From: Sphingobium sp. EP60837 | GTDB taxonomy: Bacteria; Pseudomonadota; Alphaproteobacteria; Sphingomonadales; Sphingomonadaceae | Assembly (NCBI RefSeq): GCF_001658005.1 | Contig: NZ_CP015986.1 | Coordinates: 248,001 to 312,000, forward strand | Direction: 5' to 3' | DNA length: 64,000 nucleotides | Part shown: positions 1 to 64,000 of the stretch, one piece after another | How positions within the stretch are numbered: position 1 is the first letter of the stretch | Layout of the letters: each line of letters opens with the position of its first letter | Translations under genes and position numbers: made by a program | The notes under the pieces: model-generated | The model's database searches: none | What the model saw: the letters and a program-made list of their open reading frames with translations, nothing else | Told to the model about the DNA's origin: nothing

Positions 1-1080
1 TTGCGGATTGGACACGCGCGCCGACAGGTCTCCCGCCGTGATGCGCCGGGCTGCCGTCACCAACTCATTCACAGGGCGGACCATCCAGTCAGCCACTGCC
101 AGCGCGATATAGACCGCTATGCCGACAAGCAGCAAAGACCCAACGAACAATGCGACGTTGAAACGAAGCTGCAATGCGCGGGATTGGGCAGCAAATATAT
201 CATAGTCTGAGAGCACTTTTTGCGCGCGTTCGACGTTGCTGAACGCCGTGGAACCGGAATCGCGCGTCGCATACAGATATATTTTCGCACCGGGATAGAG
301 CAGCGTCACCGCTTCGATCTGGTTGGGTTTGGCAGCAACGACGACATTCTCGCCTGCTTCCAACCTTTTAACGACCTCCAGTGACAGCATTTCCGAAGCT
401 GGGCGGCTGTCTGGATCGACGGTGGCTGCAGTACGCGCGACACCGTCCTTGCCGACTTCGATAATCGCCGATCGGTTCAGTTTCCGCGTCACGACCTGAT
501 AGATATAGCCTTCCGCAAAGCGGGGGCTCGAAACATTGGACTGCGTCAGATAGTCGCGGAGGTCGCTCGCCATGGTGACCGTTTCGTCGCCAACCTCCCG
601 CAAATTCTGTTCATAATAGCCGCGGGCGAGGTCGCTTGCATTTTGCAACATTCCGCGTGCGCTGTCGGAAAACCAGAACTGCACGCCATATTGGAACAGG
701 AGGGAAGCGAAAATTACCACCAGCAACATCGGCACGCTGGCGACGATCGAGAAGATGGCGACCAACCGCACGTGAAGCTGACCCTCGCTCCCGATCGCCG
801 ACTGTGCCGCGCGGCGCTTGGCGACCCGGCGTCCCAGTAGAACTAGCAGCGCAATTGCAGGGACAAGATTGCCGACCAGCAGCAGGGCGACGATGGGCGG
901 CGTCAACAACGTGTAGGACTGGCCCTGGCCCGAGAGCAGAAAGTAGGTGAGGCCCGCCGTCCCGAGAAAAAGGAGGAGCGTGATAGTCTCGACCAGCGGC
1001 GCCAGGTGACGACGTAGGAAGGGCGGAAAATATCTCTTCCATGCCCGACCTCGCGTGGAGAGAGTCACTGCACCTTGCAT
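1..1080 (-). CDS. ntrY: Nitrogen regulation sensor histidine kinase NtrY, 5' part (cut by window edge)
   Basis: Membrane sensor kinase that pairs with NtrX and helps control nitrogen and redox metabolism in alphaproteobacteria. Only the first 360 codons lie in the window, so the HisKA and ATPase domains are not visible. The start is the ATG at 1080-1078 (MQGAV). The reading frame stays open to position 1. Three hydrophobic segments are seen near residues 28-46, 55-77 and 92-115. A roughly 180-residue extracytoplasmic region follows, then another membrane segment near 310-330. The last visible residues (VTAARRITAGDLSARVSNPQ) are a HAMP linker. This matches the usual NtrY layout. It lies 95 bases downstream of ntrC on the same strand, as in the conserved ntrBC-ntrYX order. 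Identity rests on order plus topology and is quite secure. Confidence 0.9.
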   Translation of the reverse strand, partial: MQGAVTLSTRGRAWKRYFPPFLRRHLAPLVETITLLLFLGTAGLTYFLLSGQGQSYTLLTPPIVALLLVGNLVPAIALLVLLGRRVAKRRAAQSAIGSEGQLHVRLVAIFSIVASVPMLLVVIFASLLFQYGVQFWFSDSARGMLQNASDLARGYYEQNLREVGDETVTMASDLRDYLTQSNVSSPRFAEGYIYQVVTRKLNRSAIIEVGKDGVARTAATVDPDSRPASEMLSLEVVKRLEAGENVVVAAKPNQIEAVTLLYPGAKIYLYATRDSGSTAFSNVERAQKVLSDYDIFAAQSRALQLRFNVALFVGSLLLVGIAVYIALAVADWMVRPVNELVTAARRITAGDLSARVSNPQ

Positions 1081-1175
1081 AGTGGCTTTCTTACAACAAC
1101 GCCGTGCTTGTTCAAACACAGTAATTAGGGCGGCGTGTCCCTTGGCCGGACACTTCAGTCGGCTCGTCCCAGCGA

Positions 1176-2621
1176 TCAGTCCGCAATGCGCAATTGGAGC
1201 GGGTCCAATCCATAGTCCGTCAGCTTTTTCCGCAGAGTGTTCCGGTTGATCCCCAGGAGCCCGGCCGCGCGAATCTGATTGCCGTCCACGCTCGCCAGCG
1301 TTTCCTGGAACAAGATTGGCTCGATTACGGCGAGCAGGTCGTCATGCAAATTCCGGTTGGGCTGGCCTAGGCCAATGCCCAGCTGCCGCTTCGCCCATTC
1401 CCGTACGGCCTGACCAAGTTGATCCGCCGGCGCCGCATAATCGGCTGGCACCATGTCGAGCGGTAGGCTGTTACGAAGCACATCTGCCGCAATCACATTT
1501 TCACGGCTTAGCACCGCGAGCCGCTGCATAAGATTCTGCAACTCGCGGACATTGCCTGGCCAATGATAGGCCATCAGAAGCTGTGCCGCGTCGTCGGAGA
1601 GTGACTTGCGCGGCAACCCCTCTTGCGCGGCGCGATCAAGGAAATGCCTGGCCAACAAGATCACATCCTCCCGTCGCTCCCGCAGCGCTGGCAGTGAGAT
1701 GGGCACGACATTCAACCGGTAGTAGAGATCCTGCCGGAATTTGTTTTCCTCGATCAGCCGCGGCAGGTCTTTATTTGTAGCGGCGATGATGCGGACATTC
1801 ACGCGTACGGGCTTGGATCCGCCGACGGTCGTCACCTCGCCTGATTGTAAAACGCGCAGCAACCGCGTCTGCGCCTCCATCGGCATGTCCCCGATTTCAT
1901 CGAGGAAGAGCGTGCCGCCCTGCGCCTGCTCGAACTTTCCGGCTGTCCGAACACTCGCCCCTGTGAAAGCGCCCTTTTCATAACCGAACAGTTCGGCTTC
2001 AATCAGTTCGCGCGGAATGGCCGCCATATTGATCGCGACGAAGGGCTTCGTACGGCGCTGACCCAAGACATGAATAGCCTCGGCCACCAGTTCCTTTCCG
2101 GTCCCCGACTCGCCCAATACCAGTATTGAAAGGTCATTGGACAATACGCGCGCGATGGTCCTGTAAACCTCCTGCATCGCCGGAGAACGACCGACCAAAG
2201 GCAAACCGTCGTGGGGCAGTGCGCCCTCCGCCCCGTCGCTTTCATTAACTTTGCCAGTGCCCAGCGCATCGCCGACCGCCCGGGCAAGTTCGTTAAGATC
2301 GAACGGCTTGGGCAGATATTCGAAAGCGCCCTTTTCTGTCGCTCGAATGGCAGTATTCAGCGTATTCTGTGCCGAAAGGACGATCACGCTCAAGCCGGGC
2401 TTGCGCTCCAATATGTCCGCCACACCGTCCAGCCCATCTCCGTCGGGCAGCATGACGTCCGTGATCAGTACGTCAGGGGCAAAGCTGTCGATCAAAGCGC
2501 CACGTTCGCGGATCGACGAGGCGGTCTTGACCTTGTGCCCCTGCCGCCTCAGCGCTTCACCCACCACAACGCAGATGGCGGGATCGTCATCGACGACAAG
2601 GATCGAACCTGTGACCGACAT
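1176..2621 (-). CDS. ntrC: Nitrogen assimilation response regulator NtrC (sigma-54 activator)
   Basis: Response regulator that activates sigma-54 promoters of nitrogen assimilation genes when phosphorylated by NtrB. It has 481 residues, the usual NtrC size. The receiver domain (about 1-120) has the acidic DDD pocket and phospho-acceptor D55. The AAA+ domain (about 140-380) has Walker A GESGTGKE at 170-177, the sigma-54 contact motif GAFTGA at 217-222 and Walker B ending LFLDEIGD at 238-245. A Fis-type helix-turn-helix closes the protein (GNQIRAAGLLGINRNTLRKK). Its ATG overlaps the ntrB stop by one base (TGATG), so the two are translationally coupled. All key residues are intact. Confidence 0.97.
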   Translation of the reverse strand: MSVTGSILVVDDDPAICVVVGEALRRQGHKVKTASSIRERGALIDSFAPDVLITDVMLPDGDGLDGVADILERKPGLSVIVLSAQNTLNTAIRATEKGAFEYLPKPFDLNELARAVGDALGTGKVNESDGAEGALPHDGLPLVGRSPAMQEVYRTIARVLSNDLSILVLGESGTGKELVAEAIHVLGQRRTKPFVAINMAAIPRELIEAELFGYEKGAFTGASVRTAGKFEQAQGGTLFLDEIGDMPMEAQTRLLRVLQSGEVTTVGGSKPVRVNVRIIAATNKDLPRLIEENKFRQDLYYRLNVVPISLPALRERREDVILLARHFLDRAAQEGLPRKSLSDDAAQLLMAYHWPGNVRELQNLMQRLAVLSRENVIAADVLRNSLPLDMVPADYAAPADQLGQAVREWAKRQLGIGLGQPNRNLHDDLLAVIEPILFQETLASVDGNQIRAAGLLGINRNTLRKKLTDYGLDPLQLRIAD

Positions 2622-3730
2622 CAGGGCATCCCCATGGGCAGGAGGATGCGGAAGGTCGATTCCCCCGCTTCCTGATCGCGTGAATATTGGACGAAGCCGT
2701 TCATGTCCCGCACCAGCTTATCGACAAGGGCAAGCCCCAGGCCCTGGCCGTCCCGCTTGCCGGTGATGAATGGGTTGAAAAGGTGGTCCAATATGTGTTC
2801 CGGCACGCCTGGGCCGTTATCGATCACCAATATCTCGATCGGCAGCACCGCGCTGCCCTTGCCGTCGCCGACGACCACAGAGACGCCATGGCGAAACGCC
2901 GTCTCCACACGGATGCGCGGTTTCTCGCTATGTTCGAGCGCCTCTGCGGCGTTCTTCAACAGGTTGATCATCACCTGCACCAGTGCATCGTCGTTGATGA
3001 TCGCAAATGGAAGAGATGGGTCGTAACGCTTTATAATCCTGATATTTCTGGCAAAACCCGCAGCCGCGATGTTGGCCGCGCGATCTATAAGCGGGTAGAT
3101 ATTGCCCGCGTGACATTCCAGCGTACGATCGGTCGTGAAATCCTGCATCCGATCGATCAGTGCGGCGATCCGATCCACCTCATTGCAGATCAACTGCGTC
3201 AGCGCCACGTCCCGGCCCCCGTTGCCCGACTCCAGCAATTGGGCGGCGCCACGTATTCCGGAAAGCGGATTTTTTATTTCATGCGCCAAGATGGCGGCGG
3301 CCCCTATCGCCGACCGGGCTCCCCCGGCCGTTCCCCGATGCCCGATCTTCCGCGCCTGGCTCTGCGCGTGGATGGATACCACGCGCCATCCTTCATGATC
3401 GATGATGGGCGCGATCATCAGGTCCACTTCCGTCTCGGCAGTCCGGCCTGCGTGCACCTTTACGTCATAGGCCGCGATTGGCTTGTTGCTGTGCCAGATA
3501 TCGAAGCGCGCGCCCATTTCCGCCATGCGGATCGTGCGCGCGACGTCACTGCCAACGATCGCCGACCGCGCCATGTTCAGCAATGTTTCTGCCCGGACAT
3601 TGGCGTCAGCGATACGATTGTCCGGTGCCACTATCAGCGTCGCCACCGGCAGCGCAGTCATCAATTCGGACAGCGAAGGCCCGTCCTGCTGCATCCGGGG
3701 CGGCGGGACGGTCGTCAGCGGCATGGTCAT
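2621..3730 (-). CDS. ntrB: Nitrogen regulation histidine kinase NtrB (soluble)
   Basis: Cytoplasmic kinase/phosphatase that sets the phosphorylation state of NtrC in response to nitrogen status through PII protein (family knowledge). It has 369 residues and no membrane segment. A PAS-like sensor region covers about 20-125. The HisKA box has the phospho-accepting H150 in [13 protein letters not shown]. The ATPase domain has an N-box ending in N260, a G1 box DNGPG at 304-308 and a G2 box GQGLGLAL at 329-336. It overlaps dusB upstream by four bases (ATGA) and ntrC downstream by one base, which indicates one transcript dusB-ntrB-ntrC. Confidence 0.96.
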
Positions 3731-4746
3731 GCGGCCTTGCGCGTCTCGATCGCCCCGTCCTGTGCAATCAGCGGTTCGTAGAAATTGGCAAGCATGTCGA
3801 GCACTACGGCGCCATCCGGTTCCTGGTTCACGGCGTTGCGGAACTCAGCTGATCCGGTGAGGCCCTTCGTGTACCAACCGATATGTTTGCGCGCCATGTT
3901 AACGCCGGTCAAACCATCATAATGATCGAGCATTGCACGATAATGCTCTGTAATCAGTTGATATTGTTCCTCAAGGGAAGGATCGGAAAGACGCTGGCCC
4001 GTACGGAACCAGTGCATCACTTGGCCGATCAACCACGGCCGTCCATAAGCACCCCGCCCGATCATGACGCCATCGGCTCCGCTCTGATCCAGTGCCGTTT
4101 CCGCATCCTCGATCGAGCAGATGTCACCGTTGACAATCACGGGCAGCGATACTGCTTCCTTAACGCTCCGCACGAAAGCCCAGTCCGCGCTGCCCTTATA
4201 CATTTGGCAGCGGGTTCGCCCATGAACGGTAATCATCTTCGCGCCCAGATCTTCGGCGATCCGCGCCAGTTCAGGCGCATTGAGGCTGGCGTGATCCCAG
4301 CCCATTCGCATCTTGACGGTGACCGGTACGTCCACCGCCTTCACCGTCGCTTCGATCAGTGCTGCGGCGAGCGGCAGGTCACGCATCAGCGCGCTGCCCG
4401 CATCGCCGTTCACGACCTTTTTCACAGGACAGCCCATGTTGATGTCGATGATCGCCGCGCCGCGATCGGCATTCAACTTGGCCGCCTCCGCCATCTCGAC
4501 CGGTGAACAACCGGCAAGCTGCATCGACACCGGCTCCTCCACGGGATGCCAGGCAGCCTTCTGAAGTGATTGCCGCGTCTCGCGGATCATCGCTGCTGTG
4601 GCAATCATCTCGGTTACGTTCAGGCCCGAACCGTAGCGGCGCACCAAAGTGCGGAACGGCATGTCCGTAACGCCAGTCATGGGCGCCAGGATCACGGGCA
4701 TGTCGATTGTCACCGGACCGACAGAAATGGGGGAAAGAGCGCGCAT
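3727..4746 (-). CDS. dusB: tRNA-dihydrouridine synthase DusB (NifR3)
   Basis: FMN-dependent enzyme that reduces specific uridines in tRNA to dihydrouridine. The TIM-barrel Dus family is clear: the N-terminal FMN-binding region has LAPMTGVTD, and the catalytic cysteine sits in INMGCPVKK near residue 106. VNGDI and [13 protein letters not shown], also phosphate/FMN-binding elements, are present. The ATG at 4746 was chosen; in-frame GTG and TTG codons just upstream are less likely. Length 339 residues is normal. It heads the ntr operon, the well-known nifR3-ntrB-ntrC arrangement, with a four-base overlap into ntrB. A 102-base divergent spacer separates it from ispDF. Confidence 0.95.
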
Positions 4747-4848
4747 CACCAACTTTGCCTAAAAAACAGGCAGCCCTTAGCCGAAAAGCGGCCCAACGGC
4801 AAGCAAGCGGCTCTGGCGAAGCGCATTGCCCTGGGCTACAGGCGCGAC

Positions 4849-6024
4849 ATGACAGGGAGCAAGTACAAGACCGTCGCGCTCGTCGTCGCGGCCGGCCAGG
4901 GTAGCCGAGCGGGTGGAGACCTGCCCAAGCAGTTCCGCCGAATCGGCGGCAAAGCCGTACTAACCCATGCCGTCGATGCTTTTAGCGCGCACCCGGCAGT
5001 CGATGCGATAATGCTCGTTATCGGCGCTGGGCAGGAAGAAGTTGTCGCATCATTGATCTCCGACGGCCAGGTTGCCGCAGTAGTGCAGGGCGCAGACAGC
5101 CGCCGCGGCTCGGTTCGGGCCGGGCTGGAGGCGATCGCGGCGGCCGGAGGCCCCGACCGCGTGCTTATTCACGATGCCGCTCGCCCCTTTCTGCCGCCCG
5201 TAATAGTCGATCGCCTTCTGAAAGCACTCGAAACTGCGGTGGGCGCGGTTCCCGTCCTGCCCGTCGCCGATACCCTTATCCGCGGCATCGAGGATCATAT
5301 TGGAGAGGTCGTGGATCGCTCCAATCTTTTTAGGGTGCAAACGCCGCAGGCCTTTCACTTCAGGGCCATTCTCGCCGCGCATCGTAATTGGGACAGCGGG
5401 CGCGATGCCACCGACGATGCGCAGATGCTCCGCGAGCGCGGCCATGACGTCACTCTCGTCGATGGCGATGAAAGGCTAGAGAAATTGACCTACCCGCAAG
5501 ATTTCAGCAGGGCGGAAACATGGCTTTCAAGCCAGCGGACGACCCGCGTCGGCATGGGCTATGACGTTCATCGCCTTGCGATTGGTGAGGAGCTTTGGCT
5601 GGGCGGCGTCCAGATCGACCATGACCGAGGGCTTTCCGGTCATAGCGATGCCGATGTCGCGATCCATGCTATTGTCGATGCGTTGCTCGGCGCACTGGCG
5701 GAAGGAGACATTGGCAGCCATTTTCCGCCGTCCGACCCCCAATGGCGGGGCGCTGCGTCTTCGCGCTTCCTGGAATATGCAGGAGCCCGGGTGGCGCATC
5801 GTAACGGGCGCATCGATCACATCGACCTTACCATCATCTGCGAAGCGCCCAAGATTGGCCCGCATCGGGAAGCCATGCGGGTGAGGATCAGCGAGATCCT
5901 CGCCATTCCGATCGAACGGGTGAGCGTAAAGGCCACCACGACCGAGCGGTTGGGATTTACAGGGCGTCGCGAAGGTATTGCCGCGCAAGCAGTTGCAACC
6001 ATCTCCCTCCCCGCGCTATTCTGA
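4849..6024 (+). CDS. ispDF: Bifunctional IspD-IspF (MEP pathway)
   Basis: Two steps of the non-mevalonate isoprenoid pathway in one 391-residue chain. The N-terminal half (about 1-225) is 2-C-methyl-D-erythritol 4-phosphate cytidylyltransferase, shown by VVAAGQGSRAGGDLPKQF and HDAARPF. The C-terminal half (about 230-391) is 2-C-methyl-D-erythritol 2,4-cyclodiphosphate synthase, shown by GMGYDVHRL, GHSDADV and the KATTTERLGFTGR tail. The fusion is common in alphaproteobacteria. The frame is open well upstream, but the ATG at 4849 begins the conserved IspD sequence. cinA follows after only three bases, so the two are probably co-transcribed. Confidence 0.97.
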   Translation: MTGSKYKTVALVVAAGQGSRAGGDLPKQFRRIGGKAVLTHAVDAFSAHPAVDAIMLVIGAGQEEVVASLISDGQVAAVVQGADSRRGSVRAGLEAIAAAGGPDRVLIHDAARPFLPPVIVDRLLKALETAVGAVPVLPVADTLIRGIEDHIGEVVDRSNLFRVQTPQAFHFRAILAAHRNWDSGRDATDDAQMLRERGHDVTLVDGDERLEKLTYPQDFSRAETWLSSQRTTRVGMGYDVHRLAIGEELWLGGVQIDHDRGLSGHSDADVAIHAIVDALLGALAEGDIGSHFPPSDPQWRGAASSRFLEYAGARVAHRNGRIDHIDLTIICEAPKIGPHREAMRVRISEILAIPIERVSVKATTTERLGFTGRREGIAAQAVATISLPALF

Positions 6025-6027
6025 GCC

Positions 6028-6540
6028 ATGCCCGACAGCATTCTTCCCGCGCCCTTGGTCGAACTGGCCGAACGCGTCATCATCGCCAACCGCCGCGCTG
6101 GCCGAACCATTGCCGTTGCGGAAAGCTGCACCGGGGGTCTCGTGTCCGCGGCACTCACTGAAATCGCGGGCTCGTCGGAGGTGTTCGAGGCGGGATTTAT
6201 TACTTATTCCAATGATATGAAGAATGAGTTGCTTAAAGTTTCGCAGGATGTTCTGGAAACTTTCGGAGCCGTCTCGATCGCAACCGCATGGGCGATGGCG
6301 CAAGGCGCGCTCACCAAAAGCCATGCCAATGTCGCGGTAGCCATAACCGGCATCGCCGGCCCCGGCGGCGGTTCAGAGCAGAAGCCGGTGGGCACCGTCG
6401 TCTTTGCCCGCGCCGAACGCGGCGGCAACCCTGACAAGGTCGTAGCCGACATGCATCATTTTGAAGATAGCGGGCGCGGCGGCGTCCGGCTTCAGGCGGC
6501 GCTCTGCGCGCTCGAACTGCTCTTGCCCGAGTCGCCGTAA
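6028..6540 (+). CDS. pncC: CinA C-terminal domain protein (nicotinamide-nucleotide amidohydrolase)
   Basis: A 170-residue stand-alone CinA C-terminal domain. This family deamidates nicotinamide mononucleotide to nicotinate mononucleotide in the pyridine nucleotide salvage cycle. The conserved AESCTGGL (about residues 31-38) and GIAGPGGGS followed by KPVGTV (about 111-125) are present. The N-terminal molybdopterin-binding-like domain of full-length CinA is absent, which is normal for this stand-alone form. It starts three bases after ispDF. Its last 49 bases overlap the convergent gene ending at 6492. Confidence 0.9.
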   Translation: MPDSILPAPLVELAERVIIANRRAGRTIAVAESCTGGLVSAALTEIAGSSEVFEAGFITYSNDMKNELLKVSQDVLETFGAVSIATAWAMAQGALTKSHANVAVAITGIAGPGGGSEQKPVGTVVFARAERGGNPDKVVADMHHFEDSGRGGVRLQAALCALELLLPESP

Positions 6541-6962
6541 AGGTCTGCCGCACGCGTCTCGAACGCGCCGATCATCTTGCGCAGCGCCTTGTCGAACATC
6601 TGCCCAGCCAGCATTTCGAACAGACGGTTCTTGAATTCGAATTCCACCTCGAAATCTACCAGCACCCCGCCCCGCCCGTCGTCGCGAAAGCGCCATTGGT
6701 TGTGAAGATGCTTCAACGGACCCTCAAGATAGTCCACCCGCACAAAATCGGGGCGATGCTTGTGCACCCTACTGGTGAAGCTCTCCTTGATTCCCTTGAA
6801 GCCCACGATCATGTCCGCGATCATTTCAGAGTCGCTGTCTGATCGCACCCGGATGGCACTCACCCAGGGCAGGAACTCAGGATAAGCCACCACATCGGAA
6901 ACGAGATTGAACATCTGATCCGGCGAATAGGGAAGCGGCCTTGTCTCGTGATGCTTGGGCAT
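6492..6962 (-). CDS. Coq10/RatA-like START-fold (SRPBCC) protein
   Basis: A 156-residue polyketide-cyclase/START-fold protein related to mitochondrial Coq10 (ubiquinone binding) and bacterial RatA. The N-terminus (TRPLPYSPDQMFNLVSDV) and the YPEFLPWVSAIRVRS stretch are typical. The ATG at 6962 is chosen because similarity begins at MPKHHETR; upstream codons fall inside lipA. It follows lipA by four bases on the same strand, so they form an operon; this lipA pairing is common in alphaproteobacteria. Family knowledge favours a ubiquinone-chaperone role over a toxin role here. Its 3' end overlaps cinA by 49 bases tail to tail. Confidence 0.85.
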   Translation of the reverse strand: MPKHHETRPLPYSPDQMFNLVSDVVAYPEFLPWVSAIRVRSDSDSEMIADMIVGFKGIKESFTSRVHKHRPDFVRVDYLEGPLKHLHNQWRFRDDGRGGVLVDFEVEFEFKNRLFEMLAGQMFDKALRKMIGAFETRAADLYGDSGKSSSSAQSAA

Positions 6963-6966
6963 TGGT

Positions 6967-7902
6967 TCAGCGTGCCGCCTTGGCCAGTTGCGCCTCACGC
7001 GCCGCACGCATCTCCGCAAAGTCCTTGCCCGCATGATAGCTGGAACGGGTCAGCGGGCTGGACGCGACCTGCAAAAAGCCCTTAGCGCGCGCAATCGCGG
7101 CATAGGCGTTGAACGCAGCGGGCGTCACAAACTCCATCACCTTGGCATGTTTCGGGGTCGGCTGCAGATATTGGCCCATGGTCAAGAAATCGATGTCGGC
7201 GGAGCGCATGTCGTCCATGACCTGGTGAACTTCCAATCGCTCCTCGCCCAAGCCCAGCATGATGCCCGATTTGGTGAAGATCGAAGGGTCGAGCTTCTTG
7301 ACCGACTCCAGAAGACGCAGCGACGCATAATAGCGCGCACCGGGACGAATGGTCGGGTAGAGCCTCGGCACCGTCTCCAGATTGTGGTTATAGACGTCCG
7401 GCCGCGCAGCCACGATCATCTCGACGGCCCGCTCATGCTTGTTCCGGAAATCTGGCGTCAAAATCTCGATGGTCGTATCCGGAGTCGTGCGACGCAGCGC
7501 CTCGATCACTTTCACGAACTGCGACGCGCCGCCATCGGGTAGGTCGTCCCGATCCACCGAAGTGATGACGATATGTTCGAGCCCCATCTCCGCACAGGCA
7601 TCGGCGAGGTTCTGCGGCTCATTAGGATCGACCTTACGCGGCATGCCTGTCTTGACGTTGCAGAAGGCGCAGGCCCGGGTGCAAACGTCGCCCAGGATCA
7701 TCACCGTCGCATGCTTCTTGGTCCAGCATTCACCGATATTGGGACAGGCCGCTTCTTCGCAGACCGTCGCGAGCCCCTTTTCGCGCATCAGTTTACGCGT
7801 TTCGTGATAGCCTGGGCTGGTCGGCGCCTTGACGCGGATCCAGTCCGGCTTGCGGACACGTTGCGGCTGGGGCGGGACGGGAATAGCGGCACTATCGGTC
7901 AT
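6967..7902 (-). CDS. lipA: Lipoyl synthase LipA
   Basis: Radical SAM enzyme that inserts two sulfurs into octanoyl-protein to make lipoate for the 2-oxoacid dehydrogenases. It has 311 residues. Auxiliary cluster cysteines C48, C53 and C59 and the radical-SAM triad C74, C78 and C81 (CxxxCxxC) are all seen. The C-terminal serine motif ([11 protein letters not shown]) is also present. The ATG at 7902 (MTDSAAIPV) is preferred; the frame stays open further upstream but without similarity to the family. The gene faces away from the carbonic anhydrase gene across 65 bases and is followed at four bases by the Coq10-like gene. Confidence 0.97.
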
Positions 7903-7967
7903 GCGCCCCAAATAGCGACGCAAGCACAGACTTGCCAGCCCCCAGATTGTTGGGCAGAGACTTCGCC

Positions 7968-8621
7968 ATGACCGACTTTTCCGACATGCTTGAAGGCTAC
8001 CGCCGCTTCCGCAACACGGGCTGGACACAGCAGCGCGAACGATGGGATGAACTGAGCGAAGGGCAAAGCCCGCGCGTCATGGTCATCGCTTGCTCCGACA
8101 GCCGCGTCGATCCCGCGCAGATATTCGACACCAGCCCGGGCGAGATCTTCGTGGTCCGCAACGTGGCGGCGCTGGTCCCCCCATTTGAAACAAACCCGGG
8201 TCACCATGGCGTGTCGGCAGCGCTGGAGTTCGCCGTGCAGGTGCTCAAGGTCGGTGAGATCGTCGTGATGGGCCATGGCAAGTGCGGCGGCTGCAAGGCG
8301 GCGCTCAGCCAGGAACTGAAGGACGCGCCTCCGGGTGAAGGCGGCTTCATCCACAACTGGATCGACATGCTGCACGATGCGCGGGAGACTGTTATCAACC
8401 GTTTCGGCGAAGATCGTGGCCGCGACGCCCACCGCGCCATGGAACAGGAAGGGGTGAAGATCAGCCTGGCCAATCTGCGTACCTTCCCTTGTGTTCGCGC
8501 CAAGGAAAAGAGCGGGGAGTTAAAGCTGGTAGGCGCATTTTTCGCGATCTCGGATGGCCAGCTTCATCTGCTGGACGAGACGAGCGGACAATTTCAACCG
8601 GCTGCATTGGAAGCCGCCTGA
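7968..8621 (+). CDS. can: Beta-class carbonic anhydrase
   Basis: Zinc enzyme interconverting CO2 and bicarbonate. It has 217 residues. The zinc ligands C42, H103 and C106 lie in ACSDSRVDP and GHGKCGGC, and the D44-R46 catalytic dyad is present. The start [14 protein letters not shown] is chosen because the family alignment begins there; an upstream in-frame ATG at 7932 lies in the lipA promoter spacer. The stop overlaps the start of the NYN gene by one base (TGATG), so three genes from here to acylphosphatase look like one operon. Confidence 0.95.
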
Positions 8622-9352
8622 TGTCATCGCCGATCCCCAGTGGCGGTAATGTCGCCCTGTTGATCGACGCCGACAACGCCTCTGCTGACCATTTCGACCC
8701 GGTGCTGACTGTCCTTGCCGAACTGGGCACGGTCAACATTCGCCGGGCCTATGGCAATTGGAGCAAACCCGCGCTCAAGGGCTGGGCGCGGCAGGCCGTG
8801 ACCCAGGCCATTGAAACGCAACAGCAGTTCGACCTCACCAAGGGGAAGAATGCGACAGACATGAAGATGACTATCGACGCCATGGACCTAATGGCGGGCG
8901 GGCGAGTCACAGGCTTTGGCCTCATGTCTAGCGACAGCGACTTTACGCCCCTGGTCACGCGCATCCGTCAGCAGGGGATACCCGTCTATGGCTTCGGATC
9001 GGCCAAGACCACCGACGCCTTCCGCAGCGCCTGCACTCGCTTCATTGATGTCGCCGCCCTGCTCCGTGACCAACCCTCCGAGCCTCCCGCAGAGGATGGC
9101 GCGGACGAAAATGGCGATGGCACGGAAGTGTCTCCCGAACTGCTGAAGCTTCTGATCGACGCCTATAATGCCGTAAAACGCGACGAGCAGGGCTATGCCA
9201 GACTAAGCGAGGTCGGCCAGCTGGCGGGCAACCGATCCAGCTTCGACACGCGCAATTATGGGTTCAAGCGGCTTTCCGACCTGATTGGGTCGATCAAGAA
9301 TTTCAAGGTCGAGATTCGCGACGGCCAGACCTGGATCAAGCGGGTACACTAA
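8621..9352 (+). CDS. NYN (PIN-like nuclease) domain protein with C-terminal LOTUS/OST-HTH domain
   Basis: Likely RNase-type protein of the LabA/DUF88 group, 243 residues. The NYN domain (about 8-150) has the acidic metal-binding set D16 and D18 (LLIDADN), D80 (KGKNATDMK) and D105/D107 (SSDSDF), so the active site looks intact. A short acidic linker (about 155-172) follows, then a LOTUS/OST-HTH module (about 174-240), a fold thought to bind RNA. The gene is coupled to carbonic anhydrase (TGATG) and acylphosphatase (TAATG). The RNA target is unknown, and neither neighbour indicates one. Confidence 0.85.
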   Translation: MSSPIPSGGNVALLIDADNASADHFDPVLTVLAELGTVNIRRAYGNWSKPALKGWARQAVTQAIETQQQFDLTKGKNATDMKMTIDAMDLMAGGRVTGFGLMSSDSDFTPLVTRIRQQGIPVYGFGSAKTTDAFRSACTRFIDVAALLRDQPSEPPAEDGADENGDGTEVSPELLKLLIDAYNAVKRDEQGYARLSEVGQLAGNRSSFDTRNYGFKRLSDLIGSIKNFKVEIRDGQTWIKRVH

Positions 9353-9633
9353 TGGGCGTCATCGCCCGCCATCTCATAATCATGGGCCGCGTGCAGGGCG
9401 TATTTTATCGCAATTGGGCGATAGAAACGGCCTCCATGCTTCGCCTGAACGGTTGGGTCCGCAACCGAATGGATGGCAGTGTCGAAGCGGTTATTGAGGG
9501 TGATGAGGAAGCCGTTCAGCAATTTATCGCCCTAGCTCATCAGGGTCCGCGCGCGGCTCAAGTCGCCCGCATCGATGCCAGCGATGCAGCTGTCGAGGGC
9601 CTGACATCATTTTGCAAGCGGCCGACCTGCTGA
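9352..9633 (+). CDS. acyP: Acylphosphatase
   Basis: Small hydrolase of acyl phosphates such as acetyl phosphate or carbamoyl phosphate. It has 93 residues, the standard size. The phosphate cradle and catalytic arginine lie in GRVQGVFYRNW, and the catalytic asparagine in GWVRNRMDGSVE. Its ATG overlaps the NYN gene stop by one base (TAATG). It ends the three-gene operon. Confidence 0.93.
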   Translation: MGVIARHLIIMGRVQGVFYRNWAIETASMLRLNGWVRNRMDGSVEAVIEGDEEAVQQFIALAHQGPRAAQVARIDASDAAVEGLTSFCKRPTC

Positions 9634-9752
9634 ACATCGCCTGCAGCGGCTTAGACTACACCGCGCCCCTAAGGGATCACCCTAGCTATGCTGTGCACAT
9701 GCGCTCGCCGTGATAGCTGGATGAGCGCGCCAACTTCAGCCCGCAATCATGC

Positions 9753-9781
9753 AAAAAAATGGCCGACCCATTGGGCCGGCC
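9753..9781 (-). terminator. Intrinsic terminator downstream of ettA
   Basis: Read on the minus strand, a 9-bp stem (GGCCGGCCC with GGGTCGGCC, one G-U pair) closes a three-base loop and is followed by A and seven T residues. It lies about 125 bases beyond the ettA stop. On the plus strand the same hairpin has no good T tract, so it is assigned to ettA. Confidence 0.8.
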
Positions 9782-9907
9782 TGAAAGTTTTAGGAGAGGA
9801 TGCCTGAAAGGCACCCCCTTTGTGCAGTGCAGCACGCCACCTCGCAAGTGCGAAAGGCGTAAGCACCATTGCAATCTCTGCAACCGGTTGCCCTACGGCC
9901 GAGCTGA

Positions 9908-11593
9908 TCAGCGCGTGAGCTTCTTATAGGCCAGACGCGTGGGACGGTCCGCAGCATCGCCCAGACGGCGGCGTTTATCCTCTTCATACATTTCGAAATT
10001 GCCTTCAAACCATTCGACATGGCTATCACCCTCGAACGCGAGGATGTGTGTCGCCAGACGGTCGAGGAAAAAGCGGTCGTGGCTGATAACCACCGCGCAG
10101 CCTGCGAAATTCTCGATCGCTTCTTCCAGCGCGGCGAGCGTTTCGACGTCAAGGTCGTTGGTCGGTTCGTCGAGCAGCAGCACGTTGCCGCCCTTCTTCA
10201 GCATCTTGGCGATGTGCACGCGATTGCGCTCACCGCCTGACAGCTTGCCGACATTCTTCTGCTGGTCCTGCCCTTTGAAGTTGAAGGCGCCGACATAGGC
10301 ACGGGTCGACATGTCATGGCCGTTGACCTTCACATAATCGAGGCCGTCGGACACTTCTTCCCAGACATTCTTGCTGGGGTCGAGATGGTCGCGGCTCTGA
10401 TCGACATAGCCCAGACGCACCGTTGAACCGATGTCGATTTCACCCGAATCGGGCTGTTCCTGCCCAGTTATGATTTTGAACAGCGTCGACTTACCCGCGC
10501 CGTTCGGTCCGATCACACCGACAATACCACCCGGCGGCAACAGGAAGGACAAATCCTCGAACAGCAGCTTGTCGCCATAGGCCTTGCTGATGTTCTTCGC
10601 CTCGATCACCTTGCCGCCCAGACGCTCGGGCACCTGGATGACGATCTGCGCCTTGCCCGGCGTGCGGTTTTCTTGGCTCGCGACCAGTTCCTCGAACTTC
10701 TTGATTCGCGCCTTGGATTTGGTCTGGCGGCCTTTGACACCAGCCCGGATCCACTCCAACTCATCCTTGATCGCCTTCTGGCGGCCGGATTCCTCGCGAG
10801 ATTCCTGGTCCAGGCGCTGGGCCTTCTTCTCCAGATAGGTGGAGTAGTTGCCCTCATACGGGAAATATTTGCCGCGATCGAGCTCCAGGATCCAACCCAC
10901 GACATTGTCGAGGAAGTAGCGATCGTGGGTAATCATCAGCACCGCGCCCGCATATTCCTTCAGATGGTTTTCCAGCCACTCGACACTCTCGGCATCAAGA
11001 TGGTTGGTGGGTTCGTCGAGAAGCAGAATATCCGGCTTCTGGATCAGCAAGCGAGTCAGCGCGATACGGCGCTTTTCACCGCCCGACAGGCTTTCCACCG
11101 ACCAATCCGAAGGCGGGCAGCGCAGGGCCTCCATCGCGATTTCGAGTTGGTTGTCGAGCGTCCATCCATCGACCGCATCGATCTGCTCTTGCAGCGTGCC
11201 CATTTCCTCCATGAGCGCATCGAAATCGGCATCCTCGGGCGGGTCTGCCATGATCATGCTGATTTCGTTGAAGCGGTCCATCTTATCCGCAATCTCGCGC
11301 GCGCCGTCTTTGACGTTCTCCAGCACGTTCTTGCTGATGTCGAGCTGCGGCTCCTGCGGCAGGTAACCGACCGTGATATTCTCGCCCGGCCAGGCTTCGC
11401 CGGTGAAATCCTTGTCGATGCCGCCCATGATCTTCATCAGCGTCGATTTGCCCGCACCGTTGGGGCCGACGATTCCGATCTTGGCGCCGCGATAAAATTG
11501 CAGGTTGATATTGCTCAACACCGGCTTCTGGGCGCCGGGGAAGCTCTTGGTCATGTTCTTCATGACGAACGCGTATTGCGAGGAGGCGGACAT
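9908..11593 (-). CDS. ettA: Energy-dependent translational throttle protein EttA (ABC-F ATPase)
   Basis: Soluble ABC-F protein that binds the ribosomal E site and gates entry into elongation according to ATP/ADP ratio. It has 561 residues and two ABC ATPase domains (about 6-260 and 325-545), each with GPNGAGKST Walker A, an LSGGE signature and LLLDEPTNDLD/NHLD Walker B. The charged P-site tRNA interaction linker (about 245-325, with YLEKKAQRLDQE) is present. The Arm subdomain and the short C-terminus without an extra coiled coil fit EttA better than Uup or an antibiotic-resistance ABC-F. Confidence 0.95.
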   Translation of the reverse strand: MSASSQYAFVMKNMTKSFPGAQKPVLSNINLQFYRGAKIGIVGPNGAGKSTLMKIMGGIDKDFTGEAWPGENITVGYLPQEPQLDISKNVLENVKDGAREIADKMDRFNEISMIMADPPEDADFDALMEEMGTLQEQIDAVDGWTLDNQLEIAMEALRCPPSDWSVESLSGGEKRRIALTRLLIQKPDILLLDEPTNHLDAESVEWLENHLKEYAGAVLMITHDRYFLDNVVGWILELDRGKYFPYEGNYSTYLEKKAQRLDQESREESGRQKAIKDELEWIRAGVKGRQTKSKARIKKFEELVASQENRTPGKAQIVIQVPERLGGKVIEAKNISKAYGDKLLFEDLSFLLPPGGIVGVIGPNGAGKSTLFKIITGQEQPDSGEIDIGSTVRLGYVDQSRDHLDPSKNVWEEVSDGLDYVKVNGHDMSTRAYVGAFNFKGQDQQKNVGKLSGGERNRVHIAKMLKKGGNVLLLDEPTNDLDVETLAALEEAIENFAGCAVVISHDRFFLDRLATHILAFEGDSHVEWFEGNFEMYEEDKRRRLGDAADRPTRLAYKKLTR

Positions 11594-11695
11594 GGCTGGA
11601 AGCTGCTCCGAAAGGGCTAAACGTGAAAATCCCGGCGGAGTTAGCGGAGCCCGGAGCCATTGGCAAATGGGCGATGGCTGGGTAAGCCTCCATCC

Positions 11696-13069
11696 ATGCA
11701 GAAAATCCGATCGGGCACCGTTGCTGCGCTCCTTCTCGGCAGCATCTTATCCCCCTTCCCCGCCGCGGCCGCGCCATCGAGCAGTGAAACGATTCGGGAG
11801 GCCGCGCTACAAGACATCGTTGCGTGGGATTTCGTCGAAGGACTGACCACTGAAGTTGGCGCTCGCCCTGCTGGGACCCCGCAGGAAGCCCGGGCACGCG
11901 ACTGGACGGTGGCGAAGTTGAAGAGCCTGGGCTTCGCGAATGTTCGGGCTGAACCCTATAAAATGCCTGTGTGGCTGCGCGGACGGGATGAGGCGCGGGT
12001 CGTCGCGCCCTTTCCTCAGCGGCTCGTCCTTGCCGCCCTGGGGAACAGCGCATCCACTTCGGAGAAGGGTATAGAAGCCGAGCTTGCCTATTTTCCCACA
12101 CTCGCCGCCTTGGAGGCCGCACCGGACGGCAGCCTGAAAGGCAAGATCGCTTTCGTCAGTCACGCGATGTCGGCGACTCAGGATGGCAGTTCCTACGGCT
12201 ATTTCGGCGCTACGCGGCGGCAAGGACCCAGCATCGCGTCAAAAAAAGGCGCTGTAGCCATCCTCATCCGCTCCATAGGCACGGACCACCACCGGCAGGC
12301 GCACAGCGGCATTCAGATGTGGGCCGATGGCGCAAAGCCCATTCCCGCTGCCGCGCTCAGCATCCCCGACGCGGATCAGCTGACACGCATCATCGCCAGG
12401 GGACATCCTGTCCGCCTGCAGGTCACTCTTACCTCCAGATTGCTGAAGGATCAGCCGTCAGGAAACGTCATCGCGGAAATCCCGGGCAATGATCCTGCGG
12501 CGGGCCTGGTCATGGCCGCCTGCCATCTGGACAGCTGGGACCAAGGAACTGGCGCGATCGATGACGCATCAGGCTGCGGCATCATCGCGGCAGCCGCGGT
12601 CCACGCCGCCAAGGCCGGTCCGCTCCGCCGAACGATCCGCATCCTGATGGCAGGTGCGGAGGAGGTGGGAGGCGATGGTGGCCGGGCCTACTTCACGGCT
12701 CACGGGGCTGAGCTGCACGCGCTCGTAATGGAATCCGACTTCGGCGCCGACCGCGTCTGGCGAGTGGATTATAAGTTGCCTGCGGGACATGAAGCGCTTG
12801 CTGCCCGTCTCTCTGCCGCGCTGGCCCCTCTTGGCATCGCGCGGAGCCATGTAGCAGCTGGAGGCGGTTCGGACATTGAGCCCTTGGTCAAGGCGGGCAT
12901 TCCCGTCATCGATCTTCAACAGGACGGTACTAGATATTTCGACATCCACCACACCCCAGACGACACTTTGGACAAGGTGGATCGCGTTCAGCTTCAACAG
13001 AATGTCAGCGCCTGGGCAGTTGCACTTTTCGAAACTGCAAACGCACAAGAATCTCTGGGCATTAAGTGA
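11696..13069 (+). CDS. Secreted M28-family zinc aminopeptidase/carboxypeptidase-like protein
   Basis: Predicted secreted di-zinc peptidase of 457 residues. A signal peptide with AAAA cleavage region spans about 1-26. The M28 catalytic set is visible: H277 and D289 in HLDSWDQGTGAIDD, the E322-E323 pair, D348 in ESDFGAD, and a C-terminal HHTPDDT. An inserted PA-like domain probably covers about 115-245. The overall plan is like human plasma glutamate carboxypeptidase (CPQ). The start at 11696 places the signal peptide at the N-terminus. It is transcribed divergently from ettA (102-base spacer). Confidence 0.9.
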   Translation: MQKIRSGTVAALLLGSILSPFPAAAAPSSSETIREAALQDIVAWDFVEGLTTEVGARPAGTPQEARARDWTVAKLKSLGFANVRAEPYKMPVWLRGRDEARVVAPFPQRLVLAALGNSASTSEKGIEAELAYFPTLAALEAAPDGSLKGKIAFVSHAMSATQDGSSYGYFGATRRQGPSIASKKGAVAILIRSIGTDHHRQAHSGIQMWADGAKPIPAAALSIPDADQLTRIIARGHPVRLQVTLTSRLLKDQPSGNVIAEIPGNDPAAGLVMAACHLDSWDQGTGAIDDASGCGIIAAAAVHAAKAGPLRRTIRILMAGAEEVGGDGGRAYFTAHGAELHALVMESDFGADRVWRVDYKLPAGHEALAARLSAALAPLGIARSHVAAGGGSDIEPLVKAGIPVIDLQQDGTRYFDIHHTPDDTLDKVDRVQLQQNVSAWAVALFETANAQESLGIK

Positions 13070-13225
13070 ACTTTTATTGTAGACAACACTCTGTCGCGTG
13101 ATTCCGTCGCTTCACCGACGCAGAAAAGCATTGATTTGTGCAGCGCACACGTTAATGCGGGTCGCTCGCGCCGGTCGTGTTACGAACATGTCAGGCGCGG
13201 CAATATGCTATGGGAGCCGTACACA

Positions 13226-13438
13226 ATGAAGAAGATCGCTGTTGTTTTCGCTTCGGCCGGCCTGATGGCCCTCGCCGCTTGCGGTGAGAAGCCGGCCAAC
13301 GAGACCGCGAACGCTTCGAACGCTGTTGTCGAGAACGTTGTCGAGAACGCCGCTAACGCTGCCGACAACGCCGCGAATGCTGCTAACGCTGCTGACAACG
13401 CCGCGAACGCTGCTTCGAACGCTGCGAACGCCGAATAA
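13226..13438 (+). CDS. Small Asn/Ala-repeat lipoprotein
   Basis: A 70-residue predicted lipoprotein. A signal peptide ends in the lipobox LAAC with C19 as the lipidated residue. The mature part is almost wholly built of N-A-A and D-N-A-A units (such as ADNAANAANAADNAANAA), so it should form a low-complexity Ala-rich helix. The pattern recalls Ala-rich outer-membrane lipoproteins of the Lpp/entericidin kind, but I see no specific family. A lysine for peptidoglycan attachment at the C-terminus is missing (it ends NAE). The ATG at 13226 is the only start that gives a signal peptide. A strong terminator follows. Confidence 0.8.
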   Translation: MKKIAVVFASAGLMALAACGEKPANETANASNAVVENVVENAANAADNAANAANAADNAANAASNAANAE

Positions 13439-13464
13439 TCTTCGCGCCAGCGAGATTTTCGAAA

Positions 13465-13494
13465 GGGCGGGCCGTCTGACGGTCCGCCCTTTTT
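13465..13494 (+). terminator. Intrinsic terminator after the Asn/Ala lipoprotein gene
   Basis: GGGCGGGCC pairs with GGTCCGCCC (one G-U pair) around a seven-base loop, followed by five T residues. It begins 27 bases after the stop codon and matches a Rho-independent terminator for the lipoprotein gene. Confidence 0.9.
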
Positions 13495-13705
13495 CTATGC
13501 GTGCCGCAAATGTCCGGAGAAAAGTTCAGTCAGTGCGGACGCAATGTCGCACATCAGGGTAAGCGCGGCTTTAGCCACCTCGGCAACCTCTAGGATCCGA
13601 CCGGCATTCGCTGCCTGGATCAACGCTTGCCCTGCGCCATCGCCGATACGATCGGCCCGCCGTAGCGGTAGAGTGACCGCCGAAAGATCGCATTCCGCCT
13701 CGCGT

Positions 13706-14623
13706 CTAAAGCTCCTCCTGACGCCAAAACGGCGAGCTTAGGCTCTCCCTAAGCGCCTGAAGAAAGGCATTCGTCCGCCCGCTCCTGCCCTGGCGAGTAT
13801 GGAGCAGCGCGACCACGTCAGCCTGTGGTGAAGACCAGCGCGGGAGAACCGCCTGCAATCTCCCTCCTGCAAGGTCATCAGCCACATCCCACTCGCTCCG
13901 CACCATGAGCCCAAGCCCCGCAAGCGCCCAATCCCGGACTATTTCGCCATCGTTACTGGACATGCAGGGCTTCACCCGTACCGTTGCGTTGCCCTGCTTG
14001 GGATGAACGAAGCGCCAGAGCGTGACATCCTCATTATTCTCCCGAAGCGCCAGACACCGGTGCGCGGCTAGATCATCAGGCTTCAGGATGGGCGGATGAT
14101 GTTCAAGATAGGTGGGTGAGGCACAAAGAATCCGCTGATTTGGCGCAAGGGTAGTCACCAGCCGATCACTTTCGGGCAGCGACCCGATATGCACGATGAT
14201 GTCCCAACTCTCGGTCATTTGCCGTATGGGGCTGTCTGACAATTCCAAAGTGGCCGATACTGCGGGGTGCTTCTTGGAAAATTCCTGCACGATCGGCGCG
14301 ACATAGCGCCGGCCAAAGCCATAAGGCGCCGCAACGCGGAGATGCCCTCGCACCTGACTGGTCCGGCTGGCCAGCCGCTCCGACAGGTCATCGATCGCCC
14401 CGATGATCAAGGCGCCTTCCGACGCGACCAGTTCGCCTTCATCCGTCAGGCTAAGACCGCGCGAGGTTCGCTCGATCAATTTTACCCCCACCCGCGCCTC
14501 GAGAGCTCGCAGCCGTTGTGTCACGGCCGGCGGCGTAACGTTCAGCCTGCGCGCAGCTTCGGCAAGTGATGGCGCGCCCGCTATGACATGGAAGAAGCCC
14601 AGATCATCGGTCGAAATAGTCAT
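13706..14623 (-). CDS. LysR-family transcriptional regulator
   Basis: A 305-residue LysR-type regulator. The winged HTH lies at about 1-62 (SLAEAARRLNVTPPAVTQRL) and the substrate-binding domain at about 90-295. The ATG at 14623 has AAGG five bases upstream; a GTG six bases further up is an alternative. It is divergent from the aldehyde dehydrogenase gene with a 139-base AT-rich spacer, the classic layout for a LysR protein controlling the adjacent catabolic genes. The inducer is unknown. Confidence 0.9.
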   Translation of the reverse strand: MTISTDDLGFFHVIAGAPSLAEAARRLNVTPPAVTQRLRALEARVGVKLIERTSRGLSLTDEGELVASEGALIIGAIDDLSERLASRTSQVRGHLRVAAPYGFGRRYVAPIVQEFSKKHPAVSATLELSDSPIRQMTESWDIIVHIGSLPESDRLVTTLAPNQRILCASPTYLEHHPPILKPDDLAAHRCLALRENNEDVTLWRFVHPKQGNATVRVKPCMSSNDGEIVRDWALAGLGLMVRSEWDVADDLAGGRLQAVLPRWSSPQADVVALLHTRQGRSGRTNAFLQALRESLSSPFWRQEEL

Positions 14624-14762
14624 CCCCACCTTAATCCTATATGTAGTTTGAATTAATTGCGATATTCATGCTTTGGCATATCTTGTTCACCTGGGCAACG
14701 GATGCTGTCCGGCGTCATGACGCACTCGCTACCAAGCATGCGAGCGGGCCAAAGGTGAAGCG

Positions 14763-16202
14763 ATGGGAATGGAACGATGTGAGCGGCTTTATGTCGGGGG
14801 CGCCTGGAAACTTCCAGAGACGCCAACTGAAGCCATTCCGCTTGTCAGCCCCGCGACGGAGGAGATCATCGGCTCCGTCGCGTCCGGAAGCGCATCTGAC
14901 GTCAACAGCGCCGTCGCTGCGGCGCGGGCTGCGTTTCCGACATTTTCATCGACGTCCCCTGCCGAACGCGCTCAACTTCTCAAGCAGATCCTCGACCTTA
15001 TGGAAGAAAGGGCGGAGGAGCTGGCCCAGGCAATATGCCGGGAAATGGGTTCGGCCATCGGCTTCGCCCGCGCGTCGCAGGTTCCGTTTGGTATCGCCCA
15101 TGTCCGCGCTGCAATTGATGTGCTGGAAGATTATGCCTTCATAAGAAAGCAGGGCACGACGGCAATCGCCAAAGAAGCGATCGGTGTTTGCGGCCTGATC
15201 ACGCCGTGGAATTGGCCATTATATCAGATCACGGCAAAGGTAGCCCCCGCGCTCGCGGCCGGTTGTACCTTCCTACTCAAGCCCAGTGAACTGTCACCGC
15301 TGAGCGCGCATCTTTTTGCGCAGATCATGCATGATGCGGGTACACCGCCGGGCGTGTTCAACATGGTGACCGGCAGGGGCGAAGATGTCGGCGCCGCTAT
15401 CGCGTCTCATCCCGATATCGATATGATCTCCATCACCGGATCGACCCGGGCGGGCATATTGGTGGCGCAAGCCGCTGCGCCTACGGTCAAGCGCGTCACC
15501 CAGGAATTGGGAGGAAAGTCGCCCAATATAATCCTGAATGATGCGGACTTTGCCCGCGTCATACCGCTAGGCGTGGCTGCCGCCTTCCGCAATGTCGGCC
15601 AATCATGCAGCGCTCCCACGCGCATGCTCGTCCCTGCCGACCGGCTAGACGAAGTGGCAGAATTGGCAGCTGCAACCGCTCAGGCGATGATTGTGGGGAA
15701 TCCATCCGACGATGCTACCGACCTCGGACCTGTCGCCAACCGGAACCAGTTCGCCAAAGTGCAGGAGATGATCGGCGTCGGCATTGCCGAGGGCGCGAAG
15801 CTCATTTGCGGCGGCTTGGGAAAACCTGAAGGCTTGTCTGCCGGCTATTTCGTCAAACTAACCATCTTCTCGGAAGTACGCCCGGACATGCGTATAGCGC
15901 AGGAAGAGATATTCGGACCCGTGCTGTGCATTATTCCATATGCGGATGAGGATGAGGCTATCCGTATCGCCAATGACACTGTCTATGGCTTGGGTTCTCA
16001 CGTCCAATCGAGCGATCTCGACCGCGCCCGGCGGATAGCCGGCAAGATCCGCGCGGGCCAAGTCCATATCAATTATCCCGCATGGGACGGTTTTGCCGCA
16101 TTCGGAGGGTATAAGCAGTCGGGCAACGGCCGCGAATATGGCGTCTTTGGGATGGATGAATATCTCGAGACAAAAGCTATCTTGGGATATTTCCCCGAGT
16201 AA
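14763..16202 (+). CDS. NAD(P)-dependent aldehyde dehydrogenase family protein
   Basis: Oxidises an aldehyde to its acid; substrate not identifiable from sequence alone. It has 479 residues. Catalytic C282 sits in FRNVGQSCSAP and the general base E248 in QELGGKSPN. The cofactor region GLITPWNWP and KPSELSPLSA (about 147-180) and a Rossmann SITGSTRAG loop are intact. AAGG lies seven bases before the ATG. It is the first gene of a plus-strand run with a D-threonine aldolase-like enzyme, RidA and a FAD amino-acid oxidoreductase, so its substrate may be an aldehyde or semialdehyde released from an amino acid. Confidence 0.93.
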   Translation: MGMERCERLYVGGAWKLPETPTEAIPLVSPATEEIIGSVASGSASDVNSAVAAARAAFPTFSSTSPAERAQLLKQILDLMEERAEELAQAICREMGSAIGFARASQVPFGIAHVRAAIDVLEDYAFIRKQGTTAIAKEAIGVCGLITPWNWPLYQITAKVAPALAAGCTFLLKPSELSPLSAHLFAQIMHDAGTPPGVFNMVTGRGEDVGAAIASHPDIDMISITGSTRAGILVAQAAAPTVKRVTQELGGKSPNIILNDADFARVIPLGVAAAFRNVGQSCSAPTRMLVPADRLDEVAELAAATAQAMIVGNPSDDATDLGPVANRNQFAKVQEMIGVGIAEGAKLICGGLGKPEGLSAGYFVKLTIFSEVRPDMRIAQEEIFGPVLCIIPYADEDEAIRIANDTVYGLGSHVQSSDLDRARRIAGKIRAGQVHINYPAWDGFAAFGGYKQSGNGREYGVFGMDEYLETKAILGYFPE

Positions 16203-16344
16203 GCGGCAGCATCCCTCCCGCGGGCTGAAGAACGCCTGCCAGTTCTGAATTAAGATATACCTTATCCGATACTGCAGAATCAATTAATTGTAGGCTTTTG
16301 TCCAGCAATGCACATTGATCGGCGCAATCAAAGCAAGGAATCAG

Positions 16345-17529
16345 ATGGTGAGTGAAGCAGAAACTTCGGTTCCGGAGCAGGACGAAAGCGCAGCCGCGAG
16401 TCTGGGTGATCTGGAAACGCCCTGCCTCCTCCTCGACACGGACCGGATGAACCGCAACATCGGGCGCCTTCGGGAACGGCTCGCACCCCTCGGCGTGTCG
16501 CTACGGCCCCACCTCAAAACCGCAAAGTCTGTCGAGGTCGCGCGCGCCGTCATGACCACGCCCCAAGGTCCAGCAACTGTATCCACACTCAAGGAAGCGC
16601 AATTCTTCGCTGACGCAGGTATCAACGACATCATCTACGCCGTGGGCATCGCTCCCTGGAAGCTCGCCAAAGTCATCGAATTGCGTAAGCGCGGCGTGAA
16701 CCTTGCCGTCGTCCTCGACACAATCGAGCAGGCCCAGGCCGTGGCAGCCGCATCCCGCGGCGCGGGCGACGCCATCCCGGCGCTGATCGAGATCGATTGT
16801 GACGGCCACCGCTCCGGTGTGCTGCCCGGTGACAAAGATCGCTTGATCGCCATCGGCAAGGCGCTGGTAGAAGGCGGCGAATTGCGAGGGGTTCTGACCC
16901 ATGCGGGCGGCAGCTATAGCGCGCGCGGCGCAGAGGCGCTTGCCCGCTGCGCCGAACAAGAACGGCGCAGCGTCGTGGATGCGGCGGCCATTCTCCGCGA
17001 GGCAGGCTTGCCCTGCCCTGTCGTAAGCGTCGGTTCAACGCCAACGGCCCACAATGCTGCGGACCTGAGCGGTGTCACAGAAGTTCGCGCGGGTGTTTTC
17101 GTCTTCTTCGATCTCGTCATGGCGGGCGTGGGCATCTGTCAAATCGACGATATTGCAATCTCTGTCCTCGCTACCGTCATCGGTCACCAACGCGAGAAAG
17201 GCTGGATATTGGTCGATGCCGGTTGGATGGCCATGTCGCAGGATCGCGGCACGGCCAAACAGGAGATCAACCAAGGTTATGGCGTCGTTTGCGACAGCAG
17301 CGGCCGACCCTATGATGATCTGATCCTGGCGGATGCGAATCAGGAGCATGGCATCATCATGGTCCGCCCCGGCTCCCAAAAGTCTTTGCCCGACCTCAAG
17401 ATCGGTGATCGAGTGCGGATCCTGCCCAATCACGCTTGCGCAACGGGGGCTCAGCATCGCAGCTATCACGTCGTTCACGGCGCATCCGACATTGTCGAGG
17501 CCGAGTGGCAGCGGTTCGGGGGATGGTGA
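16345..17529 (+). CDS. D-threonine aldolase / D-serine dehydratase-like PLP enzyme (fold type III)
   Basis: A 394-residue DSD1/D-threonine aldolase family protein. The alanine-racemase-like barrel (about 25-265) carries the PLP lysine K58 in RPHLKTAK. The C-terminal beta domain has the H363-A-C365 pair in LPNHACAT, the zinc-site signature of eukaryotic-type D-serine dehydratase and D-threonine aldolase. The reaction is either aldol cleavage or dehydration of a D-beta-hydroxy amino acid; the choice cannot be made here. The start at 16345 has AAGGA five bases upstream. Its stop overlaps the RidA start (TGATG), which fits a dehydratase whose enamine/imine product RidA would hydrolyse. Confidence 0.88.
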   Translation: MVSEAETSVPEQDESAAASLGDLETPCLLLDTDRMNRNIGRLRERLAPLGVSLRPHLKTAKSVEVARAVMTTPQGPATVSTLKEAQFFADAGINDIIYAVGIAPWKLAKVIELRKRGVNLAVVLDTIEQAQAVAAASRGAGDAIPALIEIDCDGHRSGVLPGDKDRLIAIGKALVEGGELRGVLTHAGGSYSARGAEALARCAEQERRSVVDAAAILREAGLPCPVVSVGSTPTAHNAADLSGVTEVRAGVFVFFDLVMAGVGICQIDDIAISVLATVIGHQREKGWILVDAGWMAMSQDRGTAKQEINQGYGVVCDSSGRPYDDLILADANQEHGIIMVRPGSQKSLPDLKIGDRVRILPNHACATGAQHRSYHVVHGASDIVEAEWQRFGGW

Positions 17530-17927
17530 TGAGCAACAAACCGCGAGCCATCCTCACCGGCAACGCCCCCGCCCCCGCAGGCCATTATTCCCAGGCGACC
17601 CGTTCGGGGAGCAACCTCTATATTTCAGGCCAACTCCCGATCAGGACCGACAAGGTGCCGCTGCCTGATAGGGAGTTCGAGACCCAGGCGCGCCAGGCTA
17701 TCGCGAACATGCTCGCGATCTTGGAAGCCGCGGGCGGCAAGGCTGAGGATCTCTGCCGTGTCACCGCCTATATCGTGGGCGTCGAGAACTGGCCCGAGTT
17801 CAACCGGATCTACAGCGATATGCTGGGCGGTGCAAAGCCGGCGCGGACGGTCGTTCCGGTGCCTGAGCTTCATTACGGCCATCTGGTCGAGATAGATGCG
17901 ATCGCCGCCATCCCCGACCAGGACTGA
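17529..17927 (+). CDS. RidA family enamine/imine deaminase
   Basis: A 132-residue YjgF/YER057c/UK114-fold protein. RidA proteins hydrolyse reactive 2-aminoacrylate and related imines from PLP-dependent dehydratases and FAD amino-acid oxidases. The family motifs ISGQLPI (about 35-41) and the substrate-binding arginine in KPARTVVPVPEL are present. It begins on the last base of the PLP enzyme gene (TGATG). Its position between a PLP dehydratase-like enzyme and a FAD amino-acid oxidase suggests a dedicated rather than housekeeping RidA. Confidence 0.92.
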   Translation: MSNKPRAILTGNAPAPAGHYSQATRSGSNLYISGQLPIRTDKVPLPDREFETQARQAIANMLAILEAAGGKAEDLCRVTAYIVGVENWPEFNRIYSDMLGGAKPARTVVPVPELHYGHLVEIDAIAAIPDQD

Positions 17928-17973
17928 GCGCCAACTCAACGCCCCATCTTGCTCTCGGTAGCCGGAGACGATC

Positions 17974-19167
17974 ATGGCCACTCTCGCAGTTAGCAACGAA
18001 CCGTCGGCGGTGTCACAGCCTGTTGCGCCCACCGCTGTAACCACACGCCTGCAAAGCATCGACGCTCTGCGAGGGCTGGTCATGGTCATCATGCTGCTGG
18101 ACCATGTGCGCGAAACCTGGTTTCTGTACATGCCGGTCGGCGACCCGGTAGATGCGCGGACGGTGATGCCCGCGCTCTTCTTCACCCGCATCACAAGCAC
18201 CCTGTGCGCGCCGATCTTCGTCGCGCTTACGGGTCTGTCCGCTTTTCTCTTTAGCCAGCGGCACAGCCTCGCGCAGACCAGCGATTTCCTGCTCCGGCGC
18301 GGGGCATTTCTCGTGCTGCTCGAGCTCACGCTGGTGAATTTTTCCTGGCGCGCTGAACTAGTCCCCCACTTCGTCTTCCTTCAGGTCATCTGGGCCATCG
18401 GCCTCTGCATGATCATTTTGGCGGCGCTTATCCATCTACCGCCGCGGGCGATCCTGCTCTTGGGGCTTGTGATCGTCGCCGGCCATAATCTGCTGGATCC
18501 TATCAGCTTTCCGCCCGACCACCCCCTGTTCATCCCCTGGGGTGTCCTCCATGACCGATCGCAGATCGAACTGGGTGGCGTAGTCGTCAAATTCAACTAT
18601 CCCATCCTGCCCTGGATCGGAGTGATCTGCCTCGGCTGGTCCGCAGGCAGCTGGTTTTCGCAGCTCGCCTCGCCTGAGCGACGGCGCACCCTGCTGAGAA
18701 CCGGCGCAGCAATGATCGCTGGCTTCGTCCTTCTGCGGGCGCTCAACATCTATGGCGATTCACCCTGGTTTGTCAGTCCCAGCGAGCCGATCCGAACGGT
18801 GATGAGCTTTCTTGCTCTCACCAAATATCCGCCCTCTCTGCTGTTCCTTCTCCCAACGCTGGGGATTGGCCTCCTCCTACTCGCTGCATTTGAAAAGGCG
18901 AATGATGCGCGGCTTACCCGTTGGCTATCGGTCATGGGCGGCGCGCCGATGTTCTTCTACCTTTTCCACCTCTACCTTCTGCGGATTCTTTATCTCAGCG
19001 CTAGGGCGATCTGGGGGACAAACCACGGAGACATATTCGGGGTCGATACCCTCGCCTGGGTGTGGGTCTGGTATCTCGGCCTGATCGTGCCGCTCTATTT
19101 TCCGACGCGCTGGTTCTCCAACCTAAAGAAGCGGCGCAAGGATATCTGGTGGCTCAAATATCTTTGA
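17974..19167 (+). CDS. DUF1624/acyltransferase-3-like integral membrane protein
   Basis: A 397-residue polytopic membrane protein with about ten hydrophobic segments. The N-terminal RLQSIDALRGLVMVIMLLDH stretch is the signature start of the DUF1624 (heparan-alpha-glucosaminide acetyltransferase-like) superfamily, including the conserved R, D and H. No soluble domain is attached. It starts 46 bases after ridA and ends 44 bases before the FAD oxidoreductase gene, so it sits inside the catabolic cluster. Function is unknown. It could acylate a cell-surface or small-molecule substrate, or act as a transporter-like protein. Confidence 0.8.
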   Translation: MATLAVSNEPSAVSQPVAPTAVTTRLQSIDALRGLVMVIMLLDHVRETWFLYMPVGDPVDARTVMPALFFTRITSTLCAPIFVALTGLSAFLFSQRHSLAQTSDFLLRRGAFLVLLELTLVNFSWRAELVPHFVFLQVIWAIGLCMIILAALIHLPPRAILLLGLVIVAGHNLLDPISFPPDHPLFIPWGVLHDRSQIELGGVVVKFNYPILPWIGVICLGWSAGSWFSQLASPERRRTLLRTGAAMIAGFVLLRALNIYGDSPWFVSPSEPIRTVMSFLALTKYPPSLLFLLPTLGIGLLLLAAFEKANDARLTRWLSVMGGAPMFFYLFHLYLLRILYLSARAIWGTNHGDIFGVDTLAWVWVWYLGLIVPLYFPTRWFSNLKKRRKDIWWLKYL

Positions 19168-19211
19168 CCCCATAGCCGCCCCTCCCGACCAGTCGAACAA
19201 GGTGCTTCCGC

Positions 19212-20534
19212 ATGTCTCCCGTTGTCCGTTCCGTTGCCAGCGATGAAGCTCTCCCCAAGGCGGTGGACGTGGTGGTCATTGGCGGGGGGATCGTCGGAAC
19301 CGCGTCTGCCTATTTCCTCGCCAAGCGCGGGTTTTCTGTGGCGCTCCTCGAAAAAGGCCATGTGGGGTGCGAGCAATCAAGCCGTACCTGGGGGTGGTGC
19401 CGCCAACAAAATCGCGATCCACGCGAGATGCCTCTTTCGCTTCTATCCATGCGGCTCTGGGACGATCTGGCGACCGATATAGGGCAGGATCTAGGCTTCC
19501 GCCGCACCGGCCTCATCTACACGACGGACGACGCCGCAATGCTGGCTGGCTGGGAAGCATGGCGGCCCGTAGCACGCGAGTTCGGCGTGGAAACCTATAT
19601 GTTGAACGAAGCGCAAGCCGCCGAGCGCATACCGGAAACAAGGCGAAAATGGCTGGGCGGCTTACACTCCGTCGCGGACGGCAAGGCCGAACCCGCACTG
19701 GCCGCGCCCGTTCTAGCGGAAGGCGCTCGCACGTTGGGGACAACCATCCACCAAGGCTGCGCCGCCCGCAGCCTGGACATCACAAACGGTCGCGTGACGG
19801 GAATAGATACCGAAGAAGGATACATCCGCGCCGACGCGATCCTGTGCGCAGCCGGCGCGTGGGCCTCCACCTTCCTGCGCCGCCATGGGATTACCTTCCC
19901 GCAAGCCAGTGTGCGGCAAACCGCCTTGCGCACGAAGCCAGCCGCGAATGTCGGTGAAGTCCTCTACTGCCCGGATTTCGCGATGACCCGGCGTCTGGAC
20001 GGCAGTTACACCATGGCGATCAGCGGCCGTGCCACGCTGGAGGTAACGCCTCAAGGCATCCGCTTCGCCCGCGAATTCATGCCGCAGTTTGTTCAGCGGC
20101 TGAAGGCGGTGCAACTGGGGCTCGGCCGATCATTCATCGAAGGCCCAGAGTCGCTTGGCGCGATATTTGGCAACGATCCCGCGATCTTTGAGCATCATCG
20201 CATATTGGATCCCGCCCCCAACCGAGGGTTGATCGACGCGGTTATGGAGAATGTACGCAGCACCTTCCCGGAACTGGCCGGTCTTCCGATCGACCATAGC
20301 TGGGGCGCTTATGTCGATTGCACACCTGATGCTGTGCCCGTGATATCCGGGATCAATCCGGTTGGAGGACTTTACCTGGCGGCAGGCTGCTCAGGTCATG
20401 GGTTCGGACTTGGCCCGGGGATCGGCTATCTGGCTGCCGATTTGATCACCAACGCCACCCCCAGCGTCGATCCGGCTCACTTCCAGCTTACGCGGCTGAT
20501 CAATGGATCGAAGATAAAGGTGGGCTCGCTGTAG
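19212..20534 (+). CDS. DadA-like FAD-dependent amino-acid oxidoreductase
   Basis: A 440-residue DAO-family flavoenzyme. The N-terminal dinucleotide-binding motif VVVIGGGIVGTASAYFLA (about 18-35) and acidic end of strand 2 (LLEKG) bind FAD. The C-terminal YLAAGCSGHGFGLGPGIG segment is the second conserved FAD contact. Such enzymes oxidise D-amino acids, glycine derivatives or cyclic amines to imino acids. It closes the cluster with the PLP enzyme and RidA. The exact substrate is not evident. Confidence 0.9.
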   Translation: MSPVVRSVASDEALPKAVDVVVIGGGIVGTASAYFLAKRGFSVALLEKGHVGCEQSSRTWGWCRQQNRDPREMPLSLLSMRLWDDLATDIGQDLGFRRTGLIYTTDDAAMLAGWEAWRPVAREFGVETYMLNEAQAAERIPETRRKWLGGLHSVADGKAEPALAAPVLAEGARTLGTTIHQGCAARSLDITNGRVTGIDTEEGYIRADAILCAAGAWASTFLRRHGITFPQASVRQTALRTKPAANVGEVLYCPDFAMTRRLDGSYTMAISGRATLEVTPQGIRFAREFMPQFVQRLKAVQLGLGRSFIEGPESLGAIFGNDPAIFEHHRILDPAPNRGLIDAVMENVRSTFPELAGLPIDHSWGAYVDCTPDAVPVISGINPVGGLYLAAGCSGHGFGLGPGIGYLAADLITNATPSVDPAHFQLTRLINGSKIKVGSL

Positions 20535-20564
20535 CGCCTCGCGTCACGCTCCTGAATGGAGAAG

Positions 20565-20641
<77 letters not shown>

Positions 20642-20687
20642 ACTGTGGGGGCCTTAGCGGTGAAGAATATGTCCCGTCAATCGGCCA

Positions 20688-20765
20688 TCATCGGAACAGC
20701 AACCACAGGATGATTATCACCGGAATAGGTATGCCAATCAGCCACAGCAAAATGCCCTTGCCCAT
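20688..20765 (-). CDS. 25-residue hydrophobic membrane microprotein
   Basis: Very short but well-supported gene. An ATG at 20765 is preceded by GGAGG at nine bases spacing and opens a 25-codon frame. The product begins MGKGILLWLIGIPIPVIII and ends in FR, then TGA. It is one transmembrane helix with an IGIPIP kink and a basic C-terminus. I recall similar tiny proteins with a WLIGxPIPIIIL core in proteobacterial genomes, but this is memory, not a search. It lies between tRNA-Pro and the porin terminator, on the minus strand. No function is known to me. Confidence 0.65.
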   Translation of the reverse strand: MGKGILLWLIGIPIPVIIILWLLFR

Positions 20766-20866
20766 GCTCGCATTCCTCCATCCAAATCACTCCAGAGGAA
20801 ATCGATGAACGCAGGCGGATGTTCCACCGCGCGCCGGTTCGCCTTCTACGACTTTCTTATTTGACG

Positions 20867-20902
20867 AAAAACCGCCGCGACGGCGCAGGACCATCGCGGC
20901 GG
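20867..20902 (-). terminator. Intrinsic terminator of the nitrate-uptake/porin operon
   Basis: On the minus strand CCGCCGCGA pairs perfectly with TCGCGGCGG around a 13-base loop, followed by five T residues. It starts 20 bases after the porin stop codon. Confidence 0.92.
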
Positions 20903-20921
20903 CATCTGTCAGTTCAATCGA

Positions 20922-22193
20922 TCAAAGCGCGTAGTCGATCTGCGCCCAGAATTTCTTGGTGTCGGCATCTCCCGTGAAGCTCGCAATGCCCTGCCGGTCA
21001 TAGTCGGCATATTTGACGAGGGCGCTTAGATGCTTGTCGATCTTCAAGGTCACCTGGGCGTTATATTCATCGCCATAATGGATCGAGAGCCGGTCGCTGC
21101 TGAAGCGGTGGAAGATGAAGGACGCGACCAGCGGCCCCATCTTGCCAACCTTCGGCACGGTATAGGCGATGCCGCCATAATAGTCCTGAATGCCAGTGGT
21201 AGGCGTCGTCAGGAACTTGTCCGCCCAGCCGTTGAACTTGTGCAGCGTGGCAAAGGGCGTCTGAAACGCGAAGCCCGTGGCGCTGCCCAGCGTGGTGGAA
21301 TCGGAACCAAGCAGCTCATAACCGGCCGTCAGCTTGAAGGCGGAAACCTCCAGCCCCAGTTCAGCCGCGACATAGTCGGCCTTATAATCGACCGGGTTCT
21401 TCGCATAATCGCTCTGCCGGGCGTAGCTGGCGAGGTAGCTGAGCTTCACCTTCTTCGCCAGCGGCAGGGCGCCCACGAAGCGCGCGCCATAGGTCTGGCT
21501 GCTATTGCGCAGCAATGCCGCCACCGGCTCATCCTCGTCCACCAGATAGGCAAATCCGGTCAGCGTGCCGAACTTCGTCTTGTAGGAGACGTTGGCGAAG
21601 ACATTGTCGCCGTCGATCTCCGTCGGCCGGTTGACCGATCCGAACTTGCCGCCATCAATGCCCCAGATGGTCCGGGCGGCAATGGCGTAAGTCACATCGA
21701 CCTTCAGGTTCTTCACGCCCATATATTCGACGCGAACGGCATCGAAGGTCTGCTCATTCTGCCGCCAGGCGACAGAGCCCACGAAGCGCTGGTCATCCAG
21801 GTTGATGCGTTGGCGGCCGAGCGTCACGATGAGCGGCTTGGTGCGATATTGGATCTGCACCCGATTTGCTTCGACATTCTCAGGATCGGCGACGATGGGA
21901 TAGAGCGTCTTCCCGTTGACGCCGCTATTATAATCCTCGTTGATCGCCAGCGTGCCTTCACCTTCCACCAATAAGGCGAAGGGGCCGCTCGACAGTTCGC
22001 CACCAGCACGCAGCCGCATCGTGACCGCATTGGCCTCACGATCTTCGACCAGCGGCAACGGTCCGTCCTGCTCAACCATTTCATAGCGCAGCCGCGCCTC
22101 GACGATCGGCTTGAACACAATGTCCTGCGCCAGGGCAGGCGTTGCAACCGTCGCCAGTGCCGACGCCGACAGCAACATCTTCAATCCACGCAT
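20922..22193 (-). CDS. Outer-membrane porin, alginate-export-like family
   Basis: A 423-residue predicted beta-barrel protein. A signal peptide (MRGLKMLLSASALATVATPALA) is followed by alternating amphipathic strands and a final strand ending in YAL, close to the aromatic C-terminus of outer-membrane proteins. The N-terminal KPIVEARLRYEMVEQDG and the LGRQRINLDDQRFVGSVAWRQ motif match the alginate export (AlgE-like) porin family. The start at 22193 has GAGGGGG upstream. It is the last gene of the operon nrtA-nrtB-nrtD-porin, 98 bases after nrtD, and ends at a strong terminator. Context suggests a channel for nitrate or another anion rather than alginate. Confidence 0.85.
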   Translation of the reverse strand: MRGLKMLLSASALATVATPALAQDIVFKPIVEARLRYEMVEQDGPLPLVEDREANAVTMRLRAGGELSSGPFALLVEGEGTLAINEDYNSGVNGKTLYPIVADPENVEANRVQIQYRTKPLIVTLGRQRINLDDQRFVGSVAWRQNEQTFDAVRVEYMGVKNLKVDVTYAIAARTIWGIDGGKFGSVNRPTEIDGDNVFANVSYKTKFGTLTGFAYLVDEDEPVAALLRNSSQTYGARFVGALPLAKKVKLSYLASYARQSDYAKNPVDYKADYVAAELGLEVSAFKLTAGYELLGSDSTTLGSATGFAFQTPFATLHKFNGWADKFLTTPTTGIQDYYGGIAYTVPKVGKMGPLVASFIFHRFSSDRLSIHYGDEYNAQVTLKIDKHLSALVKYADYDRQGIASFTGDADTKKFWAQIDYAL

Positions 22194-22291
22194 AATTCCC
22201 CCTCTTTTGCTCCCGATGGCCTTAAGGCCCTTCAGGGCATCCCCTCTCAATCCCGATATTTTTGATGCCGCCTTGATGAACGGCTTGTCTC

Positions 22292-23095
22292 TCACGCAGC
22301 GAGCGTTGCCGGATTGCGGTAGCGCTCGTGCAGGAAATGGATGACGGCGCTGCGAGCCTCTGCATATTCAGGCATATCGATAGCCTCGATCCGGTTACGC
22401 GGCCGCGCTAGCTCTACAGGCCGGTCTTCTCCGATCCGCGCCGCCGGGCCGTTGGTCATCATGACGACGCGGTCGGCCAACAGCACGGCCTCGTCCACAT
22501 CATGGGTGATCATCAGCACCGTATTGTTGAGCCGCGCCTGCAGATCCATGACCACGTCTTGAAGCGCCGCCCGCGTCAGAGCATCAAGCGCGCCGAACGG
22601 CTCGTCCATCAGCAGCACGCGCGGGTTCATCGCTATCGCGCGGGCAATGCCAACGCGCTGCTTCATGCCTCCCGACAATTCGCCCGGCCTTTTCCCGGCG
22701 GCATGGGTCATCTGGACCAACTCCAGATTGTGCATGACCCAGTCCCTGCGCTCTGCCTTGCTCTTGCCTGCCGAAGTCTTATCGACCGCCAGGCGGACAT
22801 TTTCCTCGACGGTCAGCCAAGGCAGCAGCGAATGATCCTGGAAGACCACCGCACGGTCCGGCCCCGGAGCGTCCACCAGATCCCCATCCAGGAAGATCGC
22901 CCCGCGGGTCGGCTTGACCAGGCCCGCGACGGCATTGAGCAGGGTTGACTTACCGCAGCCCGAATGACCGATCAACGCTACGAACTGCCCCTTGTCCACC
23001 TCAAGGTCGATGTGGTCCAGCGCGCAGAAACGCCCGGCCTTGGTGGGAAATTCGACGGTGATGCCCTCAAGCGCGAGATAGCTACGCTGTTTCAT
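22292..23095 (-). CDS. nrtD: Nitrate/sulfonate-type ABC transporter ATPase
   Basis: A 267-residue ATP-binding subunit of the NrtD/SsuB/TauB group. Walker [10 protein letters not shown], signature [14 protein letters not shown] and Walker [13 protein letters not shown] are present, followed by the H-loop ITHDVDEA. No extra NrtA-like C-terminal domain is attached, so it is the NrtD rather than NrtC form. The start MKQRSYLAL at 23095 was chosen over upstream codons that run into nrtB. It lies 16 bases after nrtB. The nitrate substrate is inferred from NrtA and the leader RNA. Confidence 0.9.
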
Positions 23096-23111
23096 GAAAC
23101 TGCCCTCCCCT

Positions 23112-24071
23112 TCAGCCTGCGCGGCCGATGACGCGACCCGCAAAGGCGACGATGCGGTCCAGTGTGAAGCCGACCAAGCCGATCCAGATCAGCGCGACGA
23201 TCGTGTCGGTGAGCAAAGAACTGTTGTAGCTGTCCCAGATGAAGAAGCCGACGCCGGTGCCACCCTGCACCATCTCGGCCGCCACGATCGCCAGCCAGCT
23301 CATGCCCACGCCGATCCGCAGGCCGGTGAACATGTGCGGCACTGTTGCAGGCAGCATGATCCGCACGAAATATTCGACGGGATTAAGCGCCAGTACCTTG
23401 GCCACGTTGCGATAGGCCACTGGAATGGTCTGAACGCCTGCCGCCGTGTTCAGAATAACCGGCCAAATAGCCGTGATGAAGATCAGGAAGATCGCCGATG
23501 GCTGCGCTTGTTGAAAGATCGCGAGGCTGATTGGCAGCCAGGCGAGCGGCGGCACCGTGCGCAGCACCTGAAACAAGGGATCGAGCGCGCGGAAGGCAAA
23601 GACGCTTTGCCCGATCAGGATGCCCAGCGCCACGCCGACGATCGCCGCGAGGCTGTAACCGATGAGGACGCGGCTGAGGCTGGTCAACACATGGCCGGCA
23701 ATGCCCACATCGCCCCCATCCTGGATGCTGAAATGGGTGAGACCGATCTCAACGCCCTTGAAAGGATGGGTGATGACGTCATGGCTTTCCTGCCAGACCT
23801 TCACCGGGCTGGGGAAAGTCGCCTCCGGCGATCCGCACAGAAATTGCCAGAACAGCAGCAGCGCGCCAATCATGACCATGGTCGGCAACACGGCGGCAAC
23901 TACCGCGCGCGCCTTGCTCACCAACGGATGCACGGGCGCGGCAACTGGCTCGAAGCTCCGCCTTGCGATCGCTCCTTCGGGATAGGGTACGATGACCCCC
24001 AACTCGGTCGCGGCGCCGCCGGACGATACCGGCGGCCCTCCATTCCTGCTGTTGGGCGATGGCGAAGCCAT
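23112..24071 (-). CDS. nrtB: Nitrate ABC transporter permease
   Basis: A 319-residue permease of the binding-protein-dependent family. A cytoplasmic Pro/Ala-rich N-terminus (about 1-55) precedes about six transmembrane segments. The cytoplasmic EAA-type loop and the AEMVQGGTGVGFFIWD segment are typical of NrtB/SsuC. The ATG at 24071 has GGAAGGAG six bases upstream; an in-frame TTG-ATG pair further up overlaps the end of nrtA and is less likely. It lies between nrtA and nrtD and forms the membrane channel. Confidence 0.9.
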   Translation of the reverse strand: MASPSPNSRNGGPPVSSGGAATELGVIVPYPEGAIARRSFEPVAAPVHPLVSKARAVVAAVLPTMVMIGALLLFWQFLCGSPEATFPSPVKVWQESHDVITHPFKGVEIGLTHFSIQDGGDVGIAGHVLTSLSRVLIGYSLAAIVGVALGILIGQSVFAFRALDPLFQVLRTVPPLAWLPISLAIFQQAQPSAIFLIFITAIWPVILNTAAGVQTIPVAYRNVAKVLALNPVEYFVRIMLPATVPHMFTGLRIGVGMSWLAIVAAEMVQGGTGVGFFIWDSYNSSLLTDTIVALIWIGLVGFTLDRIVAFAGRVIGRAG

Positions 24072-24088
24072 GGCTTTCTCCTTCCTCA

Positions 24089-25369
24089 TCAAACGCGCTT
24101 GATCGCCAGGCTGGCCAGATAAGCCTTGGGATTAGCCGGATCGAACTTCTTGCCGTCGAAGAATTTCTCGACGCCGCGGCTGTCGCTCGCCGGGCCCTTG
24201 CCGCCCAGCATCGCCGCTGCCTTGCGCCAAATGTCGGAGCGGTTGACCTTGCCGATTACGCCCTTGGTATCGAGCGACATGGGCAGCTTGCCCCAGCGCT
24301 GGTTTTCCGTAAGGAACCACAGGTCGTGGCTCTTGTACGGGAAGGACGCGTAGCCATCGAAGAACTTCATCTTGAAGGCTGCGTTCGGGAATTTGCGCCC
24401 GTCGCCCATGTTGAAATTGCCCTGTAGGCGGTCAGCGATGTCGGTGATGGGGCATTTGAGATAATCGCGGCCCGCGATCGTGCCCGCCAGCCGGGTTATG
24501 TTACCTGGATTGTCCGCCCAACGCTGCGCCTCGATGATTGCCGCTGTGATCGCCAAAGCCGCCCGTGGGTTCTTCGCCACCCAATCGGACCGCATGGCGA
24601 AGCTCTTTTCGGGATGGTTCATCCACATCTGGCCAGTCGAAACCGCCGTATAGCCCAGATTCTGCGCCACCAGCTGGTCGTTCCACGGTTCGCCGACGCA
24701 GAAGGCGTCCATCGTGTCCGCCTTCATGTTCGCCACCATCTGCGGCGGCGGAACAGTGATCAGTTCGATATCCTTGTCCGGATCGATGCCGCCCGCCGCC
24801 AGCCAGTAGCGGATCCACATATCATGCGTGCCGCCGGGGAAGGTCATGGCCATGGTGATCTTCTTGCCAGCGGCCTTCCGCTGAGCGATCACGCCCTTCA
24901 TCTTCGCCGCGCTGAGGTCCGCTTTGGCGCCCAGATATTCCTTGGAAACCGAGATCGCCTGACCGTTGACGTTCATGCGGGCCAGGATGCTCATGGGCGT
25001 CGCCTTGCCGATCGCACCCAGCGTCAGGAGATACGGCATGGGCGTGAGGATATGCGCGCCATCAATGCCGCCACCGCCGCTGCCTAGCACCAGATTATCG
25101 CGCGTCGCACCCCAACTGGCCTGCTTCGCCACCTGCACGTCAGGCAGGCCATATTTGGCGAACAAGCCCAATTCCTTGGCAATGATAACCGGCGCCGCGT
25201 CGGTCAGGGCGATGAAGCCCAACTTCGCGCCGGTGACTTCAGGTCCCGCTCCTGCAGCGAATGCGCCGGATGGAAACGCCTGATGCACCGCAGCAAAAAG
25301 CGCGGCAGTGCCCCCGGTCTTCAGCGCTCCACGGCGGTTGACGCCTTTTGGATTGTCCCCCTCTGCCAT
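24089..25369 (-). CDS. nrtA: Nitrate ABC transporter substrate-binding protein, Tat-exported
   Basis: A 426-residue NrtA-family periplasmic binding protein. The N-terminus has a twin-arginine signal (NRRGALKTGG then a hydrophobic Ala-rich stretch). The mature protein has the NrtA-type stretches GFIALTDAAPVIIAKELGLF, KQASWGATRDNL and VGEPWNDQLV. Export folded through Tat is usual for NrtA. AAGGA lies nine bases before the ATG. It is the first gene of the operon and is preceded by a long untranslated leader with hairpins and an intrinsic terminator, a sign of transcription attenuation. Confidence 0.93.
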   Translation of the reverse strand: MAEGDNPKGVNRRGALKTGGTAALFAAVHQAFPSGAFAAGAGPEVTGAKLGFIALTDAAPVIIAKELGLFAKYGLPDVQVAKQASWGATRDNLVLGSGGGGIDGAHILTPMPYLLTLGAIGKATPMSILARMNVNGQAISVSKEYLGAKADLSAAKMKGVIAQRKAAGKKITMAMTFPGGTHDMWIRYWLAAGGIDPDKDIELITVPPPQMVANMKADTMDAFCVGEPWNDQLVAQNLGYTAVSTGQMWMNHPEKSFAMRSDWVAKNPRAALAITAAIIEAQRWADNPGNITRLAGTIAGRDYLKCPITDIADRLQGNFNMGDGRKFPNAAFKMKFFDGYASFPYKSHDLWFLTENQRWGKLPMSLDTKGVIGKVNRSDIWRKAAAMLGGKGPASDSRGVEKFFDGKKFDPANPKAYLASLAIKRV

Positions 25370-25507
25370 TCCCCAATGTCCTTCCCTGTTCGATCATCCG
25401 CGCTGCGAAAGGCACGCAGCCAGCCATTCGCCGAAGCACAGTCCGGCGGGTGTAAGATAATGATGGAGGTCCGCGGCGCGCATTCGCGTCCGCGTTGAAA
25501 ACATAAT

Positions 25508-25552
25508 AAAAAAGCCGCCTGGACGCGGTCCGTTAAGACCAGTCCGGGCGGC
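25508..25552 (-). terminator. Leader (attenuator) terminator upstream of nrtA
   Basis: Read on the minus strand: GCCGCC, C, GGAC, T, GGTC, a six-base loop, GACC, GC, GTCC, A, GGCGGC, then six T residues. This is a long, three-part, nearly perfect stem with a U tract. It is located 139 bases before the nrtA ATG and after the two hexaloop hairpins. With no coding sequence between it and the hairpins, it can only act as a leader terminator. Confidence 0.85.
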
Positions 25553-25573
25553 GTCATTGCCGATTTCGATCCT

Positions 25574-25641
25574 GTAGGACCGAAGCTGGTTCCTACCGTC
25601 ATCGGCGGATCCAACCTATGTGCCGAAGCGTCCCTGCTTCG
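25574..25641 (-). promoter_or_regulatory. Tandem hexaloop hairpins, candidate ANTAR (NasT/NasR) antitermination RNA
   Basis: Two hairpins in the nrtA leader, 5' to the attenuator. The first (25641 to 25624) is CGAAGC, loop AGGGAC, GCTTCG: a perfect 6-bp stem with a hexaloop having A at position 1 and G at position 4. The second (25596 to 25574) is GTAGG, bulged A, ACC, loop AGCTTC, GGT, CCTAC: a hexaloop with A at 1 but T at 4. Tandem hexaloop hairpins before a terminator are the known target of ANTAR-domain antiterminators such as NasR and NasT in nitrate operons (established knowledge). The nasST genes are not in this window. Confidence 0.65.
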
Positions 25642-25692
25642 ATACCTCTAAAGCTGTCACCGATTCGTCCGAGTCGCAAGCAAAATTTTTGC

Positions 25693-25709
25693 GTTGCACA
25701 AAATGCAAC
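25693..25709. promoter_or_regulatory. Palindrome GTTGCA-N5-TGCAAC, candidate operator
   Basis: Perfect 6-5-6 inverted repeat in the divergent spacer between nrtA and the PAP2 gene, about 50 bases upstream of the first leader hairpin. It is reminiscent of, but not identical to, NtrC-type TGCAC-N-GTGCA sites. Binding protein unknown. Confidence 0.4.
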
Positions 25710-25804
25710 TGCTGGTTGTTAAACACAGTCGCAACTACCGCCTGGCAGATCGGGAACGGTGTCCCAACTTAGACGTCTCTGCAATGTTGGAAGAGGAGGC
25801 GAAT

Positions 25805-26437
25805 TTGCGACAGAATCAGCTCCCTCAGCAGAGGATTGAGCAGCTCTCCTTGCCGGAGCGGGTCGATGTCGAGATTATCGAAAAGATGCGGCCGCTACTG
25901 CAAAAGCCTACCGTACAAAAGGTGGGAATGCTCGGCAATCTGGGTGATGAGCCGCCGTTGCTGGCGATATCGGCCGCTCTGCTGATCGGCGGTACGATCA
26001 CCCGAAAGCCTGCATTACAGCGGGCGGCGATCCGTATGGCACTGGCGCATCTCATCGCCATTGGCTTTAAGGAGGTGGGCAAGAATAATGTCGATCGCAC
26101 CCGCCCGGACGAACAGCTGAAAACAGGCACCTACCACATGTCCGCCGGACATTCGCACGAGGCCGACCTCCGCTCTTTCCCTAGCGGGCATACCGCGGGC
26201 GCGCTCGCCGTAGCCCGCGCCTTTTCCCGCGATTATCCTCGCTACACCAAACCCGTGCTCGCCGCCGCGGCGGTGGTTGGAGCATTACAGGTGCCCCGCC
26301 GTGCGCATTATCCGGGCGACGTGCTTGCAGGCGCGGTCGCTGGCGCGGTCGCTGAAAAGATCGCGACCTTCGTCATCGATCGCCTGGGTCTCACAAACCG
26401 CCGCCTGGCAGCCCTGTTACGCCCGGTAAATGCTTAG
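25805..26437 (+). CDS. PAP2 superfamily phosphatase
   Basis: Membrane-associated phosphatidic-acid-phosphatase type 2 family enzyme of about 210 residues. The three catalytic motifs are seen: KNNVDRTRP, SFPSGHTAGA and RRAHYPGDVLAGA, giving the conserved K/R, SGH and R-H-D residues. Few hydrophobic stretches are strong, so it is a compact member. The start is uncertain: I chose TTG at 25805 because AGGAGG lies five bases before it; an ATG at 25784 is the alternative. Substrate (lipid phosphate or undecaprenyl pyrophosphate-like) unknown. Confidence 0.82.
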   Translation: MRQNQLPQQRIEQLSLPERVDVEIIEKMRPLLQKPTVQKVGMLGNLGDEPPLLAISAALLIGGTITRKPALQRAAIRMALAHLIAIGFKEVGKNNVDRTRPDEQLKTGTYHMSAGHSHEADLRSFPSGHTAGALAVARAFSRDYPRYTKPVLAAAAVVGALQVPRRAHYPGDVLAGAVAGAVAEKIATFVIDRLGLTNRRLAALLRPVNA

Positions 26438-26443
26438 GGAAAG

Positions 26444-26519
26444 TGGTGGGCCCGGCAGGACTCGAACCCGCAACCTAGCCGTTATGAGCGGCCAGCTCTA
26501 ACCATTGAGCTACAGGCCC
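26444..26519 (-). tRNA. tRNA-Ile2 (anticodon CAT, lysidine type) or Met
   Basis: Cloverleaf on the minus strand with encoded CCA. Acceptor GGGCCTG pairs with CGGGCCC (one U-G pair), the anticodon loop CTCATAA gives CAT, and the T arm contains GGTTCGAGTCC. The short D loop (AATGGTTA) and GC-rich anticodon stem resemble the isoleucine-2 tRNA whose C34 becomes lysidine, rather than elongator or initiator Met. Assignment between Ile2 and Met is an inference. Confidence 0.85.
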
Positions 26520-26543
26520 CACCTGTCGTCCGGATAGGCAGGC

Positions 26544-27581
26544 TCAAGCAGCTTTGCAAGCCCGTCCCCGCTCCGGCACCGCATCCAGCAGTTGATCGAG
26601 CGTTGCCGGTCGCACATTCCGGCGGGCGAGATGCGCTAGCACCTTCTCCCACCAGCGGTAAAAGGCCACTCGATCTGCTTCGTCACGAACATAGGGCGTG
26701 TGCCCCGGCTCCAGTGTGGGCGAATGAAAGCTGAAGTTCAGCACCGCCGCACCCTCTTCGATGAGGGCATCGATCGCCCGTATCGCATCCGTAACCGGAA
26801 CGCCTTCGGGCGTCAGGGGAACGCGGCTCAGCATCCCGGTTCTTGCCATCGCGCCCGGCAGCGGCCCCATCTCCCGCGTCGCGCGATAAAGCCTCTCCCC
26901 ACCACCGCGCAACATGCCGACAAAGGCGGCGGATAGCGGTAACTCGACCAATGATCGGCTAGGTCCTGCCCAATAGGGGTTTAGCGGCATTCCACGAAAA
27001 TCCGGCCCATGCTGGCCGCTATAGTCGAAGCGACTGCGCACTGAGCTATCCAGGCGGAAGCCCGCCTCCTCCAGCAATCGCGCGCTGTTAGGCCCCACGC
27101 CATAGCGCCCCGCCCGATAGGCGATCGGTCTCCGCCCAAATCGCCCGGCGATCCGCTCGCACAGCGTTTCCAGTTTGGCGCGCTCCAGCGCCTCAGGAAG
27201 GGCCCCAGCATAGCTGTTGGCGGCCGATATCTCCTCCAGATGCGGCGGGTTCACCCATGGATGCAGATGCGCACCAACATCAGCCGCGCCGTCGGCGACC
27301 CACTGGCCCATCATGGCCGCAGCGGCATCGTCATCGACCACTGGATAGTCCGTTACATAAACGGGCTTCACCCCCGCCGCCGCGAAATAGCTTTGCCCCA
27401 CCACCATGCCCGCGAGCGCGGTGACGCCATGTCCCGTACGGCTGAACGGCGCGCTCCAGTCGAACTCCTCTTCGGTATCGACAAACAGCATGAAGCGCGT
27501 TCCGAACTCCGAGACGAGCGTGATCCTGTCTTCCGCCAAAGGTGCGCGAAGCAGGCTGCCGTCATGGATGGGGGCGTTCAT
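26544..27581 (-). CDS. Polysaccharide-deacetylase-like protein (WalW-type)
   Basis: A 345-residue NodB-like barrel protein. MLFVDTEEEFDW (about 31-42) carries the DTEE acidic motif, DVGAHLHPWVNPPH the histidine motif, and YRAGRYG and NFSFHSPTLEPGHTPYV the later conserved loops. This set resembles WalW-type polysaccharide deacetylase-like proteins of cell-surface loci. No signal peptide is evident, so it may act in the cytoplasm. Start: ATG at 27581; an in-frame TTG 30 bases upstream is possible. It lies 45 bases downstream of the kinase-like gene on the same strand, so both may be one transcript. Confidence 0.75.
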   Translation of the reverse strand: MNAPIHDGSLLRAPLAEDRITLVSEFGTRFMLFVDTEEEFDWSAPFSRTGHGVTALAGMVVGQSYFAAAGVKPVYVTDYPVVDDDAAAAMMGQWVADGAADVGAHLHPWVNPPHLEEISAANSYAGALPEALERAKLETLCERIAGRFGRRPIAYRAGRYGVGPNSARLLEEAGFRLDSSVRSRFDYSGQHGPDFRGMPLNPYWAGPSRSLVELPLSAAFVGMLRGGGERLYRATREMGPLPGAMARTGMLSRVPLTPEGVPVTDAIRAIDALIEEGAAVLNFSFHSPTLEPGHTPYVRDEADRVAFYRWWEKVLAHLARRNVRPATLDQLLDAVPERGRACKAA

Positions 27582-27626
27582 ACTCCCATGCCTAGCGCTC
27601 AATGGTTGCAATAGGGTTTCGGCGCG

Positions 27627-29384
27627 TCAGAAGCTGCCCGCCGCATCCTCCGCCACCGTCATCGCGGGCATGGAAAGCAGGAACCGATCCGGCTCGATCT
27701 GCAGGCTCCCGCCGCAACCCGCCGCGAGACTGCGGATCAGCCGCAGCGAAAAGCCGAGGCCCAGCAGCGGCCCGTCTGCCCAATCGCCCTCGGCCGTATA
27801 GCCGGGGTCGAGCAGCCGCTCCTCCTCCATGCCCTCCAGGCTCGAAGGCCGATCGACCGCCAACAGCACATAGCCATGGCCGCCATCTGGCTGGAACCAG
27901 CATGCACCGCTCAGCGCCTCGCCCGGCACCGCAATGGACACGACGGTGCGCATCAGATGTTGCACCATCCGCTCGCCCTGCACGGGATCGATCCGCACCA
28001 TCGGCAGCGCGCGCGCCATGTTGATGTCGATCTGAGGGCCGTCGCTTTCGCCTTGCTCACGGAAGCGGGCGGAGACCTGCGCGATCAGCAGCGCCGGATC
28101 GACCGCGCTGGGCGTCTCCGCCCCCTCTCCCCGCGACACGCGCGCGGCAAGATCCAGGTCATCGAACGCCGCCAGCAGATGCCGGGCATCCAGCGCGATC
28201 TTACCCGCCATCTCGCGATATTCCGGCCCGCTTGGCCCGAACAGCTCCTGCTCGATAATGTCCGCAAAGCCCAGGATCGCATTCAGCGGCGTGCGCAGCT
28301 CATGCACCAATTGCCGCAGCGAATCTGCTGAGAGGCCCGCGACCGACACAGGTTCGGCTTGAGGCGGGGCGGCGACCTCATGCAGATACGGCCGCCGCGC
28401 TTGGCCCCGATAGCCTTGGAAACGGCCCGAGCGCGGATCGAAAAAGGGCGTCGCTGACAGCCGCCATTCACCCGCCATCGCACCGCCTACGATGGTATAG
28501 CGGCCATTCTGGAATCCGCTCCGCCGCGTGAATGCACCCGCAACGCTGCCGTCCGGCCCGCTCACGCCGGCAACAGCCGTTTCGCTTAGCATCAGTCCGA
28601 TCAACGCGGCACGCGGCCCCTGATCGATCCAGATGATCATCCCCGTCGCGTCGGTTTCAAAGGCGAAGGAGCGGACCGCCGTCGTTTCCCCCGCATCGGG
28701 GCGAGGCACGACCACATCGGGCACCCGCCGCGTGCTGTTAAAGCGTTCGATGCGATCCACAAGATTGCGGATCTGATCGTCGCCTACCGGAACCTCGGCA
28801 GCCGCTGATTCGGCCTCCTCCTCGGCCGGCGCATCCACCGTCTGATCAGGCGCAGCGGGCTGCTCCACTGGCGCCACCATATCTGGGGTCAGCAGCATGT
28901 CTTCCGCGTCTGCGCCGGGGACGTCATCACGATCGCTCGTCAGCACCAGGTCCGCCGAGCCGAACGCTTCCAACGCCTGTTGCGTCCCGGAACTCAGGTC
29001 CCGGCGGCCGCGCAACACGCCACGCGCCGTCGGGCTCAGGCGGGGGAGCAACTCGACCCACGCCTCATCGGGCAAGCGCGCGCGTGACATGGCGGCCGCT
29101 GCGATTGCGGGCCTGTCATTGGCGAAAAACTCTACCAGCGCGGGCGAGCGCAATCGCCCGCCCAATTCGACGACCGTCGCGATCCGTTGCGTTTCGGAAA
29201 GCTGCGACTGGAGGGCCGCAAGCCGTTCGAGCAGCACAAGCCGCTCCTCGTCGTGCAAGGTCTTGCGATCGGCGCGATCATTCTGCGCCAGCAGATCGAC
29301 GCATTGGCGCCACAACGTCACTGCGCCAAGGCCGCTCCTATTTTCTGCGGCCAGAACCGTCTGCATTAGATCGTTGAAGCGCAC
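27627..29384 (-). CDS. Histidine-kinase-like protein with HEAT-like N-terminus and degenerate ATPase domain
   Basis: A 585-residue soluble protein. The first 160 residues are helical and HEAT-like (possibly DUF2336-related). An acidic linker rich in E, D, A and P follows (about 160-225), then a PAS-like region (about 230-340) and a HisKA helix with a phospho-accepting His in VHELRTPLNAILGF. The C-terminal ATPase domain is altered: the N-box Asn is absent (MVQHLMRTVVSIAV) and the DxGxG box reads AVDRPSS, although a G2-like LGLGFSLRLIRSLA remains. It may be a dead kinase acting as scaffold or phosphotransfer protein. Start: GTG at 29384 with AAGGGG six bases upstream; ATG at 29426 is an alternative. 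Confidence 0.8.
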   Translation of the reverse strand: MRFNDLMQTVLAAENRSGLGAVTLWRQCVDLLAQNDRADRKTLHDEERLVLLERLAALQSQLSETQRIATVVELGGRLRSPALVEFFANDRPAIAAAAMSRARLPDEAWVELLPRLSPTARGVLRGRRDLSSGTQQALEAFGSADLVLTSDRDDVPGADAEDMLLTPDMVAPVEQPAAPDQTVDAPAEEEAESAAAEVPVGDDQIRNLVDRIERFNSTRRVPDVVVPRPDAGETTAVRSFAFETDATGMIIWIDQGPRAALIGLMLSETAVAGVSGPDGSVAGAFTRRSGFQNGRYTIVGGAMAGEWRLSATPFFDPRSGRFQGYRGQARRPYLHEVAAPPQAEPVSVAGLSADSLRQLVHELRTPLNAILGFADIIEQELFGPSGPEYREMAGKIALDARHLLAAFDDLDLAARVSRGEGAETPSAVDPALLIAQVSARFREQGESDGPQIDINMARALPMVRIDPVQGERMVQHLMRTVVSIAVPGEALSGACWFQPDGGHGYVLLAVDRPSSLEGMEEERLLDPGYTAEGDWADGPLLGLGFSLRLIRSLAAGCGGSLQIEPDRFLLSMPAMTVAEDAAGSF

Positions 29385-29583
29385 CCTAATCCCCTTGAGG
29401 ACTTCCAGCGACGTGCAGCACTTCATCGCGGAAGGAAATTACAGCTCTGGATAAGCCTTCGCCGACCAAAGGGGAAGGGGCGACGCCTGCTCATTTGGGA
29501 CCGTAGCATAGTGGGACAATTGCATTGCCCTGAAATATTATTATGATATCGGGCAAGAAATGAGAAAGGAAATAAGCAGGATA

Positions 29584-30057
29584 ATGGCTGGCCCGAACAT
29601 CGATGATATCGACCTGCACATCCTGGGCGAACTGCAGCAGGACGGTCGGATGACTAATGTGGAGCTGGCGCGCAAAGTAGGGCTAACTGCGCCCCCATGC
29701 CTGCGTCGCGTGCGCGCGTTGGAAGAAGGCGGGGCCATCAGCTCCTATCACGCGGTGGTGAATCCGGCCATGCTGGGTTACACCATCACCGTATTCGCGA
29801 TGGTCAGCCTGAAAAGCCAGGCGGAGGCCGATCTGAAGGCTTTCGAGGACCATGTCGCCACCCTGCCGGAAGTGCGGGAATGCTATATGCTGAACGGCGA
29901 AATCGACTTCATCCTGAAGGTCGTCGCGAAGGACCTGCAAAGCTTCCAGCAATTCCTGACTTCGAAGCTAACCCCTGCCCCCAATGTGGTCAGCGTCAAA
30001 ACTTCCCTCACCATCCGCATGTCGAAGAATCTGCCGGGCGTTCCGCTCCCGCTCTAG
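29584..30057 (+). CDS. Lrp/AsnC family transcriptional regulator
   Basis: A 157-residue feast/famine regulator. The N-terminal HTH (DDIDLHILGELQQDGRMTNV, then APPCLRRVRALEE) and the C-terminal RAM/ASNC ligand domain (about 70-150) are complete. The internal ATG at 29584 matches the usual family start; an ATG at 29560 is also in frame. It stands alone between divergent and convergent neighbours. Its amino-acid ligand is unknown. Confidence 0.93.
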   Translation: MAGPNIDDIDLHILGELQQDGRMTNVELARKVGLTAPPCLRRVRALEEGGAISSYHAVVNPAMLGYTITVFAMVSLKSQAEADLKAFEDHVATLPEVRECYMLNGEIDFILKVVAKDLQSFQQFLTSKLTPAPNVVSVKTSLTIRMSKNLPGVPLPL

Positions 30058-30115
30058 TCGCGATGACGGCGTGCGGAGACAGCATCACCGTTTACTGTCC
30101 CAGCCAATCTACCCC

Positions 30116-30185
30116 CCGTTCGGGCTGAGCCTGTCGAAGCCCTTTCTTACAGGCAGTAGCGCTTCGACAAACACAGCGCGAACGG
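30116..30185. repeat. REP-like intergenic inverted repeat (full, two-armed copy)
   Basis: CCGTTC ... TGTCGAAGC pairs with GCTTCGACA ... GAACGG, giving a 70-base structure with nested arms. The left arm carries the core CCGTTCGGGCTGAGCC followed by TGTCGAAGC. Partial copies of this core occur at 39118, 41114 and 48624 in this window. Such elements are frequent between sphingomonad genes. It lies between the Lrp gene and the convergent TPR-like gene. Confidence 0.75.
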
Positions 30186-30216
30186 TCGATTCAAACGCGC
30201 AAACGCGTGCCACCCT

Positions 30217-31491
30217 TCAGCTCGCTGGAGAAATCCCGACCGGCTGAAACGCCGTCTTACGGCTCTGCTGATCAACCCACACGCTCCAGAAACCCGCGAC
30301 ATTTGCCCAGTTGCCGCTCACCTGCGCCAAGGCAGCCTTCGCACCGGCCAAATCACCCGACCGCGCCAATGCTATGCCCAGACGCGCATTAGCTTTGCCG
30401 TGATCGATGCCTCCCTTGCTCAACGCCAGACGATACTGCTCCGCCGCCTGTGGAAACTGGCTGAGCGAGAAATAACTGTCCGCCACCGCCAGGGCAGCAG
30501 ATCCGTCCTTCGCGCCCGCCGCCTTCTTTGCAGCCGCAGGCAGCGCCGCGATCTCCTTCGCCGCCTTTGGCGTCACGCTCTTCATCAAGCTAGCAGTCGC
30601 TGCTTGAGTAGTCGTCAGCTTGCCCGATGAGCGCCCAGCCTCGATAATCGCCTTCGCTTCGGCGTAATTTCCCGCCTTTTCGGCAAGCTGCGCATAGCCT
30701 TGATAATCCCGCTCACTTGCCATCGCGCCGTTCGCCGCCTGCAGCCGATAGAGATCAAGCTGAACCTGCGTATCGATGCCCGGAGCGCTCAGATAATTGG
30801 CAAGCGCCGACCGCCACTCTCCGGCAGAGCCATAGTGCGTCAGCCGTTCCCGATACAGGGATCCAACCTCCCCCCAGTCGCCCGCGGCATAGGCGAGCGA
30901 AATCGCCCGATCATACCAGGCAGCCGAAACCGCCTGTCCCGATGCGCGCTGCCGGGCAAGCGCTTCCTGCACGAAGGGCCGAGCGTCCCTTGCCTTGTTC
31001 TTGCGCAGGTAGATGTCCGCGCGCAGCATCGTCGCATCGGTCGCGTCGTAGCCGAGCGTCTTGGCGTAATCGAGTTGGGCCAGCGCATCGTCATAATTGC
31101 CGACAACATAGGAAAGATAGCCCGCGACATAGCGCAGGCGCGGCGCATCCTTCTTGGGCACAGACGCGGTCTTGAACATGTCGGTCAAGGCGATCCGCTG
31201 CGCCTGGAAATTCCGTTTCAGCACAGCCAGTTCAAACCGCAGCCCAGCCGCCGTATAAGCTTCAAAGTCGCTTACCGGCATCAGCCCGCTGATCTGCGCT
31301 TGAGCGGTATTCGCGTCGCCCGCCTTGATTGCGCTGTCGGCCGCCTGCGCAGCTGCTCGAAAACTTTCCGACATGACGATCACCGGGCCGCTTGCCGCCG
31401 GCTTCTTCGCTAGCGCTGGCGTCGATGTCGCTGCCGCCACGGCGATAGCGAAGAGCCCTGACTTAAGCATGGAATGTCGCAGCCTGACCAT
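30217..31491 (-). CDS. Periplasmic TPR-like repeat protein (paralogue 1)
   Basis: A 424-residue secreted protein of unknown function. A signal peptide ends around ALA-K (about 1-29). The rest is a series of helical Ala-rich hairpins, with TPR-like units such as YVVGNYDDALAQLDYAKTLG and FPQAAEQYRLALSKGG near the C-terminus. Size, signal peptide and repeat plan match the next gene upstream (31599-32873), so they look like tandem duplicates. The start may be the ATG at 31491 or the one at 31470. Confidence 0.72.
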   Translation of the reverse strand: MVRLRHSMLKSGLFAIAVAAATSTPALAKKPAASGPVIVMSESFRAAAQAADSAIKAGDANTAQAQISGLMPVSDFEAYTAAGLRFELAVLKRNFQAQRIALTDMFKTASVPKKDAPRLRYVAGYLSYVVGNYDDALAQLDYAKTLGYDATDATMLRADIYLRKNKARDARPFVQEALARQRASGQAVSAAWYDRAISLAYAAGDWGEVGSLYRERLTHYGSAGEWRSALANYLSAPGIDTQVQLDLYRLQAANGAMASERDYQGYAQLAEKAGNYAEAKAIIEAGRSSGKLTTTQAATASLMKSVTPKAAKEIAALPAAAKKAAGAKDGSAALAVADSYFSLSQFPQAAEQYRLALSKGGIDHGKANARLGIALARSGDLAGAKAALAQVSGNWANVAGFWSVWVDQQSRKTAFQPVGISPAS

Positions 31492-31557
31492 GTCGGCCGT
31501 CCCCTTTTTATACGCCAGCGCATCGCGCCAGCCCCTGTTGCATCATGTCGAGTAAGG

Positions 31558-31593
31558 AAGGCGCGCCCATCCCTGAGACGGGCGCGCCTTTTT
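31558..31593. terminator. Strong GC hairpin between two TPR-like genes
   Basis: AAGGCGCGCCC pairs perfectly with GGGCGCGCCTT (11 bp) around an 11-base loop. On the plus strand it ends in five T residues; on the minus strand, the direction of both flanking genes, the tract is TT-CC-TTACT and weaker. It lies five bases past the stop of the upstream TPR-like gene and probably limits read-through. Confidence 0.6.
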
Positions 31594-31598
31594 CAAGA

Positions 31599-32873
31599 TC
31601 AGGCCTTGGTGGAGAGATAGGCCAGCCAGAGATCCGCGATCTTTTTGCGCGTGCCCGCCTGGACCGATTGGAAGGCCGTTTTGGCAGATGCGACATCGCC
31701 GCCCAGCGCCTTTGCGATGCCGAGGCGCGTGTTCACCTCGTCCGCATCGACGCCGCCCTTTTGCTTGGCCAGTTCGAACATCGTCGCAGCCTTCGCATAG
31801 TCACCATAACCCAGATAGGCGTCGGCGGTCGCTGCTGCGATCTTGCCATTGGCGGCCTTGCGGGCATCGGATTCGGCCGAACCAAGCGATGCCTTGTCGC
31901 CTGCGATCTTGGGCGCTGCGGTCTGATACAGATCGGCGCCTGCCGTGCCCTTCAGAACGCCCTTGGCGCGACCCTGATCGACGGCGGATTTCACTTCGCC
32001 ATAGATGCCGGTCTTGGACGCCATCTCGCCATATTCCAGGAAGTCGCCAGCGACCACCAATCCGCCCGATGCCGCCATCAGGCGCAGAACGTCGAGATTT
32101 TCGCGGTTGGTGATGTTCGGATTCGACTGCTGGAACAGGCGGATCAGCGTGCGCAGATTCTCACCGCTGGGCTGTGCCTGATAAGCCGAGGTCGCCCATT
32201 CGGTCACTTCTGGCAGGCGCGATCCAGCCGCACGGCTAACGCCGATCTGATACCATTGAGCGGGAACCTGCCCGCCAGCCGCCTTCGTCGCGTTGATCGC
32301 AGCCTTAAGCGCGGCGAGACCCTGCTGATTAAGACCGCGGCCAGGCTCCGCCGTCGGATTGGCGGTGCCCGCCTTGCCAAAATAGGCTTGTGCCAAGGTC
32401 ACATTCACTGCATCGGCCTTATAATTGGCCTGTGCCGCCGCCTGCGCGCGGCGGATGGCAAGGTCGTAATTCTTCGCCTGCAACGCCTGGTCGGCAGCAA
32501 CGGCGTTGAACTGGCCCGCTTGTTCCGGGGGCGTGAGGCCGCTGTCCAGCATCTGGGCGAGCGCCTCGCTCTGCATCGCGCTGTCCTTCGACGCGATCGA
32601 TGCGTTCAGCTTGACCGCGCCAATCTGATATTTGTCGTCGTTCGACTTGGCCTTGCTGTCGGCGTCGGCCAGCGCCGCCTTGGCAGCGGCGAAATCATTC
32701 TTCTGCGTCGCCGCCTGCGCGGCCTGGAGCGCCTTGATCACGTCGGGCGAGACATTGAGCTTCGGGCCGGCCTGCTTCTTCTCTTCCTTCTTCGCCGCCA
32801 CCGCTGGGCCCGAAACGGGGCCGCCAGCCAGCGCAAGAGCCAGCACGAGCGCCAAGGGGGTAACAAAACGCAT
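31599..32873 (-). CDS. Periplasmic TPR-like repeat protein (paralogue 2)
   Basis: A 424-residue secreted protein. A signal peptide (about 1-27) is followed by a Lys-rich stretch (AAKKEEKKQAG) and Ala-rich helical repeats, with TPR-like units such as ALQAKNYDLAIRRAQAAAQ and GYGDYAKAATMFELAKQKGG. The chosen ATG at 32873 has AGGAG ten bases upstream; the ATG six bases before it is too close. No enzymatic motif is visible. It is divergent from gyrA. Function unknown; probably protein-protein interaction in the envelope. Confidence 0.75.
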   Translation of the reverse strand: MRFVTPLALVLALALAGGPVSGPAVAAKKEEKKQAGPKLNVSPDVIKALQAAQAATQKNDFAAAKAALADADSKAKSNDDKYQIGAVKLNASIASKDSAMQSEALAQMLDSGLTPPEQAGQFNAVAADQALQAKNYDLAIRRAQAAAQANYKADAVNVTLAQAYFGKAGTANPTAEPGRGLNQQGLAALKAAINATKAAGGQVPAQWYQIGVSRAAGSRLPEVTEWATSAYQAQPSGENLRTLIRLFQQSNPNITNRENLDVLRLMAASGGLVVAGDFLEYGEMASKTGIYGEVKSAVDQGRAKGVLKGTAGADLYQTAAPKIAGDKASLGSAESDARKAANGKIAAATADAYLGYGDYAKAATMFELAKQKGGVDADEVNTRLGIAKALGGDVASAKTAFQSVQAGTRKKIADLWLAYLSTKA

Positions 32874-33012
32874 GATCATCTTCTCCTCTACGCGCCCGGG
32901 GGACAGGCGCCCTTGATTAAGCGCCGATTAGGGGGCGGCGCGTGAATGACGTTTGAACATCGTATATGCACCCCTTCTCCGCCTGTCAGCCCCTTCTTGC
33001 AGCTTGATTTAT

Positions 33013-33034
33013 CGCGTGCGCGCGTGCGCGCGCG
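33013..33034. other. 22-bp alternating purine-pyrimidine (CG-rich) tract before gyrA
   Basis: Perfect alternation of C/T with G for 22 bases, a sequence class able to adopt Z-DNA under negative supercoiling. It is followed by an inverted repeat GTTTCG (33050-33055) and CGAAAC (33076-33081), then the gyrA start at 33107. The spacer between the divergent TPR gene and gyrA is 233 bases and holds both promoters. Confidence 0.6.
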
Positions 33035-33106
33035 AGGGGTGACAGAATTGTTTCGCTCCGCTAGTGGAAGCACAACGAAACTGTTCATCCATAAAAGAGA
33101 ATCGCA

Positions 33107-35832
<2,726 letters not shown>

Positions 35833-35836
<4 letters not shown>

Positions 35837-36180
35837 CGGACCTTTTCGCCTACAAGATCCTGACCAAGGATCAGTATGACCAACTAAAGACCGACGGCGT
35901 GTTCAAGGGCGCGCCCGTCGATCTTGCGGACGGCTATATCCACATGTCCACCCGCGAGCAGGCGGCCGAAACGGCCGCCAAACACTTTGCAGGCCAAGAC
36001 AATCTGGTGATGCTGATGATAGACCTAGCCCCGTTCGGCGACACCCTCAAATGGGAAGAGTCGCGCGGCGGGGCGCTATTCCCACACATCTACGGCGACC
36101 TCCCGCTGAGCGCGGTTGCGGGCAAGGTTGTGTTGAGGCTGGACGACCAGGGCAAGCATTTGTTTCCGGCGGGATTCTAA
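35833..36180 (+). CDS. DUF952 family protein
   Basis: A 115-residue small cytoplasmic protein of the DUF952 family, resembling a glutathione S-transferase-associated or ADP-ribosyltransferase-like compact fold in published annotations. It begins DLFAYKILTKDQY and has DLADGYIHMSTREQ, the family hallmark, and FPHIYGDLPL. Its GTG start overlaps gyrA by four bases (GTGA), so it is translated from the gyrA transcript. Function unknown. Confidence 0.85.
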
Positions 36181-36234
36181 CCCAACACCCGTTCGTTTCG
36201 AGCAAAGTTGAACAACACTAAGGAGTATCTCGTC

Positions 36235-36264
36235 CCCCTATTGCAGCCAAGACTGCAATAGGGG
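36235..36264. terminator. 12-bp perfect hairpin between convergent genes, no T tract
   Basis: CCCCTATTGCAG pairs perfectly with CTGCAATAGGGG around a six-base loop. It sits between the DUF952 stop and the end of the convergent TonB-C gene. Neither side has a U tract, so it may be an RNA-stabilising or bidirectional termination structure. Confidence 0.45.
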
Positions 36265-36294
36265 CGAATGCGAACCTCTCTCACTTCCAAAGCT

Positions 36295-36987
36295 TCATCG
36301 ACGCCAAGTGACCGTCGATGGGAACGCCCCTTCCACCGCACGCCCCTGCGCGTCTCTTGCTGGCAAGAAACGAACTCGTGCGGCGATCAACCTACATGTA
36401 AGTCCATCAAGCTCGGAAGTACCGGACGTTTCAATGACGTCGCAACTCTTGACGGTGCCGTCGGCGCCTACATTTATGGCGACCTTAGCTTTGCCTCCGT
36501 AATGTACGGACGCCGGGAAATCCTTCGCAGTTATCCATTCTCGCGGATCACTCCGGGGGATAGGCTGATGAGGCAATGGGAACTCGAGTTCCATTACGAA
36601 CAGCGAATTATTTGAGTTCGTAGGCCGCCAGAAGACGCCAGAATGATAATACCCAGTGATAGGCACACCGGCTCTGTCTTGTGCTGGATGGAATTTGGCA
36701 CGAGCGCTTAACGATCGGCATACGACTTCATCTAACGTATTCGACCCTGAAGATATCGCTATTTCGCAGTTCTGAACTGATCCCTTCGGATCAATGGTCA
36801 AAACGAAAAGCGTTCGTCCCCTGATGCTCACCGGTTGAGGCACATCCGCAGACAGCAGCCATGATTGCCGGTCGTTTTTTGGTCGGGGGCCCCGCCCCAT
36901 TTCATTTTCCGGCACGCTTCGGGCGACAGTCGCCCAGCTTGCGATGCACAAGGCGCTGCCGACCATCATCCGTTTCAGAAAGCTCAC
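36295..36987 (-). CDS. Secreted protein with two TonB C-terminal-like domains
   Basis: A 230-residue exported protein. A signal-like N-terminus (about 1-24) is followed by two tandem TonB-C-like units: about 48-120 (TLFVLTIDPKGSVQNCEIAI, SSGSNTLDEVVCRSL) and about 150-228 (AKVAINVGADGTVKSCDVIE, TSGTSELDGLTCRL). Each keeps the V-x-C ... SG ... LD ... C pattern with two cysteines that could form a disulfide. There is no proline-rich TonB spacer, so it is not a classic energy transducer. Function unknown. A terminator-like hairpin lies just beyond its stop. Confidence 0.78.
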   Translation of the reverse strand: MSFLKRMMVGSALCIASWATVARSVPENEMGRGPRPKNDRQSWLLSADVPQPVSIRGRTLFVLTIDPKGSVQNCEIAISSGSNTLDEVVCRSLSARAKFHPAQDRAGVPITGYYHSGVFWRPTNSNNSLFVMELEFPLPHQPIPRSDPREWITAKDFPASVHYGGKAKVAINVGADGTVKSCDVIETSGTSELDGLTCRLIAARVRFLPARDAQGRAVEGAFPSTVTWRR

Positions 36988-37082
36988 GTAATCGCCCCAG
37001 TGTTTAAGTTCTCAAACTAGCTCGAAATGAACGCGCGTCAGTCGCAACGACCAAGCGGAAAAGTCCAAATCAGCGCATCAGT

Positions 37083-38207
37083 TTAATCCTCATCCCGCCC
37101 TCCCATCCGCACAACCTCCCCACCCTTCACCCAATAATCAAACCCACCCCACCTGATCCGCCGCGAACAAGCCGCCACCAACTGCATTCCCCAATGCGCC
37201 CAGCACACCACAAACGGCGCCAGCACATCCCACCAAAGCGACCTTCTCGCCGCCGCCGCTTGTCCCGGCTCCACCACCCCCGCAATGATCCGCCGCCGCA
37301 CCAGCGCCCGCCCCACAGCCGCCACATAGCCCACGGCCACAGCGCTCCAGCCACCCCACCCGAGCGCCCAGACCCATCCCAGAGCCTGCGCCCCAATAAC
37401 AGCCCCAGCGATCAACCACATCCCCACACTGTTGGTCACAATATGCCGATACTGCCGCACCCCGAAGGCAATCGCCCCGAGCCCCTCTAGCGGGCTCGCC
37501 ACCAGCAGGTCCCGCACCGGCCGCAACCGCAGCTTCGCGCGCCATCCGGCGAGGCCAATCGCCATATCGTCGGACAAGCGCCCCGCCAAAGCCGCATCCA
37601 GATCAAGCCGCTCCGCCGTCTCGCGCGTCAGCGCCATAGCCCCGCCCCAAGGCATGGTCGCGCTCGCGGCACGCGGCAGGGTCGCCAACTGCATCTCCAC
37701 CGCGCCAACAAGCGCCGCGACTACGTTCCGCTCCGGCAACAACAACCGATAACCTGTCACGATATCCGCCTTCCCCCGCACCAGAGGAAAGAGCAACCGC
37801 CCCACCAGGCGCACCGGAGGCTCAATATCGGCATCCACAAACACCAGGTAACGGTCCTCCGGCGCCAAGGCCCGCAAAGCCGCCCGCAACTTATGAACTT
37901 TCTGCCCTTCCTCGCTCGCGACACCGGCGCGAACAATTTGAACCCAATCCCCCTCGCTCGCCCCCAGAGCCTCCGCCGCCGCGCACTCGCCTGAAGTCGC
38001 AATCACCAACCGAAACCGCGCCGTCTGCGCCTTCAGCCGCGCGATCAGTTCCGCGCCGCCGTCCCAATCATCTCGCACCGACAGCAGCACGACCACGCCC
38101 TCGGGCGCCTCCTCCTGCCGATCGACAGGCAGGTGCCGCCAATAATTGAGGACTCCCAGCAGCGTCAGCCCCTGCAAGACCACCCAAAGCCCCAAGGCCC
38201 AATTCAT
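37083..38207 (-). CDS. Membrane glycosyltransferase, family 2/21-like (ceramide glucosyltransferase or HpnI-like)
   Basis: A 374-residue inner-membrane glycosyltransferase. One N-terminal transmembrane helix (about 3-22) precedes a GT-A domain with a nucleotide-binding LVFVDADIEPP motif and a SDDMAIGLAG acceptor-site motif. Two or three C-terminal transmembrane helices follow. The usual Q-x-x-R-W of the family appears as RQYRHI. Related enzymes glycosylate ceramide or hopanoids. The start MNWALGLWVV at 38207 was chosen to put the membrane helix first. It is divergent from an LpxL-type acyltransferase gene with only 38 bases between, which suggests a joint envelope-lipid role. Confidence 0.75.
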   Translation of the reverse strand: MNWALGLWVVLQGLTLLGVLNYWRHLPVDRQEEAPEGVVVLLSVRDDWDGGAELIARLKAQTARFRLVIATSGECAAAEALGASEGDWVQIVRAGVASEEGQKVHKLRAALRALAPEDRYLVFVDADIEPPVRLVGRLLFPLVRGKADIVTGYRLLLPERNVVAALVGAVEMQLATLPRAASATMPWGGAMALTRETAERLDLDAALAGRLSDDMAIGLAGWRAKLRLRPVRDLLVASPLEGLGAIAFGVRQYRHIVTNSVGMWLIAGAVIGAQALGWVWALGWGGWSAVAVGYVAAVGRALVRRRIIAGVVEPGQAAAARRSLWWDVLAPFVVCWAHWGMQLVAACSRRIRWGGFDYWVKGGEVVRMGGRDED

Positions 38208-38245
38208 TGCAAATCCAAGCCCTTTACCGTCCCGACCGCTGCTGT

Positions 38246-39106
38246 ATGACGGCAGGCGCAATGCTCTCCAACCCCTTTCTCTTCACCCTCCTCCGCATCC
38301 TCCCGGCGCCGCTGGCGTCCTGGCTAGGCGGTTGGCTGTCGGCGAACATCGCGCGCAGGTCCATGAAGCTGCGCGACCAGCGCGCCCGGACCAACCTCGG
38401 CATCCTGCGCCCCGACGTTTCCGAAGCCGCCCGCGAGGCCATGCTCACCAGCCGCTGGTTCAACCTCGGCCGCACCATGGCTGAACTCACCAATATCGAC
38501 CGGCTGATCGAGAAGAACCACATCACGGTCGAGGACGCGCAAGGCTACCAACAAGTCCTCGCCGGTCCGGGCCCGATGATCGCGCTGGCTGTCCATCTCG
38601 GCAATTGGGACCTGCTTGCCGCCCATATCAAGGCGTCCACAGACCGACCTGGCCTCGGCGTCTATGACCCTCCGCAAAACCCCGGTCAGGCCGCGATGCT
38701 GAAACGCGCCCGCTCCAGCTATATGGGCGAAGCGATCACCGGAGACGGCGCGGCGCGCGGCATCCTCAAGCACCTGACGACGAAGGACCGCGCGACCCTC
38801 TACATCCTGCTGGACGAGCGCCGCGACCGCCAGGTCTGGTTCCCTCGTTTCGGCCGCGACCTGCCGCCGTCTGGAAATCTGTCCGTTGCGCTGCGCCTGG
38901 CCCGGAAGGTTGGCGCGAAATTCCTGCCCTTCTACATGGTCCGCACGGAAGGACCCAACTTCCGCGTCCATTGGCACCCCCCGCTCGACCCGGCGGCGCT
39001 GACCGACGATCAGATCATGGATCAGGTCGATGCCTTCCTGGGAAAAGCCTGCATCGACCATGCCGATCAATGGCTGGCGCTGCATGACATGGATTTGACC
39101 ACCTGA
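38246..39106 (+). CDS. LpxL/HtrB-type lysophospholipid (lipid A-like) acyltransferase
   Basis: A 286-residue membrane-anchored acyltransferase of the LpxL/LpxM family. The catalytic H-x4-D is HLGNWD in LAVHLGNWDLLAA, and DERRDRQVWFPRFGR is the conserved downstream block. An N-terminal hydrophobic stretch (LFTLLRILPAPLASWLGG) anchors it. Start choice: ATG at 38246, or 38261. In organisms with lipid A it would add a secondary acyl chain. If this strain is a typical sphingomonad without LPS, the acceptor must be another lipid. Confidence 0.82.
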   Translation: MTAGAMLSNPFLFTLLRILPAPLASWLGGWLSANIARRSMKLRDQRARTNLGILRPDVSEAAREAMLTSRWFNLGRTMAELTNIDRLIEKNHITVEDAQGYQQVLAGPGPMIALAVHLGNWDLLAAHIKASTDRPGLGVYDPPQNPGQAAMLKRARSSYMGEAITGDGAARGILKHLTTKDRATLYILLDERRDRQVWFPRFGRDLPPSGNLSVALRLARKVGAKFLPFYMVRTEGPNFRVHWHPPLDPAALTDDQIMDQVDAFLGKACIDHADQWLALHDMDLTT

Positions 39107-39117
39107 CTGAGCCCCGT

Positions 39118-39170
39118 CCGTTCGTGCTGAGTAGAGGCTGAGCTTGCCCAAGCCTCATATCGAAGCATAT
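39118..39170. repeat. Degenerate REP-like repeat copy
   Basis: Starts with CCGTTCGTGCTGAG and later has GCTGAGCTTG and a CGAAGCA segment, a decayed form of the core at 30116. It lies between the acyltransferase gene and trpF. Confidence 0.5.
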
Positions 39171-39221
39171 GGCGCGCAGGGAGATGTTCTCACACACACC
39201 AACAGCCGCTAAAGCCCCCCA

Positions 39222-39866
39222 ATGTCCCGACTCGCCATCAAAATCTGCGGTCTTTCGACGCCCGACACGGTCGGCGCAGCGATGCGCGCGGACGCCACGC
39301 ATCTAGGCTTCGTCCATTTTCCCAAAAGCCCGCGCCATGTCGAAGCGGACCAGCTGCGCGCTCTCGCCGCGCCGGTCCCGGCCCATATCGGTCGCGTCGC
39401 CGTTCTCGTCGATCCGACCGATGAGACCCTCGCCCTGCTCACCGCCACAAACGCCCTCACCGCTTTCCAACTCCATGGCAAGGAGAGCCCGGCACGCGTC
39501 GCCGCCATCCGCCAGCGCTTTAATATCCCGGTCTGGAAAGCCATCTCGGTCAAGACCCGCGCCGACGTAGAATCCGCCAAAGCCTATACGGGCGCTGCCG
39601 ACCTGCTCCTCTTCGACGCGAAAACGCCGGAGGGCGCTGCCCTACCCGGCGGCATGGGCCTTCGCTTTGACTGGACGCTGCTGCGTGGCGTCCCCATATC
39701 CCTGCCCTGGTGCCTCTCCGGTGGCCTTGGCATCGACAATGTCGCCGAAGCCATTCGCATCACCGGCGCACCGATGATCGACGTTTCTTCCGGCGTGGAA
39801 AGCGCGCCCGGCATCAAGAGTGTGGACAAGATCATGGCCTTCTGCAAAGCGGCACAGCCATCATGA
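39222..39866 (+). CDS. trpF: Phosphoribosylanthranilate isomerase TrpF
   Basis: Third step of tryptophan synthesis: Amadori rearrangement of phosphoribosylanthranilate. It has 214 residues and a TIM barrel. The catalytic cysteine lies in [10 protein letters not shown] and the general acid aspartate in [10 protein letters not shown]. The phosphate-binding SGGLGIDNV loop is present. Its stop overlaps the trpB start by four bases (ATGA), so trpF-trpB-trpA form an operon. Confidence 0.96.
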
Positions 39867-41092
39867 CCATCAAGAACTCGCTCCGCTCCCAGCCCGATGC
39901 GTCTGGCCATTTCGGCTCCTTTGGCGGCCGCTATGTCGCCGAAACGCTGATGCCGCTCATCCTGGAGCTGGAGAAGGTCTATAAGGAAGCAAAGCAGGAT
40001 CCGGCCTTCGATGCCGAGTTCACTGAACTGCTGCGCTTCTATGTCGGCCGTCCCAACCCGCTCTACTATGCCGGGCGTTTGACGGAAGCGCTGCGCGCAG
40101 AAGCCGAGCCGGGCAAGGGCGCCAAAATCTATCTCAAGCGCGAGGAACTGAACCACACCGGCGCGCACAAGATCAACAATTGCATCGGCCAGGCGCTGCT
40201 CGCCCGCCGCATGGGCAAGAAGAAGGTCATCGCCGAAACCGGCGCGGGTCAGCATGGCGTCGCCACGGCGACCGTCGCCGCTCTATTCGGCATGGAATGC
40301 AAGATTTTCATGGGCGCGAAGGATGTGGAGCGGCAAAAGCCCAACGTCTTCCGCATGAAGCTGCTCGGCGCGGAGGTGATCCCGGTCGTGTCAGGATCGC
40401 AGACGCTCAAGGACGCAATGAACGACGCCCTGCGCCATTGGGTGTCGAACGTCCACGACACTTTTTACATCATAGGGACAGCGGCAGGGCCGCACCCCTA
40501 TCCCGAACTCGTTCGCGATTTCCAGTCGATCATCGGCCGTGAAGCGCGCGAGCAGATTCTGGAACTCGAAGGCCGCCTGCCTGACATGCTGATTGCCCCG
40601 GTCGGCGGCGGGTCCAACGCCATCGGCCTGTTCCATCCGTTCCTTGATGACGCGGACGTCAAGATGATCGGCGTGGAAGCAGCAGGCGAGGGTCTTACCG
40701 GCAAGCACGCCGCATCGCTCGCGGGCGGCGCTTCGGGGATCCTGCACGGCAACCGCACCTATCTGCTTCAGGACGAAGACGGCCAGATCACCGAAGCGCA
40801 CAGCATCTCCGCTGGCCTTGACTATCCCGGGATCGGCCCTGAACATAGCTGGCTGCACGAAATCGGCCGCGTTCAATATATGCCTATCACCGACGACGAA
40901 GCGCTGGCCAGCTTCCAGAAGCTTTCCGCGCTGGAAGGCATCATCCCCGCCCTCGAATCCGCCCACGCCATCGCCTCGGCGGAAAAGGTCGCGACCACGC
41001 TGGACGCGGACCAGATCCTCATCGTCAATCTCTCCGGCCGTGGTGACAAGGACATCTTCACCGTGGCGGCGGCGTTGGGAGTGGAGATGTGA
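39863..41092 (+). CDS. trpB: Tryptophan synthase beta chain TrpB
   Basis: PLP enzyme condensing indole with serine to tryptophan. It has 409 residues. The PLP lysine is K103 in [10 protein letters not shown], the phosphate-binding loop is [10 protein letters not shown], and the C-terminal [11 protein letters not shown] is standard. Translation is coupled to trpF by ATGA. A 72-base gap with a REP-like fragment separates it from trpA. Confidence 0.98.
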
Positions 41093-41113
41093 CCTTGCAC
41101 GCCCACCCCACAT

Positions 41114-41140
41114 CCGTCCGGACTGAGCCTGTGGAAGCCC
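41114..41140. repeat. Single-arm REP-like repeat inside the trp operon
   Basis: The core CCGTCCGGACTGAGCC is followed by TGTGGAAGCCC. It matches one arm of the 30116 element with a few changes. It interrupts the otherwise tight trpB-trpA spacing. Confidence 0.55.
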
Positions 41141-41164
41141 CTATATTACCTCTGGAATGCCACC

Positions 41165-41995
41165 GTGACCGCTGATCGCCTTGCCACTCGCTTCCAAGCC
41201 TGCAAGAGCGCAGGCCGCGCCGCGCTCGTCACCTTCGTAACAGCAGGCGACCCAACCGTCGCTGCCACGCCCGCAATTCTGGACGCCTTGGTCGCCGGGG
41301 GCGCCGACATCATCGAACTCGGCATGCCCTTTACCGACCCCATGGCGGACGGCCCCGCTATCGAACTAGCGAACCTGCGCAGCCTCGGCTCGGGCACGCG
41401 GACGAAGGATATCTTCCACCTTGCCGAAACCTTCCGCGCGCGTCATCCCCATGTCCCGCTGATCCTCATGGGCTATGCCAATCCCATGCTGATCCGCGGC
41501 GCGGACTGGTTCGCCGACCAATGCAAGCAGTCGGGCGTAGATGGCGTCATTTGCGTGGATGTCCCGCCGGAAGAGGATGCGGAAATCGGCCCAGCGCTCC
41601 GTGCCGCTGGCATCCACCTGATCCGCCTTGCGACGCCCACCACCGACGCCGCCCGCCTGCCCGCAGTGCTTGATGGCGCCAGCGGCTTCCTCTACCATGT
41701 CGCCGTCGCGGGCGTCACCGGCAAGCAGCAGGCCGCGCAAGCCGTCGTGGAGCTCGCCGTAGAGAAGCTCAAGGCCGCCACTGATCTTCCCATCGCTGTC
41801 GGCTTCGGCGTTCGCTCGGCCGAACAGGCCGCCGCCATTGGCCGCGTCGCAGATGGTGTCGTGGTGGGTTCGGCCATCGTCGATATCGTCGGCTCGCATG
41901 GCGACGCCGCCGCCCCCTTCGTTCAAGAGTTCGTCGCTACTTTGAGCGGCGCACTCAAAGCCAACAGCCCCCATTTCCGGGAGACCGCCGCATGA
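41165..41995 (+). CDS. trpA: Tryptophan synthase alpha chain TrpA
   Basis: Cleaves indole-3-glycerol phosphate and passes indole to TrpB. It has 276 residues. The catalytic glutamate and aspartate lie in [19 protein letters not shown]. Phosphate-binding residues are in VGFGVRS and VVVGSAIVD. The start codon is GTG at 41165. It overlaps accD by four bases (ATGA). Confidence 0.97.
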
Positions 41996-42843
41996 GCTGG
42001 ATCAACCGCGTCCGCAAGGCCATTCCCTTCATCGCGAAGAAGGAAACTACGGCAGAGACGCTGTGGCACAAATGCCCGTCCTGTACCGAAATGATCTTCA
42101 TCAAGGAGTGGGAGGATAATCTTTCCGTCTGCCCGCGCTGCGACCATCACGGCCGCATCGGCCCGGCCGATCGTTTCGAGCAGATTCTCGACGCTGGCTT
42201 CATCCTGCTGCCCACGCCCCCGGTTCAGGAAGACCCGCTCAAGTTCCGCGATTCCAAACGCTATCCCGACCGTATCAGGGCCGCCCGCGCCTCCACCGGC
42301 GATCAGGACGCGCTCATCAACGCACGCGGCGCGATCGACGATGTGCCGCTCGTCATGGGCGTGCAGAACTTTGCCTTCATGGGCGGATCGATGGGCATGG
42401 GCGTCGGCGCCGCCTTCATCCAGGGCGTTAACGAAGCCATCGGCCACAAATGCCCCTATGTCATCTTCACCGCAGCGGGCGGCGCGCGCATGCAGGAGGG
42501 CATTCTCTCGCTCATGCAGATGCCCCGCTCGACCGTCGCGATCCAGAAGCTGCACGCCGCAGGCCTGCCCTATATCGTCGTCCTTACCGATCCCACGACC
42601 GGCGGTGTGACCGCCAGCTACGCGATGTTGGGCGATGTCCAGATCTCCGAGCCCAACGCCCTCATCGGCTTCGCGGGCCAGCGTGTCATCGAAAGCACGA
42701 TCCGCGAGAAATTGCCCGATGGGTTCCAGCGCGCCGAATATCTGCTGGAACATGGCATGATCGACATGGTTGTTCACCGTAGCGAATTGCGTGACACGCT
42801 GGCCCGGGTGATCGGCTATCTGGCCCCTCGCGCCGCCGCCTGA
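41992..42843 (+). CDS. accD: Acetyl-CoA carboxylase carboxyltransferase subunit beta
   Basis: Transfers the carboxyl group to acetyl-CoA in the first step of fatty-acid synthesis, as a tetramer with AccA. It has 283 residues. An N-terminal four-cysteine zinc ribbon (CPSC ... CPRC) precedes the crotonase-like carboxyltransferase domain with GGARMQEG and [12 protein letters not shown]. It is coupled to trpA by ATGA, and folC follows after 26 bases, an order I recall as usual in alphaproteobacteria. Confidence 0.97.
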
Positions 42844-42869
42844 CGCCTTCGCGCGAGGGATAAAGGGCC

Positions 42870-44195
42870 ATGCCCGACCACGCCGTCTCCGATGACCCGG
42901 GGGTTCAGGCCCAGCTGGACCGTCTGGCGACACTTTCGCCTGGCGCCGACATATTGGGCCTCGACCGCATCACACGCCTGCTCGACCGGCTGCGCGACCC
43001 GCACCGAGCGTTGCCGCCTGTCTTCCATGTCGCGGGCACCAACGGCAAAGGCTCGACCTGCGCCTTCCTTCGCGCCGCGCTGGAAGCGGATGGCAAGAGC
43101 GTGCATGTCTTCACCTCCCCACATCTCGTCCGCTTCAACGAACGCATTCGCATCAACGGCCAGTTGATCAGCGACGAAGCGCTCGCCCATTATCTCTCCC
43201 GCGTCCTCGACGTGGCGGAGGGGATCGGCGCCAGCTTCTTCGAAGTTACCACCGCCGCCGCCTTCCTCGCCTTTGCCGAGCATCCCGCCGACGCCTGCAT
43301 CCTGGAAGTCGGTCTCGGCGGCCGCCTAGATGCTACCAACATCATCGAAAGCCCCGCCGTCTGCGGCATTGCCCAGCTTGGCCTCGATCATCAGGCATTT
43401 CTCGGCAACAGCCTGCGCGCCATCGCTACCGAAAAGGCGGGCATAGCGAAGCCCCGCGCGCCGCTGGTGACCCAACGCTATCCTGAACCCCTTTTCCCCG
43501 TGATGCGCGAAGCCGCCGCCCGCGCCCGCACCACCTGGCTCCCCATGGGTCAGAGTTGGGACGCCGCCAGCTACCGCGACCGCCTCCATTATCGCGACGT
43601 TCAGGGGCGGATCGAAACCCCGCTTCCTCGCCTGCCCGGCGCGCATCAGGTGCAGAACGCCGCGCTCGCCTTCGCCATGCTGCGTCACCAAAGCGCCGTG
43701 CCGGTGAGCGAAGCCGCGCTAAAGGCTGCGCCTCTCTGGGCTCACTGGCCTGCACGCCTCCAGCGCCTAGACCACGGCCCGTTCCTGGCCCCGCTTCCAC
43801 CCGAAAGCGAAGCCTGGCTCGACGGTGGCCACAATGCGGGAGCGGGCGAAGCCATCAGCGCCTTTTTCACCGCCGACCGTCTCGGCGGCGGCAAGCTGCA
43901 ACTCATCATCGGCATGCTCGCGAACAAGGATGTCGATGCCTATCTCGCGCCCTTCGCCGGCCGCATCGCCCATATTCACGCCCTGCCCGTCCCCGGTCAC
44001 GACCATCACCCTGCCGACCGCTTCGCCGCCGTCGCTGCCCGCTGGGGCATTGGTTGCACGGCTAATGATACGCCCGCGCAAGCCATCGCCGCAATCGCAG
44101 CGGAGCCGCATCACCGCCCCCCACAGCTGCTGATCGCCGGCTCCCTCTATCTCGCTGGCGAAATTTTGCGGCTGAACGATCAATATCCCGACTAA
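42870..44195 (+). CDS. folC: Bifunctional dihydrofolate synthase/folylpolyglutamate synthase
   Basis: Mur-ligase-fold enzyme adding glutamate to dihydropteroate and folates. It has 441 residues. The P-loop is HVAGTNGKGSTCAF, the folate loop FTSPHLVRFNERI, and the Mg-binding segment is LEVGLGGRLDATN. The C-terminal domain has DGGHNAGAGEA. It follows accD in the same direction. Confidence 0.96.
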   Translation: MPDHAVSDDPGVQAQLDRLATLSPGADILGLDRITRLLDRLRDPHRALPPVFHVAGTNGKGSTCAFLRAALEADGKSVHVFTSPHLVRFNERIRINGQLISDEALAHYLSRVLDVAEGIGASFFEVTTAAAFLAFAEHPADACILEVGLGGRLDATNIIESPAVCGIAQLGLDHQAFLGNSLRAIATEKAGIAKPRAPLVTQRYPEPLFPVMREAAARARTTWLPMGQSWDAASYRDRLHYRDVQGRIETPLPRLPGAHQVQNAALAFAMLRHQSAVPVSEAALKAAPLWAHWPARLQRLDHGPFLAPLPPESEAWLDGGHNAGAGEAISAFFTADRLGGGKLQLIIGMLANKDVDAYLAPFAGRIAHIHALPVPGHDHHPADRFAAVAARWGIGCTANDTPAQAIAAIAAEPHHRPPQLLIAGSLYLAGEILRLNDQYPD

Positions 44196-44201
44196 TTGCA
44201 C

Positions 44202-44218
44202 TTGCGATTGACTCGCAA
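44202..44218. promoter_or_regulatory. Fur-like palindrome TTGCGA-N5-TCGCAA
   Basis: A perfect 6-5-6 dyad just after folC and 49 bases before the next start codon. It resembles alphaproteobacterial Fur/Irr-type boxes (TTGCGAATGATTCGCAA-like) with two internal differences. Its location suits an operator for the 44268 gene. Confidence 0.5.
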
Positions 44219-44267
44219 TAGCGTAACCTGAACTCCGTCACGCAACGGATAAAAAGGTGCACGCCCC

Positions 44268-44708
44268 ATGGCTTATGGAGAGACCAGCCCCCTCGATCTG
44301 CCCCGCCCGCTCCCAGGCGGCTATGGCAACCGCCTCTTCCTCTACGTGATGCGCCGTATGGCCAGCGCTGGCGTGGATGACGCCCATGCCGCCAACGCCA
44401 TGCTTGGCGCTTTCGGCCGCAGCTATCGCCGTCCGCTTATCCTGATGCGGGCGATGATGCTGGAACTCGCCCGCTGCGCGACGCGCAAGATATTGGTCGC
44501 GCCCTGCTGCTGCGCCCGTATGACCGCTGACGAAGCCCTGCTCATGCAATCCATCGGGACCGCGCTTCAGCATCCCCATGATGCTTATGAGCAACTCACC
44601 TCATTGCTCGGCACCGATGATGCGCTGGGCGCCCTCACCTGCCTGCAGGCCGTCTCGCAGGCGCATAGCGATCTTGGCCGCCCGCTCGACCTTTACGCCG
44701 GAGCCTGA
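44268..44708 (+). CDS. Small Cys-rich-patch protein (DUF6628-like), possibly iron-regulated
   Basis: A 146-residue soluble, mostly helical protein. I tentatively recall it as the sphingomonad family DUF6628. It has a C-C-C cluster in ILVAPCCCARMTADE (about residue 83) and further cysteines (RCATRK, LTCLQ), which could bind a metal or be redox-active. A Fur-like palindrome lies 49 bases upstream. It overlaps the convergent ampG-like gene by 16 bases at its 3' end. No function is known to me. Confidence 0.75.
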   Translation: MAYGETSPLDLPRPLPGGYGNRLFLYVMRRMASAGVDDAHAANAMLGAFGRSYRRPLILMRAMMLELARCATRKILVAPCCCARMTADEALLMQSIGTALQHPHDAYEQLTSLLGTDDALGALTCLQAVSQAHSDLGRPLDLYAGA

Positions 44709-46018
44709 CCCCCCTCATCGGTTGCCGCGCTGCCCACGCTCGAATCGACGAGCCCACTGCGCATCATCAGCCAGAACAGGATGATGCCGGGCAGCGCCAG
44801 CACGGTGGTCAACACATAGAAATCGACATAGCCGAACCGCTCTATCAGCGCGCCCGCACTTGTCCCGGTCAGGAACCGCCCGACGATGCTCGCCGCCGCT
44901 GAAATCATCGCATATTGCGCGGCGGTAAAGCGCAGGTCGCACAGGGCCGAAAAATAGGCGACCACTGCAACTCCGCCGATCCCGCTCGCGAAATTTTCAA
45001 AGCCGATCGCGCCCGCCATGCCGATATTGCTTTTTCCTGCGGCAGCCAGCGCGGCGAAGCTGAAGTTGGAAATAGCCATCAGCACCAGGCTGATCAGCAC
45101 CGACCGCTTCAATCCCAATCGCGCATAAAGCACGCCGCCCACGAAAATCCCGGCCAGCAGCGCCCAGAAGCCCACGCCCACATCATAGAGCGCGATCTCC
45201 TCATTACTATAACCCAGGTCGTTGAACAGCAGCCGGAAGGTCAGATTCGCCAGCGTGTCGCCGATCTTGTGGACGATGATGAACAGCAGCACCAGCAACG
45301 CGCCCTTGCGCTTGAAGAAGTCAACGAACGGCCCGATGATCGCCTGCACCAGTTCTCCGCCGCTCTTGCGCCCTGCAATCTCCCGGTGCCGCTCAGGCTC
45401 TCCCACCACCAACGCCGCCAGCATCGCGGGCAGCGCAAAGAGCGCGCAGACCAGATAGGCGACGGTCCAATCCCAATATTGCGCCAGCACCAGCCCCAGC
45501 GCGCCCGCTGCCGCCGCGCCGATGCGCCACCCATATTGGGACATACCCGCACCGATCCCAAGTTGCTCGGGTCGCAATATCTCGATGCGGTAGCCATCGA
45601 TGATGATATCGAAAGTCGCCCCCGCAACTCCCAGCAGGATCGCGGCGCGCACCGTCGCCATCAAGTCCGCCGCCGGATCGACCAGCGCCAGATTGACCAC
45701 CGCCGCCATCACCAGAACCCCGGCCAGCAGCATCCAGGACACACGCTGCCCCAGGCGATGCAGCAGCGGCAGCTTGACCCCCTCGACCACCCAGGCCCAC
45801 AGCCATTTGAGATTATAGGCGAGCAGGACCAGGCTGAACGCCGTCACGCTCTTCTTGTCGATCCCGTCCTGCGCCAATCGCGAGGACAGGTTCGCTCCAA
45901 TCATCGCAAATGGGAAACCGGACGAAATCCCCAGGAACAGGGCCGCCAGCGGCGCCTTCTCGACATAGGGCTTCACCGCATCCAGCCAGCTTCTGGTGCC
46001 GATCGCGATGTCCGTCAT
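44693..46018 (-). CDS. ampG: AmpG-like MFS permease
   Basis: A 441-residue major-facilitator protein with 12 predicted membrane helices. The N-terminus (LFLGISSGFPFAMIGANLSSRLAQDGIDKKSV) and the DIIIDGYRIEILRPEQ and GWRIGAAAAGALG segments are typical of AmpG, the importer of anhydromuropeptides for cell-wall recycling and beta-lactamase induction. A Slc33-type acetyl-CoA transporter is a related alternative. No ampD or beta-lactamase gene is nearby. Confidence 0.88.
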   Translation of the reverse strand: MTDIAIGTRSWLDAVKPYVEKAPLAALFLGISSGFPFAMIGANLSSRLAQDGIDKKSVTAFSLVLLAYNLKWLWAWVVEGVKLPLLHRLGQRVSWMLLAGVLVMAAVVNLALVDPAADLMATVRAAILLGVAGATFDIIIDGYRIEILRPEQLGIGAGMSQYGWRIGAAAAGALGLVLAQYWDWTVAYLVCALFALPAMLAALVVGEPERHREIAGRKSGGELVQAIIGPFVDFFKRKGALLVLLFIIVHKIGDTLANLTFRLLFNDLGYSNEEIALYDVGVGFWALLAGIFVGGVLYARLGLKRSVLISLVLMAISNFSFAALAAAGKSNIGMAGAIGFENFASGIGGVAVVAYFSALCDLRFTAAQYAMISAAASIVGRFLTGTSAGALIERFGYVDFYVLTTVLALPGIILFWLMMRSGLVDSSVGSAATDEGGQAPA

Positions 46019-46215
46019 GATTAGCTGCGCCCCCGAATATGCTTAGGGGTCACCATATGGCCAAATGCCGGAGAAACAAGCGGAAGGCGTTGGATCGGGC
46101 GAGCAGGAGAAAGGGAACTCTCCCGACCCCAGCTTCGCTGAGATGACAAAAGGGTGGTAAGCGAAACGGCAGGTTTCATGCATCGGACGACGAAATCCGC
46201 TGTTCCGCAGTCATG

Positions 46216-46629
46216 TCAGTCGATGATATCGGCACCCTCCGCGTTCAAACGGGCGAGACCGTCCTTCATTTGTTGTAGCCGTTCAGGCGGGTGCCCTTGC
46301 CACTTCGTCACTTCGGCAATGACTCGCAGCGGGTCACGGGAGCGATAGGACAGCGTCGGATTGCCAGGAAACCTCTTGTCCGTCAGATTGGGATCGTCTT
46401 CAAACGGTCCAGCCGGTTCCACAACATAAATCCGTTCGCACCCGTCGCCGATGGCCAGTTCTGCGCCCCAGATCGCAGCATCCAGCGTGCCCGAGAAATA
46501 TACCCAGGATAGCGGCCTGGCTTCGGCAAAGTTGGATTGGTAGCCGACGACGATCAAGTCTCCGGGTTTCAGATCGGCCTTGGTTCCATGGAAGAATGAT
46601 CGTGAAAACATGCTGGCAATCGCTGACAT
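46216..46629 (-). CDS. arr: Rifamycin ADP-ribosyltransferase (Arr family)
   Basis: A 137-residue protein that closely follows the Arr family: FFHGTKADLKPGDL (NAD-binding His), VYFSGTLDAAIWGAELA and VEPAGPFEDDPNLTDKRFPG are hallmark segments. Arr inactivates rifampicin by ADP-ribosylation (established for the family). Length fits the short chromosomal and mobile forms. Neighbours are unrelated, and no integron or transposase is seen next to it, so it appears to be a resident gene. A repeat-rich spacer lies upstream. Confidence 0.9.
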   Translation of the reverse strand: MSAIASMFSRSFFHGTKADLKPGDLIVVGYQSNFAEARPLSWVYFSGTLDAAIWGAELAIGDGCERIYVVEPAGPFEDDPNLTDKRFPGNPTLSYRSRDPLRVIAEVTKWQGHPPERLQQMKDGLARLNAEGADIID

Positions 46630-46896
46630 AGGCTCGATGCTCCTTTGACTTAAATCGACGGCCGTTTTCTTGACTCAAGGCCCCCGGCTTGCCGCAAGCC
46701 CCGCCCTTGGTTAGATAGTGATGGTAGGGAATGCGGCGACTCCCTCATACTAGCATCCAGCGACACACTTAGGTGGGCGATAAGCCTCACGTTCGATGTT
46801 GGGTGGCTTCGACTTCCATTCGCCGGTTTGTCCGCTTCTAGCTGCTCAGCTTCCTGAGCGGAACGGCGGGGATTGGTCGCTAACTACAACTTTACC

Positions 46897-46976
46897 GTCA
46901 TGCCGGCCTTGAGCCGGCATCCCGCTTCTTCTGATTGCAATGTTAAGCAGGACCCCTGATCAAGTCCGGGGTGACG
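46897..46976. repeat. Intergenic repeat with two hairpins, in a 450-base gap without genes
   Basis: ATGCCGGC (46900-46907) pairs with GCCGGCAT (46913-46920); ACCCC (46952-46956) pairs with GGGGT (46968-46972); CGTCA and TGACG flank both. This resembles the two-hairpin CGTCAT...GGTGACG elements common in alphaproteobacterial spacers. The rest of the gap 46630-47087 shows no credible gene. A similar ATGCCAGC hairpin is at 62100. Confidence 0.6.
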
Positions 46977-47087
46977 AAGAACTGGCGACCGAAAATTGAT
47001 CATCAGCAGATGCGAACAAACGCCGTTCACCTAAACGAAATCGAAGGTCCAGACCTCGCGGGAACGACCATAAGCCCACCACCCAGG

Positions 47088-47537
47088 TCACGAAAACAAC
47101 CGCAGCCGCTGCGGCAGCCGCGCCGGCTCATCGCCCCGCATCAGCGCCTCAATCGCTGAAATCGACCCCAGCAAGTCCCGCGGCAGATAGGGCTTCGAAA
47201 GGCATCCCACCGCCATTTCATGAGCGTCAACCGGACAAGCCCCCGTCACGAACAGCACCGCCAAACCCTTCTCATGCGCATGCCGCGCCACATCGATCCC
47301 GGTCTTGTCGCCATGCAGCGTGATATCGGCGATCACCAGATCGACCTCATCTACTTCGATCACGCTGACTGCATGATCATAGTCCTCCACTGTCGCAGCG
47401 ACGCGATAGCCCGCCTGCTCCAGCACATGCTCATTGTCGAAAGCGATCAGCGGCTCATCCTCGACAATCAGCACGCTGCGGATCGCCTTGCCTCGCAGCC
47501 TCGGCTTTGAGTCCCCTTTGACTAACCCGAAAAACAT
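47088..47537 (-). CDS. Single-domain response regulator
   Basis: A 149-residue stand-alone receiver domain. The acidic pair is in LIVEDEPLIAFD, the phospho-acceptor aspartate is D71 in LVIADITLHGDKTG, and the late lysine lies in CLSKPY. The order VEDE ... D ... T ... K is complete, so it should be phosphorylatable. No output domain and no adjacent kinase gene is present, so its partner is unknown. Confidence 0.9.
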   Translation of the reverse strand: MFFGLVKGDSKPRLRGKAIRSVLIVEDEPLIAFDNEHVLEQAGYRVAATVEDYDHAVSVIEVDEVDLVIADITLHGDKTGIDVARHAHEKGLAVLFVTGACPVDAHEMAVGCLSKPYLPRDLLGSISAIEALMRGDEPARLPQRLRLFS

Positions 47538-47699
47538 TTGCCGATCCGCCCCATTTCCGCCATGCAGCCGATCAAACGCGCAGCGCCAGCTGGGAGTTGC
47601 GGCCCTCCCCCTCGCATGGGCGACGGGACGGCACTATTCGTCATTTAAACGGCATTCCTGATATGGGAATGCCCTCGCTTCGTTAAAAGGAACCGCCGC

Positions 47700-48617
47700 G
47701 TGGAGCCGCCGAAAAAATCTGGACCGCCCCGCCGGGCAGGACCTGGTGGTCCCCGACGCCCTGCCGATGGCAAGCCCGCCAACGGCCCGCGCTCCGCCCG
47801 CCCGCCGTTTCGAAAGGCGAAAGCGGCTCCGGCCAAGCCCGCCAATCCTCACCCTGCACGCGCTGCGGCGGCGGCCAGCGGCAAGAATGAGCCGCAACGC
47901 ATCGCCAAGCTGCTTGCCCGCGCGGGCGTCGCCTCGCGCCGCGAGATCGAGCGGATGATCGAGGATGGCCGGGTGACCTTGGATGGAGAGGCGATCACCA
48001 CGCCCGCCACGCTGCTGACATCGCTCAACGGCATCGCGGTCGATGGCAATCCCGTGGCGCAGCCCGCACCCACGCGCCTGTTCCTCTTCCACAAGCCGTC
48101 GGGCTATCTCACGACAGAACGCGATCCGCGCGGCCGTCCGACCATCTATGACCGGCTGCCCGCCGACTTGCCCCGCCTCATGCCGATCGGGCGGCTCGAT
48201 ATGACGACCGAAGGGCTGCTACTCCTCACCACTGACGGCGAATTCAAGCGCCAGATGGAACTGCCCGCCACCGGCGTTCCCCGGACCTATCGCGCCCGCG
48301 CCTTCGGAGAGGTCAGTCAGGCCCAGCTTGAGGATCTGTTCATGGGCATAGAGATTGATGGCATCCGCTATGGTCAGATCGAAGCCAATCTGGAGCGCCG
48401 CACCGGCCGCAACCAGTGGATCGAAATGACGCTGACGGAAGGGAAAAACCGCGAAGTGCGGCGCGTCCTTGAGCATCTCGGGCTCCAGGTGAACCGCCTC
48501 ATTCGAACCAGCTACGGCCCCTTCCATCTAGACGAACTCGCCTCCGGAGCGGTGGAAGAGGTGCGGCAGCATGACCTGGTCGTCTTCCGCAAGAGCCTTA
48601 AAACCCCGCAGCCATAA
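47700..48617 (+). CDS. rluB: 23S rRNA pseudouridine synthase, RsuA/RluB family
   Basis: Isomerises a uridine of 23S rRNA (position 2605 in E. coli RluB) to pseudouridine. It has 305 residues. A basic, Pro/Ala-rich disordered extension (1-62) precedes an S4 RNA-binding domain (RIAKLLARAGVASRREIERM, about 66-110). The catalytic domain has the aspartate in IGRLDMTTEGLLLLT. The start codon is GTG at 47700. rsmD follows in the same direction, so both may be one rRNA-modification transcript. RluE/F alternatives are less likely. Confidence 0.9.
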   Translation: MEPPKKSGPPRRAGPGGPRRPADGKPANGPRSARPPFRKAKAAPAKPANPHPARAAAAASGKNEPQRIAKLLARAGVASRREIERMIEDGRVTLDGEAITTPATLLTSLNGIAVDGNPVAQPAPTRLFLFHKPSGYLTTERDPRGRPTIYDRLPADLPRLMPIGRLDMTTEGLLLLTTDGEFKRQMELPATGVPRTYRARAFGEVSQAQLEDLFMGIEIDGIRYGQIEANLERRTGRNQWIEMTLTEGKNREVRRVLEHLGLQVNRLIRTSYGPFHLDELASGAVEEVRQHDLVVFRKSLKTPQP

Positions 48618-48623
48618 CTTCTC

Positions 48624-48651
48624 CCCTTCGCCCCGAGCTTGTCGAGGGGCT
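48624..48651. repeat. REP-like hairpin after rluB
   Basis: GCCCC (48630-48634) and GGGGC (48646-48650) close a loop containing GAGCTTGTCGA, matching the core of the REP-like family seen at 30116. It lies in the rluB-rsmD spacer. Confidence 0.5.
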
Positions 48652-48676
48652 CCACTTCTTCTGCACGGATGCCGCC

Positions 48677-49216
48677 ATGAGAATAATCGCAGGCCAATGG
48701 CGAGGCCGCCCACTTGTCGCCCCGAAAGGCGACGCCACCCGTCCCACTGCCGACCGGACGCGCGAAACCCTCTTCTCCATGCTGCTAAGCCGCCTCGGCT
48801 CCTTTGAAGGGCTTAGCGTGGGCGATTTCTTTGCGGGCTCCGGGGCGCTGGGCTTTGAAGCCTTGTCCCGTGGCGCAGCAAGCTGCCTCTTCGTGGAACA
48901 GGATCGCGCAGCGCTGGACGCGATCCGCGCCAATGGCGAAAAACTGGGGGTCCGCCCCGACATCCGCCAGAGCAGCGTCCTCTCGCTCGGTCCGGCGCCT
49001 AAGCCGCTCGACCTCATCTTCATGGACCCGCCCTATAATAGCGGGGCAGGCGCAGTGGCGCTCGACAAGCTCAGCCGCCTTGGCTGGACCAGCGCCGCCA
49101 CTTGGATCAGCATAGAAACCGATCGCCGGGAGGATGTGGAGGTCAAAGGCTTCGCCATTGACGCCAACCGTGATGTAGGAAAAGCGCGCCTGACGCTCCT
49201 CCGGGCCGAACCTTAA
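48677..49216 (+). CDS. rsmD: 16S rRNA (guanine966-N2)-methyltransferase RsmD
   Basis: A 179-residue SAM-dependent methyltransferase. The N-terminal RIIAGQWRGRPL and PTADRTRETLFSML are family hallmarks. DFFAGSGALGFEALSRGA binds SAM and FMDPPYN is the catalytic D-P-P-Y motif. It methylates G966 of 16S rRNA in assembling small subunits. Confidence 0.96.
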   Translation: MRIIAGQWRGRPLVAPKGDATRPTADRTRETLFSMLLSRLGSFEGLSVGDFFAGSGALGFEALSRGAASCLFVEQDRAALDAIRANGEKLGVRPDIRQSSVLSLGPAPKPLDLIFMDPPYNSGAGAVALDKLSRLGWTSAATWISIETDRREDVEVKGFAIDANRDVGKARLTLLRAEP

Positions 49217-49220
49217 AGCT

Positions 49221-49242
49221 CCCCTCCCGCAAGCGGGAGGGG
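49221..49242. terminator. GC-rich hairpin between convergent rsmD and globin genes
   Basis: CCCCTCCCG pairs with CGGGAGGGG around CAAG. No T tract follows on either strand. It starts four bases after the rsmD stop, so it may act as a shared end structure. Confidence 0.45.
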
Positions 49243-49271
49243 CCAGGGGTGGGCTCGCCTCCGCTCACAAT

Positions 49272-49721
49272 TCAAGCAGCCTCGGCATCCTCATAAGCCT
49301 GCGCCTCCTTGCCGATCAAAATCTCGGCCAGAAACCAATAGGCTTTGCCCCAGGCGTTCAGCACCGCATCGGTCGCGACCTCTTCACCCAGCACATCGCG
49401 GATGGCAGGCAGCAGCGCCTCGGCGACCTTGGGATAATGCTCCGCCTTGACGCCAGTCTCCACATGCCGCTGCACCATCCGTGCGACCGCGCCCTGCAGC
49501 GCCTGCAGCTTGTCGATATTTTCGGCATAGCCCAGGATCGCGGCAGCCAGCCGCTTCGGCTGCTCGCCGCTGTCCTGCGCGCCCTGATCGAACATGTCCT
49601 TGATCGACGGGTCCTGGAAAAGCCGCTTGTACATCGCAGTGGTGATCTCGACCCCATGGCTACGCAGCGCCGGAGCGGTTGCCTTGACGATCGCGATGGT
49701 TTCAGCGCTGAGCTGGCTCAT
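49272..49721 (-). CDS. Single-domain bacterial haemoglobin (Vgb/Hmp-globin type)
   Basis: A 149-residue globin without the FAD/NAD reductase part of flavohaemoglobin. Proximal haem ligand H86 is in MVQRHVETGV, distal-pocket Y31 (B10) in TAMYKRLFQDP, and the C-terminal GKAYWFLAEILIGKE helix is typical of Vitreoscilla/Hmp globins. Such proteins bind oxygen and convert nitric oxide when a partner reductase is available. The start at 49721 has AAGGGG six bases upstream. It is divergent from nsrR with NsrR-like dyads between them. Confidence 0.93.
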   Translation of the reverse strand: MSQLSAETIAIVKATAPALRSHGVEITTAMYKRLFQDPSIKDMFDQGAQDSGEQPKRLAAAILGYAENIDKLQALQGAVARMVQRHVETGVKAEHYPKVAEALLPAIRDVLGEEVATDAVLNAWGKAYWFLAEILIGKEAQAYEDAEAA

Positions 49722-49751
49722 GATGCACCCCTTTTGGTTGAAGACTCGATA

Positions 49752-49786
49752 AAGGTGCATTTATTTTGCATGTTTGGACATGTAAA
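49752..49786. promoter_or_regulatory. Overlapping NsrR-like dyads in the globin/nsrR spacer
   Basis: Dyad 1 is AAGGTGCATTT-A-TTTTGCATGTT (49752-49774). Its half-sites share the AA-N2-TGCA pattern of the NsrR consensus (AAGATGYATTT and complement, 11-1-11). Dyad 2 (49765-49786) is TTTGCATG and ACATGTAAA around a short spacer. Both lie in the 114-base spacer and could serve divergent promoters. Confidence 0.65.
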
Positions 49787-49835
49787 TAGAATATATGTTT
49801 GATCCCTCAACTTCATTCTTTTAACGCATTCCCTC

Positions 49836-50324
49836 ATGCAATTGACCCGCCACACCGATTACGCCCTCCGCGTCCTCATCCACTTGGCGGTATCGCCCAC
49901 GGGCCGCGCGACCATCTCGGAAATCGCCGACAGCTACAGCCTTTCACGCAATCATCTCATGAAAGTAGTCCATCATCTGGGCCAAGGCCGTTTCATCACG
50001 ACCCAGCGGGGCCGCGGCGGCGGCTTCATCCTAGCGCGCCCGCCCGAGGCGATCATGCTCGGCGAAGTAATCCGTCATACCGAAACAGACATGAACCTCG
50101 CGGACTGCGGCGGATGCGCGCTTCGTCCCGCGTGCGGCCTTTCCGGCATATTGAAGGCGGCAACCGCCGCCTTTCTCTCCGTGCTCGACCAACACAGCCT
50201 AGCCGATGCCGCACGCGACAAGGCCGGGCTCGCGGCACTTATCGCCGCGCTGCCCGGCCCCGCCTCGTTAGCTAGCGATGCCTGCGCGAAGCCCGCTTCG
50301 AACGCGGCGCTTCACCAGGATTGA
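49836..50324 (+). CDS. nsrR: Rrf2-family nitric-oxide-sensing repressor NsrR
   Basis: A 162-residue Rrf2 regulator. The winged HTH starts MQLTRHTDYALRVLIHLA with the reading helix in LSRNHLMKVVHHL and wing RGRGGGFILARP. The iron-sulfur cysteines C91, C94 and C100 are in DCGGCALRPAC, exactly the NsrR spacing. NsrR loses its cluster on NO exposure and releases its operators. Divergent pairing with a globin gene supports NsrR rather than IscR. It overlaps the convergent 50272 gene by 53 bases. Confidence 0.92.
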   Translation: MQLTRHTDYALRVLIHLAVSPTGRATISEIADSYSLSRNHLMKVVHHLGQGRFITTQRGRGGGFILARPPEAIMLGEVIRHTETDMNLADCGGCALRPACGLSGILKAATAAFLSVLDQHSLADAARDKAGLAALIAALPGPASLASDACAKPASNAALHQD

Positions 50325-50733
50325 TGCAGCTGTCCTGCACTGTCCTGCTGCATAACGGATAGTCCTTACCGCCTGCCGGCGGAGGGGTCATATTCCCGCC
50401 AACTGTTACTGGATTGGCCGAACTGCCAACCGGGGCTGTCGGGTCAGTGGGCACACCAGCAGGGGCGGGCGTCATGCCTGTACTCGGCGGAACCGCCCCG
50501 GTTGATTGACCCGCGTTCGGGTCAGCTGGAGTAGCCGGTGCTGCGGGGGTCGCAGCCTCACCGGGTTCACCTGGTGTAGCGGGCGTTGCAGGAACCGCAG
50601 GGTCTCCTGGTGGCGCTGTGTTGGTTGCGGGGGGTTGCCCCACGCTACCTGGCGCACCTTGAGCGATCGCAATCCCGGCAGCGCCCGTGCCAAAGGCCAG
50701 CATCGCGGCGCCTGCAAGCATGATCGATTTCAT
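50272..50733 (-). CDS. Secreted Pro/Ala/Thr-rich protein of unknown function
   Basis: A 153-residue exported protein with a signal peptide (about 1-25, cleaved after IAIAQ-like end). The mature region (about 26-115) is low-complexity Pro/Ala/Thr/Gly (units like PATPATPGEPGEAATPAAP) and probably disordered. A compact C-terminus has two cysteines (DYPLCSRTVQDSCINPG) and a basic end. No family recognised. Codon phase and the signal peptide support it. Its 3' end overlaps nsrR by 53 bases tail to tail. Confidence 0.68.
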   Translation of the reverse strand: MKSIMLAGAAMLAFGTGAAGIAIAQGAPGSVGQPPATNTAPPGDPAVPATPATPGEPGEAATPAAPATPADPNAGQSTGAVPPSTGMTPAPAGVPTDPTAPVGSSANPVTVGGNMTPPPAGGKDYPLCSRTVQDSCINPGEAPRSKRASRRHR

Positions 50734-50862
50734 CGGGTCATCCTTTCCTGTTCGTCACCCCGTTCTGCCTCTTGGCTGGTGAAGAACAGCATCGGTGACG
50801 CACGCGTTCCGATATCGGCGACGAACCGTTGCTTAGCTGCCATCAGGCGATTGCTCCATCCC

Positions 50863-51258
50863 TCAACCTTCTGGATAGCGTTCAAACCGGGGAAGTTTGT
50901 GGACCGACCCCATCCAAGGTGCGGCCTCAGCCCATTGCACATGAACAGAAGGAGGGAAGATCGACGGGTCGTCGAGCGTAGCCGTCTGAATATCGACCAT
51001 AGCGGGAAAGGCGGCGGGGTTACGGTAAAAGAGCCCCGTGCCACAATCCGCGCAGAATTGCCGGGTAGCATTTTCCGATGACCGATACGCTTTCGGTTCT
51101 CCCTTCACCTTGACCTTATCTTCACGAAACAACGCCCATCCGACCATCGGCGCGCCGGCGCTCCTACGACAGTCAGAACAATGGCAGAGCGCACTGTAAA
51201 CCGGTTCACCCTGCACCTCGAACTGGATGGCTCCACATTGACACCGTCCCGTCGCCAT
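50863..51258 (-). CDS. GFA/CENP-V family zinc protein
   Basis: A 131-residue protein of the glutathione-dependent formaldehyde-activating enzyme (Gfa)-like family. The zinc cysteines occur as CQCGAIQF, CHCSDCRR and CADCGTGLFY. Real Gfa activity is shown for only some members, so the function stays open. It stands alone, divergent from uvrD. Confidence 0.88.
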   Translation of the reverse strand: MATGRCQCGAIQFEVQGEPVYSALCHCSDCRRSAGAPMVGWALFREDKVKVKGEPKAYRSSENATRQFCADCGTGLFYRNPAAFPAMVDIQTATLDDPSIFPPSVHVQWAEAAPWMGSVHKLPRFERYPEG

Positions 51259-51360
51259 GACCTTTCTCCTTGCGCTATTCGCCTTTTGTTCTCATAGATC
51301 AGACTAACCTGCAAGGGCGTGGCTCTTGCTCCGCTGCACCTTGCTCCCTAGTTGTTGACC

Positions 51361-53637
51361 ATGACTCTGCCCGCCCCTTCGCCCGATGATCCTGCCTATC
51401 TTCGGGGTCTCAACGCTCCGCAGCGAGAGGCCGTGCTCACGACCGAAGGGCCGGTGCTGGTGCTTGCGGGCGCGGGCACTGGCAAGACTGCTGCACTGAC
51501 GGCACGCTTGGCGCATCTTATCGCGACCCGCCGCTCTTACCCTTCTGAAATCCTGGCCGTCACCTTCACCAACAAGGCCGCCCGAGAGATGCGCGAGCGC
51601 GTCGGGCGGATGATCGGTCCCGCGGTAGAGGGCATGCCATGGCTGGGCACTTTTCACGCCATCGCCGCCAAGATGCTGCGCCGTCATGCCGAACTGGTGG
51701 GCCTCCAATCCAACTTCACCATCCTGGATACGGATGACCAACTCCGGTTGATGAAGCAGTTGATCCAGGCTGAAGGGATTGATGAGAAGCGGTGGCCCGC
51801 TCGTCAGCTTGGTGGTTTGATCGACCAATGGAAAAACAAGGGGCTAACGCCCGAGGAGATTGGCGCCGGAGAGAGCGAGGCATATGCCAACGGGCGCGGA
51901 CAGAAGCTGTATGCTGCCTATCAGGCGCGGCTCCGCGATGTGAACGCCTGCGATTTCGGCGACCTCCTGCTCCATGTCCTGACGATTTTAAAGCGTCATC
52001 GCGATGTGCTGGAAAGCTATCAGCAACGGTTCCGTTACGTGATGGTCGATGAATATCAGGATACGAACAGCAGCCAGTATCTCTGGCTTCGGCTGCTGGC
52101 TCAACAGCGCAAGAATATTTGCTGCGTGGGGGACGACGACCAGTCCATCTATTCCTGGCGCGGCGCAGAGGTCGCCAACATATTGCGCTTCGAAAAGGAT
52201 TTCCCGGGCGCGAAGATCGTCCGCCTCGAACAGAATTACCGATCGACCCCCCACATCCTCGGCGCGGCTTCGGGTGTCATTGCGGAGAATGGCAACCGGC
52301 TCGGGAAAACTCTCTGGACCGACATCGACATTGGGGAGAAGGTTCGCATCATCGGGGTTTGGGATGGCCCGGAGGAAGCTCGTCGTGTCGGCGACGAAAT
52401 CGAAACCATCGAACGATCAGGCCAGTCGCTCGATGAGGTCGCGATCCTTGTAAGAGCGCAGCATCAGACGCGGGAGTTCGAAGACCGATTTATCCAGATC
52501 GGCCTGCCCTATCGGATCGTGGGCGGCTTTCGTTTCTATGAACGTGCGGAAATTCGCGACGCCCTGGCCTATCTGCGACTCGTCAATCAGCCCGCCGACG
52601 ATCTGGCGTTCGAAAGGATCGTCAACGTCCCCAAGCGCGGTTTGGGTGACAAGGCTGTCGAAAAGCTCCACCGCCTCGCGCGAGCCGAGGGCATTCCCCT
52701 GGCACTTGCGGCCGCCCGCATCCTCGACACGGACGAAATGACGCCGCAGGCCCGCCGCAGCCTCGGCGCGTTTATCGGCGACCTTGCGCGTTGGCGCGAC
52801 CGTGCTGCCCAGCTTCCTCATGCTGAACTGGCCCGCCAGATCCTGGACGAAAGCGGCTACACCGCCATGCTTCAGGCAGAGCGCACGGCCGAAAGCGCGG
52901 GCCGCTTGGAGAATCTCAACGAACTTGCCCGCGCGATGGAGGAATATGAAACGCTGGGGGCGTTCCTAGAGCATGTGTCGCTGGTCATGGACAATGACGC
53001 TCAAGCTGAAGAGCGCAAGATCACGATTATGACCATCCACGCCGCTAAGGGGCTGGAGTTCGACACCGTGTTCCTCGCGGGTTGGGAAGAGGGCATTTTC
53101 CCCTCTCAGCGAGCGCTCGACGAAGGTGGCCTCAACAGCTTGGAAGAAGAGCGGCGCCTCGCCTATGTCGCAATCACGCGCGCCCGGAAGCTGTGCATCA
53201 TCCTTCACGCCGCCAACCGTCGTATCTATGGGCAATGGACCAGTTCCATCCCTTCCAGATTCGTTGGTGAGTTGCCGCCCGAACATGTCGAAGAAGAAAG
53301 CAGCATGGCTGGTGGCGCGTCGCTCTGGCGAGCAAACTGGTCGGAGCGGGCAGATCCCTTCGCCAATGTTCAGCGCGGCTCCGGGCGTGGTCCCGGCTGG
53401 CAGCGGGCGCAACAAAGCGGTCAATTCACTCGCGAACCTTTACGCATCGTCGAAGCCCGCTCCTCGGCCGTGTCACTCGGAAATAAGGGGCGGGACGATA
53501 TGAGCGTCGGCCTACGCATTTTCCACCAGAAGTTCGGCTATGGGACTGTGGCGGAGATCGAGGGCAACAAGTTGGAGATCGATTTCGAAACCGCAGGCCG
53601 CAAGCGCGTGATGGATAGCTTTGTCCAGCCCGCTTGA
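51361..53637 (+). CDS. uvrD: UvrD/PcrA family 3'-5' DNA helicase
   Basis: A 758-residue superfamily 1 helicase for nucleotide excision and mismatch repair and replication. Motif I is LAGAGTGKTAAL, motif II VDEYQDTN, motif III GDDDQSIYSWRGA, motif IV near RSTPHILGA, and motif V/VI in TIHAAKGLEFD and RRLAYVAITRARK. A C-terminal Tudor-like RNAP-binding segment (KFGYGTVAEIEGNKLEIDFE) closes it, as in PcrA/UvrD. The start is the ATG at 51361. The neighbouring 100 bases show no perfect alphaproteobacterial LexA box. Confidence 0.95.
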   Translation: MTLPAPSPDDPAYLRGLNAPQREAVLTTEGPVLVLAGAGTGKTAALTARLAHLIATRRSYPSEILAVTFTNKAAREMRERVGRMIGPAVEGMPWLGTFHAIAAKMLRRHAELVGLQSNFTILDTDDQLRLMKQLIQAEGIDEKRWPARQLGGLIDQWKNKGLTPEEIGAGESEAYANGRGQKLYAAYQARLRDVNACDFGDLLLHVLTILKRHRDVLESYQQRFRYVMVDEYQDTNSSQYLWLRLLAQQRKNICCVGDDDQSIYSWRGAEVANILRFEKDFPGAKIVRLEQNYRSTPHILGAASGVIAENGNRLGKTLWTDIDIGEKVRIIGVWDGPEEARRVGDEIETIERSGQSLDEVAILVRAQHQTREFEDRFIQIGLPYRIVGGFRFYERAEIRDALAYLRLVNQPADDLAFERIVNVPKRGLGDKAVEKLHRLARAEGIPLALAAARILDTDEMTPQARRSLGAFIGDLARWRDRAAQLPHAELARQILDESGYTAMLQAERTAESAGRLENLNELARAMEEYETLGAFLEHVSLVMDNDAQAEERKITIMTIHAAKGLEFDTVFLAGWEEGIFPSQRALDEGGLNSLEEERRLAYVAITRARKLCIILHAANRRIYGQWTSSIPSRFVGELPPEHVEEESSMAGGASLWRANWSERADPFANVQRGSGRGPGWQRAQQSGQFTREPLRIVEARSSAVSLGNKGRDDMSVGLRIFHQKFGYGTVAEIEGNKLEIDFETAGRKRVMDSFVQPA

Positions 53638-53731
53638 TAGCGGGCCGTTCGTTGACGCGGTACAGGTCCAGGCGTAATCTCGTCACGCAAGTCGCCGCTT
53701 GATGACGCGATCAGGCGGAAAGGATGTTGCG

Positions 53732-54349
53732 ATGATCTGCTTCGCATTCCGCTCCTCCTGTTTTAGGCCGCTGGCTGTCTGCCTGATGCTTATCTTTCTG
53801 TTCGAAGCAAATGCCGGATCTGCCCAATCCATAATACTCCCGGAAGGGCTGACGATTACCCTGGAGACGCGGCAGGATGTGTCCTCAAAGTCGACGAAGG
53901 AAGGCCAATCAATAGATCTAGCAGTGACCAAGCCCGTCGTGATCGGCGGCGTGACTGTTATTGCCGCCGGAACCCCTGTCATCGGCGAAGTGATGCGGGC
54001 AAGTGACAATGGCCTGCTCGGCCGATCCGGGAAGCTCAATATCCGCGTGAGCAGGGTGAGGGCCGGTCAGCAAGATGTGGCGGTGCGCGGAGAGCGCAAT
54101 GTCGAGGGGAAATCCGGCACGCTCAACTCGGTTGGCGCAGGCATCGTTTTTCTCCCATTGGCCATTCTTGTACGCGGCAAGGATGTGCCATTGCCGGCTG
54201 GCACCACTTTTGACGTCTATGTCGATAAGGAGATCGCTATCGCTACCACCGGACCGGCGAGCATGAACATGGGCGCCAACCCCTCACCACCCCCGCCCGA
54301 GTCGAACGTGATTAGAGCTATAGACCCTAATGAAGCCCTCACGCCCTAA
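53732..54349 (+). CDS. Secreted protein of unknown function with SH3-like beta domain
   Basis: A 205-residue exported protein. The signal peptide spans about 1-32. The mature region has beta-rich stretches with PVVIGGVTVIAAGTPVIGEVM and LPAGTTFDVYVDKEIAI, which read as a repeated valve-like beta motif. The C-terminus is Pro-rich (PSPPPPESN). The ATG at 53732 has AAGGA nine bases upstream. I do not recognise a named family. Confidence 0.7.
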   Translation: MICFAFRSSCFRPLAVCLMLIFLFEANAGSAQSIILPEGLTITLETRQDVSSKSTKEGQSIDLAVTKPVVIGGVTVIAAGTPVIGEVMRASDNGLLGRSGKLNIRVSRVRAGQQDVAVRGERNVEGKSGTLNSVGAGIVFLPLAILVRGKDVPLPAGTTFDVYVDKEIAIATTGPASMNMGANPSPPPPESNVIRAIDPNEALTP

Positions 54350-54499
54350 TGTGCGGCGAATGCGGCAGCGTGATTTGCAAAGCTCGACCTACCACCCGGC
54401 AGCAGGTGATTGAACAGGCATAGGCACAATAACGCCAGACACCTCGCTTCCGGACCGCATGTTTCCACGGCATCCGCAACTATATCTCTGTCGGATATA

Positions 54500-54575
54500 T
54501 GGTGGAGCCTAGCGGGATCGAACCGCTGACCTCCTGCATGCCATGCAGGCGCTCTCCCAGCTGAGCTAAGGCCCC
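54500..54575 (-). tRNA. tRNA-Ala (anticodon GGC), copy 1
   Basis: Complete cloverleaf on the minus strand. Acceptor GGGGCCT pairs with AGGCTCC (one G-U pair), anticodon loop ATGGCAT gives GGC, T arm has GGTTCGATCCC, CCA is encoded. Confidence 0.95.
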
Positions 54576-54769
54576 ATCATGGAGCGACATCATACCGCGT
54601 CCTAATGGATCAGGCCATGACCGGTATCAGGACCGTCGGCCAATGTCTGGACCGTCACGCAGCATCTGGAAGTGTCGATCAAGGTTGCCTGCAACCTCCC
54701 CACACCCCTCGCTTGCGATCAGACGTTTTACCGGAAGCCATCCGCGGGACGGCTCAACTCCGGCAAAAC

Positions 54770-54845
54770 TGGTGGAGCCTAGCGGGATCGAACCGCTGAC
54801 CTCCTGCATGCCATGCAGGCGCTCTCCCAGCTGAGCTAAGGCCCC
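54770..54845 (-). tRNA. tRNA-Ala (anticodon GGC), copy 2
   Basis: Same 76-base sequence as the copy at 54500, on the same strand, 194 bases apart. The spacer holds no gene. The FYDLN-family gene lies 88 bases upstream and may share a transcript. Confidence 0.95.
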
Positions 54846-54933
54846 GTTTCCAGTGTCGGCGCCGTTTGGGTCCGGCGCCTCGGAGGTCGCTGCCATTAGG
54901 TGGCAGCTTCCTCCTTGGCAAGCAGAAAATTAC

Positions 54934-55269
54934 TTAATTGTCGTCGTCGCCGTCATTGCCGCCAGCATCGACACCCAAGTCGTCGTCACCGCCCAGATCG
55001 ACATCGTTGTCCGGCGAATCCCCATCGTCATCGACATCCAGATCCAAGTCCAGATCGTCGTCCGCCGCCTCCATCTCGCCGTCGGCCGTCTCGATGACCT
55101 TCTTCGGTGCTTCTTCATAAGGCAGCGGCTGCTTCGACTTCAGCACCGGCTCGGGTTCCCAGGCGGTGCCGCAGTTGATGCAGGTAACCGGGTCATCCTT
55201 GCCCAGGTCATAGAAGCGCGTCGCACATTTCGGGCAGCTACGCTTCGTGCCCCATTCAGCCTTGACCAT
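54934..55269 (-). CDS. FYDLN-family acidic zinc-ribbon protein
   Basis: A 111-residue protein of TIGR02300 (FYDLN_acid). The N-terminal zinc ribbon reads CPKCATRFYDLGKDDP followed by CINCGTAWEP. The last 50 residues are almost only Asp, Gly, Asn and Leu (for example DDDLDLDLDVDDDGD), so the tail is highly acidic and disordered. Function is unknown. It is followed by the tRNA-Ala pair and divergent from aroA. Confidence 0.9.
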   Translation of the reverse strand: MVKAEWGTKRSCPKCATRFYDLGKDDPVTCINCGTAWEPEPVLKSKQPLPYEEAPKKVIETADGEMEAADDDLDLDLDVDDDGDSPDNDVDLGGDDDLGVDAGGNDGDDDN

Positions 55270-55419
55270 GTCCGGGCTTGTCCTTCTTACGAGTGGCTTA
55301 AACAGAAATCACGCGGCACGACTATGTCGCCCGCGAAGCGACGCGCGCCTTGCCATAGCGGAACCGCGCTGTCAAAAGCCGGGCGCAATTTTTCAGTTCC
55401 CTGACAATCGGATTTCACA

Positions 55420-56760
55420 GTGACCTCTTCTTCCGATCAACCTCGTTCCATGACGTTTGGAAGCGCGCCGCCGTTATCGGGAAGCATCAACGTGCCGGGC
55501 GACAAGAGCATTTCGCACCGATCGCTGATGCTTTCGGCGCTCGCCATAGGGGAAAGCCGCGTGGAAGGTTTGCTGGAGGGCGAGGACGTCCTCGCGACCG
55601 CTGCAGCGATGCGCGCCATGGGGGCGCAGATCAGCCGGGACGAGGACGGGATCTGTCATATTCGCGGGGTGGGCGTCGGCGGTTTGCTGCAGCCGCAATC
55701 GGCGCTGGACATGGGAAATAGCGGCACATCGACGCGCCTGTTGATGGGCCTGATCGCTAGCCATGCAATCACCGCGACATTTGTGGGTGACGCCTCGCTC
55801 AGCAAACGCCCGATGGCCAGGGTCACCGAACCGCTTTCCCGCATGGGCGCAAGTTTCACCACCAGTCCGGGCGACCGACTTCCACTCACCATGAAGGGCG
55901 CTTGCCCGGCTGTTCCGCTGGACTATCGCCTCCCGGTCGCCTCCGCGCAGGTCAAGTCCGCGATTCTGCTGGCAGGTCTGAACGCACCAGGCATCACCCG
56001 GATCGTGGAGCCGATCCCCACCCGAGATCATAGTGAACGGATGCTGAAGGGCTTCGGCGCAGACCTCAGCGTGGAAATGGACGCCGATGGCACCCGCTTC
56101 ATCACTCTCAAGGGCGAAGCTGAACTCCGCCCGCAGTCGATCGTCGTTCCCGGTGACCCGTCCTCGGCAGCCTTCCCTATGGTTGCTGCACTTCTGGTGC
56201 CAGGATCGAAGATCACGATCGCCAATGTCGGCCTCAACACAACCCGCGCCGGCCTTATCGACCTGCTGCGGGAAATGGGCGGCGATATCGTCATAGAAAA
56301 TCCGCGCGAAGTCGGCGGCGAACCAGTGGGCGACCTCGTTCTAACCGCCTCGTCCCTGAAGGGGGTCGAGCCCGACCCAGCGCGCGCGCCTTCGATGATC
56401 GACGAATATCCCGTGGCCTTCATTGCCGCCGCCTTCGCGGAGGGCCGCAGCACCTTCCGCGGCCTGGAAGAATTGCGAGTCAAGGAGTCGGATCGCATCG
56501 CGACCATGGCGGCTGGCCTTCGCGCCATTGGAGTCACGGTGGAAGAACTGGAGGACGGCATTATCATCGAAGGCAGCGGCGGCACCCTCCTGCCAGGCGG
56601 CGGCCCGATCGCCACGAAGCTTGACCACCGCATCGCGATGAGCTTCGCGGTCGCCGGCCTGATTTCGAAAACCGGTATCACCATCGACGACATGCGCCCC
56701 GTGGCGACAAGCTTCCCCGGTTTCACCGCTCTTCTGCAGTCGATCGGCGCGATCCCATGA
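55420..56760 (+). CDS. aroA: 3-phosphoshikimate 1-carboxyvinyltransferase (EPSP synthase)
   Basis: Sixth shikimate-pathway step, joining phosphoenolpyruvate to shikimate-3-phosphate. It has 446 residues. VPGDKSISHRSLM and NSGTSTRLLMG mark the substrate and PEP-binding loops, and LRVKESDRI is the later conserved block. A GTG at 55420 is the furthest-upstream start; an ATG ten codons later is possible. Loop NSGTSTRL has alanine-free class-II-like composition (glyphosate tolerance cannot be judged). It overlaps the next gene by four bases (ATGA). Confidence 0.95.
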   Translation: MTSSSDQPRSMTFGSAPPLSGSINVPGDKSISHRSLMLSALAIGESRVEGLLEGEDVLATAAAMRAMGAQISRDEDGICHIRGVGVGGLLQPQSALDMGNSGTSTRLLMGLIASHAITATFVGDASLSKRPMARVTEPLSRMGASFTTSPGDRLPLTMKGACPAVPLDYRLPVASAQVKSAILLAGLNAPGITRIVEPIPTRDHSERMLKGFGADLSVEMDADGTRFITLKGEAELRPQSIVVPGDPSSAAFPMVAALLVPGSKITIANVGLNTTRAGLIDLLREMGGDIVIENPREVGGEPVGDLVLTASSLKGVEPDPARAPSMIDEYPVAFIAAAFAEGRSTFRGLEELRVKESDRIATMAAGLRAIGVTVEELEDGIIIEGSGGTLLPGGGPIATKLDHRIAMSFAVAGLISKTGITIDDMRPVATSFPGFTALLQSIGAIP

Positions 56761-57008
56761 CTTTCGACCCCGCCAACGTCATAGGCTTGAGCGGCAGCGG
56801 CCTGATGGTCATCGCCTACGCCTATAGCAACATGGCGAAGCAACTGAATTTCACGTTCTTCAACCTGCTGAACCTGATTGGCTCACTACTTCTGATTTAT
56901 TCGCTGACGGTTCATTTCAACGTCGCGTCGATGGCACTCGAAGTCGTCTGGGCCGTCATTGCACTCATCGGCCTCGACAAGGCGCTGAGGAAAGGCAAAG
57001 CATCATGA
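56757..57008 (+). CDS. CBU_0592-like small membrane protein
   Basis: An 83-residue inner-membrane protein with three hydrophobic helices (about 5-23, 36-54 and 57-77) and a short basic C-terminus. It resembles the CBU_0592 family. Its start overlaps the aroA stop and its stop overlaps the cmk start (ATGA each), so it is translated within the aroA-cmk transcript. No function known. Confidence 0.8.
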   Translation: MTFDPANVIGLSGSGLMVIAYAYSNMAKQLNFTFFNLLNLIGSLLLIYSLTVHFNVASMALEVVWAVIALIGLDKALRKGKAS

Positions 57009-57640
57009 TCATCGCCGTCGATGGGCCCGCCGCGTCAGGGAAGGGTACGATCGCCAAGGCCCTTGGACGCCATTATGGCCTGCCCGTGCTCGACACCGGC
57101 CTACTATACCGCGCAGTGGGCCTGGCGGTCCTGAAGACCGGCGGCGACCCGGATCATGAAGCCGATGCCCTGGCCGCTTGTACCTTCAAAAATGACGTCC
57201 TCAGCGAACCTGCGTTGAGGAGCGAAGCCGTCGGCTCGCTGGCCTCCCGCGTTTCCATCCACCAAAGCGTCCGTCAGGCCCTTGTTAAGCGTCAGCGCGA
57301 CTTTGCCACACAGCCTGGCGGCGCGATTCTCGATGGCCGTGACATCGCCACAGTTATAGCGCCTGATGCCGACGCCAAGATTTTCGTGACCGCCAGCGTC
57401 CATGTGCGCGCGCAACGTCGCTATGATGATGCCCTGTCCCACGGCGGTCACCCTGACATGGACAGCTTGATCGCCGATATTCAGGCGCGTGATACCCGCG
57501 ACATGAGTCGGGACCATGCTCCGCTTCGCGTAGCGGACGGCGCGGACTTGCTCGACACCAGTAATTTGACTATAGACGCCGCCGTCCAGCAGGCCATTGC
57601 ACTGGTGGACGCCCAGTTGGAACGTCGGCGACAAGCCTGA
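57005..57640 (+). CDS. cmk: Cytidylate kinase
   Basis: Phosphorylates CMP and dCMP. It has 211 residues. P-loop IIAVDGPAASGKGTIAKALG and the CMP-binding LDGRDIATVI and RDTRDMSRDHAPL segments are present. The gene stands between the small membrane protein gene and rpsA, the usual cmk-rpsA order in proteobacteria. Confidence 0.96.
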   Translation: MIIAVDGPAASGKGTIAKALGRHYGLPVLDTGLLYRAVGLAVLKTGGDPDHEADALAACTFKNDVLSEPALRSEAVGSLASRVSIHQSVRQALVKRQRDFATQPGGAILDGRDIATVIAPDADAKIFVTASVHVRAQRRYDDALSHGGHPDMDSLIADIQARDTRDMSRDHAPLRVADGADLLDTSNLTIDAAVQQAIALVDAQLERRRQA

Positions 57641-57649
57641 CGCGATGAC

Positions 57650-57677
57650 GGCGCTTGGGAATCCCAGGCGCCCTTTT
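57650..57677 (+). terminator. Intrinsic terminator after cmk
   Basis: GGCGCTTGGG pairs with CCCAGGCGCC (one U-G pair) around AAT, followed by C and four T residues. It begins ten bases after the cmk stop and separates cmk from rpsA. Confidence 0.75.
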
Positions 57678-57811
57678 CGCTTATCCTCGGGGCGTCGCCC
57701 GTCATCGGTCGAACGGATGTTCGCGCGGCAATCCGGCCGTACGGGCGCTTTGGCCTGAAAGACCACCGGACACAACCGGTAGGCCAGCAATGATGAGTGA
57801 AGGAAACTACC

Positions 57812-59524
57812 ATGGCCTCTACGGCATTCCCCTCGCGCGACGATTTCGCCGCCCTTCTCAATGATTCTCTCGGTGGCGAGGACGGCGGCTTCGAAGGCCG
57901 CGTCGTAAAGGGCACCGTTACCGGCATCGAAAACGACATGGCGTTGATCGACGTCGGCCTGAAGTCGGAAGGCCGCGTGCCGCTGCGCGAATTCGCCGCG
58001 CCGGGCCAGAAGGCTGACCTCAAGGTCGGTGACGAAGTCGAAGTCTATGTCGATCGCGTCGAAAACGCCCATGGCGAAGCGATGCTGTCGCGCGACCGCG
58101 CGCGCCGCGAAGCCGCCTGGGACAAGCTGGAATCCGAATTCACCGAAAATGCTCGCGTCGAAGGCGTCATCTTCGGCCGCGTCAAGGGTGGCTTCACCGT
58201 CGATCTCGACGGCGCCGTGGCATTCCTGCCCGGTTCGCAGGTCGATATTCGCCCGGTTCGCGACGTCACCCCGCTGATGGACATTCCCCAGCCTTTCCAG
58301 ATCCTCAAGATGGATCGCCGCCGCGGCAACATCGTCGTGTCGCGCCGCGCCATCCTGGAAGAAACCCGCGCCGAACAGCGCAGCGGCCTCATCCAGACGC
58401 TGGCCGAGGGTCAAATCATCGAAGGCGTCGTCAAGAACATCACCGATTACGGTGCGTTCGTTGACCTGGGCGGCATCGACGGCCTGCTGCACGTCACAGA
58501 CCTCAGCTACAAGCGGATCAACCATCCGAATGAGATGATCAACATCGGCGACACCGTCCGTGTCCAGATCATCCGCATCAACCGCGACACCCAGCGCATC
58601 AGCCTTGGCATGAAGCAGCTGGAAAGCGATCCGTGGGAAGGCGCCGCCGCCAAGTACCCGGTCGGTGCGAAGCTGTCGGGCCGCGTCACGAACATCACCG
58701 AATATGGTGCGTTCGTCGAACTGGAGCCGGGCATCGAAGGTCTGGTTCACGTTTCGGAAATGTCCTGGACCAAGAAGAACGTCCACCCTGGCAAGATCGT
58801 TTCGACCAGCCAGGAAGTCGATGTCATCGTTCTGGAAGTCGATCCCGAGAAGCGCCGCATCTCGCTCGGCCTTAAGCAGGCCCAGAACAATCCCTGGGAC
58901 AGCTTTGCAGAACGTCACCCGATCGGCTCGACCGTCGAGGGCGAAGTCAAGAACGCGACCGAGTTCGGCCTGTTCATCGGGCTGGACGGCGACGTGGACG
59001 GCATGGTCCACATGTCGGACATCGCCTGGGGCATTTCGGGCGAAGACGCGCTGGCGCTGCACCGCAAGGGCGAAACGGTTCAGGCCGTCGTTCTCGACAT
59101 CGACGTCGAGAAGGAGCGCATCAGCCTCGGCATGAAGCAGCTTGAGCGTGGCGGCCCGGCCGCTGGCGGCACCGCTGCGGCGGCTGCTGGCCTGGCCAAG
59201 AACTCGGTCGTCACCGTGACGGTTCTGGAAGTGCGCGACGGCGGCTTGGAAGTTCAGGCTGGCGAAGACGGCGCAGCCGGCTTCATCAAGCGCAGCGATC
59301 TTGGCCGCGACCGCGACGAACAGCGTTCCGAACGCTTCCAGGTCGGCCAGAAGTTCGACGCCATGGTCACCGGTTTCGACCGCGCCAAGAAGCCGACCTT
59401 CTCGGTCAAGGCCATGCAGATCGCCGAAGAGAAGCAGGCTGTGGCTCAGTATGGTTCGTCCGACAGCGGCGCATCGCTGGGCGACATCTTGGGTGAAGCG
59501 CTCAAGGCGAAGAACGAAGGTTAA
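57812..59524 (+). CDS. rpsA: 30S ribosomal protein S1
   Basis: RNA-binding ribosomal protein that recruits mRNAs. It has 570 residues and six S1 repeats, seen as recurring GxVTxITxYGAFVxL blocks such as GVVKNITDYGAFVDLGG and GRVTNITEYGAFVELEPG. The repeat at about 200-360 is the best conserved. The ATG at 57812 (MASTAFPSRDDF) has AAGGA seven bases upstream. The 5' leader is about 170 bases. Confidence 0.97.
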   Translation: MASTAFPSRDDFAALLNDSLGGEDGGFEGRVVKGTVTGIENDMALIDVGLKSEGRVPLREFAAPGQKADLKVGDEVEVYVDRVENAHGEAMLSRDRARREAAWDKLESEFTENARVEGVIFGRVKGGFTVDLDGAVAFLPGSQVDIRPVRDVTPLMDIPQPFQILKMDRRRGNIVVSRRAILEETRAEQRSGLIQTLAEGQIIEGVVKNITDYGAFVDLGGIDGLLHVTDLSYKRINHPNEMINIGDTVRVQIIRINRDTQRISLGMKQLESDPWEGAAAKYPVGAKLSGRVTNITEYGAFVELEPGIEGLVHVSEMSWTKKNVHPGKIVSTSQEVDVIVLEVDPEKRRISLGLKQAQNNPWDSFAERHPIGSTVEGEVKNATEFGLFIGLDGDVDGMVHMSDIAWGISGEDALALHRKGETVQAVVLDIDVEKERISLGMKQLERGGPAAGGTAAAAAGLAKNSVVTVTVLEVRDGGLEVQAGEDGAAGFIKRSDLGRDRDEQRSERFQVGQKFDAMVTGFDRAKKPTFSVKAMQIAEEKQAVAQYGSSDSGASLGDILGEALKAKNEG

Positions 59525-59554
59525 TCTCCTTAGAGATCTAACTTAAGTAATAGA

Positions 59555-59586
59555 GCCCGTCGGAAGTTCTTCCGGCGGGCTTTTTT
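59555..59586 (+). terminator. Intrinsic terminator of rpsA
   Basis: GCCCGTCGGAA pairs with TTCCGGCGGGC (one U-G pair) around a four-base loop, followed by six T residues. It starts 31 bases after the rpsA stop. Confidence 0.95.
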
Positions 59587-59688
59587 AATCCCAAAATGAG
59601 AAAGCAACTACCGACATTGGATAATTGTCAGAAGGTAACGGATTCACTATGAATTAAGTGGGAACCAGAAGGGGGAGCTGGAGGACCA

Positions 59689-59976
59689 ATGATACGCTCA
59701 GAATTGATACAGACTCTAGCAGAGGAAAATCCGGACCTCGGCCTTCAAGAGGTCGAAAGGATTGTTGACCTTTTCTTCAAAGAGATTGTGGACCGCCTTT
59801 CCAACGGTGGCAGGGTGGAGTTGCGCGGGTTTGGCGCCTTCACGACCCGCGCAAGAGATGCGCGCACAGGCCGGAATCCGCGCACGGGGGAGCAGGTGCC
59901 GGTATCCGCAAAGCGCGTTCCCTATTTCAAACCGGGCAAGGAAATGCGCGAGCGGTTGAACAGCAAAGCGCACTAA
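59689..59976 (+). CDS. ihfB: Integration host factor beta subunit
   Basis: DNA-bending HU-family protein that pairs with IhfA. It has 95 residues. The DNA-binding arm has [11 protein letters not shown], and the N-terminal [10 protein letters not shown] and [11 protein letters not shown] segments are typical of IhfB. GGGGGAG lies about 14 bases upstream and GAGGA six bases before the ATG. Confidence 0.95.
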
Positions 59977-60027
59977 GCATCAGCGCATCTTGACCTGCGC
60001 ACGCGGAAACGTCAGGGGAAGCGCCAC

Positions 60028-60113
60028 GCGGACGTGGCGAAATCGGTAGACGCAGCGGACTTAAAATCCGCCTCCCCCTGGGAATGCGGGTTCAAGTCCC
60101 GCCGTCCGCACCA
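60028..60113 (+). tRNA. tRNA-Leu (anticodon TAA)
   Basis: 86-base tRNA with a long variable arm, as expected for leucine. Acceptor GCGGACG pairs with CGTCCGC, the anticodon loop CTTAAAA gives TAA, and CCA is encoded. Confidence 0.95.
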
Positions 60114-60174
60114 GCAAATAGGCTAGTTCCGCCGGGGGGCTGGATATTCTGCGCGCTTCCCGCAATGATAAATC

Positions 60175-61959
60175 ATGGCCGGCGCAATCAATCCTCAAAG
60201 CTTCAGCGATTCCCTGGTTATTCTGGGGGCTGCCGGATTGGTTATCCCCGGTTTCGCGCGCTTCCGTATCAGCCCTGTGATCGGTTTCATCCTGGTAGGT
60301 CTCGCCGTGGGGCCGTCAGGGCTGGGCGCGCTCGTCGGTGAACATCCCTGGCTCTATCACGTCACCATCTCGAATAGAGAAGCGATAGAGCCATTCGCCG
60401 AACTTGGCGTCATATTGCTGCTCTTCTCAATAGGTCTGGAACTAAGTTTCCGCCGCCTGTGGACCATGCGCGCTCAAGTCTTTGGTGTTGGTGCAACCGA
60501 ATTGATCGGCAGCGCAGCAATCATAGCCTTGGGTCTTTATTTGCTGCAACAGCCACTCGCCGGAGCGATCGGCCTCGGCTTGGCTCTTGCCTTGTCCTCA
60601 ACGGCCGTCGTGCTGCCGATGGTGGGAACACAAAGCGCGGTTGGGAAGGCTGCTTTTGCGATGCTGCTGTTTGAGGACCTTGCGCTGGTCCCCATCATCT
60701 TCATGCTGGGTGCACTTGCGCCATCCGTCGCATCCAGTCCCGACGGTGCTTGGGGCGAATTGGCTGATACGCTGTTGAAGGGCGGGATCACTATCGCTGT
60801 CATGCTGATCCTCGGCCGGATCTTCCTCCCACACATCTTCAGCCAGGCTGCCCGCACGAAAAGTCCTGAAGTTTTTCTTGCGGCCAGCCTGCTGGTCGTG
60901 ATCGTCTCCAGCATCGCTACTTCGCTCGCGGGTTTGTCGCCCATCGTCGGAGCATTGCTGGCCGGCCTGCTTATTGCCGAAACCGAATATCATGGCGAAG
61001 TGGAAGTCATGACCGCGCCGTTCAAGGGCCTTGCCCTGGGCGTCTTCCTCATCACTGTCGGCATGAGTTTGGATGTGCGGGTCATCCTGGCGAACTGGCC
61101 CAGCCTTGTGCTGGCGGTCGTGGGCGTGGTCCTCGCCAAGACCCTGGTGACAGCCGCTCTCCTGTATGTCTCTGGGGCGCGCAAGGGTGTTGCGCTGGAG
61201 GTTGGCGTACTCATGGCCAGCCCATCAGAAACGACGCTGATTGTTCTCTCTACTGCGGCCGCGGCCAAACTCATCCTGCCATCCACGGCAGCCTTCTGGC
61301 AGATCGTAACCGCGATCGGTCTCACCATCACTCCCCTTCTCGCCCGCATCGGCCATGACATAGCGCGGAGGCTGGAGATGGCGCTCGGAGAAGAGGCGCC
61401 GGAGCCGCAGCAGGAAAGCACCGAAGCCGCCGCCGTCGTGATCGGCTTCGGCCGCGTCGGTCGCATGGTGTGCGATCTGCTGCGCGTCCACAACCAGCGC
61501 TTCACGGTTGTGGAGTCCGACCCTGACGTCGTCGCCGAGGGCCGCCGGGGCGGTTATCCGATCCTCTTCGGCGATGTGTCCCGCACGGAAATGTTGGACA
61601 AGCTACGTCTTGGCCATGCGCGCGCACTGATCCTCACTATGGATGACCCGGTTCTGTCCATCCGCGTGACCAAGCGCGTGCGTGGATGGGTGCCCGATTT
61701 ACCCATCATCGCTCGCGCACGCGACACGGATCATGCGGCGCAGCTCTACAGGGCGGGTGCCAGCGACGCTGTTCCAGAGACGCTGGAAAGCTCCCTACAG
61801 CTCGCCGAGACGGCGCTTGTTGACCTCGGGATCGCGATGGGGCCGGTAATCGCCTCCATTCACCAGACCCGTGAGGACCTGCGCATGGGTATCAAGGATG
61901 CCGCGCAGTTGGAAACTGCGCCGAAGCTGCGACGCTTGCGGCCCGACGAGGTGCCTTAG
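60175..61959 (+). CDS. Kef-type monovalent cation:proton antiporter with RCK domain
   Basis: A 594-residue CPA2-family exchanger. The first about 395 residues form some 12 membrane helices with typical Kef motifs PFAELGVILLLFSIGLELS and ALALSSTAVVLP. A cytoplasmic TrkA-N/RCK domain (about 418-535) has a Rossmann VIGFGRVGRMVCDLL and acidic strand end VVESDPD. No adjacent KefF/G ancillary gene is seen. Ion specificity (K+ or Na+) cannot be told from sequence. Confidence 0.92.
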   Translation: MAGAINPQSFSDSLVILGAAGLVIPGFARFRISPVIGFILVGLAVGPSGLGALVGEHPWLYHVTISNREAIEPFAELGVILLLFSIGLELSFRRLWTMRAQVFGVGATELIGSAAIIALGLYLLQQPLAGAIGLGLALALSSTAVVLPMVGTQSAVGKAAFAMLLFEDLALVPIIFMLGALAPSVASSPDGAWGELADTLLKGGITIAVMLILGRIFLPHIFSQAARTKSPEVFLAASLLVVIVSSIATSLAGLSPIVGALLAGLLIAETEYHGEVEVMTAPFKGLALGVFLITVGMSLDVRVILANWPSLVLAVVGVVLAKTLVTAALLYVSGARKGVALEVGVLMASPSETTLIVLSTAAAAKLILPSTAAFWQIVTAIGLTITPLLARIGHDIARRLEMALGEEAPEPQQESTEAAAVVIGFGRVGRMVCDLLRVHNQRFTVVESDPDVVAEGRRGGYPILFGDVSRTEMLDKLRLGHARALILTMDDPVLSIRVTKRVRGWVPDLPIIARARDTDHAAQLYRAGASDAVPETLESSLQLAETALVDLGIAMGPVIASIHQTREDLRMGIKDAAQLETAPKLRRLRPDEVP

Positions 61960-62099
61960 CAAGTGGGCCCCAGCCAACCGCTGGTTATCACGCGTCTGAG
62001 CCAGATTTTCGGATGAATCAAGGAACCGCGCGCCGCATAGCGCGGCGGCGAGGCGTAGGAGAGGATTTTTAGCCTCTTGGGTTGCGCTCACCTCCCGAG

Positions 62100-62119
62100 A
62101 TGCCAGCTTTCGCTGGCAT
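62100..62119. repeat. ATGCCAGC-TTTC-GCTGGCAT hairpin
   Basis: Perfect 8-bp hairpin in the 240-base spacer between the convergent antiporter and alaS genes. It belongs to the same general class of ATGCC..GGCAT intergenic hairpins as 46900-46920. Confidence 0.5.
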
Positions 62120-62162
62120 GACGGTATGGTAGCACATGAAGGTATGGTGGTGACGGCACTAC

Positions 62163-62194
62163 GCCGTTCTCCTGCTTCACGGCAGGGGAACGGC
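62163..62194 (-). terminator. Strong hairpin immediately after alaS
   Basis: On the minus strand GCCGTTC-C-CCTGC pairs with GCAGG-A-GAACGGC around CGTGAA. It starts six bases after the alaS stop. It lacks a T tract, so a processing or stabilising role is as likely as intrinsic termination. Confidence 0.5.
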
Positions 62195-62199
62195 GCTCG

Positions 62200-64000
62200 T
62201 CAGGCAGGAACCTTTGCGAGAGCGGCCTTCACCGCTTCGATCGCAGCGCTGGCCTTGTCCCCTTCGGGACCGCCGCCCTGCGCCATGTCGGGGCGACCAC
62301 CGCCGCCCTTGCCGCCAAGTGCTTCAACGCCAGCGCGGACAAGGTCCACGGCGCTGATCGTGCTAACCAAGTCATCGGTTACGCCAACGGCGATGCTCGC
62401 CCGGCCATCGACCACGGCGAGGACGGCGGACACGCCGCTCCCGAGGTTCGCCTTGTTCTGATCGACCAAGCCGCGCAGTTCCTTGGGATCGAGACCCTCG
62501 ATCACCTGGCCGATGAAGTTGATTGATCCAACCTGTTCAGGACCTGCCGCCTGGGCCAAGCCGCCGCCGCCAAGGGCCAGCGCCTTCTTCGCTTCAGCCA
62601 ACTCGCGTTCCAGCTTGCGGCTTTGCTCGACCAGCGCGGCGATGCGTGCGGGCACTTCCTCCGGCGTCGTTTTGAGCGCGGCGGCGGATTGACGCAGGCG
62701 ATCCTCGCGATCGGAAAGCCAGAGGCGCGCAGCTTCGCCGGTCAGCGCTTCGATGCGGCGAACGCCCGAAGAGACGGCACTTTCCGAGATGATCTTGAAG
62801 AGAGCGATATCGCCCGTCGCGCGGACATGAGTGCCGCCGCACAGTTCGACGGAATAGCTGTGGGCGTCGCCCTTACCCATGGAAAGCACGCGCACTTCGT
62901 CACCATATTTTTCGCCAAACAGCGCCATCGCGCCCGCCTGGATGGCGTCATCGGGCGTCATCAGGCGGGTCGTAACCGACTCATTATGACGAATCTGCTC
63001 GTTCACATCAGCTTCGATCGCGGAGATCTGGCTGTGGGTCAGCGCTTCGGGATGAGAGAAGTCGAAGCGCAGGCGATCCGGCGCGACGAGGCTACCCTTC
63101 TGCGTCACATGCGCGCCTAACTGGTGGCGCAGGGCAGCGTGCAGCAGGTGAGTGGCGCTGTGGTTGGCGCGAATGCGGTCGCGGCGGTTCACATCAACGG
63201 TGAGGTGAACCGTGTCGCCGACCTTGATGCTGCCGGCCCCGATCTTCGCCTTGTGAGCGTGCAGCCGGCCGAGCGGCTTGGAGGTATCCTCGACATCCGC
63301 GACAAGCCCCGCCTGCGAGCTGATCGTGCCAGCGTCGCCCATCTGGCCGCCACTTTCGCCATAAAAAGGCGTCTGATTTGTGATGATCGTGACCGTCTCG
63401 CCAGCTGTCGCGCTGTCGAAGTTCACACCGTCCTTGACGATCGCCAGCACCTCGCCCTCGCCCTCGGTCGAGCTGTATCCGATGAACTCGGTATTGCCTG
63501 CCTTTTCGGCGATATCGAACCAGATTTCATCCGACGCCTTTTCGCCCGAGCCCTTCCAGGCGGCGCGCGCGGCGGCTTTCTGCTCGGCCATCGCAGCGTC
63601 GAAGCCGGTCCGATCGACGCCAAGGCCCCGTGAGCGCAGCGCGTCTTCGGTCAGGTCATAAGGGAAGCCATAGGTGTCGTAGAGCTTGAACGCGGTTTCG
63701 CCGGGCAGCGTACCGCCCTCGGAAAGGTCCACAGTCGCCTCGTCGAGCAGCTTCAACCCCTTTTCCAGCGTCTGCCGGAAGCGGGTTTCCTCCCGCAGCA
63801 GCGTTTCTTCGATCAGAGGCTGGGCGCGCACCAGTTCCTGATAGGCCCCGCCCATTTCGGAAACGAGGCTGCCGACCAAACGGTGCATCAGCGGTTCCTT
63901 CGCGCCGATGATGTGCGCGTGGCGCATGGCGCGGCGCATGATGCGGCGCAGGACATAGCCGCGGCCTTCGTTCGCGGGCAGCACGCCGTCTGCGATCAGG
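62200..64000 (-). CDS. alaS: Alanyl-tRNA synthetase, C-terminal two thirds (cut by window edge)
   Basis: Charges tRNA-Ala. The visible 600 codons correspond to roughly residues 285 to the end of an 880-residue enzyme; the N-terminal catalytic domain lies beyond the right edge and the frame continues open to 64000. The end of the tRNA-recognition region ([20 protein letters not shown]) is followed by the editing domain, with zinc-site residues in [16 protein letters not shown] and [12 protein letters not shown]. The C-terminal DHHA1 domain ends with [17 protein letters not shown]. All editing motifs are intact. Confidence 0.97.

Follow-up and report, generated by a model that had tools for sequence, protein, structure and literature searches.

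The RNA targets of ANTAR proteins carry two hairpins with six-nucleotide loops (hexaloops) bearing A at position 1 and G at position 4 (A1/G4), the second of which overlaps an intrinsic terminator (Ramesh et al. 2012, PMC3369931). Such dual-hexaloop RNAs include those of EutV (eut), NasR (nasF) and AmiR (amiE) (PMC3369931; for NasR see PMC7496416, and further PMC8164766). EutV contacts the base G4 and makes no specific contact to A1, and its structure points to a dimer that occupies a single hexaloop at a time and moves from P1 to P2 (Walshe et al. 2022, PMC8934654). The linkers of Enterococcus faecalis eut measure 5–12 nt (Ramesh 2012, PMC3369931); induction fell drastically with linkers of 3 or 14 nt, and the addition of 20 nt abolished antitermination in vitro (PMC8934654, PMC3369931). 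In the Paracoccus denitrificans nas system (PMC3795266, PMC5424462) and the Bradyrhizobium nosR/nas system (PMC6759348), NasT and NasS are found with nitrate genes and a hairpin leader that is thought to terminate transcription; in the Paracoccus leader two hairpins, HI and HII, were mutated (PMC3795266, PMC5424462). Nitrate frees NasT from NasS (PMC3795266, PMC5424462, PMC6759348), and one of these three reports puts the NasT oligomer at ~130 kDa, a mass that roughly fits a hexamer.

Here we describe the leader of the nrtA nitrate-uptake operon in a 64-kb stretch of Sphingobium DNA (the window). It resembles the dual-hexaloop RNAs in its A1/G4 hexaloops, in the predicted exclusivity of P2 and terminator, in the nitrogen genes downstream and in the ANTAR protein encoded by the genome, and it resembles the Paracoccus and Bradyrhizobium systems in the features named above. 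Unlike the latter, the nrtA operon lies ~729 kb from nasTS and its leader carries three R1/G4 hexaloops. The real departures from the ANTAR pattern are these three hexaloops in place of two, a relaxed A1 in the middle loop, which begins with G, and a linker filled with hairpins, HL1 and P2 being 60 nt apart as plain sequence in contrast to the short linkers of E. faecalis eut. EutX/Rli55 likewise combines more than two G4 hexaloops in a single molecule, but it is a small RNA that sequesters EutV and not an operon leader (PMC8934654). By sequence evidence the nrtA leader is a NasT leader of a known kind, and its three-hexaloop form, as predicted from sequence, recurs in the nrtA and nirB leaders of Sphingomonadaceae; among the open-access papers listed, none described a leader with a third hexaloop or a NasT leader from a sphingomonad.

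Anatomy and folding of the nrtA leader

Transcription from the minus strand yields, in order, HL1, HL2, M2, P2, the terminator and six T, followed by nrtA (Table 1), so that the leader is predicted to comprise three hexaloops and a spacer hairpin, M2. The HL1 stem has seven uninterrupted pairs, the outermost being U-G, the HL2 stem six pairs with a bulge, and the P2 stem only 4 bp. Positions 25552-25549 are common to P2 and the terminator, GCCG being both the 3' arm of P2 and the 5' start of the terminator. The hairpin was taken as P2 because its loop is A1/G4 and its 3' arm starts the terminator. Set against the definition of an ANTAR target, which asks for two or more hexaloop hairpins whose stems have at least 3 bp, the leader supplies HL1, HL2 and P2; HL1 (AGGGAC) and P2 (AATGAC) have both A1 and G4, HL2 (GATGAC) has G4 only, and P2 is the hairpin that overlaps the intrinsic terminator.

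Table 1. Features of the nrtA leader and operon, with related loci in the same genome (window positions unless a locus or contig is named)
Feature	Position	Strand	Sequence or family	Basis or remark
Candidate promoter	25654..25680	-	CTTGCGAC ... GTGACAG	By-eye similarity, leaders L018, L040, L098
HL1	25623..25642	-	TCGAAGC-AGGGAC-GCTTCGG, A1 + G4	Consensus fold, pair counts
HL2, middle hexaloop hairpin with outer stem	25584..25616	-		Alignment and consensus fold, compensatory pairs
HL2 core	25591..25609	-	TCCGCC-GATGAC-GGTaGGA, G1 + G4	
AGCTTC-loop hairpin	25574..25596	-		Alternative pairing, not an ANTAR hexaloop
M2 linker hairpin	25566..25583	-	TCGGTCC-TACA-GGATCGA	Fills the HL2-P2 gap; consensus and constrained folds
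P2 (antiterminator) hairpin	25549..25562	-	CGGC-AATGAC-GCCG, A1 + G4	
Intrinsic terminator stem	25514..25552	-	GCCGCCcGGACtGGTC...GACCgcGTCCaGGCGGC	GC-rich, interrupted
Terminator T tract	25508..25513	-	Six T	
nrtA, nitrate ABC transporter substrate-binding protein	24089..25369	-	Pfam NMT1_2	
nrtB, permease	23112..24092	-	TIGR01183	281.8 bits, cut-off 209.05; longest ORF
nrtC/D, ATPase	22292..23143	-	TIGR01184	327.6 bits, cut-off 291.8; longest ORF
Outer-membrane protein	20922..22295	-	Alginate_exp	Last gene of apparent operon
nasT	L001:1468-2133			Overlaps nasS by 4 nt
nasS	L001:269-1471			
nirB three-hexaloop leader	L002 ~7800-7930; G000:C1 999845-999930	-		~726 kb from nrtA leader

The original prediction, made from the sequence alone, had placed upstream of nrtA a perfect AGGGAC hairpin, then a long GC-rich stem with six T, in a leader free of coding sequence. 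The AGGGAC hairpin is HL1, and the stem and T tract are those of the terminator, the stem being interrupted; by eye, none of the short ORFs overlapping the leader is gene-like, and they show no notable feature that would point to leader-peptide attenuation. A simple consensus terminator scan did not detect the nrtA terminator, and no Rfam family matched the leader at its gathering score (highest score 16.4 bits, where 60 is required). The pattern CGGCAATGACGCCG, at two mismatches or fewer, occurs five times in the window against 2.1 expected and is not special.

Computed folds are consistent with this anatomy. The region 25480-25680 folds better than its shuffles (z −3.10; 2 of 200 equal it), and RNAalifold, applied to the five closest nrtA leaders, recovered HL1, HL2, M2 and the terminator unprompted in its consensus, with both-sides changes in 10 of 42 pairs and an unfavourable covariation term of +1.2. 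The free energy of the terminator is −27.4 kcal/mol against −5.2 kcal/mol for P2 alone; the free leader adopts the terminator fold at −65.2 kcal/mol, compared with −60.3 kcal/mol when P2 is forced, and a transcript cut off at the end of P2 forms the P2 hairpin. As drawn from the sequence, P2 and the terminator are mutually exclusive. A possible weakness is that G1 and C6 of the window HL2 can pair, leaving a tetraloop.

If HL2 and M2 fold, a coordinate count leaves ~6 nt between HL1 and HL2 and 2–4 nt between M2 and P2. Constrained folds of 23 leaders revealed that 11 of the 12 with short HL2-P2 spacing (31–34 nt, loop to loop) lack a linker hairpin, and that 10 of the 11 with long spacing (42–60 nt) possess one, with 2–5 nt beyond it left unpaired. 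The two leaders that break this pattern are L005 and L011, and in L018 and L113 some of the linker is paired to other sequence. Compared with dinucleotide shuffles, nine of the 11 long linkers were equalled in at most 5 of 200 cases (L006 in 22, L011 in 146), and none of 200 shuffles folded as well as the window linker (z −3.42). These folds suggest that M2 would act as a spacer, keeping HL2 and P2 close despite the long linker.

The nrtA operon and the NasS-NasT pair

The ORFs of the nitrate ABC operon overlap downstream of nrtA on the minus strand, and, with 90% NrtA identity, the closest named relatives in the collections belong to Sphingobium. The Alginate_exp protein that ends the operon is perhaps a nitrate porin; in several relatives the ORF ending just 5' of nirB resembles it by eye. 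The candidate promoter upstream of HL1 is a likely one, graded weak because a sigma-70 consensus scan of the leader region detected no promoter there. A palindrome, YTGC-N3-GCRA, lies upstream of many nitrate leaders: its strict form occurs in 15 of 39 (7 of 19 nrtA and 8 of 20 nirB leaders, 11 of the 15 being of the sister type defined below) against ~0.29 expected from mononucleotide shuffles. The window holds a near form only (GTGCAACGCAA, 25689-25699, minus strand), and the palindrome is possibly a binding site for some regulator. Elsewhere in the window are a suhB/mmgR small RNA (9746-9819, minus strand; Rfam RF00519, 49.3 bits) and two tRNA genes with equal scores, 270 nt apart (54503-54575 and 54773-54845, minus strand), perhaps a tandem duplicate.

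A single ANTAR gene, nasT, was found in the genome (PF03861, E 1.4e-20), and the receiver-like plus ANTAR protein that it encodes adjoins an NrtA-like NasS, the arrangement expected of a NasS-NasT two-component regulator. Over 403 aligned columns NasS and NrtA share 28% identity, and the match of NasS to SsuA_fam falls below the cut-off. Residues 29-211 of the 221 of NasT match the structures 1s8n and 6wsh, which we take to be Rv1626 and EutV. NasT is identical to EutV at the contacts Arg142, Lys143, Lys149, Glu160, Tyr164 and Met172 and has Arg for Lys147, a comparison that uses an inferred +2 numbering offset (contacts from PMC8934654). In a sample of 149 genomes of the family, 47 of which have nirB and 50 an ANTAR protein, ANTAR accompanies nirB in 47 of 47 genomes and occurs in 3 of the 102 that lack it; ANTAR is likewise present in each of the 15 genomes in which nrtA was matched at E 1e-60. 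With nasT and nasS present and the hairpins kept in relatives, the original reading of the nitrate-uptake leader as an ANTAR antitermination switch is supported.

Three hexaloops in related nrtA and nirB leaders

In the same genome, the leader of nirB, which lies between a narK-like gene and nirB in the cluster nasT-nasS-narK-nirB-nasC-cobA, has the same build as the nrtA leader, with loops AAGGTT, ATGGAC and AAAGCC. For comparison across relatives, 39 leaders with P2 were collected, from 19 of 20 nrtA loci (L010 has no upstream sequence) and from 20 of the 30 nirB loci fetched out of 48 places found; the other ten nirB loci have no P2 and terminator within 330 nt upstream. They were divided, after inspection, into 27 leaders of the window (triple) type and 12 of a sister type. 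G4 constancy in the hand-set leaders is partly a matter of choice, since the P2 anchors of the 19 nrtA leaders and the HL2 strings compared were set by hand. Unforced evidence for G4 in HL2 comes from alignments of 12 nrtA and 7 nirB leaders, where this G is invariant. The 12 aligned nrtA leaders of the window type (of 13; L011 was left out) all have the HL2 core CC-R..G..-GG and the P2 loop A..G.., with invariant columns at CC...G..GG in HL2, at C-A..G..-GC in P2 and at the terminator end; the unaligned L011 has G1 in P2. In HL2, G1 is found in the window and in several relatives (the nirB leaders of L103, L110, L116 and L117).

In the 99 nt upstream of P2, the 27 window-type leaders hold 45 hexaloops with stems of at least 5 bp, of which 36 have G4 (base frequency of G 0.31) and 29 have A1 and G4, against a fraction of ~0.07 expected from base frequencies (A 0.22, G 0.31). 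Two non-overlapping upstream hexaloops occur in 19 of the 27 and in 1 of the 12 sister-type leaders. A strict search for two R1/G4 hexaloops 27–38 nt apart upstream of P2 found them in 19 of 27 leaders, with 0.1 expected from dinucleotide shuffles, and in none of the 12 sister-type leaders (0.03 expected); pooled, the count is 19 of 39 against ~0.13, the fairer figure because the types were split after inspection. In 18 of the 19 strict pairs the hexaloops lie 29–36 nt apart. A relaxed search found two R1/G4 hexaloops in 24 of 27 leaders (0.53 expected) and in 1 of the 12 sister-type leaders (0.18 expected), although the pair in L120 looks mis-assigned. Eight of the 27 were missed by the strict search; five of these pass the relaxed one and three (L100, L103, L118) fail both. 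The HL2 of L040 in both searches and the relaxed HL1 of L102 and L110 differ from the hexaloops otherwise named, and the 45-nt spacing of L099 is a greedy mis-pick (31 nt in the relaxed search). Sister-type leaders mostly have one upstream R1/G4 hexaloop (10 of 12), with none in one and two in another. In other taxa, where P2 was located in 30 of 78 nrtA leaders examined, two upstream R1/G4 hexaloops occur in 4 of the 30 (L032, L041, L078, L092), which raises the possibility that the three-hexaloop form evolved more than once.

The same counts bear on a simpler reading, namely that this is an ordinary two-hexaloop ANTAR leader in which HL2 and P2, or HL1 and P2, do the work and the extra hairpin is a spare or a relic. 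The known motif requires only two hexaloops, the columns 5' of P2 that are invariant in the 12-leader alignment fall in HL2, the sister type usually manages with one upstream R1/G4 hexaloop, and loop position 1 of HL2 in the window is G rather than A. Yet upstream pairs recur, by both strict and relaxed counts, in nrtA and nirB leaders alike, their spacing is narrow, and retention of G4 is unexpected in a relic; we regard this reading as quite possible but doubtful.

The terminated leader might instead double as a NasT sponge, in the manner of EutX in Enterococcus, which adds an extra G4 hexaloop to the dual motif (PMC8934654). Terminated nrtA and nirB leaders would each hold two hexaloops upstream of P2, but their position directly 5' of an operon is that of a leader, and a sponge function seems improbable.

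Covariation of the hairpins in relatives, a check named with the original prediction, is clear in nirB leaders and modest in the five closest nrtA leaders. Seven nirB leaders, picked from 14 of the window type for their constant spacing, pair in 112 of 112 cells, and their covariation score was reached by none of 500 shuffles; with an eighth, misaligned leader added, pairing was 93.0% and 11 of 500 shuffles reached the score. In the five nrtA leaders, 29 of 500 shuffles reached it, and the AGCTTC hairpin did no worse (23 of 500). That hairpin had been drawn as the second hexaloop in the original prediction, which caught HL1 and the terminator but misdrew the second hairpin and missed both HL2 and P2 with its AATGAC loop. 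The AGCTTC pairing can form, with 80% of cells paired in the five leaders and four pairs changed on both sides, but it clashes with two hairpins preferred by the alignment consensus. Its loop position 4 reads T, T, C, C and A in the five leaders (window included), never G; it does not overlap the terminator, and a better P2 is present, which makes an AGGGAC P1 followed by AGCTTC as a variant P2 very improbable. The departure of AGCTTC from A1/G4 had been read as the sign of a variant, and it is no evidence for one because the AGCTTC hairpin is not P2. A simple terminator, or another kind of attenuator independent of NasT, which the blank Rfam result might favour, is scarcely credible given the conserved hexaloops, the P2 overlap and the co-occurrence of ANTAR with nirB and nrtA.

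Sequence searches with a model (R1) built only from the seven nirB leaders gave mixed results. In the window the nrtA leader ranks first, weakly (14.0 bits, E 0.12), ahead of an unrelated match at 13.5 bits, and in a whole-genome search it was absent from the ten matches. The strong match on the genome's own nirB leader is by construction, as this leader is among the seven. Nine low-scoring genome matches (L132-L140, 14.7 to 21.9 bits) were rejected as chance: in the 80 nt 3' of each, assuming the match to be centred in its locus, only L136 has a five-T run, and no overlap of a P2 with a terminator was seen by eye. On 13 nrtA loci of the window type (own included), matches overlap the leader in 11, with E from 0.00035 to 1.9, and equally good matches lie outside leaders, as in L016 (19.6 bits). 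In the family, 10 of 149 genomes match at E 0.01; the seven strong matches are the training leaders themselves, for which reason the model is no regulon search, and two of the three weak ones are in genomes without an ANTAR match. One match, L147 (G114:C1:1981884-1981952, 34.2 bits), lies ~1.4 kb 5' of nirB, in a genome whose nirB locus (L106) yielded no leader immediately in front of the gene, so in some species the leader may precede an upstream gene of the nirB operon.

A model of the switch and its implications

Taken together, three R1/G4 hexaloops, the exclusivity of P2 and terminator, conservation and the nasTS genes support, at the level of sequence, a model to which we assign a probability of roughly three in four: the nrtA leader would be a transcription-antitermination switch worked by NasT, with HL1 and HL2 loaded successively and M2 as spacer. 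Without nitrate, NasS would hold NasT, as is known in Paracoccus; polymerase would make HL1, HL2, M2 and P2, the stronger terminator would capture the 3' arm of P2, and transcription would stop at the T tract. With nitrate, NasS would release NasT, which would bind the hexaloops through G4 so that P2 stays folded and polymerase continues into nrtABC and the porin-like gene. HL1 and HL2 would then load NasT one after the other and pass it on to P2.

A more specific version is put forward tentatively, as something that may well not hold: a three-step ANTAR relay in sphingomonad nitrate leaders, in which linker hairpins are spacers that preserve the geometry. NasT would load on HL1, pass to or cooperate on HL2 ~33 nt later, and be delivered to P2 as P2 leaves the polymerase; a higher NasT oligomer could possibly hold all three loops.

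There is no settled account of how ANTAR proteins employ two hairpins, and a family with three hexaloops at nearly constant spacing, beside a two-hexaloop sister type, offers a test of successive binding by deletion or movement of single hairpins. G4 is kept where A1 is not, matching the prediction from the EutV crystal contacts. Leaders of this kind may be drawn wrongly or overlooked by searches that demand two adjacent A1/G4 hairpins and a short linker. If the relay is true, the number of loading hexaloops would be a tunable setting of the switch.
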